DNA of 64,000 nt from Lepidurus packardi (taxonomy: Eukaryota > Arthropoda > Branchiopoda > Notostraca > Triopsidae). Positions 1 through 64,000 of the stretch are shown piece after piece (position 1 is the stretch's first letter; every line of letters begins with the position of its first letter). Location of the stretch: the NCBI GenBank assembly GCA_023053545.1, contig JAKZAN010000002.1:6122375-6186374 (forward strand), written 5' to 3'. Position numbers and translations under genes: made by a program. The notes beneath the pieces are model-generated. The model did not search any database. It saw only the letters and a list, made by a program, of their open reading frames with translations, and was not told the origin of the DNA.

Positions 1-1370
1 AAACCAAACCGAAACGTATAGAAAGCGGAATCCGTTTTAACCCTGGGCTGTAGAACAGAGAACTAGGATTCTACTTTCCTTAGTTTTGGTTTGGTTTTAG
101 AGAGGAGCGGGTTCGAGCGAGCAAATTTTAATTAATCCCACGGGTAAGGATTAGCCCACTGTGGTTTCCCTATACTCGATTTTTTTGGAAGGTATAGTAC
201 GTAGATTCACGTAATGTTTGAGGTTGGATATTGTAGTAGTCCACTTAAACTTAGCTATTTTTATCTCGTACACAAAACTCATCTCGTGGCTACACGTTCA
301 TTCTCTGTATCTTAGAAATCGAACCCTTTGCCTTTTTATACCTCTTGTGATAAACAACGTACTTTTGGCGAATACTTGGAAAAGTCGTTTTCACTTTCGC
401 GACTAGGCTACGACGAAGCGTTGGGGGAGACAAAAAGAAGAAAAAACTACCTGGGAGGCTGTACAAGATCATGAAAATATTTGGATTTCTTCTGGTTGAC
501 TATGGCTGACAGTTTTCTCAAGAAGATATAGTTCCTCTTGTATGTTATCATGTGTCCTTTTTATAACTGCTCGAAAGATAGGCCCCGACCTTGGGCAGTC
601 GAGGAAGAAAGCACAATTCAGAACTTTTAGAATAGCGGAAAGTAGACAAAGTTGAAGGATGTAAAAACATAAACTAATTGGAACCGGAGCAGAAGAATGA
701 AATGTGTGGTGCTTTTGCGCTATTTTCGATGAATTTTAGGGGTGTCAATATGCCCACCTGGAAAAACCATCGACAGGGCAACTTCGCTATTAAACCGTAA
801 TATCCAGAAACAGAAAAATAAGCATATAACTATACTGAGACTGGGGAGCAAAAAGTGTGTTTCTACAGGTTTGCATCAATTTCCTAACGTCTCGAAACAT
901 ACTTATCCATATTGCTATCGTTTTACGTTTGAGCCTCATTTTTATATTTCCCGCCATGAGCAAGGCGTTGATCAAACAGGTCTGACCAATGATGTCCTCT
1001 CAGAGAACTAGCCTGCAGCTTTCGTAAAGTGATAACAAAAGGCCCATAAGGAAGGGGCTACATCCTGCATGTTCCCTCTCTATATATCTCTACTCCGTCT
1101 CTACTCTACACTATGAACTATTTTGAGACCATGGAGCAGAAAATGCGTTTGTACAGGCTTGCTTTACTTTCATTTAATCAAAACAAAAAAGCAAAGATAC
1201 AGTAAAGTCGCCAAACAAACCGCCATCGCCAAATGCCCAAAAATTGTCGCCAGTTCATGTTTTCAAGTCGCCAATTTTGGCGAGAAATCGCCAAGTCTGG
1301 CAACACTGCCTTGCATGACCCTCTATACCATGCAAGGCAATAGGCAAACGAACAATTTTTAAAACCGATG
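1..1370. other. No gene recognised; degenerate repeats
   Basis: I see no supportable gene here; short ORFs at 218-406, 742-1011 and 1123-1362 match nothing I know and have no splice or codon pattern. Two stretches, about 835-885 and 1121-1172, are diverged copies of each other (both contain a GAG-ACC/ACT-GGAGCA core followed by TACAGG.TTGC). From 1207 to 1310 the word GTCGCCA recurs, ending in a TGGCAACACTGCC tail. This is probably old repeat DNA. Confidence 0.5.
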
Positions 1371-1556
1371 GGAAAGGAACAAGTTAGATAACCGGAGAGA
1401 AGACGAGGGATAAATTTTACGACCAGAGGGGAGACTAAAGTAAGACAAAACTATAACAGCGAACGGGGAGCAAAAAATATATTTTCGTCGGTTTACTCCT
1501 TGCCGCGCGGGCGGCAACATAGCCGGCCCTGTTTTCGTTGCTGCGGAAAACATTTC
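1371..1556 (-). repeat. Downstream flank of BEL pol, possible LTR start
   Basis: This stretch lies directly downstream of the BEL/Pao pol stop on the minus strand. A BEL 3' LTR normally begins just after pol, and on the minus strand a TGTTGCCGCC motif occurs about 35 bases past the stop codon. No second LTR copy is in the window for comparison, so the LTR call and its limits are inference. Confidence 0.3.
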
Positions 1557-3803
1557 TTAGTTGGCTTCTTCTAATAGGCAAAGCTTGGCCACCGGACGGG
1601 TTAGCTCGCCATGCCCGGTTCTCACCACTGCGGCTCGAACCGTTCCATCCGACCCGGGCAATGGTTTCACGATTCTTCCTAGAGGCCAATGCCCGCGCGG
1701 GGTGTTGTTGTCCACAATGATGACTATATCACCCTCCTGTAGATTTCGCTTGGGAGACATCCATTTTTGACGTTCTATTAGGTTGGGCATATATTCCTTC
1801 ATCCACCGTCTCCAGAAGTGGTCAGTCAGAGCTTGTACGGCTCTCCATCGTCTTCTGGACGTTATCTCTTCTGGATTGATCACGTCTGGTGGTATATTCG
1901 GATTTGCCCTACCGAGCAGAAAGTGGTTGGGCGTTAAAGCCTCCGGTTCGTGGGGGTTGACGCTAACGTGTGTTAGTGGTCTTCCGTCTAAGAGATGCTC
2001 CACTTCTCTCATTAGGGTGTGGAGGGTTTCCTCTCTCAACGTTTGCTTCGCTAGCACGTGGCGCAAGGCAGTTTTCGCGGATCGCACTACTCTTTCCCAA
2101 ACGCCCCCGAAATGAGGTGCCGCTGGTGGGGAGAAATGCCAGTCGATCTTTTTCTGAGACATGTAATCGCCGATGATGTTCTGATTCCAATTTTCCACTG
2201 CTTCTCTCATTTCGCGTTCGCCTGCGGTGAGATTTGTTCCATTGTCGCTGAAACAGGACGCCGGGACCCCACGGCGACTGATGAACCGGCGGAACGCGAG
2301 CAAAAACGAGTCGGTGTCTAGAGAGTGGCTGATTTCTATGTGGACCGCTCGCGTCACAAGACAAGTGAAGAGGCAGCCGTACCTTTTCTCTTGCCTACGA
2401 TAAATTGTGACGGTAAACGGTCCAAAATAGTCGATGCCGACGTTGGTGAAGGGTGGGAGGAAAGCTTCCAACCTTTCGGCAGGCAATGCTGCCATGAGTG
2501 GATTTTCCGGATTTGTTTTGCTCTTCCGACAAACCAGACATCGGCCGATAATTCCTCGGATGAGGACTCTTCCACGAGGGACCCAATAACGCTTTCTTAC
2601 TTCGCTAAGAGTGCGGTCAATACCAGCGTGGTAGAATCGACAGTGGATGTCCCTGGCGATGATAACCGCCAGGGCACTGTGCTGCGGAATTAGGATGGGG
2701 TGTTTGATATCGAAGGAGACATTGCTATGTTCTAAACGCCCACCAACACGCATTACTCCCTTGTCGTCGAGGAAGGGAGTAAAGGTGGCGATCTGTGAAT
2801 TGGGGGGCAGCGCACGTTTGCTTTTCAGGTTGTTAATCTCGTCCTTGAAGCTATGATATTGTACTGCGCGAATGCAGACAATTTCCGCCATTTGGAATTC
2901 GCTGGCCTTCAACCACGTTTGATGGCGCGTTGTGGGATCTCGACATCGCTCAACAAAGCGCAGAACGTAGGCGGCAGCCCGTAGCAGGGTCGTGAAATTC
3001 GACTTTCGTTCTACTAGTTTAACGAGAGGATTAACTTCGAAGGCTGCTACCGCACCAGTCCAATTGGCGGCCGAGATTTCGGGGTCATTCTGGTCCGGCT
3101 CGGGTAAACTTGAGGTCACTGGCCATGCATGTTCCGGTAATAGAAGAAACGACGGACCCGTGTACCACCGGTGAGATGACGTCAGGGATTCTGACGGTAG
3201 ACCGCGGCTGCAATCATCTGCCGGGTTTAACACACCTGGAATATGATGCCAGTGATGCCCGTTCGAGCTTTCCAAGATTTCGCCGACCCGGTTTCCGACG
3301 AACGCTTGAAAGCGGCAGGTTTTTGAATGAATCCACTGCAGGACCGTTTGTGAATCGGTCCAGAAAAACACTCTGCTAATCGGCAGCTGTAGTTCGTTGA
3401 GAATCGAATTGGCAAGACGTACGGCGACGACAGCCCCTTGCAACTCGAGGCGAGGAATTGAGAGATGGCGCAAAGGGGCTACCCGCGACTTGGCCAGTAT
3501 GAATCCGACACGTACTGCTCCGTTTGTGTAACGGAATCGAAGGTAACCTACCGCACCGTATCCGGTCGTTGAAGCATCGGAGAATAAATGCAGCTGGATA
3601 TCATCTGGGTTAGCCGAAGATCTGACGCATCGTGGAATATCTAGTCGTTCCAGTAAGGGTAGGTTTTCTGCCCATGCCTGCCATCGCGTAATAATTTGGG
3701 GAGGGAGAGACTCGTCCCAACCGAAATTACCTCTCCAAATGTCCTGCAGCAGGATTTTCGCCGAAAGTACCACAGGGGCCAGAAATCCCATCGGGTCGAA
3801 TAT
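1557..3803 (-). pseudogene. BEL/Pao retrotransposon pol, 3' two thirds
   Basis: This is the downstream part of a BEL/Pao polyprotein, about 749 codons without a stop. In order it shows the segment after the reverse transcriptase (IFDPMGFLAPV), the Pao RNase H-like region (HLFSDAST, WTDSQTVLQWI), an integrase zinc-binding region (HCRFYHAG...CLVC), an integrase core with D (GIDYFGPF), D (CFSDNGTN) and E (GVWERVVRS), and the C-terminal DUF5641-type region ending LLEEAN. The gag, protease and RT parts are missing because an LTR (3804-4211) has been inserted at IFDP. An in-frame stop lies just across the junction, so there is no natural start codon. The integrase half is open and looks young, but the copy is dead. 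Confidence 0.9.
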
Positions 3804-4211
3804 TGTCACGGTCTAATTTTGCCAGGGCATCAATCTGGCAAGGGATTAGAGTAATGTTCGGGAAAGGTGGATTTATAGAACTGTATTTGGGAAAATTACA
3901 GTGGTAAAGTGAGGGGGACAAACACTACATGAAAAACAGAGGACTAGCACATAAAACACGACTACCCTTCAGCACCTCAACGCTCGACTCTCTTAGACTC
4001 TAACTAAGAACAATTTGCAAGGAAGCTTACTCCCCACCATTCGCCAAGCTGGGCATGCAATCCCACGCAGCTCCGGTGCTCCATCCGACACCATGTGCGT
4101 CAGCAGGATTGCAATTCAGCACATGGGGTCAGGGATCAACTTAGATTAGCAAAGATCAGCAAAGATTAGTAAAGCGTGAGAAAAGCAAGCAATGCGAAAT
4201 GTAGCCGTGAC
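3804..4211 (-). repeat. LTR of the F-type env retroelement (3' LTR)
   Basis: This 408-bp block starts TGTCACGGTCTA and ends TAGCCGTGACA, that is TG...CA with inverted ends of about 11 bases. On the minus strand it is preceded by a purine tract (GCGGGCCGGGGGTAA) and by the env stop at 4458, so it is the 3' LTR of the element reading leftward. It abuts BEL pol at 3803, so the retroelement jumped into BEL. The matching 5' LTR was not found in the window. Confidence 0.7.
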
Positions 4212-4227
4212 ATTACCCCCGGCCCGC
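4212..4227 (-). other. Polypurine tract next to the LTR
   Basis: On the minus strand the bases directly before the LTR read as a G-rich purine run ending GGGGGTAA. This is the expected position and composition of the primer site for plus-strand DNA synthesis in an LTR element. Confidence 0.55.
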
Positions 4228-4457
4228 TTTCGAACGTCCCGGTCGAAACAAGCGGACCGCGCGTCTTCAGCGCTATCTAGAGGCAATGCCAGGCGAAATT
4301 TAATGACAAGCTTGCAAGCACATGGTTAAAATCAGCAAGCGTACACACCTAATAGTTGATAACTACTGGTTAAACACTAGACTAAACCGTGGATACTTTG
4401 GGGTAACTTGTACTGAGGGGAACAAGTACGACACTACCACTACACTGATTGTCTTGA

Positions 4458-5639
4458 TTACTGGTCGGCGGTTCCCTCCATGGTCAGCGGGAGTACGCCT
4501 CCATGGTCACGCATCCTTACTTCTATGGCTCGCACACGTCGCACAAGTGCGTCGATGTTGTAGCTGGGTCTGCCCAAGGCGGCTGGCTCATGGAGCCGTA
4601 AGGTTGCCTCCAATTGCTCGATCCGTGTCAGGAGCGCTTGGTCACGTCCAGCGGTTACTCGCCATAGGCACCAACTCAGGATGGCGACGATCACTAGTAC
4701 TACCACGGTAAACGACCCGGAGATGGTTATCGAGGGATAGCTGATATCGCCCCATACGCCGGGAGCTTCCTCGAAGAGATTTCTGCGCTGCTTGGCTGCT
4801 TTCTGGAAGGTATCCCACGTAGTTCTCCAGCTGGCGGCTACGTCACCACTCTCCTTCTCCAGTGTTTTAATGTGATCGGCTATTTTCGGGTCTACCCAGG
4901 TAAGGTTGGCCGTGGGCAGGTGTGGTTGGGTCAGGTTAGTTGGAAAAGCGGACAAAGACCAAGCCGGCATGCGTGAGGTGATATTGGACTGCCCAAAAGA
5001 GTCCAAGGAAGCGGCTAAAATCCACTCCGGGCTGATGGCCAAGCATGCAACAGGTACCTCGATGATTCCTATCCCCTGGATTTTTATAGTTTTGGTCTTC
5101 CCTTCCCCATTCCCTTGTAGGTTTGGGTGGCAAGCAATTGTCACTCCAATGGCCTTACCGGTTGAGTACAACCATTTACGGGGCCCCACCCGGACCAAGG
5201 ATGAAGCATCCGCCTTCCTAACCTCTTTTCGGCAAAACCGCTCCGTCTGGTTAGCCTCGTCTTTCATTAGGGCGGCCATACAGGAAGGTCCCGTAGCTGT
5301 TCGTCTGAACTCCCGGACTAGGGGGCATACCTTGATCTCGTAGGCCTTGCACGAGTCGATTTCGACCTGACTTAGTTCCACGTACATCTCTCTATCCCCG
5401 GAAACGGCCAAGTACTCGGGTAGGTCTAAGATTTCGCTCACGAAACTGCTATCAGGTATTGGGACGGGTACATGCAGAACGCGGAATAATTTAAGGTGGT
5501 ACTGCGATTCATACAAGGGGACCTCGATAAATAATCGTAACTTCCCTTGGTAGGCAGCGGAGTGGACGCGACACCGTTGGTAGATCGCCCAGAGACCACC
5601 CAGGTCTCCCACCGCGATCCCCACCCACCCCTTTGGCAA
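4458..5639 (-). pseudogene. F-type env, C-terminal half (stalk and anchor)
   Basis: This open frame of 393 codons is the downstream half of the env gene whose first half lies at 5647-6576. It contains Cys-rich ectodomain sequence, N-glycosylation motifs (NQT, NIT, NLT), and a membrane anchor near residues 305-330 (VVVLVIVAILSWCLW). A basic, coiled cytoplasmic tail follows. It begins with a non-ATG codon and is out of register with the upstream half by one base, so the env is split by an indel near the A6 run at about 5650. The architecture matches baculovirus F/errantivirus-type class I fusion proteins. It lies directly upstream of the polypurine tract and 3' LTR. Confidence 0.7.
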
Positions 5640-5646
5640 GGCGGCG

Positions 5647-6576
5647 TTAATTTTTTACTAAAATCTCGGCAAAGTCAGTGGGGGGGACTAATAAGGGGGA
5701 CAGCACCCCCGCTGCGGCGGCCACCATGCCATCGCTTAATGCGTTCAGATACGACTCGGCCCACGCAAGGGCCCCCTGTATGGCCCGTTCCCATATGTCG
5801 ATGTGAATGTCGAAGAGCCATGCTTCGTGATTATCCCTAAACTGAGCTCTCACTACTTCCTGGGAAAGCCGGAGTCCCGCCTCCAGTCCTTGGTAACCTT
5901 GGCTAAGCTTCTGCAGGATCTCGAAGTTCTTTTGGGTTCTCCAAAAAGTGCTGTTAATTAGGGTTGCCTGGTCGGTCACTAGGTGGCTCACAAGGTCTTC
6001 CTTTTTATTTATTTCGGTTAGCCGGCGGTTAATGACCTCGAGGTCCCCATGCGAGGCTGTCCCGAAAAGCCATTTCAGCGCCTCGCCCCCGGCATCTATA
6101 AGGCCTCTCTTGTTACGTCCCGTAGCCGGATTACTGGTCAACCGCTCTAGCGCTACTGGCCGGAGTTGGAGTTCAGTCAGGTGCTTGCGATAACTTTCTA
6201 TATCCCTCTGGACTCGGGTGTGCAAGTCGTGCATAACCCCTTGGTTATGGGTGAATTGGTCTGCATAACGTCTCTCGATCCATAGGGCCTCGCCAGTTTT
6301 CACCAGCAGCTGGTTCAGCGGGTTTGGATCTACATCGGTGACCATGACCCACCTCGCTCCCGGGAAGATGACCTGGCCCTCATCTACAAAGTAGACGCCC
6401 TCGTGCACTCCTCCGTCCTGCATTGCGCCTAGAACGCCCCCGCAGAGGGGCAACACGAATAGCACCATCCACCAGATCACGCGCATACCTGTGTGTTGAA
6501 AATTTGCGTTAGAAAGTGACTGGCAAGAAACTGGGGAGAAAACGACATCGTGTAACTGCGGCTTCCCCTGAGCCAC
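5647..6576 (-). pseudogene. F-type env, N-terminal half (cleavage site, fusion region)
   Basis: This ORF of 309 codons carries the hallmarks of a baculovirus F-like envelope protein. There is a likely signal peptide at residues 31-51 (start at Met31 is plausible), an F2-like segment, a furin-type site RNKR at 154-157, then a hydrophobic fusion segment beginning GLIDAGGEALKWLFGTA, and a heptad-rich helix. The family is known from insect errantiviruses and from baculoviruses; function here is by homology only. The frame ends at 5647 just after an A6 run, and the rest of the protein continues in another frame at 5639. I read this as a mutation, not programmed frameshifting. Confidence 0.75.
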
Positions 6577-6628
6577 TCGTGTATTTTTGATACAGTTTTT
6601 AGGGAAGGGGAGGACGGGTTAGGGGGGT

Positions 6629-6913
6629 CTAAGACCCCACGTCATCTTCGGGCTGACTCCTCCTCCAGCAGCACCCTAGTACGGTCCTTACCACCCGTCG
6701 GCTCCTCTCAAGCCGTGCGACCCTGGCTTCCCGCGACGCCAACTGCCCCATCGCTCGGCGGGCAATCTCACCAACTTGGGCAAGTTCGCTACTGGCCGCC
6801 CCATCTCGCGAAGCTTGACTCATCCCTAGACGGTCCAGAGCCTCCTGAACGGCTTCGAGCCGGGCCTCGGCGCGTCGCCCAGTCTCCTGGAGGGTTTCCT
6901 CCATCTCCTCCAA
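6629..6913 (-). pseudogene. Coiled-coil ORF upstream of env, cut by insertion
   Basis: This 94-codon open frame is rich in Glu, Arg, Ala and Leu in heptads (ETLQETGRRAEARLEAVQEAL). It could be the C-terminal end of a gag-like or other internal protein of the env-bearing element, since it lies 52 bases upstream of env on the same strand. The frame stays open past the ATG into the poly(T) block at 6924-6946, so the gene was probably longer and was interrupted by the poly(A)-tailed insertion. No family recognised. Confidence 0.4.
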
Positions 6914-6923
6914 CCTTGGTTTC

Positions 6924-6946
6924 TTTTTTTTTTTTTTTTTTTTTTT
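6924..6946 (-). other. Poly(A) tail of a retroposed chimeric transcript
   Basis: A run of 23 T on the plus strand, that is A23 on the minus strand, follows the nucleoprotein-like ORF by about 97 bases and is preceded by GATGAGTAGTAT. This is what a copied, polyadenylated mRNA leaves at its 3' end. The flanking target duplication of a LINE-type insertion was looked for near 10.1 kb and not found. Confidence 0.65.
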
Positions 6947-7043
6947 ATACTACTCATCGTCGTCCTCGTGATCGGGATTGTAAAGATGAGCCATAACCGC
7001 GTTTTTAACTAAAGGAAATTTTATTGGTGGTTGTAAGGGTGGA

Positions 7044-8399
7044 TTAGCACCTGCCTAACAGGTTCCCGTAGGTTCTTTTACCCCCATTACATAGTTCAAC
7101 ACTGATCATCTCGTCATTGTAAGTCAGTGATGCACGTGCGTCGAGCGTGTCACCGTCTGCAGCTAGTGCGGCTCGGTGTTCCAAATACTTATCGATTAAA
7201 TTCTGAACGATTGTCCTTTGCCACCCAATATCATTGAAATCCATGAAAGTCCTTGATTCCGCCAGGGATGATTTACCCAGAATTTTGATACAAACCATTG
7301 ATCCCACCTTCGCCAATTTTGGGAACTTGGTCGCAGCTACCTCATTTCGCTCCCTCATTGTACCGAAGCCCCCATAAGGATCAATCTTGTTATCAGGAAG
7401 AGTTAGCTTGTCAAGGACGACCATAAATGATGCCCATTCATCTGGAAACAGTCCATTAATTTTCTTCCAGGGAAAATCTCGGACACCTTTCATGGCCTCC
7501 AATAAGGTTATCACACTTGTCATTCCAAAGAACTTACACTGGTTCACCAGACTCCTCAGCCCGAGAATTTCAGGTGGTGATGATCTAATTAGTTCTTTTA
7601 TAGCATCACGCATGTAGAGTCTTGATTTTCCCTGACCAGTATGAGCGTAAATGGTTGAAAATACAGTGGGATCAGCAGGCCATGGAATGTCCGCCCTCGT
7701 GAGGTTACACTGGGATACGTATTTGTCGAATTTTTTACGATTGGAAGAGCCTGAATAAATCAGTGCGTACCACAGGTAGAAGGTGGATGGTTTCACCCAC
7801 AGTATTTTCGTTATACGTTGATGAGCCGTGGATGTTATAGTAAACACTGTGATGTGGTTCAATATTTCAGCAAGAGGGATAGCTGTTCCCAGCACGGCAT
7901 CTATATCAGCATAGGTTCCACAGTCTAGGGCTAAATCAGAGTCAGGGGGAGTCCTTTCCGCTGCAGATTTGCGGGAGTTATTGACGATCATTAATGCCAG
8001 GTCAGAGGAGATGTTAGTCGGGATGGTTTTTCCGTTAAGTGCTCTGACTCCGTTCTTTATGGCATTGAACATCTTAGTGATATATTCACGAGCTGCTGCT
8101 TGTGACAAATACACCATTCGGTCGTAGTGAACAGGCCCGGTGTGCTCATAGAACCAGGCTACAGCAAGTTCTGCCTCAAGAGGGGATGCCCCATATGTAT
8201 ACACACAGTTAAGCCATGTATAGAATGCCAACGCACGAGTCTGGTACAACGTTGTCATCTCCGTAAAATCATCAAGACCAAGATGGTAGAGCGCAAATGG
8301 TGTTTGGATAGCTTCTCCAACTATCATTCGTCGAAAATGTTGCGCCTTAGTGATCTGTACAGTTGCCCAACGCCCGGGCGTGTACCCTGTTTCATCCAC
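7044..8399 (-). pseudogene. Endogenous viral element: nucleoprotein-like (negative-strand RNA virus)
   Basis: This uninterrupted frame of about 451 codons matches no transposon domain. Length, helical composition and the segment WKKINGLFPDEWASF followed by DPYGGFG suggest the nucleoprotein of a non-segmented negative-strand RNA virus; by impression the chuviruses (Jingchuvirales) are closest, but no search was run. A nucleoprotein coats genomic RNA. The frame has no ATG at its left junction (first codons GTG GAT GAA), and the first Met is about residue 25, so the viral ORF looks 5'-truncated where it meets gypsy sequence at about 8405. It ends in a 3' UTR and A23, like a viral mRNA. The lack of stops suggests recent insertion or selection. 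Alternative: an unknown retroelement protein. Confidence 0.55.
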
Positions 8400-8401
8400 T
8401 T

Positions 8402-10112
8402 CTACGCCCTCTCGTTCATCGTGTATTGGGCGACTTTACGTTTTTCTGTAGCTTTTGGGTTAACTGTCTCCAAGATGGTGATAAGCCTTTCCCATCTGGG
8501 ATCTACCCGTTGCTCTTTTTCAACATCAGCTAAAAGTGTGTCAACTGCGTGAACAGCAATCCCAAACACTACCGGGCCGTTGTCGTCGCCTTCTCCAGCT
8601 GGGGGGTCAACGGGGTTGCGTGACAGAGGGTCAGCATCATTATGAACCCTCCCACTCCGATGTACGATTTGAAACTCGTATTCCATCAGAGCGAGGGCCC
8701 ACCTAGCTAACCGCCCTGTGGACTCCCGTTTGGTCATTAGCCAACACAATGCGTGATGGTCTGTGACAGCTTTAAAAGGTTTACCCCAAACATACGGCCT
8801 AAATTTCTTTACGGCCCATACGAGAGCTAAGCATTCTTTCTCGATGGTGGAATAATTCCGTTCACTTTTATTAAGGAGCCGGCTCGCATAAGCGATAACC
8901 CGCTCTTCGCCTCTTGGCGCTGTGCCAGAACCGCTCCTATGCCAAAATCACATGCGTCAGGATGGATCTCAAATTCACCATCCAACTCTGGGTGAGCTAG
9001 AATAGGCGCCGAAACAAGAGCTTGCTTGAGGTCTTCAAAAGCAGACTGTTGCTCGACACCCCATGCAAATGGTGTATTTAATTTTGTAAGCCTGGAGAGA
9101 GGTTCGGCCCTAGCTGAAAAATCTTTCACGAATTTTCTGTAGTACGAGCATAGGCTCGTGAAACTACGAACCGCCGTAAGATTTGCCGGCGTTGGAAAGT
9201 CCGTGACGGCTGTTAATTTACTGTCATCCGGCCTAATACCCTCCTGGTCCACTATGTGCCCAAGCACCTGAACAGTTTCGCAGCCAAAGTGACATTTGCT
9301 GGGTTTTAACTTCAGTCCTGCTTTACCTAGACATGCCAAAATGGCGTCAACATCGGCCACATGCTTCTCGAAGGTTTTGGAGAAAATAACGACATCATCA
9401 AGGTAGATTAGACAAATTTGCCACTTAAAACCTGCTAAAATAACGTCCATCATCCTTTGAAAGGTGGCTGGAGCGTTACAAAGCCCAAATGGCATTTTCG
9501 TAAACTGGTATAGACCATCCGGTGTTATAAATGCCGTTTTCTCCCTGTCTTGGTCCTTTACTCCTACTTGCCAATAACCTGACATAGGGTCCAAGGTGCT
9601 GAAAAATTTCGAACCTTGCATGGAGTCCAATGCGTCATCCGTCCTGGGCAAGGGATAAACGTCCTTGATCGTGACGGAATTTAGCTTACGATAATCTACG
9701 CAAAAGCGCCAACTACCGTCTTTCTTCTTGACCAACACAACGGGGGAGGACCATGGACTGTTTGATGGTTCTACCACCCCTGCTTCTATCATCTCCTCCA
9801 CCTGCTGCCTAATCAGCTCTTTTTCCCTGTAGGCGCTGCGGTAGGGAACCTGCGAAACGGGATTTGCGTTACCCGTATCTATTCCATGTTCTACCACGTT
9901 GGACGCACCTAGATCCTCTGAACCCCTTGCAAAGCACATGCGATGCTTACTCAGCACTTCTCTCAGCGCTTTCCTTTGATTATCGTCTAATCGATCAGAT
10001 ATACAGCTATCCAGGGTCTCGTCAGTAACTGCTCCTTTCTCTACTTCAACTATGTGGGGTACCTGGTCTTCAACACTGCCTAAAACTGTCCCCGCAGCCA
10101 CCCATTTTTTTT
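8402..10112 (-). pseudogene. Gypsy pol fragment (RT and RNase H)
   Basis: The fragment carries a Ty3/gypsy reverse transcriptase (VLVKKKDGSWRFCVDYRKL, MPFGLCNAPATF, active site YLDD) and an RNase H (DACDFGIGAVLAQ, then TDHHALCWLM). The RT frame (to 8827) and the RNase H frame (8749-8402) are connected by one frameshift near 8905-8925. Gag, protease and integrase are absent. The 5' edge begins abruptly beside A9 at about 10105, and the 3' edge runs directly into the nucleoprotein-like ORF at about 8405, so this is the upstream half of a chimeric transcript. Confidence 0.88.
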
Positions 10113-10582
10113 TCACAAATTTATAATGTTAACATTAATATTCACGGTTGTCGTATTTTTATTTAAAACAGACAGAACTGTTTCTAGCTGGGCCAGGTTT
10201 GCGGGTGAAAGGGCTGAGGTTGTTTGGATAACGTTGATATTGGGGATGTTGGGGACATCGGGGATGTTGGCAGCTTGAGTGTTTGGTGTTACGTCCAAAT
10301 CTTGGAGAATTGGAAATTCTACCAACATAACATCTAACCATTTATCCAGATCTTCATGCTCTACAAATAGAAAGAAAAACATCAACACAAATAATGATTA
10401 GTTTATAAATAACAAATTAGATAATAACCCACCAGCATTCGTCTCCAAATTTAAAAAAGCTGGGGTTTTCATTGTTACTTGATTTCCTTTACCTTGACCG
10501 ATTCCTACAAACAAAATATGTTCAAACACGTGTAGACACATATATAAAATTCAAACTGGTATGAAAACTTACCGTAAGCCAT
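10113..10582 (-). CDS. Small three-exon gene of unknown function
   Basis: A 109-residue protein can be read from three exons, 10582-10573, 10504-10433 and 10360-10113. Both introns are GT-AG and short (68 and 72 bases), the donors GTAAGT and GTGGGT are good, and all phases agree. The protein starts MAYGIGQGKG, has an acidic stretch (EHEDLDKWLD), a PDVPNIPNIN repeat, and ends in an Asn/Ile-rich tail. I do not recognise a family. The stop codon is followed at once by A9 and then gypsy pol. It could be the accessory ORF of a DNA transposon. Confidence 0.45.
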
Positions 10583-11292
10583 GACTGCTTGTTGTAGTTT
10601 GAGGTTAAGTTTGAAGTGTGCGCGCTGGATACTGTAAGGTTTCAATGTGTGGAAGTTGCGCGTTGGGTGTGGCATACATTACAAACCCGCTACCTTACGA
10701 TTGGTGTTTGACTTTACTCTAAACGTATAAAAGAGGCAGACGGTCTGTTGGAAAAATCAGCTTTCAGCTCTACTTCGCTTGTATTTAACATACATAAGTC
10801 AGACTGGGACTGGGAGCTAGCAAGTATTGTGGACTGCGCTGATGCCTATTGGGTAAAATTAAAACTAAAATTGTAGAAATGCATTGGAAAGGAGTTACGG
10901 CTAGATAATTACTGTAGCAAAGAAGCTAAGCTTCTGTTGTTTTGGTTCTTTACCGGCCTTTTCAAGCTCAGCAGCTCGTTTTTCTCTCACTCTCAGCGCC
11001 GGCTTTTTTAGCGGGCCTTCTTTCTTCCATGTTGGCCAATTAATGAAATGCAAATGTCACTGAGCTTATGAAAACTCAGGTTGATAATGAAACGCAATGC
11101 GATGAAACACAAATCGCAAAATGCGTTAAACTGGAAAGGATACCTTACATTAGACGTCTTTACTAGAGCCGTGCTCTTCGCCTACTGATGCGAAAAAAAC
11201 TAAAGCTAAAGGAGGGATAGCCAGCTACGTATAAAGGGCCGGTGAGGTTGTCATACCGTGGGAAACAAGCGACTCTTCGTTCACAAAACCCT
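10583..11292. other. Gap without a recognised gene
   Basis: This is mostly AT-rich DNA. A Lys/Arg-rich open stretch on the minus strand (about 10900-11040, containing VREKRAAELEKAGKEP) could be the basic end of a transposon protein but is too short to assign. From 11030 the only ATG frame is about 20 codons. Confidence 0.3.
10726..10733 (+). promoter_or_regulatory. Possible TATA box
   Basis: TATAAAAG on the plus strand is followed at about +30 by a CAGCTTTCAG initiator-like stretch. No plus-strand gene is evident downstream, so this may be a relic promoter of a transposon or chance. Confidence 0.25.
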
Positions 11293-11416
11293 TTGCGCGG
11301 TTTTCTGTAGGGACGGAAAACAGCGCAAGAAGTGACTCGAGTAGCGCAACGCGTTCGAAATATTTGGCCAGCGGGTCTAGCCAAAGTTTTCGAACACGTT
11401 GCGCTGCCCGAGTCAC
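11293..11416. repeat. Cluster of two long imperfect palindromes
   Basis: A hairpin has arms 11293-11305 and 11316-11328 (TTGCGCGGTTTTC against its complement, one mismatch). Next to it lies an 85-bp imperfect palindrome, 11332-11416, opening GTGACTCGAG and closing CCGAGTCAC, with repeated TTCGAAC.CGTTGCGC inside. They could be subterminal repeats of a DNA transposon or a viral hairpin relic. Confidence 0.6.
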
Positions 11417-11568
11417 ACGTGCAAAGTTGCCTTATAGCCTACACCCTTGCCTCAGCCAAGCTTGGCCAAGCTGGCTGGCATGCACTGGAGCTTATCAACT
11501 CAGAACTCCAGCACGAAAGAAAAGGTCTCGGGCAGCGGCGCATGGGGCACCTGCCCCAATGCCCCATA

Positions 11569-11584
11569 GGCCAGTCCGCCCCTG
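11569..11584 (-). repeat. hAT-type terminal inverted repeat (one end only)
   Basis: The 16 bases are the reverse complement of CAGGGGCGGACTGGCC, the same end that opens the MITE at 23816. It marks the right end of a hAT-related element that may include the palindromes at 11293-11416. The opposite end was not found. Confidence 0.5.
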
Positions 11585-12208
11585 GTTGAAATGATAGTAC
11601 AATCCTGCTTAGTAGTGTGATAGTCAGTTTATTCTGTGTATTCACTATAACTATCAGCGGGGTCGGTACAGGTTTAGGAGGGACAGGGGAGGGGTCGGGT
11701 CGATCGGGCTTCGCCGCTGAAGGGCTTCGCTGGCTTCGGTCTCGGTAGACGGCGATGGCGGCTGAGGACTGCTGGGGGGATTGCTCGGCGGCCGGGTATC
11801 TTCGGTACGGAGCAGGGAGTGGAAACAGAGAGTGAACCGGTCTTACGGGGGCTGGGACGGAGGGTGGACTGGTTCCTGTTGTCGTCTGGTGGGTCCGTAT
11901 TTATAGGCCAGTTGGACATCAGGCCTTTTCCAGCGAGGGAACAGTTGTGCTTGTGCCGTCGCTTTTGTTTACATTGTGCGTCGCTGGAACACAATTGTGC
12001 CGCACGGTTTTATTATTGTTATTGTTTCACAGGGCGTTTTGTGCCGCAGCGCTGGAACACTGTGTTCTTTGGATTGTGCGAACACTGGTGTAAACAAGAA
12101 GAAAATACAGTGTAAAAGTTATTACAAAACATAAAATTTGGGTAAAAGTTGTAATTTTATTTGTTATTTTTTTTCTGACTAAATTTGAATGTTTATAGCA
12201 AAACAGGA

Positions 12209-13444
12209 ATGTATAAATCATTGTTAACACTCAGTGCTAGCAAAATTGTTGAAGACTTCTTGCTTGAAGAGCCAGACTTTGTTGTTGAAGATGAAGAAGA
12301 TTCGGATGATGAACTGAATTCAGTTTCAGTAACTTCGTTTGCAGTTGCATGCCAACTGGTGACTTCCACGCAATGTTTATACCGCGTTAGACAGACTGGG
12401 TAATTTGTAAACAATTCTGTAGTTCACTAGTAAAAGCCATTTTACAGGTATCTTCAAGACGTATTACCAAAGTACTCAGAAGCTGAATTTTTTAGTCATT
12501 TTAGAATGACTCGCTCAACGTTTTCGCACCTTGTGTCATTTTGTGAAGCGAACTGTTCCGGAATTGCGTCAAATGGAGGTTTTGAACCTATGGCATTCGA
12601 CGAAATGTGCTATATAACTGTATGGTACTTGGCCAACCAGTGTTGCATGAGGGAGATCTCGGACAAGTTTGATCGCACCGTATCCTCAGTATGGCGTGCA
12701 ATTGATCGTATTACTTACATTCTTGAGCGACACCAAGAAGCATTTATTAAGTGGCCTGGAATTGAAGAACAGGAGTCCGTCGCAGACCAGTTTTTCTTAC
12801 GAGCTGGGTTTCCTGGGGTGATCGGCGCTATTGATGGAAGTCATATTAGGATTGATGCACCTTCGCTTCACCAGAAGTCATACCTGAATAGAAAATTCAG
12901 CCATTCGGTTATACTTCTAGCAGTGTGTTTGCCGAATCGAGCATTTTCTTACATTCATGCGGGATTTCCGGGAAGCGTCCATGATGCGCGTGTGTTTAGG
13001 AACACTGGGCTGTATAATAAAGCTTCCCTTGATCAACGCAGCATGTTTAAAAGTTCGCGATATCACATCCTCGGTGATTCGGCATTCCCTTGCCTGGAGT
13101 GGCTGATTCCAGGAATTAGGAACTCAAGCGTGAACAGTCGGGAGAAAAGAAAATTCAATCAAAAGCTGTCGGCAACGAGAGTCGTTATAGAAAATTCTTT
13201 TGGGGATTTAAAAATGGTTTGGCGAAGGTTGCTCCATGTAAAAGCTAAAATTAGTAGGGTTGTGCGAATTCTTGTGTCCTGTTGTGTTTTACATAACTTA
13301 CGTATCAAGTTCGATGATTATGAACCTCTTTGTTACAATAACGATGTTGACAGTACTTCAAGTGTAGATGATGAAGTGGACCAAGGAAATGAAAGAAGTG
13401 GTACTGAAAAAAGGAACACCCTTGTACAGCAGTTAGGGCGCTAG
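12209..13444 (+). CDS. Harbinger transposase (HARBI1-like, DDE)
   Basis: Two exons, 12209-12399 and 12448-13444, joined across a 48-bp GT-AG intron, give about 395 residues. The N-terminal part is acidic (EDEEDSDDE), followed by a helix-turn-helix-like segment (MREISDKFDRTVSSVWRAIDRI). The DDE_Tnp_4 core shows D in GAIDGSHIRI, D in SVHDARVFRN and E in VIENSFGDLKMVWRRL. It cuts and joins the transposon ends, normally with the help of the Myb/SANT partner encoded on the opposite strand. The start was chosen as the first ATG in the open frame; splicing is needed to link the exons. All catalytic residues are present. Confidence 0.9.
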
Positions 13445-13506
13445 TTTTTGGGAAGGCCATTGTTGTATTCAGATGCCAAACACATGAAGGAACAAATTAT
13501 AATTTG

Positions 13507-14683
13507 CTACTCGGAATCCGTGCTTTGACGCCTTTTCTTGCCTTTTTTTCCAACATTTTTTATGGCATTCACCAAGTCTTTAGCGATCTCCACCTTCTGC
13601 ATGTCCAGTTCACGTCTGTATCGTGTCTCTTCTTCAATTCTTGTATTTCGTCTTTCTTCTCGCTCCTAAGAGAAAAGGTTTAATTTTTTTTCAAATATAT
13701 TAAGTTTTACCTTTAGCATTTCCATTTTATTTTCCTCCACATCCATTAAGCCCTTCAATATATTCAGTACGCGCGCATTTTGATCAGTAGACCGATTTCT
13801 TCGAGCCAGGCGCGGAATAGGAGAAGCGTCCTCTTCCCCCGTATCTGTTTCTTGAGACGTTGACGGTGTCGGGTTTTCCGTTGGGACTCGAACAGACGGA
13901 AGCAAGGAGTCAGAAACTGCAGCTGGCGAAATACTGTGATTTCCCTCCACAAAAGACAAAAGTATATATTTCTATACTTTTAAAAAGGACAAATAATAAA
14001 TAGTTTTACTTAGAAAAGCGTGGATTTCATCGTAATATTGTGGTGGAGCAACATGGCCATTTCCAGTCTGGTTCTTTGCTTTATCCACGAATGTCGAGTA
14101 CGTGGATTTCATCTTTCGCCATTGTGCATCGACCTTCTTCCAGGCGTCATTATTGAGAGGCAACTGTACTCCTTCGCTTCTTAACTGCTCAGCAACCGCA
14201 GTCCAGAAAATTTGTCTTGAAGTTTTCTTGTTTTCCATTTCGCTGCGCCTTGTTGTTAAAATTTCGATCAGCTTGAGACGCGCTTCATGATCTCTCTTCT
14301 TCGCATCCGTAGATCTTTTATTTGTCCAGAGATCGCCATCGCCATCGTTGTCAATAACGTATTCAACGGGTGGTAGACTTTCCTCCTGCGTAGCATCTAT
14401 AGATTCTTCATTTTCTTTGTTCTCATCCGGGTGATCCTCCACAATCGTTGGATCGTCTTCCGGCTCGTTCCCTAGCAGATGAATGGGCACCATTTCTGCT
14501 GGAACGCTTAAAGTCTTGACCGTACCTGTTGTTATTAAGTATGAAATAAATTAATATGAATGCAAAATCAATTATTTAATTTTACTTACCGTTTGATAAA
14601 TGAACTTGAAATATAACACGTTCATTGATGCGCTCAATAATTGTACCATGTTCGAAGACATCTTCTAGTGTAAAATTATTCAT
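13507..14683 (-). CDS. Harbinger Myb/SANT-like partner protein
   Basis: This multi-exon gene has exon 1 at 14683-14590, exon 2 at 14525-14010, a third exon ending at 13711 (start uncertain, about 13940), and a last exon at 13665-13507. Exon 2 holds the trihelix/Myb-SANT-like DNA-binding domain (REIFWTAVAEQL-type region and WKKVDAQWRKMKSTYSTF). Exon 3 is Ser/Pro/Glu-rich. The last exon is a charged helix (EREERRNTRIEEETRYRREL) with a basic nuclear-localisation-like end (KKGKKRR). In PIF/Harbinger such proteins bind the transposon ends and bring the transposase into the nucleus. The exon 2-3 join could not be phased confidently. Confidence 0.75.
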
Positions 14684-15472
14684 TTTCTACAATTCACAAG
14701 TTTAGACAGATGAACTGAAGTTGACTTCAACAAGAAAGACTATGTTATTGACTAAACAAAATTTGGATAGGAAGAAAGTATAATTTATTGTCAACCGGAT
14801 ACATTCATTCACCAATTTTCTTCCCGGATTAAGCTTTCATTTACACTGAAACTTTCACAATATACAAGAACTTTTCTAGCGAAATTAGTTGAAGAGCCTT
14901 GTCATCGCTTCCACGAACTATTGATTAAATAAATGGATACGCATAGCCCAAGCTAAGGCTTGGGAGTCTTGACTTCAGTAATCCGCTTTCAAATAACCGC
15001 GCCAGCAAAAGGAGGATCAGAACCGTCGAACAAAATTTTTTCTGTTCCGTCGGTTCATCGCACAACTGGACGCACTGTGCGAGGAACAGTCGCTGGAACA
15101 CAACTGTGCCGGACAAAACCACGAACAGCATAGCTGGAACAGCCTGTTCCTCGCACAACGGACGCACAGCACAACTGTTCCCTCGCTGGAAAAGGCCTAT
15201 CGTTATCGGGGTGCGCTTCTGTTGTTTCTACCTTCCGCCCCCTCCCTTGGGTTGGTATCGCTGTTTTGCTTCTTCTTGGGTCGTTGGACTTCGGAACTTA
15301 AGATTACCTTTGGACATTCACGAGGGTTCTGGCCTCGGCACGAGAGATGTCTTTACGTTGTCCTTTACATTTATGGTCAACCGTGTTTATCGTATATTCA
15401 GTGTTAATCTCTTAACTCTGCCTAGTATATTGTTATCGAGATTTAAATTTATACTATTACTAATTCTACTCC

Positions 15473-17353
15473 TTACATCCCTCCACCCATTGAAAAAGTT
15501 GCCGTCCCGGCAACAGGATTCGTCCTACAGACGAAGGCTGAGGTTCGGGAAATCAGGGTCTCCGTTGGCTCTAGTTCTATACAACGGTGGAGGGGGTACG
15601 GTATTAGGGCGTAGACAGGGAGATTGATTGGGGTGGTGATTATAGCTGGGTTGTGGGGTGGCTGTCGAGGGAGCATTTCTACAGTCTCTTCGTCTTGGCG
15701 TCGGTGACGGCGTGTTTTTGGTTTTACGGTTTTGCAGACGGACGATAGGCAGGGTGTGAGTTTCACAAGGATTGATAACACTATGAGGCCAGCAATGGCT
15801 GCTGTACCTATAATTACCCCGTTTTTGAGGTAGTTCGTCCATTGGAACATCCCTTCAAAATTGTTTTTCGCCTTTAAATCAAACACCAAGTCGCTTATCG
15901 TGTGGGTTGCTGATCCGTCAACCGTCTGCATTAGGTCCATAAGGATGTTGATGTTCTCCTGTTGTTCTTTGTGGTAAGCCGGGTTGATGTTTGCTAGGAG
16001 GTTGAAAAGTGTGGCATCTAGTGATAAATTGAAACTGCGGATAAGTTGATAGGATGCTGGTAGCTTAGTTGCCTTGGCTGGGGCCCACTCGGTTCCGTTG
16101 TATCGGTACGCCGCGCCATTGAAGTTTACTAGGCCGTTCTGCCAAAAACAGTTTTTGAAGGGGTAAAGTGTAAATCCATCTTTTCCAATTGTATAGTTTC
16201 CGGTTCGTGGTTGTGGTCCACAAGAGGTGATTTCCGTAGTGAAGTTGCGTACTTCCTTAGTGCATTTCTGGAGCAGCGCGGTCCCTCCGAACGGCAGAAT
16301 TCTTTCGCAATCATTAAAGTTGAGCAGCTGTGCTGCGAGGATTCCACTAAACTGCGCGATTAAGGGTACCAGGGCTGCTCTATTTTGTGTGGACATGCAG
16401 TTATTAATTTCTATTTCCTTTGCCAATTGATTTGCGCGGAGCACTGTTGAATCTTGAATGTACTGGAGATGGGCTGCTAGTCCTTCGGTGGCTGAAATAT
16501 TCCGTTCCGTCTGTTTTGGGCTGGCGATTTTACTGATGGGGTAGAGCTGGATGTAGTGCTTCGGCATTCCAACGACTTGTAGTACGCCGGACTTTCCGCA
16601 GTTTAGGACAGGGGTCTTTTCTACAAAAAATTCGAGTTGATTGTTATTATCCTGTACCCTGCCGTATTTGCTTGTAGTTGCAGAGTAGTAAAGGGCGATG
16701 CCGAGGGCAATTGTGACGTTGGTACAGGTATCCGTTTTTGTTTCGATGTCCGTAGGCTTCCATACTACTGTGATGTGGTTTGCTGTTACGGATCCGGCCT
16801 CGTATGAGGCATTTGTGGTACCAAAAGGGGTGTCGACTGAGCAGGTTGGGCATTGCTTGTGAAGTGTGATTTCTTCCATGAAGCAACTTGCGGTGGTGTA
16901 CGTTTGCGTGGTCATCCAGACTGGGTCTCCTTTTGGCTGCTCGTCAAAAACCCATTTGTTCCCTTCACGGTACATCTTGTTACCATGGCAAGTGAGCGTT
17001 TGCACTAGATGGTAGCACGCGTCTGTGGAGGTGTCCATTGGTTGCTTATCCGTCATGGTGTCGTGGCCTCCGAAGAAAAACGAGTCGATTTTCAGTTGTC
17101 TTTGCCATTGGCCGCAGGCGTATCCTTTGAAGGTTGTTGGAGCTTCTAAATCTTTAGTTAGGATGTAGTTCATTGTAGTAGGTGGTAGGTCGCGATCTCT
17201 AGGGTTACACTGTGGCATGTTGTTAAGATTGATGAAATTTAAGGTTTTCGGGTTGCTACAGTTGCAGATAGTGATGTCGATGGCTAGCGTCGTTGACAAA
17301 AATCTAGTGCTGACGAAGAAGATGAAGAAGCCGTAACATGGTGTTTGAAACAT
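15473..17353 (-). CDS. Env: viral-type fusion glycoprotein (possible chuvirus-type)
   Basis: The ORF from Met at 17353 gives 626 residues without a stop. Residues 1-24 are a hydrophobic signal peptide ending LSTTLA. A long Cys-rich ectodomain opens DITICNCSNPKTLNF and has several glycosylation sites. One membrane anchor lies near the C terminus (VIIGTAAIAGLIVLSIL), followed by a basic tail. It is unlike the furin-cleaved F-type env at 4.5-6.6 kb. By impression the NCSNP opening resembles glycoproteins of chuviruses and relatives, which some arthropod LTR elements have acquired; a search is needed. The frame is also open upstream, but a pyrimidine tract ending AAATACAG directly before this ATG marks a splice acceptor, as expected for env. 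Confidence 0.7.
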   Translation of the reverse strand: MFQTPCYGFFIFFVSTRFLSTTLAIDITICNCSNPKTLNFINLNNMPQCNPRDRDLPPTTMNYILTKDLEAPTTFKGYACGQWQRQLKIDSFFFGGHDTMTDKQPMDTSTDACYHLVQTLTCHGNKMYREGNKWVFDEQPKGDPVWMTTQTYTTASCFMEEITLHKQCPTCSVDTPFGTTNASYEAGSVTANHITVVWKPTDIETKTDTCTNVTIALGIALYYSATTSKYGRVQDNNNQLEFFVEKTPVLNCGKSGVLQVVGMPKHYIQLYPISKIASPKQTERNISATEGLAAHLQYIQDSTVLRANQLAKEIEINNCMSTQNRAALVPLIAQFSGILAAQLLNFNDCERILPFGGTALLQKCTKEVRNFTTEITSCGPQPRTGNYTIGKDGFTLYPFKNCFWQNGLVNFNGAAYRYNGTEWAPAKATKLPASYQLIRSFNLSLDATLFNLLANINPAYHKEQQENINILMDLMQTVDGSATHTISDLVFDLKAKNNFEGMFQWTNYLKNGVIIGTAAIAGLIVLSILVKLTPCLSSVCKTVKPKTRRHRRQDEETVEMLPRQPPHNPAIITTPINLPVYALIPYPLHRCIELEPTETLISRTSAFVCRTNPVAGTATFSMGGGM

Positions 17354-18154
17354 CTGTATTTGAAGAATACGAGAAAAGGATAAGAACAACAACAACGACA
17401 AAAAAAATTTTGACATATAAAAAAAAAATTCAGTCCCAGATTTCGTCAGGTGTCTGTGTCTGGGACTTTCAAATTTGCAATTTCGGTGAAGGGTGTGTTG
17501 GGGCTTGGGTTGCGACTGCCAGGGGGGTGGCATAAGGGAGGGTTTGGTACTCGTGTACACTGCTAATAGGTATAATCGGCGAAAGGACAAAAGGTTTGGC
17601 TCTGTAGAACCCAGCATAGCGAAATTGACAAAAATATGTTGCGTGATCGAAGGCGTCGGATCGGTGGATGTGGTGCAGCCTTGAGTGTGGACACGGTAGG
17701 AATGTGTCCTGGAAGTCGGGGTGTTTGTTGTGAATTGGTAGATATGTAGGTCGTTTGACAGGCCGAAGTGGTCGGGTCTTGGTAGTCCGTGGTCTGGACA
17801 TACCTGCCGCTCGAACCCTTTCAGGAGGATTGTGTTGCTCTCATACGGGAGCTTATAAAAAACGGTCGGTGTAGGTGGCGGGTGCACGTCCGGGTGGTTG
17901 TATCCCAGGCTTTTTACGCTCTCATAATGCATGAGGGCGTGGGCGTACGGGCAGTCGTCTATGATGTGGCGCATGTACGCCTCCGTCGGGATGTGGTGGG
18001 TTGCGTCGAACCCGCAGACGTGCAGGCCCGTACCTACTCTCGAATTTCCATGGGTTTTGCGGCACTCCGCGAGGTGTTCTGCCGCCTCCGCTAGCATGAA
18101 GCTATCGCCGCAAGCGTAGGGGCAGATGTAGACGGAATGGGGGGTGGATCTCAT
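17354..18154 (-). CDS. GTSF1/Asterix-like CHHC zinc-finger ORF inside a retroelement
   Basis: An ATG at 18154 opens a frame running without a stop to the env ATG (267 codons, then continuous with env). The N terminus has two fingers of the U11-48K/GTSF1 CHHC kind. The first is C11-x5-D17-x9-H27-x3-C31, with Asp where the first His is expected, followed by RKTH. The second is C47-x5-H53-x9-H63-x4-C68, one residue longer than usual in the last gap. The tail (70-230) is Pro/Thr/His-rich. GTSF1/Asterix proteins have this double-finger N terminus and assist Piwi-class Argonautes in silencing transposons; CHHC fingers bind RNA. It lies between pol (ends 18507) and env in the same orientation. Whether it is made alone, spliced, or fused to env is unknown. 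Confidence 0.65.
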
Positions 18155-18506
18155 ATTCTATGGTAGTATAATAACATGTAAGAAATGTAACCATTCTATT
18201 TAATAAGAACCATGTGCTGGTTAAGTCTGTCGTGCTCAGACGTAATAAAAAAATTTCAAGTATACTTCGCCGGGGGGCGAAGAGTTGACCGATCTCTTAA
18301 GGTTACTGGTCTGAGAACATTTCCCTGCGGGGAAGTTAATGCTTGTGAAGGTTGTGACGTTGGTGCTCGTGCTGTGCCGGCATTTCGAGCTCTAGTAACG
18401 GCTCTGGGTACGGGTGGAAGTGGGGGTACGGGTGAAGTTGCGGGGGGTATTGTTGGGTTTGACATTACTAACGGTATTGGTGGAACGATCACTTGAGGTG
18501 GCGTTA

Positions 18507-21500
18507 CTATTCCCGGGGTTGGTTTGTAGGGGCACTATATAGTGGGGGTGGGGGTTCTGAAGACCACGGGCTAGTGTCGCGGCAAGTTTTTAGTCTGTTT
18601 ACGTGGACGATTTCTGTTTTTAAAGTTTTTGTGTCTCTAATTCGAACATTTACTGTAGAAGTAAACTCGATGATTCTGAAGGGACCTAGCCATTTTAAAT
18701 CTAGTTTCCTAGCTAATCCAGGTTTTGTCATTGGATTATTTAAGAAGACTTTTTGACCAACAGTGTATGCTACTTCTTTTGAATACCGATCGTAATAAGG
18801 TTTTTGATTTTCTGTTGCTATTTGGAGATTTCTACCGGCTACTTCCCATGCTGAAGTGAGGCGTGCTAACATTTCTGCTTTGTAATCTACCGCTAATGCA
18901 TAACTCTTCCGAGGTTGTGTCATTAGCGTGTCGGTTGGTAGTGTAGGGTCCCTACCGTAAAGGAGAAAAAATGGGGATTCTAAACTGGAGGATTGTAGCG
19001 ATGTTCTGTATGCGAACAGAACGTATGGGATGTGTGAATCCCAATCCTGTTGTGATTTTTCAACATAATGTTTCAATAAGGAAATTAAAGTTTTATTGAA
19101 CCTTTCTGTCAACCCATCTGTCTGCGGGTGATAAGCAGTTGTGCGAACCTGTTTGATTTCGAGAAGTTTGCAGATTTCTGCCATTAGCTGGGACATGAAA
19201 TTAGTGCCTCTATCTGAGAGTAGAATACGGGGTGTACCATGGCGAGCTATGATTTCTTCCACAAAAAGTCTAGCTATAGTGTCTGCTTTCTGATCGGGTA
19301 TCGCAAATGCTTCTGGCCATTTGGTGAAATAATCTGTAAAGACAACTATATACTTGTTACCTCTGTAGGTCTGTGGTAAGGGGCCTATAACGTCTACGGC
19401 AATACGTTCCATAGGCGCCGAAACCGGTTCCAACGGAACCATAGGGGCTGGCGCTGTACGAATAGTATCCTTGTGTCTTGCACAGGATTCACAGGATTTG
19501 CAGTATTGTTTAATTTCAGAATACATTCTAGGCCAATAAAAACGCTGCCTAACTTTTTCGTGTGTCTTTTGGAAAGCTAAATGTCCTGACAGTTTGTGAT
19601 CATGTAGGGACACCATTATCTCCTTCCTGATAGCCTCGGGAGCTACTATTTGTTCTGTAATTTCTTGTGACTTTTTAATTTGAAGTAGGTGTAGGAGTAA
19701 CCCGTTTTCGTCTAAAATAAAATTTTCTAGTGAATATAGCCATGCTGGGTGCTTAGGGCTATTATCCTGTAATTCTCCGTTTTCTAGATAGTATACAATA
19801 GCTGAACAAAAGGGGTCTTCTAACTGAAGTTCGCGTAAGGTGGCGGTATCAAACGTATCACTGTTTGATATTGCATGGACAGGAATTCGGGATAGACAGT
19901 CGGCATTGCCGTGTTTAACACCGGGACGGTATTTGATTTCCATATCGTAATCTTGAAGTTTAAGTGACCATCTTGCCAATTTAGACGAGCTGTCCTTGTT
20001 GTTCATGAGCCATTTTAACGGGTTGTGGTCTGTAACTACTTTAAAATGTCTGCCGTATAGGTAAGGATGAAAATGTTTAACTGCAAATATAATCGCTAAA
20101 GCTTCTCTTTCGACCGTGGCGTAACGTGATTCGGTATCACTTAGAGTTTTGCTAGCGTAAGCAATAACTTTTTCTTGGCCGTTATGAGTTTGGCTTAACA
20201 CAGCGCCTAGTCCTGTGTCACAGGCATCTGTGTAAAGTATGAATGGTATTGAAAAATCTGGGTAAGCTAAGATAGGGCTACTCATAAGTAATTCTTTTAA
20301 AGTGGTAAAAGCTGAATGTTCTTTGTCTGTCCAGTTAAATTTTATGTGTTTCTTGGTTAGTTTATTCAACGGTCTTGCTATACGCGCGTAGTCTTTGATA
20401 AATCGCCTGTAGTATCCTGCTAAACCTAGGAAGGAACGATTTTCCTTTACGGATTTTGGTGTCGGGTAGTTTTTAACGGCTGAAATCTTTTCTGGGTCAG
20501 GTTGAACTCCTTCTGCGGAGACAATGTGACCTAAATATTTAACTAAAGGTTTGCAAAAATTACATTTCTTGGCTTTTAGTTTTAAGCCTGCGGCTCGTAG
20601 TCTAGAAAAAATTTCGCGGAGGTGAACAATGTGTTCAGGGAACGTTTTGGAAAAAACTATAATGTCGTCTAAGTATACTAGCACGTTCTCAAGTCTATCC
20701 TTGGCGGCGAGCATTTTATCCATTAGCCTTTGAAAAGTTGCTGGGGCGTTAGATAACCCAAAAGGTAAACAATTAAACTCGTAATGACCAAAATTTGTCG
20801 TAAATGCTGTCTTGTACCTATCTTCCTCTGCTACCTCGACTTGCCAGTATCCTGATGCTAAGTCCATAACTGAAAAATAACGTGCCTTTCCCAACTTATC
20901 CAAGGTATCGTCGATTCGTGGTAAGGGGTACACATCTCTCCTTGTAACTGCATTAATTTTACGAAAATCTACGCAAAACCTTTGTGTACCATCTTTCTTT
21001 TTAACTAAAACTACAGGTGCTCCCCAAGGAGAGGAAGAAGGTCTAATGATATCTCTATGTAACATTTCGTCCACATGCTGTCTAATAACCGCTTTTTGTG
21101 CTTCTGGCGCTCTGTACGGACGCTGGTAGATAGGATTGGAACCCCTGGTGTGAATGGTATGTTTAACAAGTTTTGTACGGCCTAAATCGTTATCATCTTT
21201 TGCAAAAATATCCCGAAATTCAATCAATAATTTTAATAGCTCATCCCTGTGCGAAGGGGTAACATTCGACAGGTCGAAGTTCTCGAGTAACGGATACTCT
21301 GCACTTGGAAGTGAGTGCACTGCTGCAATCACGGACACTCTGGCGTTACAAACTCTTCCTATAACTGTGTTTCGTTTCAACACAACATCGTTAGGACCAT
21401 TATTCCAAAACGAGACTGGGATTTTACCGCATCCCTTCCCTATTACGATTGCTGGTTCGCTACAAACGAATTCGTCGTCTAGCTGAACAGGCTCGAAAAT

Positions 21501-22049
21501 AATTTCCGCTCCATGCGAGTTATCGTGCTCGGATTTGGCAGTAGCAATGACTCTACTGTACGCGGGTATTTTCACTTGCTTATGCAGTTGCACTCTGGAA
21601 CTGTCCCTTGCAAGGCCTACCACATTAATCTCTTTCTGCATGCTTATTTCCATTGACGCGCCGTCAATAACTATGCTCTGGCTCTGAATCGCATCCATAC
21701 CGAGGATGATGTCGTGAGCTAACTCTTCTGCTACGTAACATTCAACTTTGAATTTACGGCCTTGAATTTCAAAAGGTAATTCATAACAACCGAAGACATT
21801 CAGGTTCTCTCCTGTTACTGATTTCAAGATTGTATCAGTTTGAACTGGCTCTCCTGCAATGTCCGGTGTCAGCAAATTAAACGCTTGCTTATTCATAACT
21901 GTAACGCCTGCACCTGTGTCAACTAAACATCTAAATGGGATTGATCCTATAATAACTTTTGCAAAAATTCTACCGGGGGGTCTCATAAAAAGGTTTTTCC
22001 TTCTCCTACCTGGTGCCAACTGACCTTTTCGTTGCGCCACAGTCAGCAC
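18507..22049 (-). CDS. pol: Gypsy pol polyprotein (PR-RT-RH-IN), uninterrupted
   Basis: The frame runs for 1180 codons. In order it has an aspartic protease (CLVDTGAGVTVMN, about residue 43), a reverse transcriptase (VLVKKKDGTQRFCVDFRKI, LPFGLSNAPATF, YLDD), an RNase H (LYTDACDTGLGAVLSQ), an integrase zinc finger (HDHKLSGH...CKSCESCARH), and an integrase core with D (VDVIGPLP), D (LLSDRGTNF) and E (GLTERFNKTL). The end is a short basic chromodomain-free tail. All catalytic residues are visible. It starts in the -1 register relative to gag with a short overlap; there is no ATG at its beginning, so it should be made as a gag-pol frameshift product. It supplies replication and integration for the element that also carries the GTSF1-like ORF and env. 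Confidence 0.95.
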   Translation of the reverse strand: MLTVAQRKGQLAPGRRRKNLFMRPPGRIFAKVIIGSIPFRCLVDTGAGVTVMNKQAFNLLTPDIAGEPVQTDTILKSVTGENLNVFGCYELPFEIQGRKFKVECYVAEELAHDIILGMDAIQSQSIVIDGASMEISMQKEINVVGLARDSSRVQLHKQVKIPAYSRVIATAKSEHDNSHGAEIIFEPVQLDDEFVCSEPAIVIGKGCGKIPVSFWNNGPNDVVLKRNTVIGRVCNARVSVIAAVHSLPSAEYPLLENFDLSNVTPSHRDELLKLLIEFRDIFAKDDNDLGRTKLVKHTIHTRGSNPIYQRPYRAPEAQKAVIRQHVDEMLHRDIIRPSSSPWGAPVVLVKKKDGTQRFCVDFRKINAVTRRDVYPLPRIDDTLDKLGKARYFSVMDLASGYWQVEVAEEDRYKTAFTTNFGHYEFNCLPFGLSNAPATFQRLMDKMLAAKDRLENVLVYLDDIIVFSKTFPEHIVHLREIFSRLRAAGLKLKAKKCNFCKPLVKYLGHIVSAEGVQPDPEKISAVKNYPTPKSVKENRSFLGLAGYYRRFIKDYARIARPLNKLTKKHIKFNWTDKEHSAFTTLKELLMSSPILAYPDFSIPFILYTDACDTGLGAVLSQTHNGQEKVIAYASKTLSDTESRYATVEREALAIIFAVKHFHPYLYGRHFKVVTDHNPLKWLMNNKDSSSKLARWSLKLQDYDMEIKYRPGVKHGNADCLSRIPVHAISNSDTFDTATLRELQLEDPFCSAIVYYLENGELQDNSPKHPAWLYSLENFILDENGLLLHLLQIKKSQEITEQIVAPEAIRKEIMVSLHDHKLSGHLAFQKTHEKVRQRFYWPRMYSEIKQYCKSCESCARHKDTIRTAPAPMVPLEPVSAPMERIAVDVIGPLPQTYRGNKYIVVFTDYFTKWPEAFAIPDQKADTIARLFVEEIIARHGTPRILLSDRGTNFMSQLMAEICKLLEIKQVRTTAYHPQTDGLTERFNKTLISLLKHYVEKSQQDWDSHIPYVLFAYRTSLQSSSLESPFFLLYGRDPTLPTDTLMTQPRKSYALAVDYKAEMLARLTSAWEVAGRNLQIATENQKPYYDRYSKEVAYTVGQKVFLNNPMTKPGLARKLDLKWLGPFRIIEFTSTVNVRIRDTKTLKTEIVHVNRLKTCRDTSPWSSEPPPPLYSAPTNQPRE

Positions 22050-22051
22050 CT

Positions 22052-23011
22052 CTAGTTTGATTGGTTCGTTCGGCAGTTAGCTGCTATGTGTCCTCGTCTA
22101 CGACATGACCAACATTCAATGTTGGGATTTCGGGGTCGTGACATGCCTTGTGGCCTATCAGTATGGTGGCCTGCGGGGAACCGTGGTTCAAAGCTAGGGC
22201 GTGGTCGGAAGGTGGGGTTTCTAGGGTTGAAGTTGTTCCTGCTTGGGGACTGGAATCTGTTCGTATTTCGTGAGAACTGGTCCGAGAAACGGACTTGTCT
22301 ATCGCCGCTGCGAGATGTGTCGCGATACGGGTTTGAGGGATTGTATGACTTTTGGGATCTATATCGGTTCGGGGATCTATATCCCGAGCTGTTTCGATCG
22401 TACGAGTACGAGTTGGGAGGTCTATTCGGGGTAGTGCTTCTGCTCCTGCGACTGAACGACGGTTCGCTAGTAGTAAGCGCAGCAACAACTGCTGTAAGTT
22501 TTTCGATTTCATTCTGAAGGCTAACATTGTGGGGAACTGCTACTTCGTTAGCTTCTTCTCGAGCTGCAACTTCTATAGCTTCGCGAAGGTTCGCTGGGTT
22601 GGCGCTTAGAACGTAGCGTTTTAAATAAGGAAGAAGTCCTCTGATAAAATTTAGGCGCATGATTTTGTCTAATATTTCGTTCCCAGCTGGGGGGCTATCG
22701 TTTTCGTGGACTCGTCTTGTGAGTGAACGAATTTTGTCTGCAAAATCACGAACTGGTTGTTTTGCTTCCTGATTGCAATTCTGGAGTTTGACTATAGCTT
22801 GTGATTCGTGGTGACTGTCACCGTAGCGTTCGGAGAGAGCTGTTTTGAATTCTGTGTAAGTTGTTGGGCGGGGAGAAATAGTATTGTAATAGGCACCGGC
22901 GCCTCCTTTTAATTTAATTACGGCTACTTTGAGTAGGTGTGGTTCGGACCATCCTATTGTACTACCAATGCGTTCTAAATCTTGGAAAAATCGTCTTACT
23001 GATGCATCGTC
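22052..23011 (-). pseudogene. gag: Gypsy gag, 5' truncated
   Basis: The frame is open from 23011 to the stop at 22052, longer than the first ATG (22660) suggests. The upstream part reads as a retrotransposon gag core (GWSEPHLLKVAVIKLKGGA, YTEFKTALSERYGD). Then comes a Ser/Arg/Tyr-rich linker and a CCHC zinc knuckle near the end (CWSCRRRGHIAANC). Gag forms the particle and packages RNA. At 23012 an in-frame stop and unrelated sequence replace the N terminus and 5' LTR, so this copy cannot package itself. Confidence 0.85.
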
Positions 23012-23115
23012 TCAACTGAACAGCGACTCAACTGGTCGTGACCTGATAACCTCGTGACCTGATAATCTGATAACCTCGTGTTAACCTATGACCTATAGTG
23101 ATAACCTATGTGTAA
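23012..23115. repeat. Short AACCTCGTG/CTGATAA tandem repeats
   Basis: Directly beyond the gag break the words CCTGATAACCTCGTGA and TAACCTATG recur several times with changes. This repeat sits exactly at the truncation point of the gypsy element and may be filler or a relic satellite. Confidence 0.5.
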
Positions 23116-23230
23116 CCTCGTGTGGTTGGTTAAGTTATTATAAGTTATTTCATTTAAAGTAGTAAAAAAATATAAAAAAAAACAATAGTATGAAAAATAT
23201 CCAATATTACAAATGACGATTATTTTGGCA

Positions 23231-23515
23231 TAAATGCAATAAAAATGTAGACAACAAAAAATTGGGTTTCACACGTATTCACATGACATAAATACAAGTC
23301 TTGATGACCCTCAATCTTACATACCTTCACCAACAGAGCTTATTGTACGGCCAATTCCCAAGGCGGCCTACCTTAATTGCCATCCTATAATAACCATAAA
23401 AACCAAAAGCGCCTTATACGTGAATTCGTTTAGGGAACTAAAATATGTGAAAGCCAATAAGCTTCGGAGAAAACTAAATAGTTTAAGAAGAGATGTAAAA
23501 GAAAGTATTCAATAA
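23231..23515 (+). pseudogene. Unassigned coding-like fragment
   Basis: A plus-strand frame without ATG is open for about 95 codons to a stop at 23513-23515. It reads PTELIVRPIPKAAYLN and ends in a charged helix (LRRKLNSLRRDVKESIQ). It looks like the end of a transposon protein, but I do not recognise the family. Confidence 0.25.
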
Positions 23516-23815
23516 ACGAACCTGCCAAACCAATCACAGCCGTCAAATGAAGTTACGTCTGCTGCAACGTGGTAGTTACACGTGCACGATACAATTACCA
23601 TTAGGACACAGTATGGAAACATGGCACCAAGTGAAGGTCCGCGATTGTAACCACAAAATACTAGTATTATAGTACTACAGTACGAGATCCGTGAAACACA
23701 AACACGTGATCCGTCAAGTGCAAACACACACAGAACCCGGTCGGATGAACCGTGTTATTAATCCTAATGCCATAGTGGTTCGTCCGGAGGCGCTGCTCCC
23801 TAGGGAGCTTGTATG

Positions 23816-23949
23816 CAGGGGCGGACTGGCCATTGTGGCAAAGTGGCAGAGTGCCACCTGCGCCGTCGATGCCGCTCTTATGCCGCTGTATCGACGGCGC
23901 CGAATGGAATAGTTTCCACACCTACCGCCGGGGTGACAGTCCGCCTCTG
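23816..23949. mobile_element. hAT-type MITE
   Basis: The 134-bp non-coding element has inverted ends CAGGGGCGGACTG and CAGTCCGCCTCTG. It is flanked by near-identical 8-mers, CTTGTATG (23808-23815) and CTTGTACT (23950-23957), consistent with an 8-bp hAT target duplication that has mutated. Confidence 0.65.
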
Positions 23950-25486
23950 CTTGTACTACTTGACTTGAATAATAGTTGTTTTAACATTATTACTGATTTA
24001 TTCCCATTTGCTGTCGATCTTCAACTTCATAAGATGCAGTTTCCGCGTCAATCGCGTCGTCAGCAATGATGTCGAGTTCCAAATCCAAGCAAGGGCCGCG
24101 GTTTGCTTCTGTGGGATCTTCAAATGCTTTTAAGTTTCAGGCAAAGCAAAGGAAGCAATTTTTAGCATATCACCAGGAAGAGCCATTTTTTTATAAACAG
24201 CAAATACCTGATGTTGTTGCGTGTGTATAAACTGACATCATGTCTAATTGCAAAAGGAGTGGTATACAGATAGACGAAAAGATTAACCTAATAGGTTATG
24301 TTTAGTACTGGAATATGAATTCAATGGGTACAATCAGTTTAATACATCTTTAATTTAACTGCTAAAGTATTGTTGAGCAAAAACATGCAGAATTTTACCT
24401 TGGCTTTTCGGATTTGTCTTCGCAAGTTTAAAACGTACAATATGACGCGGGGCGCTAATGCTCCCGAAGGAACATGTATGAACTATGAACCTTGCCTACG
24501 ATTTTGCGTCTAGTCCCAGCGTCATGTTAGAAAGGGGCAAAAACACCTAATGAATCCCGTACGAAAAAGTCTGACTTTCTACTTAACTTAAACATTATGT
24601 TTAATGCAGTGTTAGGTGAAGTTTTGAAGTAATACTGCAGTAGAAATCGTGTTTACTGATGTTTTTTTCCTTTAAATTTAGACCGGAATTAAAATGCAGT
24701 ACACATAGCAGTTATTTCGAGTAAAACTTAAGTGAAATATTCATATACTCGTATTGCTGCGAAGATTATGCTAACACAAATGTGATTGAATAAAATTCAT
24801 TCTCAATTTACGTAATATTGAATGTTTATTAGGTCTAAACGCACATAAAGTTAACCACAGAAGTAAATATCAGATTTAATGCATTTTAACTACCGCAACT
24901 TTTTCCTACGGGATATAAATTTTTGTATACCAAAAATTCTTCTGTAATGAGCTCTGAGTCTTTGTAGCACCTTCTTTCTTAACCTCAGCTTTTCCCAGCT
25001 ATCACCTCGTACTGTCAACAACGTCGGGGATCAGCAAGGGATTCCTCCGACAAAGAAATCCAGGCAGGTGTTAATTGCTCCCAGAAGCTTTCGGGGCTGC
25101 TTCGGCTCATATACCCCAGCAACCACTACGCAAAAGCAAATCTGTACCAAAGCATGTTTTGCCACAAGCAAAGAAAATTTTGTAGGAATAGAGGATGGGG
25201 TCACTTTTTGCCAAACCATCCACCCCCTTGTCATCAAGCGTCAGCGTTTGTCTACCACACCCACCCACCCCCGTGATGGCGCCATTAAAGGACGCTCCCT
25301 AATATGTAAACCACGCACATCCATTTGATATAGGCTGAAGAGTAAACGATAAAAAAATGTATTACAAACAAAATTAGCCGAGTATATAGTTTCGAGGACA
25401 AAAGACTACATTAAGAAAATGCATAAAAATTTAAAAAGAGAACAATTAACAAAACAGGCATTGCAATTTAGAAAAATACCTTCCAT
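23950..25486. other. Gap: no gene supported
   Basis: This is AT-rich unique-looking DNA. A 54-codon plus-strand ORF at 24066-24230 (opening MMSSSKSKQGPRFAS) could be the start of a decayed transposase. Short frames at 25031-25328 match nothing I know. Confidence 0.35.
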
Positions 25487-26052
25487 TCATTTTTTTCGAC
25501 TGAGTTTTCTCTGTACATTTTTGTGCGAAAGGTAGCAAAGCTTCATGAGCCAACGACGAACACTTGTCGCGTCCACGTCTTTCTTGTTACAGACGTACAC
25601 AATGATATCCTCGACAGCGGTTTCGGACAGCTTTGGTTTCGGGTCTTTTTTTCTGAACGTGGTGGGCAGTCGCTTTTCCACCTGTGACTGTCCGGGAAGC
25701 CATCATTTCCTCCCTGAAGACTTTTTTCCCTAAGGCATACGTCAGATCCTTTCCAGTGGTCTGGGGGAGGTCGCCTAAACACTGGGCCAGATCTTTTTCT
25801 GTTATTTCCATGTCACCGAACTTCACTGTCTGAAAAAGAAAACATTAATTAAATATGTAAAAGTAAATTAATAGAGAAAGGAAAAAAAATGTAAAAGTGT
25901 TGTACTAGATACTTACTGGAGCGGAGATTGCAGGTTGTGTCACTTGCTGCTCTTGCTTCCGTTCGACTGTTAAGATTTTCTTAAAGAGAATTTGAAGCTG
26001 TGCATTAACGGGCAATGACAACACCGACATTTCTTCTTCGGTGTTTTCAACC

Positions 26053-26155
26053 GGCTCCTCTTCGTGGAGCATAGGTTCGTCAGCATCAGGCTCCTCTTCG
26101 TAGAGCATAGGTTCGTCAGCATAAGGCTCCTCTTCGTTGAGCATAGGTTCGTCTT
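26053..26155. repeat. 36-bp tandem repeat coding acidic 12-mers
   Basis: Three copies of a 36-bp unit within exon 5 of BEN gene 1 encode DEPMLxEEEPxA, a strongly acidic stretch. Confidence 0.8.
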
Positions 26156-26267
26156 CGGGATCACTAATCTCCTGATAAATGAAATGTAAGTTTAAAATTA
26201 AAAATTAATCCTTAGCAATATCAATTACAGGCAATTAAAGCGGCAAAAAATTAACCGACAAACTTAC

Positions 26268-26775
26268 ATTATCTGATCCCGAAGACGATGAAGCTGCCAC
26301 AGAGCAATGTAGGGTTATTGAAGGTCGAACCGGCTGCTTCACGGGTGGTGTTGGGGCTAAGCCATCGGATGAACAGGGCTAAAATAAAAATTAATATTGA
26401 ATATAAATCAAACAAAATAAGTTAACAGACAATTATAGCTGCAAAAAATTAACCGACAAACTTACATTGTCTGATCCCGAAGAGGATGAAGATGCCACAG
26501 AGCGTTGTTGGGTCATTGAAGGTCGAACTGGCTGCTTCACGGGTGGTGTTGCGGCTGAGCCACCGGATGAACAGAGCTAAAATAAAAAAAAAGTGAATAT
26601 AAATCAAACAAAATAAGTTAACAGACAATTATAACTGCAAAAAATTCACCGACAAACTTACATTGTCTGATCCCGAAGAGGATGAAGATGCCACAGAGCG
26701 ATGTTGGGTCGACATTGAAGGTCGAAACGGCTGCTTCACAGGTGGTGTTGCGGCTGAGCCACCCGATGAACAGAG
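26268..26775 (-). repeat. Exon triplicated together with its intron
   Basis: Three consecutive exon-intron units of about 198 bp are nearly identical: exons 26775-26662, 26576-26466 and 26378-26268, each followed by the same GTAAGTTTGTCGG donor region. Every unit is in phase 0, so any number can be spliced in without changing the frame. The exons encode CSSGGSAATPPVKQP-type Ser/Pro segments. Confidence 0.85.
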
Positions 26776-27043
26776 CTAACATAAAAAATGAATATTGAAT
26801 ATAAATCAAACAAAATAAGTGCAATATTAAATTCACTCAATACGAACCTCGTTGAACTTGTTTATAGCCTTGGGGGGCTTTAAAATCCTCCCTGATGCTG
26901 CTGGTTTCTGCAGCTTCCTGACCGATTGCTCCGACGTTTCGTAGTCCGGGTAATCCTTTGGCTTACGCTGCCTTTTCTGCACAGAACTTGCCATCCTGGA
27001 AGGAAACAGGATAGTGTGTGACGAGATGGCTCGCGTTTAGGTC

Positions 27044-27053
27044 GTTTATATAC
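27044..27053 (-). promoter_or_regulatory. TATA box of BEN gene 1
   Basis: On the minus strand GGGTATATAAAC lies about 50 bases before the ATG at 26994, a normal spacing for a core promoter with a short leader. Confidence 0.55.
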
Positions 27054-27059
27054 CCTACA

Positions 27060-27755
27060 TCATTTGGTCAACGATAGCCGAACGCAAACCCAACGAACAT
27101 TTTATTGCAGCCAAATTTTTACAATGGTCAAAAACAGGATGGAGAGGAAGGGAGAGGCTGGTGATCTATAAGGTATGCAGCCAAAGATGACTACAAAGGT
27201 GGGCATGACACCCAAGGTGATCTGCGTATTAAACATGGATATATAGGCTCCGAGGATTCTTCGAAAGACGTGGTGGATGGACCATGGGATGGACCCATGG
27301 GTCATATTAAGCCTAAAATCTCATTGACGTTAAAATAACGATATCCTATTAGACCGTATTTTAGTACACTGCTAAATATACTACAAACATCACGGTCTAT
27401 ATAAGGAAATCGTATCGCTCGTCATATATTTTGTATCTTATATTTTGGCTAAAAAGAAGGAATTATACTCCGGGTTTCATTCGCTATAATAATTGTGGCG
27501 TTTGGGACGACTGCGGCGTATATACGTATATATGCTACCATCGCATGCTCCAGAAAAAACTACCACGGATTACTGTTTTTATTTAACGAATATTTAAAAT
27601 ATGTATATACTTCTAACATATGGGAAAATTTGTTCCAATGTCTACAAAAATGTACAGACGCATATATAAGAAGAGGGCATACAGAAAACCATGCAAAAGC
27701 CATATACACAGCTTAGGTCACAGCTTTAACACAGCTTTATACACAGCTTTAATAA
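27060..27755. other. Gap: no gene supported
   Basis: AT-rich sequence with short chance ORFs; nothing recognisable. Confidence 0.4.
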
Positions 27756-27759
27756 TAAA

Positions 27760-28262
27760 GAAGCGGCCATAATCTAAAAGGGCATGCGAAAAGCCATAGG
27801 GGAATCGGGCATGTTTGAAGTGGGCATGCGAAAGCTATAGGAGGAGCGGCCATAGTCTGAAAGGGCATGCACAAACCATACGGCAATCGGGCATGGTCTA
27901 AGCGGGCATGCAAACGCTATAGGAGAAGCGCCCATAGTCTAAAAGGGCATGCGAAAGCCATAGAGTGCTCGTCCATGGAACAATGCAGTCATGGAAAAGA
28001 GATGGCCAGAAAAAAGAGAAGCGGCCATAGTCTGAAAGGGCATGCACACCCCATTGGGGAACCGGGCATGGTCTGAAAGGGCATGCACACCCCATTGGGG
28101 AACCGGGCATGGTCTGAAACGGGCATGCGAAAGCCATAACCGAAGCGCCCATAGTCTAAAAGGGCATGCACAAACCATGGCAGAAGCGACCATAGTCTGC
28201 AAGAGCAGGGAAAGCCATAGAGGGATCGGCCATGGAACAATGCAGTCATGGGAAAGAGATGG
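27760..28262. repeat. Minisatellite (about 40-45 bp unit)
   Basis: About a dozen diverged units built from GGGCATGCxxAAxCCAT and (G)CGGCCATAGTCTGAAA blocks are present, two of them adjacent and identical around 28040-28125. A longer block (CCATGGAACAATGCAGTCATGG) occurs at about 27973 and 28229. It replaces the downstream part of the hAT gene at 28330-28830, and the hAT reading frame runs into it. Confidence 0.8.
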
Positions 28263-28329
28263 TCGTGCGATGCCCGTAACATGGACTCCCCATAGAACTA
28301 TACCCATGAACCAAACGTACCATGGACGG

Positions 28330-28830
28330 GGCGGATAAATTTTTTGCAGGGGCAGCTGCTCGATAATACTACCCTGACGGTTTTCACAAACATAAACAAA
28401 GTTTTCTGCGCAAACCATAGAATCTCGATGAAACTGCGCTTCACTATGGCGTTTGAATTCCCCGAGCGCTTTTTTCCAATTATTAAAAGGCTTAGAAACA
28501 AATAGAGACAGTTTCTGATGCGAACCCTTACCCCCTGTTTCTGCCGCGACGAACACACAGGGCCTACAGAATGCTCCGTCTTCAGACGGAGAATAGGAAA
28601 GCCACGAGAAACGGCTAAGCCAGGCAATTTGAAATTTTAGGTTTCTTGGTCCCGTAACGGGGAAACGGTAAGAAAAATCAGGTACCCATGGAGATTTAAG
28701 TAAGTTAAGTTTCATAGTGGAGTCTAGCTCAGAGGACATGCTAACAAATTTTCCTATGTCGTTTGGAAAAGCGGAAACCCGAGAAGTGGACGAGCTACCT
28801 GACGTGCAATCCTGCTTTTTACTTCTTCAG
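28330..28830 (-). pseudogene. hAT transposase N-terminal fragment (TTF zinc finger)
   Basis: The frame reads NDIGKFVSMSSELDSTMKL, PWVPDFSYRFPVTGPRNLKFQ, then a TTF-type zinc finger with CRPCVFV...GSHQKLSLFVSKPFNNWKKAL and a SEAQFHRDSM helix. This is typical of the ZMYM1-like hAT group. Everything downstream (catalytic core and dimerisation domain) is lost into the minisatellite. Confidence 0.8.
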
Positions 28831-28886
28831 AAGTATTTGCTAGCAAAGTCTCTATGGACACGAAAGAAATAGGTGAAACACTAATA

Positions 28887-29640
28887 TTATTCTCTGCGGG
28901 CAGCAGAGAAGTACCTGGTTGCGATCCATTGGAATCGCCTGTGGCCTCTTGCTGGGTAGCTGCCAAGTCCTCTCGAGTCCTCCTTCTCTTTCCTTTCGTT
29001 CAAGTTGAGCAAAATTTGACGGTGCAGCTCCAGATATTCTGCATCGCGCTCAAGGAAACTCTGAAGCACAGTTTCCAAGCCTTTCGTTTCCAATAGGTCC
29101 CTTCGCTTTCGTGGACGCGATGGAGTTTCTGAAAGATGCGATTGTTCGCTTGGCGTTTCTATATTTATACAAAATTAGCTTCCTATATATTGCCTAAACT
29201 AAGTACCATTAGAATCACCGGGAAGAACTAGGACTTCTTGAAAAAGTTCTTCCGAGGGAGTAGAACATGTGGCCATGGACGGAGCTGAGGACACAGATTC
29301 GAAGACCTCAATTGGGTTTGAAGATGGGGTTCACCTAGCACTAGGTTCATCTCCTCAAAAAACGGGTTGTCGTAAGTATCAGCGTCGCCTACTCCACTTG
29401 CGGAAATAATCTTAAGGGATTCCCGGTATTCCCGCTTCAAATTCGGAATTTTCTCTCGAATTTGTTCCCAAGAACGTGGGAAATTATGCTGAGACATCTT
29501 GGTCTCCAATTTTTTAAAAAGGGGCTCCTTTCTTGCCATCCCGTCAAATTTGGCCTACATTTCAGTATCTCCCCAAATGCTTATTAAAAACTTGGTCTCT
29601 TCTGCTCCCCAGTTGATCCGTCTTCGCTTTGGGTCACTCG
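28887..29640 (-). pseudogene. Trihelix/Myb-SANT-like gene remnant
   Basis: The stretch 29640-29228 reads as a Myb/SANT-like DNA-binding domain (NWGAEETKFLISIWGD, then SWEQIREKIPNLKREYRESL) broken by an in-frame TAG at 29557-29555. A second exon (to 28887) gives a coiled coil (LETVLQSFLERDAEYLELHRQILLNLNERKEKE). This pair is the usual partner protein of PIF/Harbinger elements; no transposase for it remains next to it. Confidence 0.6.
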
Positions 29641-29869
29641 TTATGAATCTATGTTTGTAGTACAGAAGTTAGAAATAGTCATCGTAAGCATTATTTATAA
29701 ATACAATAGTATATTTACTTTCTATATTCTGGAAAACACTTAAGTAAAAGGGTAAGGACAGCTTCATAAAAACAGCGTTTATTTACTATGCACGTAACCC
29801 CCTCTCATGGCGTTGCGTAGTAGCTTCGTAACACGAAACTGAGGGGTCTAACACAGCAGCAAAAAGGGG

Positions 29870-30717
29870 TTAGCTGGCACGACGACGTTTCGCCTGCAGG
29901 AATCTTTTTGTTGTTAACTTCTTAAGAGCCATAGTGGAGGCCCTCATAAATACGTCAGTTTCGTCCTCCACTGGAGGTTGCATTAGTATTGTGTTGATTT
30001 CCGCACGGGTTTGATTGATTGCATCCATGAGTGGAGTTTTGCTGTCCAATTTTTTCTTCTTGGCAATGGAAGGTATAGAAGAATTTTTTGAAATCGCTGA
30101 GGATGAGGATGAAATGGATGCCCTGCTTGGGCCGGACACCATACGGTGTGTGTCTAAAGCATAGTCTTCCTTCTGAACGAAATATTGTGCGTGATGTTGC
30201 TTTTCCGCAAATTACAAGGCCAAAGTTATTTACCCTCCAGTCATCTGTATTTTCTACTGCAAGTTCTACTTCGAAGCTATCTTCATACATCTGTGTAATA
30301 ATCTCCTGGTCTTCGACAATATCTAGACTCGATGTTGTCCTATTGGAAGAGAATTTGAAACGAGCGATTTTTTTGTTTACATACTCCCTATTCTCCACGT
30401 TTTCTTCTAAAAACGGCATAGCGTCTCAAAACCGCCACTTCTTAGTTGAGGCACCTGACCCAGAAGGCAATTTTTTGCTTTCCCTGCTATTACGTTGGCG
30501 CAAAGTAGTCCAACGCTTTTTGGCTCCATTCGGTCCGTCGCCTGAATAAAACAACTGAGTTTATCTAAAGAATATATTAAGACAAATGTTTACCTAGCAA
30601 GCCCAGTTCTAGTCGAATCATATTCCAAGTATTTTCTGCCTTGTAAGACCTGTCGTTCTTATCGTACAAGTGACGATTCTCTCGCACTAAATCAATAAGC
30701 TTCTCTTCCAATGACAT
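29870..30717 (-). pseudogene. MADF-domain gene (copy 1, decayed)
   Basis: Exon 1 (30717-30594) starts MSLEEKLIDLVRENRHLYDK and is a MADF (Myb/SANT-like) DNA-binding domain. Exon 2 starts at 30541 (KKRWTTLRQRNSRE) and hits a stop at 30428-30426. The frame then continues (AMPFLEENVENREY) and ends in a conserved tail at 29870 (INQTRAEINTILMQPPVEDE). The same layout, without the stop, occurs in the Harbinger at 44.2-47.6 kb (46132-47309), so this is an older copy of that transposon's partner gene. Confidence 0.7.
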
Positions 30718-31022
30718 TTTCGCTTGCACTTGAAAATAAAGTTTAAAACAAGTTTGGAGAACAAGCAAGTTTGGAGAAGGGAGCATGAATTTCAAAACAA
30801 CAACAGAAGAGACGGCCCAGCCCACCTTATCTGTGATTGGCAGAAAGGCCTATGTCAGTTGTGCCTGTGTGCCAAAAGTTGAACAGTGCTCAACTCGTAT
30901 GTCAGTGCTTATGCCGGCTTGTGCCGAAATTTTCTGGTTTGTTTACTAGTCGTATGTTATATTTTGTGTATGTTGACATAAACGACATTCTATTGTGCAC
31001 CTGGCTTAACACGACTTGTAAC

Positions 31023-31050
31023 CAGGGCCGTCTTAACACCCCCGTGGGCC
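31023..31050. repeat. hAT terminal inverted repeat (end of hAT-B)
   Basis: CAGGGCCGTCTTAACACCCC is the typical opening of a hAT terminal repeat, and the last exon of a hAT transposase (31768-31151) points at it. The partner end is not visible. Confidence 0.6.
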
Positions 31051-31150
31051 CCTGGGCCAAGTTTCAAAATGGGCCCCTTAATTGGAAAATCTTGCAAAAA
31101 AACTATATAAACTGGCAATAAAGCTGGAGATATCTGTATTTGGAGTGAAA

Positions 31151-31768
31151 TCAATATATGCACTTTGCACAGACAAATAGTAATATAAAACCACTACGAA
31201 AATTTTCGATTTTTTTCGCAGTGAACTTATCAATAACTGAGCTGAAGTCAATATTATTCAATATGTCACTTTCCATGCAAATAAGTGACAGGGAGTTCAA
31301 ACGCTCCTGCCCCAAAGTACTCCGATTCTGGTTTTTAATAAGTTTCAGACTGGAAAATGAACGTTCCCCCGTACAGTTTGTCACCATCATGCACATGAAC
31401 ACTCTTAAAGCTATTTCAACGTTTGGGAATACTGATTTTAGATTCTCTGAAACAATTTTCCTATACAATGCGGGCAAGGTTTCACTACCGTCACCAGCGT
31501 CCGTATAGTGCTTAAATTGAATGCACTCGTTGAAAAGATCACCGGCGTCAAGGTCGTCGTGGTACACATTAGCCAAGTGCTCGCATTTCTTCCTTAGTTC
31601 GTCAGAAGCAATCGATGTTAATTCGCCGAAGAAGGAAAACGTGTCTCCTATCCGTAAATAGGCTTCTGTACGTTTGACGATTTCAGATATCAACGAATCC
31701 ATAACAGGAAGAAATGTTTCCACCTTGAACTTCTCTCTTTCACTGAGATGAACCTCCTCTTGTGGCAC
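31151..31768 (-). pseudogene. hAT-B transposase, C-terminal part
   Basis: Open for 205 codons: HLSEREKFKVETFLPVMDSL, then the hAT dimerisation region (FMCMMVTNCTGERSFSSLKLIKNQNRSTLGQERLNSLSL). It is the downstream part of the ZMYM1-like hAT whose middle lies at 34034-34196 and 38096-38353; the pieces are collinear on the minus strand. The first codons here follow directly on the residues before the break at 34034, so the 31.77-34.03 kb block is an insertion. Confidence 0.8.
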
Positions 31769-31905
31769 CCCCGTGTAAAAATTTTGACGTCATTTAATGG
31801 AAATTTGGTGTCAGTCATGGATCGTTTTGGGATTGTCATGTTCATTTATTCCATGGATTTTGTATCATAGAAATTCGATGTTATTACATGAAAGATCTTC
31901 GATTT

Positions 31906-32215
31906 TCCATGTCCTAAATTTCTATCGCCGATTTTGACATTTATGTTCATGTCATAACTTGCTATATTTGATTTGGACATTTTTTACTTGTCCTAAATTT
32001 CTATCGCCGATTTTGACATTTATTTTCATGTCATAACTTGCTATATTTGATTTGGACATGTTTTTACTTGTCCTAAATTTCTATCGCCGATTTTGACATT
32101 TATTTTCATGTCATAACTTGCTATATTTGATTTGGACATGTTTTTACTTGTCCTAAATTTCTATCGCCGATTTTGACATTTATTTTCATGTCATAACTTG
32201 CTATATTTGATTTGG
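31906..32215. repeat. 80-bp satellite, about four units
   Basis: A unit containing TCTATCGCCGATTTTGACAT recurs at 31921, 32000, 32080 and 32160 (periods 79, 80, 80) with very few differences, then gives way to (TA)n. Confidence 0.9.
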
Positions 32216-32217
32216 AT

Positions 32218-32249
32218 TATTATATATATATATATAGCATATTATATAT

Positions 32250-32303
<54 letters not shown>

Positions 32304-32320
32304 ACTATATTATATATTAC
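32218..32320. repeat. (TA)n microsatellite
   Basis: About 100 bases of nearly pure TA with a few ATTA interruptions follow the 80-bp satellite. Confidence 0.95.
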
Positions 32321-32998
32321 TTTATTATTACGTATTACGTATTACTTTATTTTCTTCCGCGCGGGTTTATTTTTCCTCTTCTGCAATCGGTCCTAGCTTC
32401 TACCTCTAGATGTCGTACCACACCAATTTGCAAACATTATCGCTATATTACTAAGTTTTGTCGTACCCTGGCGGACGAATCATGGAATACATACACAATT
32501 GGAAATAAGGAATAAACCGGAGCTGTGCGACAATGCACCCGTTAGATGGCGCGAGTCGACTATAAAAGTCAAGAATAACCAGAGCTGCAAATCGCTCGTT
32601 TTGAAACAAAAGAAAAACCTTGCGTGAAAACCCTGCGTAAGCGTAGTAGAGTGGTCTAGAAACGACAGGATTGGTCAAAGCGACGGATAAGCACTGTCAT
32701 TGGTCAACACGCAAAGTCCATAAGACGATCAATAGTTTGATTACTGTACATTTTTACGAATTATTTCGCTGTTGCTTTTTGTTCACATTGAATTTCCGCG
32801 TATCGTTATAGCGAGGTCACAGGTCAAGAAAGCGGAAAGCGAATGCACAATTAAGTAGTTCTTTAAAAACGTTATATTCTTACCATATGTCAAAAAATGA
32901 AAAAAAAATACATAAAATGAATACATTTACAAAAAACATTTGCATGAAATGAATACATTTACTAAAAGGAAAAAAAAATTTAGTCAGTAGACGATGGT
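32321..32998. other. Gap: no gene supported
   Basis: Mixed sequence after the microsatellite; short ORFs only (for example 32451-32678 minus) that match nothing. Confidence 0.4.
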
Positions 32999-33776
32999 TT
33001 AATTTACAGACATTCTTGCTTTCAAATTCTTGCTTAAGCGCTGTTTATGGCAGCTTATGCAAGTATCCTTAATCCATTTTTTTACATTTTTTACGTCTAC
33101 TTTTTTTTTTTTACACACGTAAGAAATTACAGCCGCAATGGTTGCCTTGTTGAGTTGTGGCTTGGTTGGAACACCCTGGACAGGGCCCGGTCTTCCCGTT
33201 AATGTGTGGGTTGCCAAAACGTTCTTCCCGAACAAGAACTTCAGCAAGCTGTCAGTGACGTCTTTCCCACTGCTTGACGGGACGTCTGCCAAACAGGACT
33301 CCAGCTGGTCAACAGAAATATTGTGATCCCCAAAAGTAATGAACTACAGGGGGAAAAAAATGAAATTGTAACGAAATTTTTAACACTACATTAAAACACA
33401 AAATGACTAAAATATGACTCGTGATGATATTACTTACTTTATTTTCTTGCTTTTTCTTGGCATCCAGCTCTTTCAAGCATTGAAGGACCTGTTCCTTCAG
33501 CACCAATTGACCTATGCGGGCATCCGCATCCGCACGGTCATCCGCATCCGCATGGTCATCCGCATCCGCATGGTCATCCGCATACGCATGGTCATCCGCA
33601 TACGCATGGTCATCCGCATCCGCATGGTCATCCGCATACGCATGGTCATCCGCATCCGCATGGTAATCCGCATCCGCAGCTGAAACGACCTGTGAAAAAT
33701 AGTAAAATTGTAGTTAAAATAAATTAGATCTTAGCAACGTGAATTACAGTTAAAAAAATTTGCCCAAAAACTTACA
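32999..33776 (-). CDS. BEN-domain gene 2 (partial, three exons seen)
   Basis: On the minus strand an exon ends at 33776 with MDDSES and a GTAAGT donor. The next exon is 33689-33438 and the last 33343-32999, all in phase 0. The middle exon encodes nine or so HADADD/HAYADD repeats and then a charged helix (KEQVLQCLKELDAKKKQE). The last exon (115 codons including stop) resembles a BEN domain: LATHTLTGRPG, then KATIAAVISYVCKKKKVDVKNVKKWI. It is intact where gene 1 is frameshifted. The 5' end is unclear because the frame merges with the 108-bp repeat and hAT sequence near 34030. BEN domains bind DNA or chromatin proteins. Confidence 0.6.
33520..33679. repeat. 18-bp tandem repeat (HADADD codons)
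   Basis: Eight to nine copies of an 18-bp unit (CATCCGCATCCGCATGGT and variants) lie inside an exon of BEN gene 2. On the coding strand they give His-Ala-Asp-Ala-Asp-Asp repeats. Confidence 0.95.
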
Positions 33777-33851
33777 CTTTCAGAATCATCCATCCTATTA
33801 TGGTTGGAAATCGGCTCTGAATACGCAGGTGAGGGGGCCCGGTAATTCTGA

Positions 33852-34033
33852 CTGCGTGAAACGGAGGCGGACTCGCCCCCACTGCATCCTTGCAAGGATT
33901 GCACAGCCGGATTCGCCTGACGGAAGGGACGGACGGACTCGCCGGACGGACGTGCAAGTCTGCGTGAAACGGAGGCGGACTCGCCCCCACTGCATCCTTG
34001 CAAAGATTGCACAGCCGGACTCGGCGGACGGAC
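33852..34033. repeat. 108-bp tandem duplication
   Basis: CTGCGTGAAACGGAGGCGGA begins copies at 33852 and 33960; the second copy is partial. It is GC-rich and open on the minus strand (SLQGCSGGESASVSR in both copies). It adjoins the break in the hAT-B gene. Confidence 0.9.
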
Positions 34034-34196
34034 GAGACCATCATACCTCGTAAGTGTTACGCTTCTCTTTCGTTCGCGTTTGTGAGTAGTGCTATAACGC
34101 GAGACTGGACATTTGCTCCTTGCCTTCATTTCATAATCATTGAAGTCCTTTCTGATTTCTTGAAGATACTTTTTCAGAGTTTCAAGAAGATTCATT
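34034..34196 (-). pseudogene. hAT-B transposase, middle fragment a
   Basis: Reads NLLETLKKYLQEIRKDFN and on to TTHKRERKRSVTLTRYDG. It continues the frame that stops at the hAT-A insertion (38096) and is followed in the protein by 31768-31151. The ends are set by the GCACTAAG duplication on one side and the BEN block on the other. Confidence 0.75.
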
Positions 34197-34498
34197 GCAC
34201 TAAGCAGTGGCGTAACCAGGTTTTTTTTTTGGTACGCACTTTCAGGATTTGGCGCCCCTAGTTCACTTCCTCCATAAGTAATTTAAACTTAAAACGCATG
34301 CTTATAAATGACTCAAACACCGACAACGAAGTACTTGAAAAGTTAGTTTAATATCACTGGGTTAACAATCACAGGCAGAAATCAATGTGTGATACATGAC
34401 ACAACCAGTTAGCTTTATGATAAATTAAGTGTAATTAGGTTAAGTGAATCACAGACGAATTAATATGCAGAACAATAAAACATTGAAGTTGAAGATGA

Positions 34499-36938
34499 TT
34501 AGTTTAAGGCAAGGAGGATCCGGCGGTCATTCAAAGGATCAAAGTCACGCAGTACTTGCTCTATGTCAATGTTAACGTCCCTGTGCAAATGCATCAATGC
34601 AAGTCCTGTCAAACGACTTTCACCCATCGTGTTACGCAGCCATGTTTTCAGTCTTTTCAGAGTACTGAAAGAACGTTCAGCAGTGGCTACGGACACGGGC
34701 ATTGTTGCAAAAATTGAGAGAGCAGTGTAGATGTTCGGGAATGTATCTCTTGACATCACAGCAAGTGTTTCGCATACTGATGCTGGTTTCTCACGGTCAG
34801 ATGTTGAGCTCCATTTCGATCTCCAGATCTTCATTTCCTTTTCATCATAAACGCAATCTGAAGTGAAGGCAGCAAATATGTCTTTTTCTAAATCTCGAGA
34901 ACACTTTGATAGACGACTAGGTATAAGGTACTGTGCAAGGAAACGCGGCTTTGGCTGTATCAGTTGCTCTTTCAGCTCGGACAATCATGTTGTCCACGAA
35001 AGGTAGGAAAAGGTTCCGATAATAGTGCTGCCTGGGATCCATGGAATCGGCATTTGCTCTGTGTATTTGCCGTTTAGTGATCCGAGGAACTTTCTCCTCC
35101 ACATCGACGTCTGCTGCCAGTTTCTTTGCGCTTATGTACAGCGAGCTGAAATAATCCTCGTTGCGAATATCTTCCAAACAACGGACAACAGCTTCCGCGT
35201 CGTCTACGGCATTTACCAAATCCACGTTTACTTTTTGAAGGGTCTTGTGCAGATTCACAGTGTAACCCAGAACGTCCTCTACAACAAATAGGGGTACTAT
35301 AAAGTCGAACTGAAGAATTGAATGCAGTACACTCGTTGCTTTCACGTCAAAATCTGATATTGCTTCCAGTGCAGACACCACGATGACAAACTTGTCCTTC
35401 AGGGATTGAAGGCAACCAGCCTGGCTAATCCACCGTGTGTCGCATGCCAATGGTATTTCGAGGGTATTGTCATCATCAGGAATAAAATGGGACAATTTCT
35501 TCAGTTCTTCTTTATAGATGTTGTGCCGCTTGGCAGAGGACTTTGTCATTCTGATGGCCTCATTCGCCTTGGTTAACAGGTTTGAAACACTGGCTATACC
35601 ACAAGAATGGACAATTGCAGTATACAGACCATGAGCCAGACAAGCACAGTAAACTGCTTCTGGCAATTCTTTCCGAATCGCTGCCTGCACTCCTTTGAAT
35701 TTTCCACTCATATTGGCACCCTTGTCGTACGCTTGAGCCCTCAAATTCTTCTTATCCAAATTCCAGGCCGAAATTCTTTGAAGAAATTGGTTGGCCAAAG
35801 AGACTCCACGAGTATCTTCACTTTGAATGAATTCTAGAAACATCTCTTTTACCTGTGAACTTGCCGTGAGGTAACGAACAGATAGCGACACTTGTTCGAT
35901 ACGGGAAACATCCGGAGTCTCGTCCGCAATGAGCCCAAACCATTTGGCCTCACGAACCTCAGCTAAAATGCTGCGCTGGATCTGCTGCCCAATCAACTGA
36001 ATAAATTCATTCTGGATTTTCGGGCTGATGTATTGAGCATTTCTGGGCGAGGTTTTCAGAAAGTTGTCCAAAATTGGATCGTGCTCGCGAAGAAGGTGCA
36101 ATATGGAATGAAAATTGCTCGTTTCTGGTATGTGCCCACGTAAAGGAATATTTTGCTTTCCACACAAGATAATGACCTTCACGATTTCACCAAGGAAGTG
36201 TCGGTTTCGTGCAATGGTTTCTTGAAAAGCACTTGAAATGCTCTGACATACAGTTTGTTGCTTGCCCGAAGTTATGGCAGTGAACGAGATACAACTTTGG
36301 GCAGCTTTAGAATGATCGACGCTTTCCTGATGTTTTTGCATAACTGCGCTAGTGTTGGACCAATCAGTAAAAGGTGATGTCACAAACACGCCTTGTGTCG
36401 AACTGAATAAAAAACACGCAACGCAGAAACAGCCATCCAGCATATTTGAGTACCGTAACCATTTGTACGTCGACAAGAAATCGGGGTTGAACTTCCTCTT
36501 CTTCTTACCACAGTCTCTTGTCGGAAGATTATGACGGAGAGGAATATCTCCTCTTTCAAGAATGAGTAGTTTCTCGGCATCGGTCAGCTTCTCACGTTGC
36601 AAACTTCCAATGTCGAGCTGTGCTCTAGAAGATTCTGTCGTTGTTGGAGTTTTAAATGCGACGGAACGTACTAACGCAGCATTTTCTACACATGTCTTAG
36701 TTAAATTTACAGAAGCAGCTTCTGTACTTTGTGAGTTTGTTGGTGTTGTCGCAAAGCAGATTTCTGAAGTCTCCGATAAAGATACTGAATGACTTCCGTC
36801 AAGATCTGCACTTTCATCCGCCATCGGGATATCTGAACACGCGATCGTAGTCTCTAGTTCTGGACTCTTTTCAACCGTAAGCGAACTTTCGTGACAGACA
36901 GTATTATTGTGTACAGCATCTGAACAAATTGTAGACAC
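34499..36938 (-). pseudogene. hAT-A transposase (ZMYM1-like), one frameshift
   Basis: The main frame 36938-34917 starts MSTICSDAVHNNTV. It has a TTF zinc-finger region (KKKRKFNPDFLSTYKWLRYS, CFCVACFLF, DWSNTSAVMQKHQESVDHSKA) and the RNase H-like core with D in FGLIADETPDVSRIEQVSLS and the segment QAYDKGANMSGKFKGVQ. From about 34980 the frame shifts, and 34984-34499 gives the dimerisation domain (MPVSVATAERSFSTLKRLKTWLRNTMGESRLTGLAL). A single-base indel separates the two. Otherwise no stop is seen in about 800 codons, so the copy is young. Confidence 0.9.
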
Positions 36939-37116
36939 GACTGTCGAAGTTGGTTCTTTCCTGGAAGTATTGCGAAGATAATAACAGTAATATTAACTAC
37001 ACCATAAAAAAGCGGTACTTTTATGTTATACCCCCACCTCGATTTTTTCGTTTCCTAATCGCTCTTAAAATGTGAAAACTTCACCAAAATGACAAGTAAA
37101 AATTCCTGAACATATT

Positions 37117-37318
37117 CTAGTCTTAACTTAACCTGACTAACCTAACCTAACTAGACCTAACCAAACTGGCCTAGTTTTTAAATTGATTTGCCTATGGTTT
37201 GCACAGGCACCCCGGGGTTTAATGCGTTAAATTTTTCTTAAAATAAGATAAAATTTTATTTTTCGTTAGGTTAAGTTAGGTTAGTTTTAGTTAGGTTAGG
37301 TTTGGTTAGGTTAAGATG
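37117..37318. repeat. TTAGG-like runs in inverted orientation
   Basis: CTAACCTAACCTAACTAGACC (37117-37175) faces GTTAGGTTAAGTTAGGTTAG (37262-37318) across about 90 bases. The units are degenerate TTAGG, the arthropod telomere motif, but interspersed, not telomeric. They lie in the 5' region of hAT-A. Confidence 0.7.
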
Positions 37319-37339
37319 GGAAAACTAGGAATCCAGGGC

Positions 37340-37364
37340 GGGGGGGGGGGGGGGGGGGGGGGGG
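37340..37364. repeat. Poly-G run of 25
   Basis: Uninterrupted G25 inside hAT-A between the TTAGG-like runs and the transposase promoter side. Confidence 0.95.
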
Positions 37365-38095
37365 TATAACATAACAGTACCAAACTAGAAAAAGCGGCAG
37401 CTCATGGCTCTGTACTTTCCGAATTTATAAAAACATTCAGATAAACATAGGAAACTCCGAAAGAATAAACACCTTTCGTATCACTTACCTAAGAAATGTT
37501 AGCATTGTCTCTGAAAGCTTTCTTTCATCCTTTTCACGTCTGGCCTTTGCTAGTCTGTTCTCATGGCCAGACTTCTTTAATTTCTTACTAGTGCTATGGT
37601 GGGTTTCCATGGTTAAAGAAAATAGTTTAGTGCTGATTCTACGGATAGCAGGACGCAGAAAACATGCAATGCATTCTTTGTTATTGCAGGCAGTGACGAC
37701 GAGTGCAGTGGGGAGGAGGGATCAACACAAAACATATTCACAATCAGAGCATACCGAGAGCTGCGCTTGCGCCTGTGCGATTCTGTCTTTGCGTCTTCCT
37801 CTTCAAAACTTGCTCAACGCTGTTGCTTGCCTCTGGCAGTCCCGAGCTCTGCATTTAGCAGGACACGCTTATTGCACTGGAGAGGGAATGACACAAGCTT
37901 GGTCTAGCGCCCTATGCTTTTTTATACAAGATAACTAGACTCTTTTGTGGCTCTAATGTCAATTTTAGTCATATTATGAGTTCCCGCCCTACTACAAATT
38001 TAGCGCCCTAAAGTTAGTTTGGCGCCCTTAATTTGGAAAATTTTGGTACGCACGTGCGTACTGTGCGTAATTCTAGTTACGCCACTGGCACTAAG

Positions 38096-38353
38096 TATGT
38101 TCACATCAGTTGATTGGAGAACCTTACTCGTTTTGTTCACTCTTTCTAGGATATCGTGCCAAAAAATGGTCCAAAAGACCGTTCCCAAGTACTCCATTCT
38201 TTTGCTCAATCCCCCTGCCTCTCGCCTTGTTTTTACTTCCTGTTCAGTGTCGACTGACAAAGCGTCTAGCGCATGCTTAATTTTTTCGAAACCTACATAC
38301 AGAGCATGTACAGCATCGAAATGTGACGACAGTCGCGTCGTGCACTTCAAAAG
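38096..38353 (-). pseudogene. hAT-B transposase, middle fragment b
   Basis: Reads LLKCTTRLSSHFDAVHALYV and on to LERVNKTSKVLQSTDVNILSA, typical of the centre of ZMYM1-like hAT transposases. The frame continues at 34196 on the other side of hAT-A. The upstream end is broken at a G12 run (38357-38368); the N terminus of hAT-B was not found. Confidence 0.75.
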
Positions 38354-38356
38354 TTT

Positions 38357-38368
38357 GGGGGGGGGGGG
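38357..38368. repeat. Poly-G run of 12 at a junction
   Basis: G12 separates hAT-B coding sequence from the region downstream of hAT-C. G-rich stretches are common just inside hAT ends, so this may be the edge of hAT-C. Confidence 0.5.
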
Positions 38369-38632
38369 CGATTTTGCATTTCTCTTAATAAAAGAGATAA
38401 TGAGTTATAAATGATTTTTTGTCTGTTTTGAAATTGATTGTAAACATTTTTGATTACCAATAACTATTTCTAGCTGCGTCTTCTATGCTAATGGAACTGT
38501 AGATGTAATAATGGCACCATCATTCTGATTCTTAATGCACAGAAGTATAAAAGTCAGTTACTATATTCATAAGCAGTAAGCACACAAGCACAAGAGGAAT
38601 GCATATAGTCCAGTTGTCCAAAACACAATAAC

Positions 38633-39716
38633 CTAGCGTCTGACAGCAAAGGCTGACCAGAAATATTGCGACGCTCGATCAGGGCTGCAGATCTTAGCGC
38701 GCTCTGCTTCTACTGCAATCGGCATCAGATCCGATAGCCTCGGTTCTGCCATAACAGTTCGAAGATGTCCTTTAACGAATTTGAGAGCGGAGAATGAACG
38801 TTCACATGATGCGGAGGTCACTGGGAGTGTCAGGACCAGGCGGTACAATTTACACAGGTTGGGATAGACTGAATTGAGTCCACGTTGGTGCATATGTAAG
38901 AACACAGCATGAATGTCACATTTCTCAAAATCCATTTCTGGAAACAGACGATATTCTGAGACAACAAGAGAGCAGTTAACATCGTCTGGGTAAAATTTGG
39001 CCAATTTTTCCACTTCTTTCGTCTTCGCCAAATCAGGACTGGAAAGGCAGTGAACCGCTTCCAACAGGGGTAACACTTCGTCACTGAATCTGGTTCTCAA
39101 ACCTGTGAGCATCAGGTCAATAACTTCATAGAAGAAATTTACTCTGAATTTGTCCTTGCCTGTGAGTATGACCTCCTGAGACCAGTTGCAATCAATTTTT
39201 CTTGACACCTTCTTTTTGCGACCATCCACATATTCAAATCCGATACTCTCCGCAAGGCTTTCAGTCTCGGACCATGTGTTCTCGAAAACGGACTCACTAC
39301 GAAAAGCTTGCACTGCGTTCATCAGGGACTTTATTTGAGTGGAGGCAGCGGAGATATTAATGTCCTTAGATTGCAGACTTTTAGAAAGGACATTACAAAG
39401 TTTCAGAAGTTTATTCATTGCCACCAAACAAAGACAAAACTCAAAATCGATAGCTTTAAGGAGAGCTGCGGCATCACCTGCTGCATCATCATCCTGCGGC
39501 ATCATCATCATCCACATCAAAGAAAGGGTCTGTGATTATTTTTTCCAGAGTCTGCACGATTGATGGAAGAGTTGCCATGATTACCATGCAGTTGTCAGCT
39601 CTGGTATTCCACCGAGTAGTGCTCAATGAACGGAGTGTGTGGCATTCTGAGGAGTCTACATCATCAGCAAAATGTATACTTTCTTGAAAAATTCCACGTC
39701 TTTTTGTTGAACCTTC
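38633..39716 (-). pseudogene. hAT-C transposase, C-terminal part
   Basis: Starts EGSTKRRGIFQESIHFADD and passes LRSLSTTRWNTRADN. It crosses a frameshift at the Asp-rich stretch near 39500, and ends with the dimerisation domain (LTLPVTSASCERSFSALKFVKGHLRTVMAEPRLSDLM). The N-terminal half of the same gene lies 9 kb away (49997-48681), because a P element has inserted at GATGAAAG. Confidence 0.85.
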
Positions 39717-40198
39717 GATGAAAGCACAGTATAAAGGTTTACACAGTATGGTAACAGGGGTATTTTCCAATGTTAAGGTTTTCTGACGACTTCTCGGTCC
39801 CCAGAGTAATATTCAGGTAAAAGGCCAGAAAATGAAAGGGTACATTCGCAAACCTCCCAGTGCAGTTCAAAAAAGGTCACGTCGGTTTACAAAGCGCGTA
39901 ATTTAAATCTATTGCTTTAAACTATGAAGCTTAAAATAAAAGCTTTAAGCTTAAAATAAAAGATGAATGAACTAGGTCAAAGCACAACACGTATACACAT
40001 TATAGACTATTTCGCGTTACCCAGGTTGCACCACGAGGAGGCAGTCTATTTTGCAACCCATACATAGGTGTTTTATAGTATACAGGTTTAACCCCATATT
40101 TTATAAAATACCCATGTATATTAATGTCTGTATGTGTTTTTATGACTATTTATGCCTATATACGAGTTATCCATTACATTGGTACTTTACAACTATTC

Positions 40199-41398
40199 CT
40201 AAAGGTTACTAACTTTTGCAAGTTTAGTATTTTTCTTAACACGTTTAACTACGGCTCTTTCTGCTACAGCTACATTTTCTTCTTTAAGTGTATAGTAAAT
40301 CCTAACTCGAACGAACAAATTAAAAAAATTATCAACTGGAAAAGCTTCGCATGTCAATTCAGATAAACCAAGCAGTTTAAGTTTAGCAACAATAACACTA
40401 ACTATCCCTGGCTCACAAAAGGATTCCTGATAAGTTTCCTGAAAAACGGACTCACACTTAAAAAGATAATGAATAAAGGCCTCGCTCGGGACTATTAATC
40501 TTCCACATGAGGGTCGCTTACTGTACGCCCTTTCCTCGGTGTACGTATGAGCGGATGCTGGGTTACACTGTACAGTACGATACTTGCAAAACTGACAATC
40601 ATGGCGCTGAAAAATTTTACGCAAAAAAAACCCAACAACGTAAACAAAACCCGTCTCCTCTAACTCGTCCGGATGCCACTCAACTTTTTCTCTTAGCGCC
40701 TCTGTTCCCTCTCGAAATTTGGCGTTTTCTTCAAAATCTTCTAAAGACAAAATCGGAACGGAAGACCGAGTCTGAAGAGCTCCTAGTAATTCACAATTAC
40801 CTGAACTATTGTCAGACATCCGCTGAATCTTGGCTAACAAATTCTTCTTGTACAGGTTAAGGAATCGCAGTGGTGTAGGGTTGCAGGAAAGCCCACCGCT
40901 CGCTCTAATGCTACCAAACAAATGTTCTAAGTTGTCCTGGTTGAAGTTTCTTAAGCGGAGATTGTCAATCACATTGTTTTTATATAAATGCCTAACTAAA
41001 CCCTTGACAGCATTAACCGATAACAGCCAGCCATTTACACATTTAATACGCTTCGTGACATTCTTACCAGCCTTAGAAATAGCTTTAATGGAACGCAGAA
41101 AGTTTGAAAGCTTCTGAAGTGTTATCCAGTGAGCGCTACTAAAAACAGTGGGGATGAAAATTGGACGTCGCAAAGCTTTGCGATCAACAGATGACAAACC
41201 ATTAAAAATATCAAACAAACTGTCGAAATTTAAGAGGAACTCTGCGGTTTGAAGAGCTTGAACCGGTAGCTTGTTAAACCGAACTAAAGTTCGGATTCCT
41301 GTGGCAACAGTATGACTGCAAACCTGCGAAGCTAGTTTAACCTTCATCTTCAGAAAACTAGTTGTGTTAATATGCTGTAGAGTTAACTTCCTAGCTAA
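40199..41398 (-). pseudogene. P-element transposase, C-terminal domain
   Basis: Open frame from an AG acceptor near 41398 (LARKLTLQHINTTSF, then KMKVKLASQVCSHTVATGIRTL) through the conserved P-type region (NFNQDNLEHLFGSIRASGGLSCNPTPLRF) to a stop at 40199. A late Cys/His set (CQFCKYR...FIHYLFKCE) follows. This is the part downstream of the RNase H-like core in THAP9/P transposases. The catalytic core should lie directly upstream, but only about 100 bases separate this exon from the coiled-coil frame at 41493, so the core is deleted. Confidence 0.8.
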
Positions 41399-41492
41399 AC
41401 GGAAATTTTGTTTACGATCTATTTAAAAAAATCTACGTAAGTGACCCCACTTTGCTACGTTAATTTTGCCCGAACCGAATACCATGTAATAC

Positions 41493-42093
41493 TTAATGAG
41501 GTTGTTTCTGATACTTTTTAACAAGTGGGGTGCGTCGAAAAGAAAAACTAACTAATCTTGAAGCAGAACGGGTTTTCTTTAACTGTACTCTTAACATTAA
41601 TACTAATTTTTCGGCATGCGCAAGTTTTTTTGGAACAGCAGCACAATCGGCACGCAAACAAGATGCCTGGGGTAAGGTTGGGATTTTGGAAGTAGAAAAG
41701 TTACCATATTCAAATTCACTATACAATTCCAAACCATCTAAAGAGGCATGAAAACCGTCAAGATCGATAGTCTCGGGGTGAATGTCCCGAATACTATTAA
41801 TTTCTGGTGAAGCTGGGAAACAAGCGTTTCTTTAGCGGGGTGAATGTCCGGAATACTATGAATTTCTTGGGAAACTGGAGAAAGAGACGTTTCTATAGAA
41901 CTCTGTTTTTGCGCGTAGTTGTGCTCAGCAGAAATGGATGTCGAAGCTAACTGGACTGTAAAATGACCTTCGGGTGGTTCGCAAACAGGAATAAATGGAT
42001 GTCGATAGCAAGAAGATTGCTTACAACTTCGAAAATGCTCTGAGCATATGCGTAAACCATTTTTTGGTAAAACTAATCTCTCTTTACTAATAA
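41493..42093 (-). pseudogene. P element: second half of THAP domain and linker
   Basis: On the minus strand from 42093 the frame reads VISKERLVLPKNGLRICSEHF, the C-terminal half of a THAP zinc finger (CSEH ligands), then a Ser/Gln-rich linker to 41738. A further frame to 41493 has a coiled coil (KKLAHAEKLVLMLRVQLKKT). The first half of the finger is at 48121-48011. The gypsy insertion separates them, and the halves are in the same frame across the CCTT duplication. Confidence 0.75.
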
Positions 42094-42097
42094 CCTT

Positions 42098-42210
42098 TGT
42101 TATAGTCTGATTCAAGAATAATCTGTATTCCCCCGGAGGCGGGGCCACTCCCTCATAGAGGTCGTCCCCCAAGCACTGTCGCACCGTGCCACGCTACCAA
42201 GCCCACAACA
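42098..42210 (-). repeat. Short LTR of the nested gypsy
   Basis: The 113-bp block runs TGTTATAGTC to CCCACAACA on the plus strand. On the minus strand it starts TGTTGTGGGC directly after a CAAGGGGAGA purine tract. The ACTATAACA end recurs at about 42752 beside the primer-site-like sequence. Confidence 0.6.
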
Positions 42211-42296
42211 TCTCCCCTTGTCAGGGTACATACATTAACTTATTACGAGATCAAATCAAAATAATATTGCGGGGTTAGCATAAGAGAGATTACATT

Positions 42297-42720
42297 TCAC
42301 AAGTCAAGGATCTTTTTCTGTCTGCACTTTCTCCCCGTTCTCGTAACATGTTGCCCATCTCCTGCTCCCCCTCCTTCCTCCGCCTTTCTTTCACTCCTTG
42401 TTTGGGTGCGCTGGTAAATTATTGGTTCCGATGGCACCCTGATAGTGGTTTGGAATCTCTTGAGGTGGACTCTGTTCCGTCGGAAAATTGCTCCATTAGA
42501 CATTTTCACCTCATAAGATCTCGGGCCGATTTGTCGAAGGACCGTGCCGTCTTCTTTCCACAATTTCGGCAGACGGTGCTTGACCAGGACCCTTGTTCCC
42601 GGAGCGAGCGGGGGCAACTCCTTCGCTGTCTTGTTGTAATGCTTCTCTGATTCACATGCTGCTTTGCGGCTAATAGCGTTCTCCTTTTGACGTTGGAATG
42701 CAGGTAAGAAGTCTTGGAGT
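42297..42720 (-). pseudogene. Gypsy pol C-terminal end, inverted
   Basis: The frame reads FLPAFQRQKENAISRKAACE, then LPPLAPGTRVLVKHRLPKLW and GPRSYEVKMSNGAIFRRNRVHLKRF. This is the domain after the integrase core in one clade of gypsy elements. It is the expected continuation of the integrase fragment that breaks off at 47985 on the plus strand, but lies on the other strand and on the other side of gag. Confidence 0.8.
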
Positions 42721-42839
42721 TTTGTAACTATAACTATGGTTATAACTATAACATGGCGCAGCCTGCCTGAAGTAAATAGAGTGAATTTTCGCGAATATCG
42801 GAAGCATCTATCGTCAGAAAGTTATTATTCGTAAAGAAA

Positions 42840-44177
42840 ATGGCTCAGGGTACACGATCGAACAGTCAAAGGCAAGGTAGTGTTTCAGTTCCGGGTATAA
42901 AGCCCCCGAAATTAGACTTGCCGACAGACCAAAGGTTTGAGGCCTTCCAACTGTGGAAACAAAAGTGGTCTGATTACGTGATTTTGGCGGACTTAGAAGC
43001 CCAGCCTAGTGTTTTCCAGAAAGCTGTGCTGCGTTCCTGTTTTAGCGACGACGTTTTAAAGGCTTATAATGGTCTGAAGGTGGCAGCGGATGAGTCGGCT
43101 CAAGGCATCGTGGATGCATTAAACATCTTTGTCAAGGGAACTATCAACGAGACATTCGAACGCTACACGTTTAATCGGCGATGCCAGCGCCCAAGAGAAG
43201 CCATCGATGACTTCGTGACTGACCTAAAAGACAAGATCAAGAACTGCAACTATTGTAGCAGCTGTGAGGAGTCCATCTTGCGGGACAGGGTGGTTGCCGG
43301 CGTGATAAGTAAGCAGACCAGGCAGCGCCTCCTCGAAGAAAATGATTTGTCCTTCAGGAAAGCCTGTGACCTTGCGAGGGCACAAGAGTCGTCAAAAGCG
43401 CAGGCAGATGATATTAGCAAGAGCACGGAGCAACATGAGCTAAGCGTTCAGCGTGTTAAAGCCGGAAGAGGCAACACGGTTCGCAAACCCCATGACAAGT
43501 GCGACTACTGCGGTAGGGAACACCCACGAGGGAGAGAATCATGCCCAGCGTTTGGTAGGCGATGCAGGAGCTGTGGAAAGAACAACCACTTTGCGGGAAG
43601 CAGATTTTGCAGACGCGAAAAGATCCAAGAAGTTGCCAAAGACATAGAGTTGGAAGATGACGAGGAATGTGGTCCTATATTCCTTGGTACAATATCAACA
43701 CCGAAAAACCAACAGTGGGTTATCCAGCTGGGTGTAGATGGCAAGAAGATATCTTTTAAGGTCGACACGGGAGCGGACGTTACCGTCATTCCAGAGAAGA
43801 CGTGGAGGGAGATGGGTGAACCGAAGTTGCGCCCCACGAAGAAGAATCAATACGGTCCAGTTGAACAGAAGTTAACGATGAAGGGAGTCCTTGCAGCAGA
43901 GCTGACCAGGGGGAAGGCTACCACGCAAGAACAAATTTACGTTGTCCGAGGCCTAAAGCAGCCCCTGGTAGGGCGGCCGGCAATCGAAAGTCTGAAAATT
44001 GTTAAACTGCAGGTGGACTTGGTAAGATCGGACGAAGATGTCGTCGCGAATCACCCAAATCTTTTCAACGGACTGGGGAAATGGGAAGAAGAGTACGCCA
44101 TTAAACTCAAGCCTGATGCGCAGCACTACTGTCTTCATACTCCGAGGAGAATTTCGGCCCCGTTATTAAAGCCAAAA
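42840..44177 (+). pseudogene. Gypsy gag and protease
   Basis: MAQGTRSNSQRQGSVSV opens an uninterrupted frame with a gag core (FEAFQLWKQKWSDYVILADL), two CxxC-type zinc knuckles (CDYCGREHPRGRESC, CRSCGKNNHFAGSRFC), an aspartic protease (FKVDTGADVTVIPEKTW), and the very start of the RT (LHTPRRISAPLLK). The frame runs a little into the Harbinger insertion at 44178. Beyond that insertion the integrase follows directly, so RT and RNase H are absent. Confidence 0.9.
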
Positions 44178-44385
44178 AGCTGGCTTTACACTGGCCTGTC
44201 GGCCTGTCATGTCAGTCTGCCATGTCGTCACGACAGAGACAGCTTGACAGCTTTCTATTTACACTGGACTGTTGACATAATTGCTCCCATGATCCAGCGA
44301 TCCACCCAGGGGTGTGGCTTTGAGAAGTTTGTTTTGAAACGAGGCAAACATGTTTACAAGACAAGAGGTTCGTTCTGTTAAATTG

Positions 44386-46088
44386 ATGGTCCTGGTGAGC
44401 GATTTAGTGGTGCTACATCACTTGCTGGACGAGGAGAGCAATAAAAGGATATGGGTTCGTGATTACCTTTCTGAAGAGTATGTATTTTATTATCGTAGTT
44501 GGAAGGTTTAACAATAGTCTGTACAGGAGCCGCCGGAGTCAGGGGGACTATGCAAATTTGATGCAAGAATTGCGAATTAATGAAGCTGGCAATGGACCCT
44601 TAGGATTTTTTGAGTACATGAGGATAACGCCAAGACAATTCGACGAACTCCTTTTAATGGTAGAGCCGTATATCGCCAAACGGAATACAAATTTCAGGAA
44701 TAGTCTTCCTTCAGGACTCCGACTTGGCGTGACCTTGAGGTAGAATGTATCATGAAAAGTTGTTGGAACGTTTTGTACAATATATTGTGACGCTGCAAAA
44801 AATATGCTTAGCTGTTTCCGCACATCTAGTGTCTTTGCACGTAGACCGGATGGTGTGCAACATTCTACTCTATCCTGTTTGCTTCGCGATAACTTGGCAT
44901 GGGAGTAGAACTTAGACAGCATACAGGGCAGTTTCCTAAGATCTTTTGATCAATAAACACCTTTTACTTAACCATTTGTTGAACCCCTTGACGTTGTTAT
45001 TGTCAACTCAAAACACCTTCTAAATTACAACGTCACAATATTTCCATAGGTATTTAAGCACAGGCGATTTACAAAGAAGTGAATCTTATTCCTTCCGCGT
45101 TAGTCCTCCCTCTGTTTCAAAGATCCTGAGAGAAACTTGTATTGCGATTTGGAATGTCCTGCAACCCAGAGTTCTGCCAGCTCTTAATAAGAATCAGTGG
45201 CAAAATATCACCGACGATTTTTGGTCTATCTGGAATTTCCCCAACTGTTTAGGAGCCATCGATGGAAAACACATTAAGATACAGTGTCCGGCCAACAGCG
45301 GATCCAAATACTTTAATTTCAAGGGAACGTTCAGTTTTGTTCTCCTAGCAACATGTGACGCCAGATACAAGTTCACCTACGTGGATATTGGTAGCTATGG
45401 CGGCATTAGTGATGGTGGCATTTTTTCGTCCTCAACGCTTGGCAAAGCTTTGGCGAGAAATACTTTGGACATCCCAAATAAACTAACACTTCCCAATACG
45501 GACACCGAGTTAAGGGCCTTCTTTGTCGGCGACGAAGCATTTGGTCTCAGTCCCCGCATGATGCGCCCCTATTCAAGACGGGATGCCAGAAGCCTGAGTG
45601 AAGAGCAGAAAGTTTTTAATTACCGCCTTTCCAGAGCTCGACGAACAATTGAGAATGTCTTTGGAATTGCTACAAACATATGGCGAATCCTTCACAGCGT
45701 AATAATCGCGGACGTGGAAAACGCTATTTGGTACGTCAAAGCCATTGTTTGCCTCCACAACCACCTAAAGGCGGAAGATGATTCAAAGCCGCCTGCTCAA
45801 CGAATGTATTTCCCACCCAACTGCGTCGACCAAGAAGACCACAATGGTAACATCACTTTGGCAAACTGGAGGAACGCGGCGAACTCCCTTAATAGTTGCA
45901 GGCGACTTGGAAGCAATAACGCTAGTAGAGAAGCATTTGAACAGCGTGATGTACTAGCCAAGTTTTTAGTAACTCCGTTTGGAAGCGTGCCTTGGCAAAG
46001 CGCTATTGTAAACAGGCGCAAATTGACAATGGAACGAGTTTTTCTTTTATTAAAATTGCACTTGAATGACTTGGATACAGAGGTGTGA
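44386..46088 (+). CDS. Harbinger transposase (HARBI1-like, DDE)
   Basis: Exons 44386-44477, 44527-44739 and 45050-46088 join with correct GT-AG borders and phases into about 447 residues. N-terminal: MVLVSDLVVLHHLLDEE, then GFFEYMRITPRQFDELLLMVEPYI, the usual Harbinger opening. The DDE core: D in LGAIDGKHIKIQ, D in SYGGISDGGIF, E in RTIENVFGIATNIWRIL. No stops or frameshifts. The last exon alone is open from well before its ATG, which is why the acceptor at 45048 was chosen. It works with the MADF protein on the opposite strand. Confidence 0.92.
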
Positions 46089-46131
46089 GTACATTGAAAG
46101 AGTTACAGCATTGAAAATTCTCTGAGTATCT

Positions 46132-47309
46132 TTAATTACTATAAAGCTCCTCTTCTTCAAGATCTGAGATTATGTTATTTATTTGGCGTTTTGCTCGCAG
46201 GAACCTCGCCTTCGTCAGTTTCTTCAGCGCCATTCCGGTGGCAATCATGTAAGCATCAATGTCGTCCTGCACTGGAGCTTGCATTAGCATGGAATTGATC
46301 TCCGAATGGGTTTGCTTCAAAACATCCAAAATTTGTGTTTTTCCATCAGACTTCCTTTTTCTAGAAAGAGCTGCTGACTTGTTGGAAACTGTTGAGGCAG
46401 TTGATGGACGGCTAAGATCAGGTTCAGCAAAGTGCGTTTCTAGCACAAATTCCTCTTCCTTATAAAACAGTTAATTTAACTTTTTATTAATTCACAATAC
46501 GACGTTATTTACTGTGGGTTCGGCCACGTTCTCCAAAGGAACATCAAGTTCGAAAATTTCATCGGTCACTTCTGCGCTAGGCCTGTCACGAATAAATGTC
46601 CTGCGTTGTGTTGTAGAAGAGCAGACAACAGGATGGCTTTACCAAAATCATTTACCAATGTATTTGCTTCTTAACTCTACCACTATCAAAATACTACTAA
46701 CTTCATCATCTGACTTTGCATATCGTTCTGGACATACGTCAACGTAAGTAAAACGACGCATTTCTACAAAAAGGGAAGGAAGGACAACCACCGAAGGAAA
46801 AAGAGTCAAAAGAGTGTCAAGGGTAAGGGTCAAGGATAGTATTTGTCATTTTCACCAAGACAAGGCCACTCGCCTTCCGTGTCATCGTTTAAAAAATTTG
46901 TGGCCCTCCTATTTTTTAAACCTTTGATCATTCAGTCTTTAAGTTATAAATAATTCTTACTCTCTGTTCTCCATGTGGTCTTTAAGAAAAGCCATAGACT
47001 CCAAAAACTGCCATGGCTTCTTTGAAGCGCCTGACCCAGAAGGCGGTTTTTTATTTTCACGGCTGAATTTTTGGCGTAAAGTGCCCCAGCGTTTCTTGGC
47101 TTTATTTGGCCCAATGTCTTTAAAGCAAGAATAAGTTTATCTGCCGAATGACAGGGAAAAAAATATTTACCGGCTAAGCCCAATTCGTCTCTGATCATAT
47201 TCCATGTGTTTTCAGCCTTAATAGAGTCCTTGTACGATCTGTCACTTTTGTCGTATAGATGAGGATTATCCCGCACTAAGTTTATGAGTTTCTCTTCCAT
47301 TGACATCAT
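46132..47309 (-). CDS. MADF-domain partner of the Harbinger transposase
   Basis: Exon 1 (47309-47171) begins MMSMEEKLINLVRDNPHLYD with a MADF DNA-binding domain that continues in exon 2 (47117-46961: GPNKAKKRWGTLRQKFSREN, then PWQFLESMAFLKDHMENRE). Middle exons around 46780-46500 are less certain (EVTDEIFELDVPLENVAEPT ends at a GTAAAT donor near 46512). The last exon ends at 46132 with QTHSEINSMLMQAPVQDDI and an acidic tail. Copy 1 at 29870-30717 has the same exon plan. In this superfamily such proteins bind DNA and aid nuclear import of the transposase. Confidence 0.75.
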
Positions 47310-47601
47310 TTTTAATATGTTTTTCTGTCGTTTTGATAACAAACCGCCTTCATACACAAGTATCAACAAAAAGGGCGGGAAACTGCACCACAACAACAGA
47401 AAAAGGCCCTGCCTTCCTAATCCTTGATTGGCGGAAGGGCTTCTGTCGCTTCTGTGCCGAAGCCAAAAGTAGAGCAGCGCTCAACTTCGTCTGTCTGCGT
47501 CTGTCAGGCTGCTTGTGTCGAGTTTTCTGCTTTTTTCCGTGGTTGTCTGTTGTCTGTCGCGTGTTTTGACACGCTGACAGGCCAGTGTAAAGCCAGCTAA
47601 A

Positions 47602-47985
47602 GAGACCTTGGCAGATGTTAGCAACGGACCTTTTCCATTATGACGGGAAGAATTATCTTATCCTGACCGATTATTATTCGTTTTATCCGGAAGTATATCA
47701 GTTGAAGTCAATCACACCTGAGGCGGTAATACGCGCATTGGAAGACGCCTTTGCAAGACACGGAGCCCCTGACACGCTTCGTTCCGATAACGGCACGCAG
47801 TTTACTAGTCACAAGTTCCAAGATTTCTTAGAAGAATGGAACATTGACCACGTAACCTCTAGTCCCTACTATCCCAAGTCAAACGGACTAGCCGAAGCTG
47901 CTGTGAAAGTTGTAAAAAGAATTCTCAAGAAGTCGAAGTCCCTGACGGAATTTCAACAAGGCCTACTGGTTTATCGAATCTATAA
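47602..47985 (+). pseudogene. Gypsy integrase core fragment
   Basis: Reads PWQMLATDLFHYDGKNYLIL, RSDNGTQFTSHKFQDFL and SPYYPKSNGLAEAAVKVVKR, the D, D and E region of a gypsy integrase. It breaks off at LLVYR where the sequence turns into TATAACATAACATAATAG. The next part of the protein is found inverted at 42720. With the Harbinger and one AAA removed, the protease/RT start and this integrase are in the same frame, so a deletion had joined them before the Harbinger arrived. Confidence 0.85.
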
Positions 47986-48010
47986 CATAACATAATAGTT
48001 ATAGTTCCTT

Positions 48011-48121
48011 TAACCATAATTCTGAACAATTGTCATTCGGAATACGAAAAAACTTTGTTCCTGCTGGTTTTCTATAGGATGCGTTCTTACAAAAAGGAAC
48101 ACAACAAAGTACGCTAGGCAT
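48011..48121 (-). pseudogene. P element exon: first half of THAP zinc finger
   Basis: On the minus strand an ATG at 48121 opens MPSVLCCVPFCKNASYRKPA, then FFRIPNDNCSELWLK. CCVPFC gives the first two Cys ligands and LW the conserved Trp of a THAP finger. The frame continues at 42093 after the gypsy insertion. THAP fingers bind the transposon DNA. Confidence 0.75.
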
Positions 48122-48640
48122 GTTTAATTAAATAGCTTAACTATTATTTTACACTAATATTACACTTAGCTAAAACTCACTTATAAACACACTCACTTAT
48201 ATTACACTTAGCTAAAACTTATATTACCGAAATGAAAACTTAATGAAAAAGTTTAATTTAATTAAACCGTAATTCGTCTTGAAAAAAAGAGAAATTACAG
48301 AGTCGTGTTAAAACGTGTGAAAACGGTAAAAATCTGCTTTGAAAGAAATTGCGAGTGAGCTCTGTGAAATTTGCAACAAACTGCACGGAAGCGCAATAGC
48401 AATTGCTGACGAGTTGATGAGACGACGCTATTTATATGAAATTAAAAACAGTAGAACGTAGCCAGTTTTGTGAATGGTTTGTTCTCTTTACGAACCCTTC
48501 TTGTAGTAGATTTGGAATGCCTACTTCTGGGGTAGGATGGGCAAGTCTGTGAATCTATCCCTCCTATGTTCCTTGTTACCCCCACATCCTCTTGAGACCG
48601 AGAAAATCGTCTTAATCCCTTTACATTGGAAGATACCCCC
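48122..48640. other. 5' flank of the P-element transposase gene
   Basis: AT-rich non-coding part of the P element between its THAP exon and right terminal repeat. ATTACACTTAGCTAAAACT occurs twice (about 48160-48180 and 48193-48220). No gene seen. Confidence 0.5.
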
Positions 48641-48680
48641 TGTTACCATACTGTGTAAACCTTTATACTGTGGATGAAAG

Positions 48681-49997
48681 CATAGAGTTTCTGCACAACC
48701 CCAAAGAAGTTTCTACAAGTGCATTTCGTGAGCAAACGTCAACAACAACCAAATTTAGCCTATGGGCATAACAGTGCACAAAATAGGCAAATGGTGTCAC
48801 CTTTTTCACTCTGGCCTGTACTCCAGTGTAAGCGCCAGCCATCGTGGCGCAGCCATCATAACCTTGGCCGCGAACATTTAGTAAAGATAGACCGTTCTTT
48901 TTGAGAAGTGCAGTTAACAAATCAAATATACCTTCAGCCTTCTGTGTTTTAACCTCAGCAATATCGAGAAGTGCTTCAATAACATCTCCTTTGTCACTCA
49001 CGTAGCGCACAATGAATGACAACTGATCCACTTCACTGAAATCAGGCGTAGTGTCCAAGCAAATGGTGAAATATTGCGCTCTCCTGACCTCCTCTGCTAT
49101 ATCACTTCTCAAAAGGTGAGCAATGGAATGAATCATCTCATTTTGAGAGGATGGTGAAGTGTAACTGGGATAACTTTTGTTACTTTCATTAGCCTTCCTG
49201 ATATGATAGGCTATGTCATCATTCCATCTTCCGAGAAGACTGACAATTTCAAGAAACACTCCTCTGTTAGTGAAAGAGAGGGTTTCATCGTGTCCGCGAA
49301 ACGGTAGCCTGAGTCTACCCAAGGTGCTAGTCACGTCCATCAAGAGAGGAATAATAGAGCGGCGTTTTTCTTGTTCACCCGCCTGGACAGCCAGTTGTCC
49401 ATTCCTCTCCTCCATAAGCTGAATATCGACTGGAATGGTTCTGCGGTGATTCTCCGACTTCTCCATACTTTTTTAGGTGTTCTTCACTGCAAGCGTGCTT
49501 CTCAAAACCTCGAGATTTTTCTAATGCTCTGTTCCAACAACGGAATCCACTCACTTGAAATGCGTCTACATTCTTCTGCTGTGCAAATACACGGCACGAA
49601 AAGCAGAATGCTGCATCCTTCTCATCATTGTATTCTAACCACACTCTCTCCAAATACCATTGCGGCTGAAAGCTTCTCATTTTTCCACCTTGTGACGTTT
49701 TGGGATACGCCACAATTTCTGGACGAACTGGTAGGTAGTACTGATGCGTAGGTAGGTAGTACTGATGCGGATGCTGGACCTCTTCCAGCGTATTTTTTTG
49801 AGCCACCTATTGACATCAACCGTTGATGTCAATAGGTGGCTCAAAAAAATATACATCCAACTCGCGGAAACGGAAACCGAACTCTCGTCTGCCATTTTCC
49901 GACCATTTTCGTAGGCTTCAAATTCTGTCTTATACACGCGTTGAAAGTGCTTCTTAAAATTAGAGCAACAATGAATGTGACCGCTTAGCCTTAGCAA
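48681..49997 (-). pseudogene. hAT-C transposase, N-terminal half
   Basis: From 49997 a possible BED-like start (LRLSGHIHCCSNFKKHFQRVY), then a TTF region (WYLERVWLEYNDEKDAAFCF, FQVSGFRCWNRALEKSRGFEKHACSEEHL), then the core (FTICLDTTPDFSEVDQLSFI, GQGYDGCATMAGAYTGVQARV, FVHCYAHRLNLVVVD). It ends where the P element begins (48672). At least one frameshift lies near 49380-49470, and a perfect palindrome sits at 49791-49851. Continues at 39716. Confidence 0.85.
49791..49851. repeat. Perfect 61-bp palindrome (30-base arms, 1-base centre)
   Basis: 49791-49820 is the exact reverse complement of 49822-49851, centred on C 49821 (...GACATCAAC-C-GTTGATGTC...). It interrupts the N-terminal coding region of hAT-C. 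Confidence 0.97.
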
Positions 49998-50004
49998 GTG
50001 TACC

Positions 50005-50373
50005 TTAGGGAGGCATAAAATACATTTGATTGTACAGTACAGTTTGATTTTCTGCTATGGTTCGAAGTGTGCTTGTAACATACTCGAACTTATCGGCGTT
50101 TGTCTCCTCCAAGGAGGATGAGCGAGTTCGTGTAACTCTTACTGTTCCTCCTGGTGAGTGTGTTCTTGCTCTCTTGGCCACGGTCTCGTACCTGCATGGT
50201 GGGCATAACTTAGCTCTCGGATGGTCTTTTTCAAAAGGTTCATTGCAGCTTCCGCAGATTATAACGTTAGGGTTCTGCGTATCCATGGTTTGCGCATTTC
50301 CGTGATCGGTGTTTCCGTGTTGGTTCGTCACGCAGCTTGGGTCAGTGGGTGCTCGTAGGTCGTGTGTTTCCAT
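50005..50373 (-). CDS. Hypothetical zinc-ribbon-like ORF
   Basis: A 122-residue ORF with ATG: METHDLRAPTDPSCV, two CxxC pairs (ICGSCNEPF and LCPPCRYE) that could bind one zinc, an Arg/Thr/Ser-rich stretch (THSPGGTVRVTRTRSSS), and a helical end. It ends 7 bases from the hAT-C frame. Family not recognised; it could be a transposon accessory gene. Confidence 0.35.
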   Translation of the reverse strand: METHDLRAPTDPSCVTNQHGNTDHGNAQTMDTQNPNVIICGSCNEPFEKDHPRAKLCPPCRYETVAKRARTHSPGGTVRVTRTRSSSLEETNADKFEYVTSTLRTIAENQTVLYNQMYFMPP

Positions 50374-50777
50374 AGTGATGTGATGACGTCACTGTGGTTG
50401 GTCGGGTAAGGTGGGAGGGGCAATTCAAACAATAACATTTAACGCGCTCAACGATAACGAATGCAAATACACTTTTAAACAGTTTATGAGAATTCCAAGC
50501 TGGCTTGGGGCCAGTTAATAATGCCACTTCGGAACAAAAGTCTGGCCTAAATGTCTCGTAACTTTTCACATTTTGGTCTACTGATGTTAAACTGGGTAGA
50601 TATTATATTTCATAAATTGTATCGTCAACTTAGCACAAGGAACTTGGCACTGCGGTTGTGAAAATGATTAAACACTAGAATTTGCAGCTTTGAGCACAGA
50701 TGCCTGGGATAATAAGTTATTTTCGACAGGCAAAAATTTTACTCGACCGCTAAGGTTGGCGACAGCAGCGCCCGCTC
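50374..50777. other. Gap: no gene supported
   Basis: Contains TGATGTGATGACGTCACTG, a CRE-like palindromic core (TGACGTCA near 50390), but no gene. Confidence 0.35.
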
Positions 50778-50954
50778 TTGGAATCCACATGAGTTTGTTC
50801 ACGTCTAACTGTTGAGTTGGCTACAAAGTTTGAAACTGAACAGAACGAGACGATAGAATGTTTGGATTCCTATGCTTAGAAATGTTGAAGATTTTTTAGA
50901 TAAATTTTCTATCCACTTCTGTTTTGAGTAAATTTATAATTTATATTTATGGGA
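50778..50954. repeat. 177-bp direct repeat, copy 1
   Basis: TTGGAATCCACATGAG to TTTATGGGAG; repeats at 51915-52091 with only a few differences, offset 1137 bases. Possibly pieces of LTRs or a duplicated segment. Confidence 0.9.
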
Positions 50955-51914
50955 GCTTTAAGCTCAGTGATCTTTGGCTGTTAGGTTAAATCAAAGTGTC
51001 TTCATATCAGTAGTTGCAGAGTTTCAATCTGCTAAATATCTTAATCCTTTGTTCATATAATTGCCCTATCCTCCAAGTGATCGGAAATGACTTGATGTTT
51101 GTCAAGCATTGCCGAGGCCGAAGCACCGACCTAGTTTGGTGAGCTTCCGTGCAGTGATTCATGAGAACTGATTTGGCTTTTCTCTTTTAGTTTAGATGAA
51201 TCTTCGAAAGCAATCGCCTGCATGGACGAATCTTCACAATGGTCTTTAAAATCTTTTGCTCTGTGCCTTTCACGGCTATTGACTTCGAAATACTACATGC
51301 ATAGTCTTACATGAAAATGAACAGTGAATATTACATGGGTGTTTGCAGGGAGAAAAACTGTGCTCTTTTTGTATGCTCTTCTGTGCTCTTCATGTAGATG
51401 TTCAGATGGAGGACCAGATTTAAGCACGAGTTCCCTAGATTACCCTTCTGTAATATAGAGAGAATTCTAACTCGGCTTAAATCGCTGAACTTGGGGCTTT
51501 GCTCCGTTGCAAGCCTTTTTACTGAGCAGTAAAGATGCACACGGCTCCAACGTCAAGCAAGAACTCTCTTTGTATTCTTCATTCAAAATTACATTTATAC
51601 TAAACTGAAGTCTTTGTCGCTTCTTCGTCGTCATTGGTCAGTTAAAGATTTTAAACGTCTAGAAAAATGTGCGAAGTCTGTTTTTTGTCAGTCATAAATC
51701 GTCCTACGGGGGGCCCATGCAAAAGGTATCCCTTTTCTGGCCTGTCAATCGTAGGAGTCAGTTTTCAGCCCGCTACATGTTAGTTACGCCTTTCTCGAGC
51801 CCCGTACATCTGGAGTTTAGGGAGAAAGGGTAAAGTCGTCAAAGTTACATGCAAAAGTTGTAAAATTTAACATTTCGTCCGAACAGTTAGATAACTTTAG
51901 CAAGCTCTTGTCTG
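50955..51914. other. Region between the direct repeats, no gene
   Basis: Unassigned sequence. TTACATGAAAATGAACAGTG, at about 51308-51345, also occurs at 53752-53790 at the edge of the LTR there. Confidence 0.35.
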
Positions 51915-52091
51915 TTGGAATCCACATGAGTTTGTTCACGTCTAACTATTGAGTTGGCTACAAAGTTTGAAACTGAACAGAACGAGACGAGAGAATGTTT
52001 GGATTCCTATGCTTAGAAATGTTGAAGATTTTTTAGATAAATTTTCTATCCACTTCTGTTTTGAATAAATTTATAATTTTGCTTTATGGGA
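51915..52091. repeat. 177-bp direct repeat, copy 2
   Basis: Second copy of the repeat at 50778-50954, same orientation. Confidence 0.9.
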
Positions 52092-52403
52092 GTTAGCTAC
52101 TGTGTTAGCGCTCTGCTCATGGCTTCGTACTCTGTTTCGGCCTTAGCATTTTTAGATCTCACTGACCCAAGGTATAATGCCACAATATGAGCCGACTGTC
52201 TGAGAGTCAGGGTAGATGCAATTGAAACTGTATTTTTACTTGAGTACAAAATGGAGAATGTTAAAAGAGGATAACTGGAATCTTTTTGGAACACTAATTT
52301 AGGGAACTTGTTGTTTCTCTGCCCGTCTATAGGAACCAGTTTCTTTTACGAGGGCGATTATCGGGCCCGTCCCCAGGAGGCGACAGCGCCGCTTGTGGCT
52401 ACT

Positions 52404-52891
52404 TCAGACATATCTGGAGGGAGGTTTAACATTCCTCCCTCTCCGTGTGATTCGTTCCATGACATCTTCCCCGCCATGAGAATTCGGTGAAGGATTCTCC
52501 TCATCAAGTTCTTCAAGTGGTGGGCTAGGAGAACGGTCTTTTCTTTTCTGAAACACTTCGGGTTCACGGATGTTGAGTTCAAGGGGGTGGATTCTCTGAA
52601 CGGGACGCCGTATAATTACACGTTTCGTACGAATCCGGCAACTGCGGACCAGCTTGTCTACTCCTTCGTGAACGTCTTCAATTACTCCTAATTTCCACTG
52701 CATTCTGCGTAAGATGTCGTCCGAGATGAGGACTACATCTCCAGGTTGCACAGTCATTTCGTTACGTTTCCGCCATTTAGCGGTCAAATTGAGTTCTTTC
52801 AGGTAATCTTCGGTCCAACGCTTCCAGAGGGTTTCCAAAATTTTCTCTCGGTTTTGTAGGAACTGTTTGAAGACATCCACTTGACTTAGAT
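52404..52891 (-). pseudogene. BEL/Pao pol C-terminal fragment
   Basis: Reads SQVDVFKQFLQNREKILETL, then WKRWTEDYLKELNLTAKWR, QPGDVVLISDDILRRMQWKL and RPVQRIHPLELN, the DUF5641-type end of a BEL pol. It is unlike the copy at 1.6 kb, so a second family. It ends with a C-terminal tail and stop at 52404; on the minus strand TGTCTGAAGTAGCC follows closely and may start its LTR. The upstream side is cut at 52892 by a hAT-like end (CAGGGCTGTCC). Confidence 0.8.
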
Positions 52892-52934
52892 CAGGGCTGT
52901 CCAACTTCTGACCCACTGAGGGCCACGACCATAC

Positions 52935-53250
52935 ATGGGCGGATCAGATCCAAAATCGATCCGGATCACAAAAATGGATCTTTTGATCCGTTACGGATCG
53001 CACCCGAAGTTCATACGGTTCACGGCTCTGATCCGGATCGCGATTTTCGGATCGCGATCCGAGATCCGTGATTTACAGGGATCCGTGATCCATTTCCAAA
53101 GATCCGCGATCCGTTTTTGGGGAACCGAGATCCGTTGGCAAAGATCCGTGACCCGTCTTCAAAGATCCGAGATCCGTTATGAAGAACCGAAAAGATCCGA
53201 GATCCGTTTCGAAGAGCCGAAAAGATCCGGATCCTTTCATCAAGAACCGT
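52935..53250. repeat. GATCCG-rich degenerate tandem array
   Basis: More than twenty GATCC(G) words spaced 8-20 bases, many as ..GATCCG.GATCCGT.., in both orientations because the core is palindromic. It lies within the hAT fragment between its terminal repeat (52892) and its last coding exon (53592). Confidence 0.85.
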
Positions 53251-53591
53251 CGTGTACAGTTGTATTATTGGTAAAACAGTAAAAAATCGAAATGGGGACC
53301 GTAGGATTTTTTTATTTCTTTCTAACCAGCACGACCCGCGAATATCGAATTGGTCGGCCGCAAGTACCAAAAAAGGCACAATATTATGACAGTTTAAGAG
53401 GAATCAATTTATGATAATTTTCTTGCGCTGTTTCTGATTAACAATCCCACCAAACAAGGAACAAAACGCAAAAAAGGATAATCTTATGAATACAGCAATC
53501 GGGGATTTAAAACACAAATAGACACGTTGTTGAAAACTTATAATCTGGGTTACGCATAGCTTTGAATTCTATCAAGAGATTAAGGCAAAGC

Positions 53592-53752
53592 TCAAAATGC
53601 ATTTTCTCGTAGTAATATCAAATTCTCAACCTTTGAAGGAGTGAGCCTGGACCTTCTGGCCCGGACTAGTGCCCCAGCTATCGAAAACAATCTCTCAACA
53701 TCTGAGGTTGTAGCTGAAACCGCCAGAAATTGCCGCGCAGGAAGAGCAAGGT
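53592..53752 (-). pseudogene. hAT transposase dimerisation-domain fragment
   Basis: Reads ARQFLAVSATTSDVERLFSI, then AGALVRARRSRLTPSKVENL and stops at 53592. This is the hAT C-terminal dimerisation region of a different hAT group from the ZMYM1-like ones. Upstream exons are lost at the LTR edge (53752). Confidence 0.75.
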
Positions 53753-54445
53753 TACATGAAAATGAACAGTGAATATTACATGGGGGTTTGACAGGGAGAG
53801 AATCAGGTAGCGGGGATAGTGCTGTGACGATCGGCGAGTCAGGATCTGACGGCTCGGGTAGTGGGTCGGGCTGGCGGCTCAGGTATTGGCTGCGCTGGCT
53901 TCGGCTAGTCGTCCTGGCTTCAGACTTGTCTCGATAGACGGTACACTCTTGGTGGTAACTGGGTTTTTGGTTTAAGGTTCTTACGGGCTGAAAGCTGTAC
54001 CTTGGTGAGGCTGCAAGAACCGAGGAAGAACTGGGACTATTGACGCTCGGTAGGCCGGTTGGATGCTGGAATCTGAGTGCGCCTTTGTCGCATCCATCCT
54101 TTGGGGCCTCATTTGATAACCCGTTCTTGGATAAGTAGGCCTTGATTGCATCCTTGTATGTATATCGTGTGACTGTATTCCTAAAATTTGCCTGCTATAT
54201 AATGCGTAGTTTGGGCCTCTCCGTTCACTGCTGTATCCGGGTCGCTGTCCATGGGTTGAATCTATAGGCTAGAGTTACGAGTGGGATTTGGGATGCTGAT
54301 ACAGCCTAAGACTATTTCTGGGCTACGTAAAGACATTCACAAGATTTCTGACCTCTGCACGAGAGATGTCCGTACGTTGTCCGTTCTATGTCAGTTAACA
54401 TGTGTCTAGCATTATGGTTAGACGAGTTTAGCATATGGTAAGTGT
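53753..54445 (-). repeat. Solo-type LTR related to the env-bearing gypsy
   Basis: 54332-54400 (GACATTCAC..., CACGAGAGATGT, ACGTTGTCC) is related to 15313-15382 of the LTR of the element with the GTSF1-like ORF. TGTCTCGATAGACGG, near 53925-53941, matches TCTCGGTAGACGG there. No gag or pol is adjacent, so it is a lone LTR. The boundaries are approximate; it separates a hAT fragment from the TE-X gene. Confidence 0.6.
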
Positions 54446-54833
54446 CTGACATGTCCTCATTTCTGACATGAGGAATAACCTCCATGTGACGTGACCCCTT
54501 TAACCAAGGCAGATGCGGGAGCGTCACAAATAAAAGCGTGGACTTTTACTCCTAGTTTTAAACCCTCAAAGCAACCCCCCCCCTTCCAAAAGGCATGCTT
54601 CCTCTACGAAAGGTTTAAGAAAATCATTAAAGTTACTAGGCTTTCCTTGTCCCGAGTAAAAGCCACGTGCGAAAGGTTTTCTGACAGGTACATCGAAAAC
54701 CTTCACTAAAATGCGCCAAAAACAGTGACTTGAGCTTTTCGCCATCGGTAGGTCATCCACGTTGACATGATGGAGAAGCGTCTCTGGAATATCAGAAGGC
54801 GGAAGCATTTTCATAGCTCGAGTCAATCCAAGT
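54446..54833 (-). pseudogene. TE-X: uncharacterised transposon gene, downstream part
   Basis: The frame reads LTRAMKMLPPSDIPETLLHH, VNVDDLPMAKSSSHCFWRIL, FVEEACLLEGG, then in a following frame FICDAPASALVKGVTSHGGY. The D in NVDDLPM and in CDAPA could be catalytic acids of a DDE-type transposase; I know this pattern only from unnamed transposon proteins. The upstream part is at 58820-59513. The ISL2EU element sits between, and the frame is continuous if it and one AT are ignored. Confidence 0.5.
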
Positions 54834-54984
54834 ATAGAGTGTTTGCCAAATTACGCCTCTGGTGGCAAGAAGTGACAAGTCCGCCATCTTGCGCCATTCC
54901 TCTTTTGTTTTGGTATACGGCCGTGTAGTGAGTGCCTCGTTTATTCTCGAAAATAAACGTATTTAGAAACAAGTTTGTTCTGAA

Positions 54985-56732
54985 ATGCCTTATTGCTGTG
55001 TTCCTCTGTGTACGTCGCGCACGTGGGGGTCAAATCGGTTGAATCAGAGCCCGAAAATCTCGTTCCATAAAGTTCCAAAAGATCAGCAGTTACTAAAGAA
55101 ATTTGTGTTGCGGATTAGGCGACAGGTCGGTCCAAATTTCACGGTAAATTAACTCAAATCCACAATGTTTCATTTATAAATTACTAATTTTTTTAACATA
55201 ATTTTCAGGTCACTGAAAGAACGGTGATATGTTCCAGGCATTTTGAAGTCAAGGACTTTTATGTTTACGAACCTCCATCAGGAAAAAGAGAATTAAAACC
55301 AGGGGTTTTGCCCTCAGTTTTTGACTTTAAACCAAAAGCCAAACCTAGGAAATCACCAAAGAAACGAGAGTTACCCAGCGAAATATTTCCTGGGCACGAA
55401 GATCTCAGCCTTCATGTAGAGACTCCTTTGCCAGAGGACGAAATCGCTTCCTCTTCCAGCTGCGAATGTGTTGAGCCTGCTGATCAACCGGAAAAATTTC
55501 CTGAGACATGCAATATGAAACCAGAAGACCCCACAGGCTATGAATTAAAGTCCCAGTTAGAAGAAATGAGGAAAGAGAAATTCTCATTACTCCACGTTTT
55601 GGCAAAAGAAAAACAAGCTAGGAACAACGCTGAAAATCAAATCGCTGCACTTCAAGATTCTTTGCAAGAAGTGCGAAAAGAACTTTCAACGGCTCGTATA
55701 GAAATAGAACTTTTGAAATCGTGCCAAATGTCGTACGCAAGATTGAAAGATAACCGAAACTTGCTTAAGTTATACACCGGCATGGAATCCGATAAGGAGT
55801 TTGAGGGCTTGTTGAATTACTTAGATCCCGGGAAGAACGGCGAAAATATCATCCAGTGGCGTGGGCCTCAAGCCACGAACCTGAACGCCTTACCTACGTC
55901 ACGAGGGAGACCTCGAAAGGTGAGTTCTGCTGACCAGCTTTTGTTGGTGCTTTGTCGGCTTCGCTTAAACTTTTTAGAGAAGGACCTGGCGCATCGATTT
56001 GGTATTAGTTTATCTACAGTCAGTAGGACATTCACCGGCTGGATAAACTTTATGTATTATCGCCTTGGATGCTTACAGCTGTGGCCACCGAAGAAGTACA
56101 TTGAAGAAACGATGCCAGAGGAGTTCCGGGAAAATTATCCATCTACAAGGGTGATTATCGACGCAACGGAACTCAAGTGCGAAAACCCTTCTTCTTTCAT
56201 GCTCAAGACTGGCCTTTACTCGTTCTACAAGGGAACGCATACTTTTAAGGGCCTCCTCGGAATTGCACCAAATGGACTTGTAACTTTTGTTTCCGCGCTG
56301 TACTCTGGGTCAATCAGCGACGAAGAAATCACAAAACGATCCGGAATCTTGAATCAGGTGTATGACGACGGAGACTCGATCATGGCGGATAAGGGTTTCA
56401 ATATAGAAAAGGCTTTGCCAGAGGGTGTATTGCTTAACATCCCACCATTCAAACAAGGGAATCGCCAATTCAGCAGAGCGGAGATACAGAGAACACAAGA
56501 AATAGCGTCCCTCAGAGTTCATGTCGAAAGACGCATAGCAAGAATTAAGAACTACAGGATCTTGTCACAGGTTATTCCACAATCCTTAACATGCCTCGTG
56601 AACCAAATATGGACGGTTTGCTGTATTCTGTCAAACTTCCAGACTCCCCTCATTAAGCAGCAGACGGAAGATCCACTTGAGCCTGTAGTATATTTTTCGG
56701 ACGAATACTGTAGTGATTCAGAGGAAGATTGA
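54985..56732 (+). CDS. ISL2EU transposase (THAP finger plus DDE core)
   Basis: Exon 1 54985-55143 and exon 2 55209-56732 (GT-AG intron of 65 bases) give 560 residues. The N terminus is a THAP zinc finger: MPYCCVPLCTSRTWGSNRLN, FHKVP, then CSRHF in exon 2. A Lys/Pro linker and a long coiled coil (KEKQARNNAENQIAALQDSL) follow. Then comes a helix-turn-helix (DLAHRFGISLSTVSRTFTGW) and a DDE_Tnp_4 core with D in RVIIDATELKCENP, D in SGSISDEEITKRSG, an additional D in SIMADKGFN, and E in HVERRIARIKNYRIL. It should bind the element's ends through the THAP finger and catalyse excision. Intact. Confidence 0.93.
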
Positions 56733-56947
56733 CAGCGTTTCTGAGCAAATTATGCAAATCCATACAACTTTGTATTATTTCGGTGCATGTTAATAAAGTG
56801 CATTAAGTCAACTTTAGTTTAAACATACATCTGCATTGTTCACTCATAAATTTTCTATTGCTCTTTTTAGAAAAAAACTTATTACGAAGAATTATCACAA
56901 AACGTAGGAATTATTAACTGGACGTTGCACTAAATGATAATTGAAGA

Positions 56948-58665
56948 CTATTTTTTGGCAGTCGTTGACGGCTCCGGAGCGTCAATTTTGGTGAAGTAAG
57001 GGAGCGCATGCATGAAATAGAAACTATTCAATTTCAATGACATCTCTTTCCATTTTGCGAGATCAAAAGCTATACGTTCTATAATCAAACCTTTGTAGGT
57101 AAACACGACAAAGTCGCACCAGTGAGTGCCAGACAAAGCCATTTGGCCCATTACTTGGAAATAATATTCATGAGAGCGATCTAAGCAAGGAGACCCGTTA
57201 ACTAATTTCATGTAGAAATTGGGAGATGACAAACACATTTTGGCAGTTTGGTTCCGTAGCGAGTAAGGGCACTTAAACTCAGCCAAGCCATGAGGAGGAT
57301 TCTCCAAAGGATCAAATACTCTTCTATCGGGGCTTGCAGCTAGCCAAAAGCACTTCGGATTTATCACAAGGCCGCAGAAGTCCACGGTGACACGATGACC
57401 AAGGCGATACATAGTACCCTGATAACGGGCTGCGGCTATTACTTCAAACTTCTGACCAAACCTGACCTGCCTTATTCCGTTCAAGTCATTGTCCTCTAGG
57501 ATATTCGACAATCCTGCCGATGTCCACACTGTGCACCGTTTCACTACCTGTCCAAAGGTACTCGCCGTTAGTCTGCAGAATCAAGTAAATTCATCAGTGT
57601 ATGTAAATGTCTGGGTACTGCACCTTTGTTTCTTTACCTGAATAAACGTTCTTGTTTCCATAAATCGCTGGATGACTGTGAGCGGCTGTTTTTCTCTACG
57701 TGTCTTGCCTTGGTAATGTCCAGTTTAAGTTTCTTTAGCAAAGCACATTCGGACGGATTTTTTGGTGAATATCCAGATTCTTCAGGTACGTGTGCTGAAA
57801 ACCCGTTCCAAGCGTTTTGGGGTAAAGAAGGAATTGCCACGGACACTGTTTGGCGGATGTTTGTTTGGATCTACGAAGATAATGACTTCAGTCATTGCAT
57901 ACTCATAATGGATTAAAACGGATAGTTACTTACGTCGTATTCAGACTCGTTAGTATTTAGTTGGTACGTAAGTGTTGACGACCTTGGTACCTCCCCGAGA
58001 CAGGTTAGCTCTCCCGAAGTGGAGGCCAGTGTTGCTGCGGTCTTAAGCATTTTTGCAAAATCGCTGTTCTCTGATTTAATAACCTCAGTTAGCCCGATCA
58101 TAGCATCCTTGTGTTCCAAACCAAACCGAGGCTTCTTGCACGGCTGGTACGAAGAGCAACCGGTATGGCTTCCGTCAGTAACACGGAACGTAAAATCATT
58201 CCGACTTCGGTAGCGGCCCCATTGCTGTGGTTTGCTTGTACAAGAAAGCTCTGGGGGTACTTCATTGAATCCCTCTTTCTGACAATTATGCAGCAGTTTT
58301 AAGACAGCAATTACATGGTTGCAGTATCCGGGCTGTCCCACAGTGCATGAACAAGTGGCTGATTCAATTGCATCTCGCCACGAGTTGCAGACTAATGATG
58401 TTTTAAATGCAAGCTCTACTTGATGTGGTGCATCGTTCTTTCTGAAACTTCTAAAGCATTTTGCCCGAACGCATAGTTTTCTTCCACAAGGAAGAAGTCG
58501 GGTCTCAACTTCCGTAACATAGTGGTCTTTTAAGAAAAGCTCGCTACGGTTAAAATGCCTATCCGATGTAGTTTGTGACTGAAAATACTCTTTGATCAAC
58601 TGCTCTGAGATCCCTGGAAGCTTTTCTATACATTTAGACCACACTTGACTATTCACATGACTCAT
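56948..58665 (-). CDS. SWIM zinc finger plus YqaJ-type exonuclease
   Basis: Exons 58665-57934, 57870-57638 and 57572-56948 join in correct phase into 529 residues. The first exon has a SWIM finger (CSCTVGQPGYCNHVIAVLKL). The second ends VEKNSRSQSSSDLWKQERLF, and the third continues TASTFGQVV. This is the start of the YqaJ/lambda-exonuclease-like fold, with the catalytic-type residues in FEVIAAARYQG, LAASPDRRVF and GLAEFKCPYS, and HEYYFQVMGQMALSG after them. The known ISL2EU partner protein has this nuclease; its role in transposition is not established. It converges on the transposase gene. Confidence 0.88.
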
Positions 58666-58819
58666 AGTTGTGCTAAAACTAAAAAAGAAAAAAAAGAAAA
58701 AAATAGGAACTACTACACTGAACCTTAAAGGACTAGGGAGTGCTATTGCTCAAGATGGCGGATCCATAGTTTACATGCGCCTCACTAGATGCCACTGGTG
58801 AATTTGGCAAACGCTCTAT

Positions 58820-59513
58820 TAGCTTAAAATTGTAATACTTCCCTGGTGCGAGCTCTGCAATCTCAACGCAGCGGATTGTTTTCAATAAAGATCGATAATC
58901 GGCAGGCAAAAATGTGAAGCTTGGAACTTCTCGCAGTGTCTTAAGTAATTTGCTTACATGTGTACGAGGTACACCACATTCTTTTGTCCAGTTGGCAACT
59001 TTAGAAGTCACCAGCTCTTCTTCTGAAGTTTTTGCACTTTCACTTTCATCTTCAATTTCACTTTCTCCAGCAGGAGTTTGCCCAAAAATTTCTCGATAGC
59101 AAAATTCACTATACTCGTCACACTCGTCCGAATCGTCGTCATCTACTTCACTATGTTCGAATTCGAGCTCAACAAATAACTCCGCGTTGGCATCCTCGGT
59201 ATGTGGGAAGTAGCTATCAGACAAGGTGGCACAGTCCTGCCCGCAAACAAGTTTAAGACTTGCAAACAAGTTTAAGACTCGCAAACAAGTTTAAGACTTG
59301 TCACGGTTTGTAAACAAGGTACTGTGGATGTTCCATATGACGAGTGCCTTTCACCTTGATACAAGAACTGTTCAAAAGAAGGCTTAAATCATGACTTGAC
59401 TGTTGCATTTCGCAGCAGCCCGTCGTTTCGGAAAATTCGTTGTTCACTTCCGCTGCCATTCTCCTTAAGAGTTGCCGTCTGCCAACGTCTGCCTTCAGTG
59501 TACGTTTCGCCAT
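58820..59513 (-). pseudogene. TE-X: uncharacterised transposon gene, upstream part
   Basis: ATG at 59513 opens MAKRTLKADVGRRQLLRRMA. A stop at about 59301 is followed by a short repeat and a frame running YFPHTEDANAELFVELEFEH, an acidic stretch (EVDDDDSDECDEYSE), then GVPRTHVSKLLKTLREVPSF and LPADYRSLLKTIRCVEIAEL. The LP..YRSLLKT motif occurs, to my knowledge, in many unnamed arthropod and cnidarian transposon proteins. Frame breaks at the 20-bp repeat show it is decayed. Confidence 0.5.
59240..59300. repeat. 20-bp triplication in TE-X
   Basis: GCAAACAAGTTTAAGACT(T/C) occurs three times in a row. Since 20 is not a multiple of 3, the copies shift the frame and create the stop in TE-X. Confidence 0.95.
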
Positions 59514-59519
59514 GTTTCC

Positions 59520-59960
59520 TAATTGATAAGAAGAAAAACTGTGAATAAATTGTGTTAAGTTGCGTAAAACTTAACGCTTTGCTGTATTTTTCTTAAGAAA
59601 CAAATACTGTACTTCCCTGAATTGTATGCTTAAGCCCAAATGAAGGTAACGATCAGTTAGTTGTAAACAATACACTGCAACGAATTTTAGAAGTTAAGTA
59701 CAAGACTGAGCAGAAGGGTTTGGACAAGGAGCACGTATTGCGATATGGCAGTTAAAGTTATGGGTAACTACTTCCCTTATAGCGATTTTCACTGGCTACT
59801 CTGGAGTACTCTTTTTTACTCCGAGTAGCGGCGGCGTCTTTCACTGAGCCAGCCAGAGGGGGAGTTACTCTTGTTGACGCCCTTCACTGGAAATGTCACT
59901 CCGTTTCGAGTCAAAAAGAGTACCCTCGGCTACCCCGTCTTTGAAGTCGGAGTAGGATAT
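59520..59960. other. Gap with end of a Harbinger remnant
   Basis: 59790-59960 contains GGCTACTCTGGAGTACTC and repeated GAGTA.C words. 61329-61347 contains the complement-type CCAGAGTAG. These are probably the two ends of the Harbinger remnant at 59.8-61.3 kb; exact limits not determined. Confidence 0.4.
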
Positions 59961-59988
59961 CCAGAGTGCGTTCATTTGCGCGGGAAAC

Positions 59989-60540
59989 ATGGATCCAAAT
60001 AGAGAGAAATTGTTGCTTGCTTTGCTTGAAGAAACGTCTTCAAGTTCCAGTAGTGATAGTGACGAAGAAATTATGGAAGAATGATGTGTATGCTTTTAGC
60101 AGAAAGATCCGAAGAGTCAAAACCCAGAATTCCAGATTTTATATCGAATGTGAACAAGTACTCAGATTGTGAAGTATGTAGCATATCTGTTCCACACAGA
60201 GGCACAGTTTAATAATAATTTTGTTAACAGTTTAAACGAAACTTTAGGATTACTCGGCAAGTTTCAGAGCAGCTAATTGACATGTTTACAAACTCCCAGC
60301 ACTTCCTAAAGTGTTCATCGCATGGAGGGAGTCCTGTAAAGTCGGCCGAATGCCATATCCTCTCGTTTCTTTGGTAAAACTATTTCTTATTTAGCCTAAC
60401 TCAAATCTTTGTAGGTTTGCTAACGAATAAAGCGTGTTTGCGCGACACGGCTGACCGATTTGATATATATGAAGGAACCATGTCCCGCCTAATGGATAGA
60501 GCCCTTCTTTTCTAATGGAAGGAGCCCTTCTTAAACGAAG
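59989..60540 (+). pseudogene. Harbinger transposase N-terminal remnant
   Basis: Starts MDPNREKLLLALLEETSSSS at 59989 and stops at the acidic run. In shifted frames it continues PRIPDFISNVNKYSD, FRITRQVSEQLIDMFTNSQH and LLTNKACLRDTADRFDIYEG. These are the typical N-terminal blocks of a Harbinger transposase split by introns and frameshifts. The DDE core is missing. Confidence 0.65.
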
Positions 60541-60626
60541 TGGCTCCAAAATTTATTTGTTTTCCGTGTACAGTAGAAGAACAAGAAAAAGTATCGCATG
60601 ATTTCTACAGAGTAAGCATTATAGCA

Positions 60627-61182
60627 TTATGTATGAAGAAGCAAGTATTTGAAGCAAGTTTCCAAAGCAAGTATTTGGTTCAGCTTCTGTTGTTGTCCAG
60701 TTCTTCTGTTGTTGTCTATAGCTGCCTTCTTTTGCCTCACTACGGTCTTATACCGGCTTTTACACTGGATCCAGGTTCTTGTTGATGATAATACTGTAGC
60801 CAGGTCAGTCGAAATCTGTTCCCACATATTTCTTTTCCTACGGAACTTTTTCATCGGGCCTACTTGTTCTATATATTGATTGTACTTATCCAATACAAAT
60901 TTCGTCTCGCTTTCCGACCACTCGCATGCTGCCGGTTTTTTAGTCAGGACTTCAGCTGTGGCTTCTTCTTCTCGTTCAATGATTCCTTGTTCGTCAGGGC
61001 ATTTTCTTGACACAGCCTGCACTTTGATTTCTCCTAACGTATTTCTGAATCAATAAGAGGATATTTGCAAAACAGAATACCGAATATGGAATACCTTCAG
61101 CTAGCACTGAGCAAAGAAAATCGCTTCCTATCATTGCTAAACCACCTTCACTAGTAAGTATAAATTCCTGAAAAACCGCCAT
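60627..61182 (-). pseudogene. Myb/SANT-like partner of the Harbinger remnant
   Basis: The first exon starts at 61182 (MAVFQEFILTSEGGLAMIGS). The second holds a trihelix/Myb-SANT domain (CEWSESETKFVLDKYNQYIE, then MWEQISTDL and WIQCKSRYKTVVRQKKAAID) to 60627. The join between them could not be phased. It lies opposite the transposase remnant, as expected for this superfamily. Confidence 0.6.
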
Positions 61183-61349
61183 TTATTTTCGTAAAAACTT
61201 CTAAAAAAACGTAAATTGCGCGGGCAAAAAGCATAAACAAGTATGGCTGCGGTTTACTCCTAAAATTACCAGTTCCCTCCACTAGGAGTAGCGAATCCGA
61301 GATCTCACGGCGAATCTGCAGTTTCGGGGTATGCTTTGCCAGAGTAGAG
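61183..61349. other. Right end of Harbinger remnant, junction with P element
   Basis: Non-coding. Ends in GCCAGAGTAGAG, resembling the inner part of the left end (CTACTCTGG), directly before the putative P-element end. Confidence 0.4.
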
Positions 61350-64000
61350 CATGGTGTATAAGGATGGTGTAGGAACTCATGTCTTTTTAGCCCATCTCGG
61401 CTGAAGCCAGTGGTCGCCCCTGATCAGCGCCGCCTGGCGGACAATTGGGTGAACTATGAGCTATAAGCCCCTCCCTCTGATGCTCTCAACGGTTTGAAAA
61501 TTTCTAAGTCCGATTGTACATTGCTAGTGTACTTATAAAGTTATAATAACCTATTTCGATTGTTATTCGACTGAATGGATTTATATTATATTAAAATTAT
61601 ACAAATGAACCAAAAATAGGAAATTAAATTGAGATTTCATATCACTTTGTATTTACATCCTTAGTATGCGCTGTAGTTCCGAGTTTGAAACTAGATTGAA
61701 CACTAGCTTTTTCTTTGGATAATAGCATATTTTTCAGTCGCTTTGACTCGAAAAAGAACCTGACTTTGACATATTCTAATATTAGCATTCCCATATTAGC
61801 ATCACGATGATTATCACAAAATAGGGGTAACACATTGATAAGCGACACTTTGGCAATGCAATCTTGGAAGTAATTCATGAGATAGATGTGGTTAGGATAC
61901 TTGAAATGTTCGGACACAACCTTTTCAACTTCGATTAGCGTTTGAAAAACGGGGGGTGTGACGAAGAGAAGTCCGCCTCGAGTGCGAGCTCTGGTGAATT
62001 CGTCGGCTTCAAATTCTTCAGGAAGGTCATCTTCAGTGGTGATAACCGACCGTTTACACTCTTCACAATCATCATACAGACAGGATCGGGTTTTTAGCAT
62101 GTACCCACAGACATCGTAGATGAGAAAGCTGCTGATTCGGTCCTCTTTTGATGACGGCAACTCATTGACGTAACGGCTGGACAAACCTTCCATCAAATCG
62201 TCTTTCATAGCAGACCTGAGATCAGCAGCCGCCTTTCTGTTGTTACGAAACTTGTGAAGGAGGCATTCTTTGAAGTCTGTCAGCACCTTAAAGTCGTCAT
62301 CATCTTCAACATTTGCGTTTCTCAGCATAGTCTTAGCGGGCGTGTAGAGAGACATCATTCGAATGATGTGAAGGAAACTCGTTGCAGTTGGATGGGTGTC
62401 GAAGGCACGAATTTGTCCGAAGAGGCGCTGAAATAAAAGAAACGTTTAATAATTTGAATGTAATGTAAAATCCATTGATAATTATTTACCTCCAAAGGAT
62501 CCTGGTTCCATCTGGCAGTGAGGACAAAGTCGTACTTCTCCGTTGAGTCTTTAGGGTATAATAACTCCTCGGTGAGACCAATTGTACTCAAAATAGAAAG
62601 GCGCCAGCCCTCAAGGGTCATCTGTGAAGCAAACGTTCGGCAACTGAGGACGATTCAGAGGGTCAACTTGACAGTTTTCAGTCATTTCGATGACAGTCAA
62701 CATCTTCTCGAGAATGGCCTTCTTCCCCGGTTTCTCTTTTCCATCCTTGTCGCGATGGTTGTTCCAATTTGACTCTTTTACAGACTCGCAAATTCGACGG
62801 CCATTAAGCACATCGAAAACGTCATTAAGGAGTTTCGTCATCTCCTCGGTATACTCTGAATCTATAATTTGAATAATAAATTTTGCTGGCTTACAAATAA
62901 TCAGGGCAAGTCAAATCACCATTGAATAACAGTTCAGTTTTCTTATTTTCCCGGAGAAATTTAAAAGCCATAGCGGTATGCTTCGAAAATAGCTGTGTGG
63001 CAAGACTGACTGACATTCTTTGCCAAATCGTTGGCCAGATATGGGCGTACGTGAGCTTCGGAGCTAACCTCAAACCATGTTCCTTTGAATGATCATACAG
63101 TCGCTGAAAGAACGTGTGATAAACTGCTGAGCCTGCACACTTTAAAACAAATAATTTTAAAAATTAATCGGTATAAGTTAGTCAAATTATTACCTGTACA
63201 ACTTGATAGTTCAAAAGTTGATTTCTGGTGCATTTAATTAGGTGGGGAACATCGATGAAAGCGTAAATTTTAATGTTTTCGTCGAGCGGATGTTCAAAAA
63301 AATTGCTTCCGCCCTTCTTGCCACTCACACCCATTTTAAGGAGAGCTGCTTTGTTCGAAGAGTGTCCGTCACAAACAGTCGCCTTAACGATTGCACCGGA
63401 GCGGTGCAGCAAAATTATTGCTTTCATGATAATTTCTGATAAGACGTGCTGGTCAGCTGCTCCTTTACTCGCAAACAATCCAATGGGTTGAATCCATTTT
63501 TGCCGGAACGGACGGAAAACAAGGACCAAAACGTGATCAGTTAGGCCTTGCTCAGCTGCTTCCTTGATGTCGGATCCGAAATTGATCACTCCTTTCCATT
63601 TTAGCATTTTTGAATCCCATGTGAGGTCTTTTCGGATAGACATTTCGTCCCACATCAGAGTTCCGAATCGTAGATGACGTTTGAGTTTGGCAAACACCTT
63701 GCCTAGGTTCTCCAACGCCAGATCGTTCAAGCCAAAACCAACGTCTGCAGAGCTTAACAATCGCCGAATGGTGGAGACTTCCGGAAGAGGAAGCAGCTTA
63801 TTTTCTCTACAGTGATCGTACGCTTTCATGCTCTTCATCCTAAGCAACAGACTTTCAATTAGCCAACCCGGCTCGTAGCGCATGCCGCAATGGAATCCAT
63901 TCTTTCCTGGCTTTGAAGCGTTGCGTTTCACAAACGTTCTGATGACTTGACGGGCCTCGAATTATAATAAAAAGAGAGAGATAAAAATAAATTTATTGTT
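61350..64000 (-). mobile_element. P element 2 (runs off the window)
   Basis: The left end is probably CATGGTGTATAAGGATGGTG at 61350, similar in style to the CACAGTATAAAGG end of the first P element. It contains a multi-exon P-type transposase on the minus strand whose 5' exons lie beyond 64000. The target duplication and other end are not visible. Confidence 0.55.
61642..63960 (-). pseudogene. P-element transposase (THAP9-like), partial
   Basis: Exons about 63960-63194, 63139-62920, 62861-62490 and 62427-61642. Exon a gives RYEPGWLIESLLLRMKSMKA, STIRRLLSSADVGFGL, then the RNase H-like core with D in GTLMWDEMSIRKDL and D in VKATVCDGHSSNK, and IDVPHLIKCTRNQLLN. Later exons give FFQRLYDHSKEHGLRLAPKL, LNGRRICESVKES, TLEGWRLSILSTIGL and LFGQIRAFDTHPTATSFLHI, the conserved P C-terminal region. 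A one-base frameshift sits near 62632 in exon c. The THAP exon would be to the right. Unlike the P element at 39.7 kb, this one keeps the catalytic core. Confidence 0.85.

What the first reader, a model, noticed from the sequence alone, without database searches (positions are those of the whole stretch)
17354..18154. A gypsy element carries a GTSF1/Asterix-like CHHC zinc-finger ORF
Seen: an ATG-initiated frame between pol and env whose N terminus has C-x5-D-x9-H-x3-C followed by RKTH, then C-x5-H-x9-H-x4-C. Known: tandem CHHC fingers at the N terminus are the signature of GTSF1/Asterix, which assists Piwi-class Argonautes in silencing transposons; U11-48K and TRM13 share the single finger. 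Inference: the element captured or evolved a Piwi co-factor mimic. With Asp in place of a zinc His in finger 1 it could act as a decoy or dominant-negative against the piRNA pathway, or let the element bind its own RNA. A retroelement-encoded piRNA antagonist would be a notable counter-defence system.
Basis: partly seen in the sequence, partly recalled or inferred. Interest (0 to 1): 0.88.

Follow-up and report, generated by a model that had tools for sequence, protein, structure and literature searches.

The report
Retroelement gene resembling piRNA cofactor GTSF1
A retrovirus-like element in an arthropod-like genome carries, between its pol and env genes, an extra protein gene made of two tandem zinc-finger modules resembling GTSF1, a host protein that helps silence such elements; selection has kept it as a protein, so it may help the element cope with that silencing.

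Summary
The motif is real, on the minus strand: C-x5-D-x9-H-x3-C, RKTH, C-x5-H-x9-H-x4-C. It matches solved mouse GTSF1 across both fingers (E 1e-4) but no Pfam CHHC model.

The window copy is damaged. In two sister copies this is a separate unbroken 305-aa ORF ("ORF3") with TWO GTSF1-like double-finger modules, ending PDEIWD. A 190-bp deletion here removes finger 3, shifts the frame and fuses the rest to env. A GTSF profile hits both modules (whole-ORF E about 3e-14; best of 41,580 decoys 0.0019). ORF3 sequence adjoins 11 of 12 close env loci and shows frame-specific purifying selection (omega 0.27-0.57 module 1, 0.12-0.33 module 2 between lineages). Five sister env loci inspected lack it. 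The host has PIWI-clade Argonaute and GTSF1-type genes.

Best reading: a diverged GTSF1-like accessory protein acting on the piRNA pathway, probably by occupying PIWI. Homology and selection are shown; function is inferred. The "missing zinc His makes a decoy" argument is not supported: a conserved nearby Cys could replace it.

The parts
17951..18154 (-). ORF3 module 1 in the window copy: GTSF1-like double finger (finger 1 at 18062-18124, finger 2 at 17951-18016), ATG at 18154
   Evidence: hhalign to GTSF 96.8% against at most 0.67% for 20 column-shuffled controls
17730..17950 (-). ORF3 stretch after module 1, still in the ORF3 frame; ends at the 190-bp deletion
17430..17729 (-). Remnant of ORF3 second half (most of finger 3 deleted; finger 4 and the PDEIWD-stop tail remain, largely out of frame with module 1)
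   Evidence: (ORF 17469-17801)
15473..18154 (-). 893-aa open frame of this copy: ORF3 module 1 fused in frame to env by the deletion
17354..17420 (-). T-rich tract and AG just before the env ATG (17353): likely env splice acceptor
   Evidence: sequence; splicing inferred
15473..17353 (-). env-like ORF with N-terminal hydrophobic segment and C-terminal transmembrane-like segment; no Pfam match and no convincing PDB match
18507..22049 (-). Ty3/gypsy pol: protease, RT, RNase H, integrase
22052..23011 (-). gag remnant (zinc-knuckle ORF 22052-22660, N-terminal part up to 23011)
15199..15477 (-). First 290 bp of the 3' LTR
11615..11920 (-). Rest of that LTR, parted from 15199 by a Harbinger-like insertion

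Best explanation
The feature is the damaged window copy of an accessory gene (ORF3) of an env-carrying Ty3/gypsy element. Where unbroken, ORF3 encodes a 305-aa protein of two GTSF1-like double-finger modules and a short acidic tail ending PDEIWD. Shown: homology of both modules to GTSF1 and to each other, position between pol and env, recurrence across copies, protein-level purifying selection, absence at the five sister env loci inspected. Inferred: the protein acts on the host piRNA pathway. The most likely mechanism is that it uses a GTSF1-like surface and acidic-Trp tail to occupy PIWI (or its target RNA) without passing on the silencing step, i.e. competes with host GTSF1. Confidence: about 0.93 that ORF3 is a real, selected GTSF1-like protein gene; about 0.45 for the PIWI-competitor mechanism, which is the score given here.
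For: Homology: mouse GTSF1 hit by module 1 (E 1e-4) and separately by module 2 (E 7.7e-4); two-domain profile hits E about 3e-14 in L010-L013; hhalign module 1-GTSF 96.8%, module 2-GTSF 93.8%, module 1-module 2 96.1%, against at most 6.7% in 60 shuffled controls. Selection: true frame omega 0.31-0.47 (p 2e-4 to 6e-3, 6 pairs) for module 1 and 0.10-0.28 (p 1e-12 to 1e-3, 6 pairs) for module 2; other frames 0.59-3.0 and with stops; tail 0.11, one pair. Recurrence: 11 of 12 close env loci. Tail: ends E-[IM]-W-D-stop in 10 of the 10 copies where the pattern was found; open segments in host GTSF1-type loci read ENWDDE (L034) and DECWDDE (L032). Aromatic residues of mouse GTSF1 bind PIWI (passages of PMC9385479). 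Host PIWI-clade Argonaute: 275 bits to Siwi, about 91 to the best Argonaute-clade hit.
Against: No PIWI contact, expression or localisation data. Only 2 of 16 copies projected show no gap or insertion in ORF3. Pfam CHHC models do not match. The odd-numbered fingers lack the canonical first His. Mouse GTSF1 uses three Trp; ORF3 has one in its tail. The model of module 1 was unusable (mean pLDDT 40.9). Selection shows a protein function, not which one.
Confidence: 0.45

Rival explanations
1. ORF3 is an RNA- or tRNA-binding accessory protein of the replication cycle (primer, packaging or nucleocapsid-like role) that reuses GTSF1-type fingers, without targeting PIWI.
For: GTSF1 is reported to bind tRNAs and LTR elements depend on tRNA primers (passages of PMC9539491; the primary paper is not held). 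The element has a primer-site-like stretch right after the LTR. The even-numbered fingers keep canonical spacing.
Against: It does not explain the acidic Trp tail, nor why sister env elements manage without ORF3.
Confidence: 0.25
2. ORF3 is an accessory regulator of element expression or RNA export, or an env helper, with no link to piRNA or primer; the GTSF1 resemblance reflects only a reused zinc-finger fold.
For: Small zinc-binding accessory proteins are common in complex retroviruses (general knowledge). ORF3 lies directly upstream of the env acceptor.
Against: The resemblance extends over both fingers, the linker and two modules, beyond a shared metal pattern.
Confidence: 0.17
3. The element gains by sequence capture at RNA level: captured GTSF1-like sequence feeds antisense piRNAs against host GTSF1, as proposed for TART-A and nxf2.
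For: Precedent in PMC7785250 (abstract and passages).
Against: Protein identity to host GTSF1 is only about 30%, and selection acts on the ORF3 reading frame. Nucleotide identity to host genes was not measured separately.
Confidence: 0.03
4. The 893-aa ORF3-env fusion of the window copy is itself a functional new protein.
For: The frame is open.
Against: It arises from a 190-bp deletion seen in 1 of 16 projected copies; part of ORF3 is then read in another frame.
Confidence: 0.03

Closest known systems
GTSF1/Asterix family (mouse GTSF1 6x46; GTSF1 of entry 9nhb; host loci L031-L034)
   Same: Two fingers in tandem, CPY start, HL..CR between fingers, canonical finger 2 spacing, acidic Trp tail; profile similarity of both modules
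   Different: Encoded by a retroelement; two modules (four fingers) in 305 aa; the first His of fingers 1 and 3 is replaced, with a Cys nearby; no Pfam CHHC match
Env-carrying Ty3/gypsy elements (errantivirus-like), including the sister env loci in this genome
   Same: gag-pol-env order, LTRs, 4-bp target duplications, T-rich tract before env
   Different: ORF3 of about 0.9 kb lies between pol and env; not seen at 5 of 5 sister loci inspected, which may be copies of one or two families
Extra ORF3s of bdelloid rotifer LTR elements (PMC5408684, abstract seen)
   Same: LTR elements that have acquired an additional third ORF
   Different: Those described in the abstract are env-like, GDSL esterase/lipase and DEDDy exonuclease, not GTSF1-like
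TE counter-measures: VANC anti-silencing proteins (listing and abstracts) and TART-A capture of nxf2 (PMC7785250, passages)
   Same: An element acting against host silencing; TART-A captured part of a piRNA-pathway gene
   Different: VANC acts in plants on DNA methylation; TART-A is proposed to act through piRNAs, not through an encoded cofactor-like protein

Membership tests
GTSF1/Asterix | Two tandem CHHC fingers (C-x5-H-x9-H-x3/4-C) | tested here: not met
   Fingers 2 and 4 fit. Finger 1 has D or G and finger 3 has D or N or similar at the first His, each with a Cys nearby. Hence called GTSF1-like, not a GTSF1 member.
GTSF1/Asterix | Sequence similarity to known GTSF1 over both fingers | tested here: met
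   phmmer E 1e-4 and 7.7e-4; profile E about 3e-14; hhalign 93.8-96.8%
GTSF1/Asterix | Pfam zf-U11-48K (PF05253) over its cut-off | tested here: not met
   Absent at E<=10; the genome search with PF05253 listed 7 places, none an ORF3 copy
GTSF1/Asterix | Small protein with a single finger pair | tested here: not met
   305 aa with two pairs in P0001
GTSF1/Asterix | Aromatic PIWI-binding residues after the fingers | tested here: inconclusive
   A single conserved Trp in an acidic tail; mouse uses three
GTSF1/Asterix | Binds PIWI and RNA and enhances piRNA-guided silencing | not testable with these tools
   Needs biochemistry
Ty3/gypsy LTR retroelement | Protease, RT, RNase H and integrase in gypsy order | tested here: met
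Ty3/gypsy LTR retroelement | LTRs TG...CA with short target duplication | tested here: met
   L011 and L012: LTRs TGTAAGG...ATCACA, 4-bp duplications GTGT and ATAA. In the window only the interrupted 3' LTR was found.
Errantivirus env (Baculo_F type) | env matches Baculo_F | tested here: not met
   No Pfam match for this env, whereas the other env-like ORFs at 4458-6576 do match Baculo_F

The most novel reading that the evidence does not exclude
An endogenous-retrovirus-like element encodes a doubled GTSF1 homologue that binds target-engaged PIWI in place of host GTSF1 and blunts piRNA silencing: a protein-based counter-defence against the piRNA pathway carried by a transposable element.
Probability: 0.4. 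Interest if true: 0.93.

Novelty: new variant of a known kind. Interest (0 to 1): 0.8.

Why it matters
GTSF1 is an essential cofactor of PIWI proteins, and LTR elements are among its main targets. An element that carries and preserves its own GTSF1-like protein would make protein-level counter-defence against piRNAs directly testable. No paper describing a retroelement-encoded GTSF1 turned up in 9 full-text searches of open-licence PMC papers; subscription papers and bioRxiv are largely not covered, so this is weak evidence of novelty. Even if ORF3 serves replication instead, a retroelement that evolved a four-finger GTSF1-like protein is unusual.

Tried and rejected
Pfam scans of ORF3 and its parts: no CHHC model; sub-threshold hits to zf-CCCH, zf-Di19, zf-TRAF and others were taken as noise. 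AlphaFold2 on the 97-aa window domain alone: mean pLDDT 40.9, not used for any fold search. PDB search with env: best E 0.54, rejected. L029 and L030, first taken for host GTSF1 genes, share the CPYxC pattern of ORF3 and look degenerate (each lacks one finger Cys); with L082 they are best read as fossil relatives. No gypsy LTR or pol, env or gag piece was found beside L029 and L030, and none of the pol, env or gag pieces beside L082. In the profile test L029 and L030 score no better than the best decoy. Reading the 893-aa fusion as a designed fusion was rejected after the copies were aligned. A hunch of G-to-A hypermutation in L021 was dropped (11 G-to-A against 7 A-to-G versus L019, and the same LTR start occurs in L010-L013).

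Limits: homologues in other species could not be searched. Pairwise omega values share branches and are not independent. The tail test has one completed pair, because script crashed after it. The five sister loci may be copies of one or two families; their best GTSF-profile hit was 7.1 bits (E 0.017 in that small set), below decoys that reached 15.3 bits. The GTSF profile rests on six sequences, two of them host exon pieces placed end to end. In L011 against L013, module 1 is nearly identical (dS 0.06) but module 2 is diverged (dS 0.70), so copies are mosaics and one tree would not fit.

Full report
Observation. The described motif is exactly present on the minus strand, in an ORF that starts with ATG at 18154, between a Ty3/gypsy pol (18507-22049) and env. 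The spacing is C11-x5-D17-x9-H27-x3-C31, RKTH, C47-x5-H53-x9-H63-x4-C68. In this copy the frame continues to 15473 and includes env (893 aa).

Similarity. phmmer with residues 1-97 finds mouse GTSF1 (6x46) at E 1e-4 across both fingers, with weaker hits to 9nhb GTSF1 (0.18) and U11-48K (0.49). Pfam gives no CHHC match, and a genome-wide search with PF05253 lists 7 places, none an ORF3 copy.

Sister copies. The window lies in a 108.6-Mb genome of 344 contigs. The 97-aa domain has 22 matches there, none with an internal stop: 15 cover at least 91 of 97 residues, 5 are partial, 2 are distant. Alignment of nine copies shows that the window copy has lost 190 bp and gained a frame shift. In L011 and L012 the same place holds an unbroken, separate 305-aa ORF, which I call ORF3. 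It has a second double finger (CPYC...H...C, then C-x5-H-x9-H-x4-C) and ends PDEIWD. Of 16 copies projected on it, these two have no gap or insertion, so most copies are decayed, as is usual for such elements.

Two GTSF1-like modules. With P0001 as query, mouse GTSF1 aligns to the second module (E 7.7e-4). A profile from mouse GTSF1, 9nhb GTSF1 and four host GTSF1-type loci, run on 2079 six-frame ORFs of the window and loci L009-L030, gives E 2.8e-14 to 3.5e-14 with two domains for L010-L013 and 4.9e-8 for the window ORF; the best of 41,580 shuffled decoys is 0.0019. hhalign gives 96.8% (module 1-GTSF), 93.8% (module 2-GTSF) and 96.1% (module 1-module 2), against maxima of 0.67, 6.69 and 0.73% over 20 column shuffles each.

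Zinc ligands. In finger 1 the first His of CHHC is Asp or Gly, but a Cys two places earlier is kept in the copies aligned, including the distant L029 and L030; L022 and L023 have Tyr there. In finger 3 a Cys lies three places after the first Cys. A C-C-H-C site is therefore plausible in both odd fingers (inference), which undercuts the idea that a missing ligand makes a dominant-negative.

Selection. Between the two main lineages, omega is 0.27-0.57 for module 1 (18 pairs) and 0.12-0.33 for module 2 (12 pairs); within lineage II it is 0.28-0.74 for module 1 (15 pairs), as expected for decaying copies. In the frame control, six pairs per module, the true frame gives 0.31-0.47 (p 2.1e-4 to 6.4e-3) and 0.10-0.28 (p 9.6e-13 to 1.1e-3), while the other two frames give 0.75-2.4 and 0.59-3.0 and hold stops in nearly all comparisons. 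The tail gives 0.11 in the one pair completed. Pairs are not independent, but the pattern is that of a protein, not of an untranslated intron.

Element. LTRs begin TGTAAGG and end ATCACA. In L012 they are identical over 612 bp, in L011 over 615 of 617; both have 4-bp target duplications. In L010 the identical stretch (860 bp) runs past the LTR, suggesting a tandem arrangement, and in L013 only 151 bp align (98.7%). A T-rich tract and CAG stand directly before the env ATG, a likely splice acceptor. Close env relatives occupy 12 loci of more than 150 aa; 11 have ORF3 sequence just upstream and at the twelfth (C4:2578328) the nearest ORF3 lies about 5 kb upstream. Five more distant env loci (35-39% identity) have pol and env nearly adjacent and no GTSF-like segment. 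This suggests that ORF3 was gained in this lineage, or lost in the other. A short non-autonomous derivative (L016-L023, 8 loci) keeps module 1 behind the 5' LTR without an ATG before it; LTR identity is 98.3-100% in the 7 measured.

Host. PF02171 finds 16 Piwi-domain matches; the one tested is PIWI-clade (275 bits to Siwi, about 91 to the best Argonaute-clade entry). Four loci with GTSF1-type fingers were read (L031-L034); downstream open segments at two contain ENWDDE and DECWDDE, which I take to be their tails (exon joining inferred). A cuticle protein (PF00379) beside L029 points to an arthropod.

Mechanism. In mouse, GTSF1 must bind both PIWI, through aromatic residues after its fingers, and RNA in order to speed target cleavage (passages of PMC9385479); in flies Gtsf1 joins the target-engaged Piwi complex (passage of PMC13269885). 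An element protein with doubled GTSF1-like modules and an acidic Trp tail could take that place without completing silencing. This is the most economical account of why a target of the pathway carries such a gene, but binding is not shown. The main rival is a role in tRNA or element-RNA binding, since GTSF1 is reported to bind tRNAs (passages of PMC9539491).

Known or new. Extra ORFs in LTR elements are known (PMC5408684, abstract), as are TE counter-measures of other kinds (VANC, abstracts; TART-A, passages). Nine searches of open PMC papers showed none with a retroelement-encoded GTSF1; the passages and abstracts I saw mention none. I rate it a new variant of a known kind, with a bolder reading held open.

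Noticed in passing
window 11615-15477: The 3' LTR of the window copy is split (LTR positions 1-290 at 15477-15199, 288 onward at 11920-11615) by an insertion holding a DDE_Tnp_4 transposase ORF (12506-13444) and a MADF-like ORF (13972-14493): a PIF/Harbinger-like transposon; the 3-position overlap could be its target duplication.
   Followed up: partly
L016-L023: Eight loci of a short LTR derivative: LTR, ORF3 module 1 without an ATG, a protease/RT piece, LTR; LTR identity 98.3-100% in 7 measured.
   Followed up: partly
L029, L030, L082 (C4:2446623, C6:4262895, C3:5440549): Degenerate distant relatives of ORF3 with the same CPYxC pattern and no retroelement coding parts found beside them; could be fossils of older families or decayed host paralogues.
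   Followed up: partly
window 1557-8399 (-): BEL/Pao pol piece (Peptidase_A17, DUF5641), two env-like ORFs matching Baculo_F, and a 451-aa ORF (7044-8399) with no Pfam match at E<=0.01.
   Followed up: partly
L011 and L013: Module 1 dS 0.06 but module 2 dS 0.70 between these copies: recombination between element lineages.
   Followed up: no
L038, L041, L043: Three loci on different contigs encode very similar PIWI-type segments; possible recent PIWI duplications or assembly duplicates.
   Followed up: no
G000:C4:2578328-2579047: A close env relative with an 871-aa open frame and its nearest ORF3 match about 5 kb upstream; possibly another fusion or an interrupted copy.
   Followed up: no
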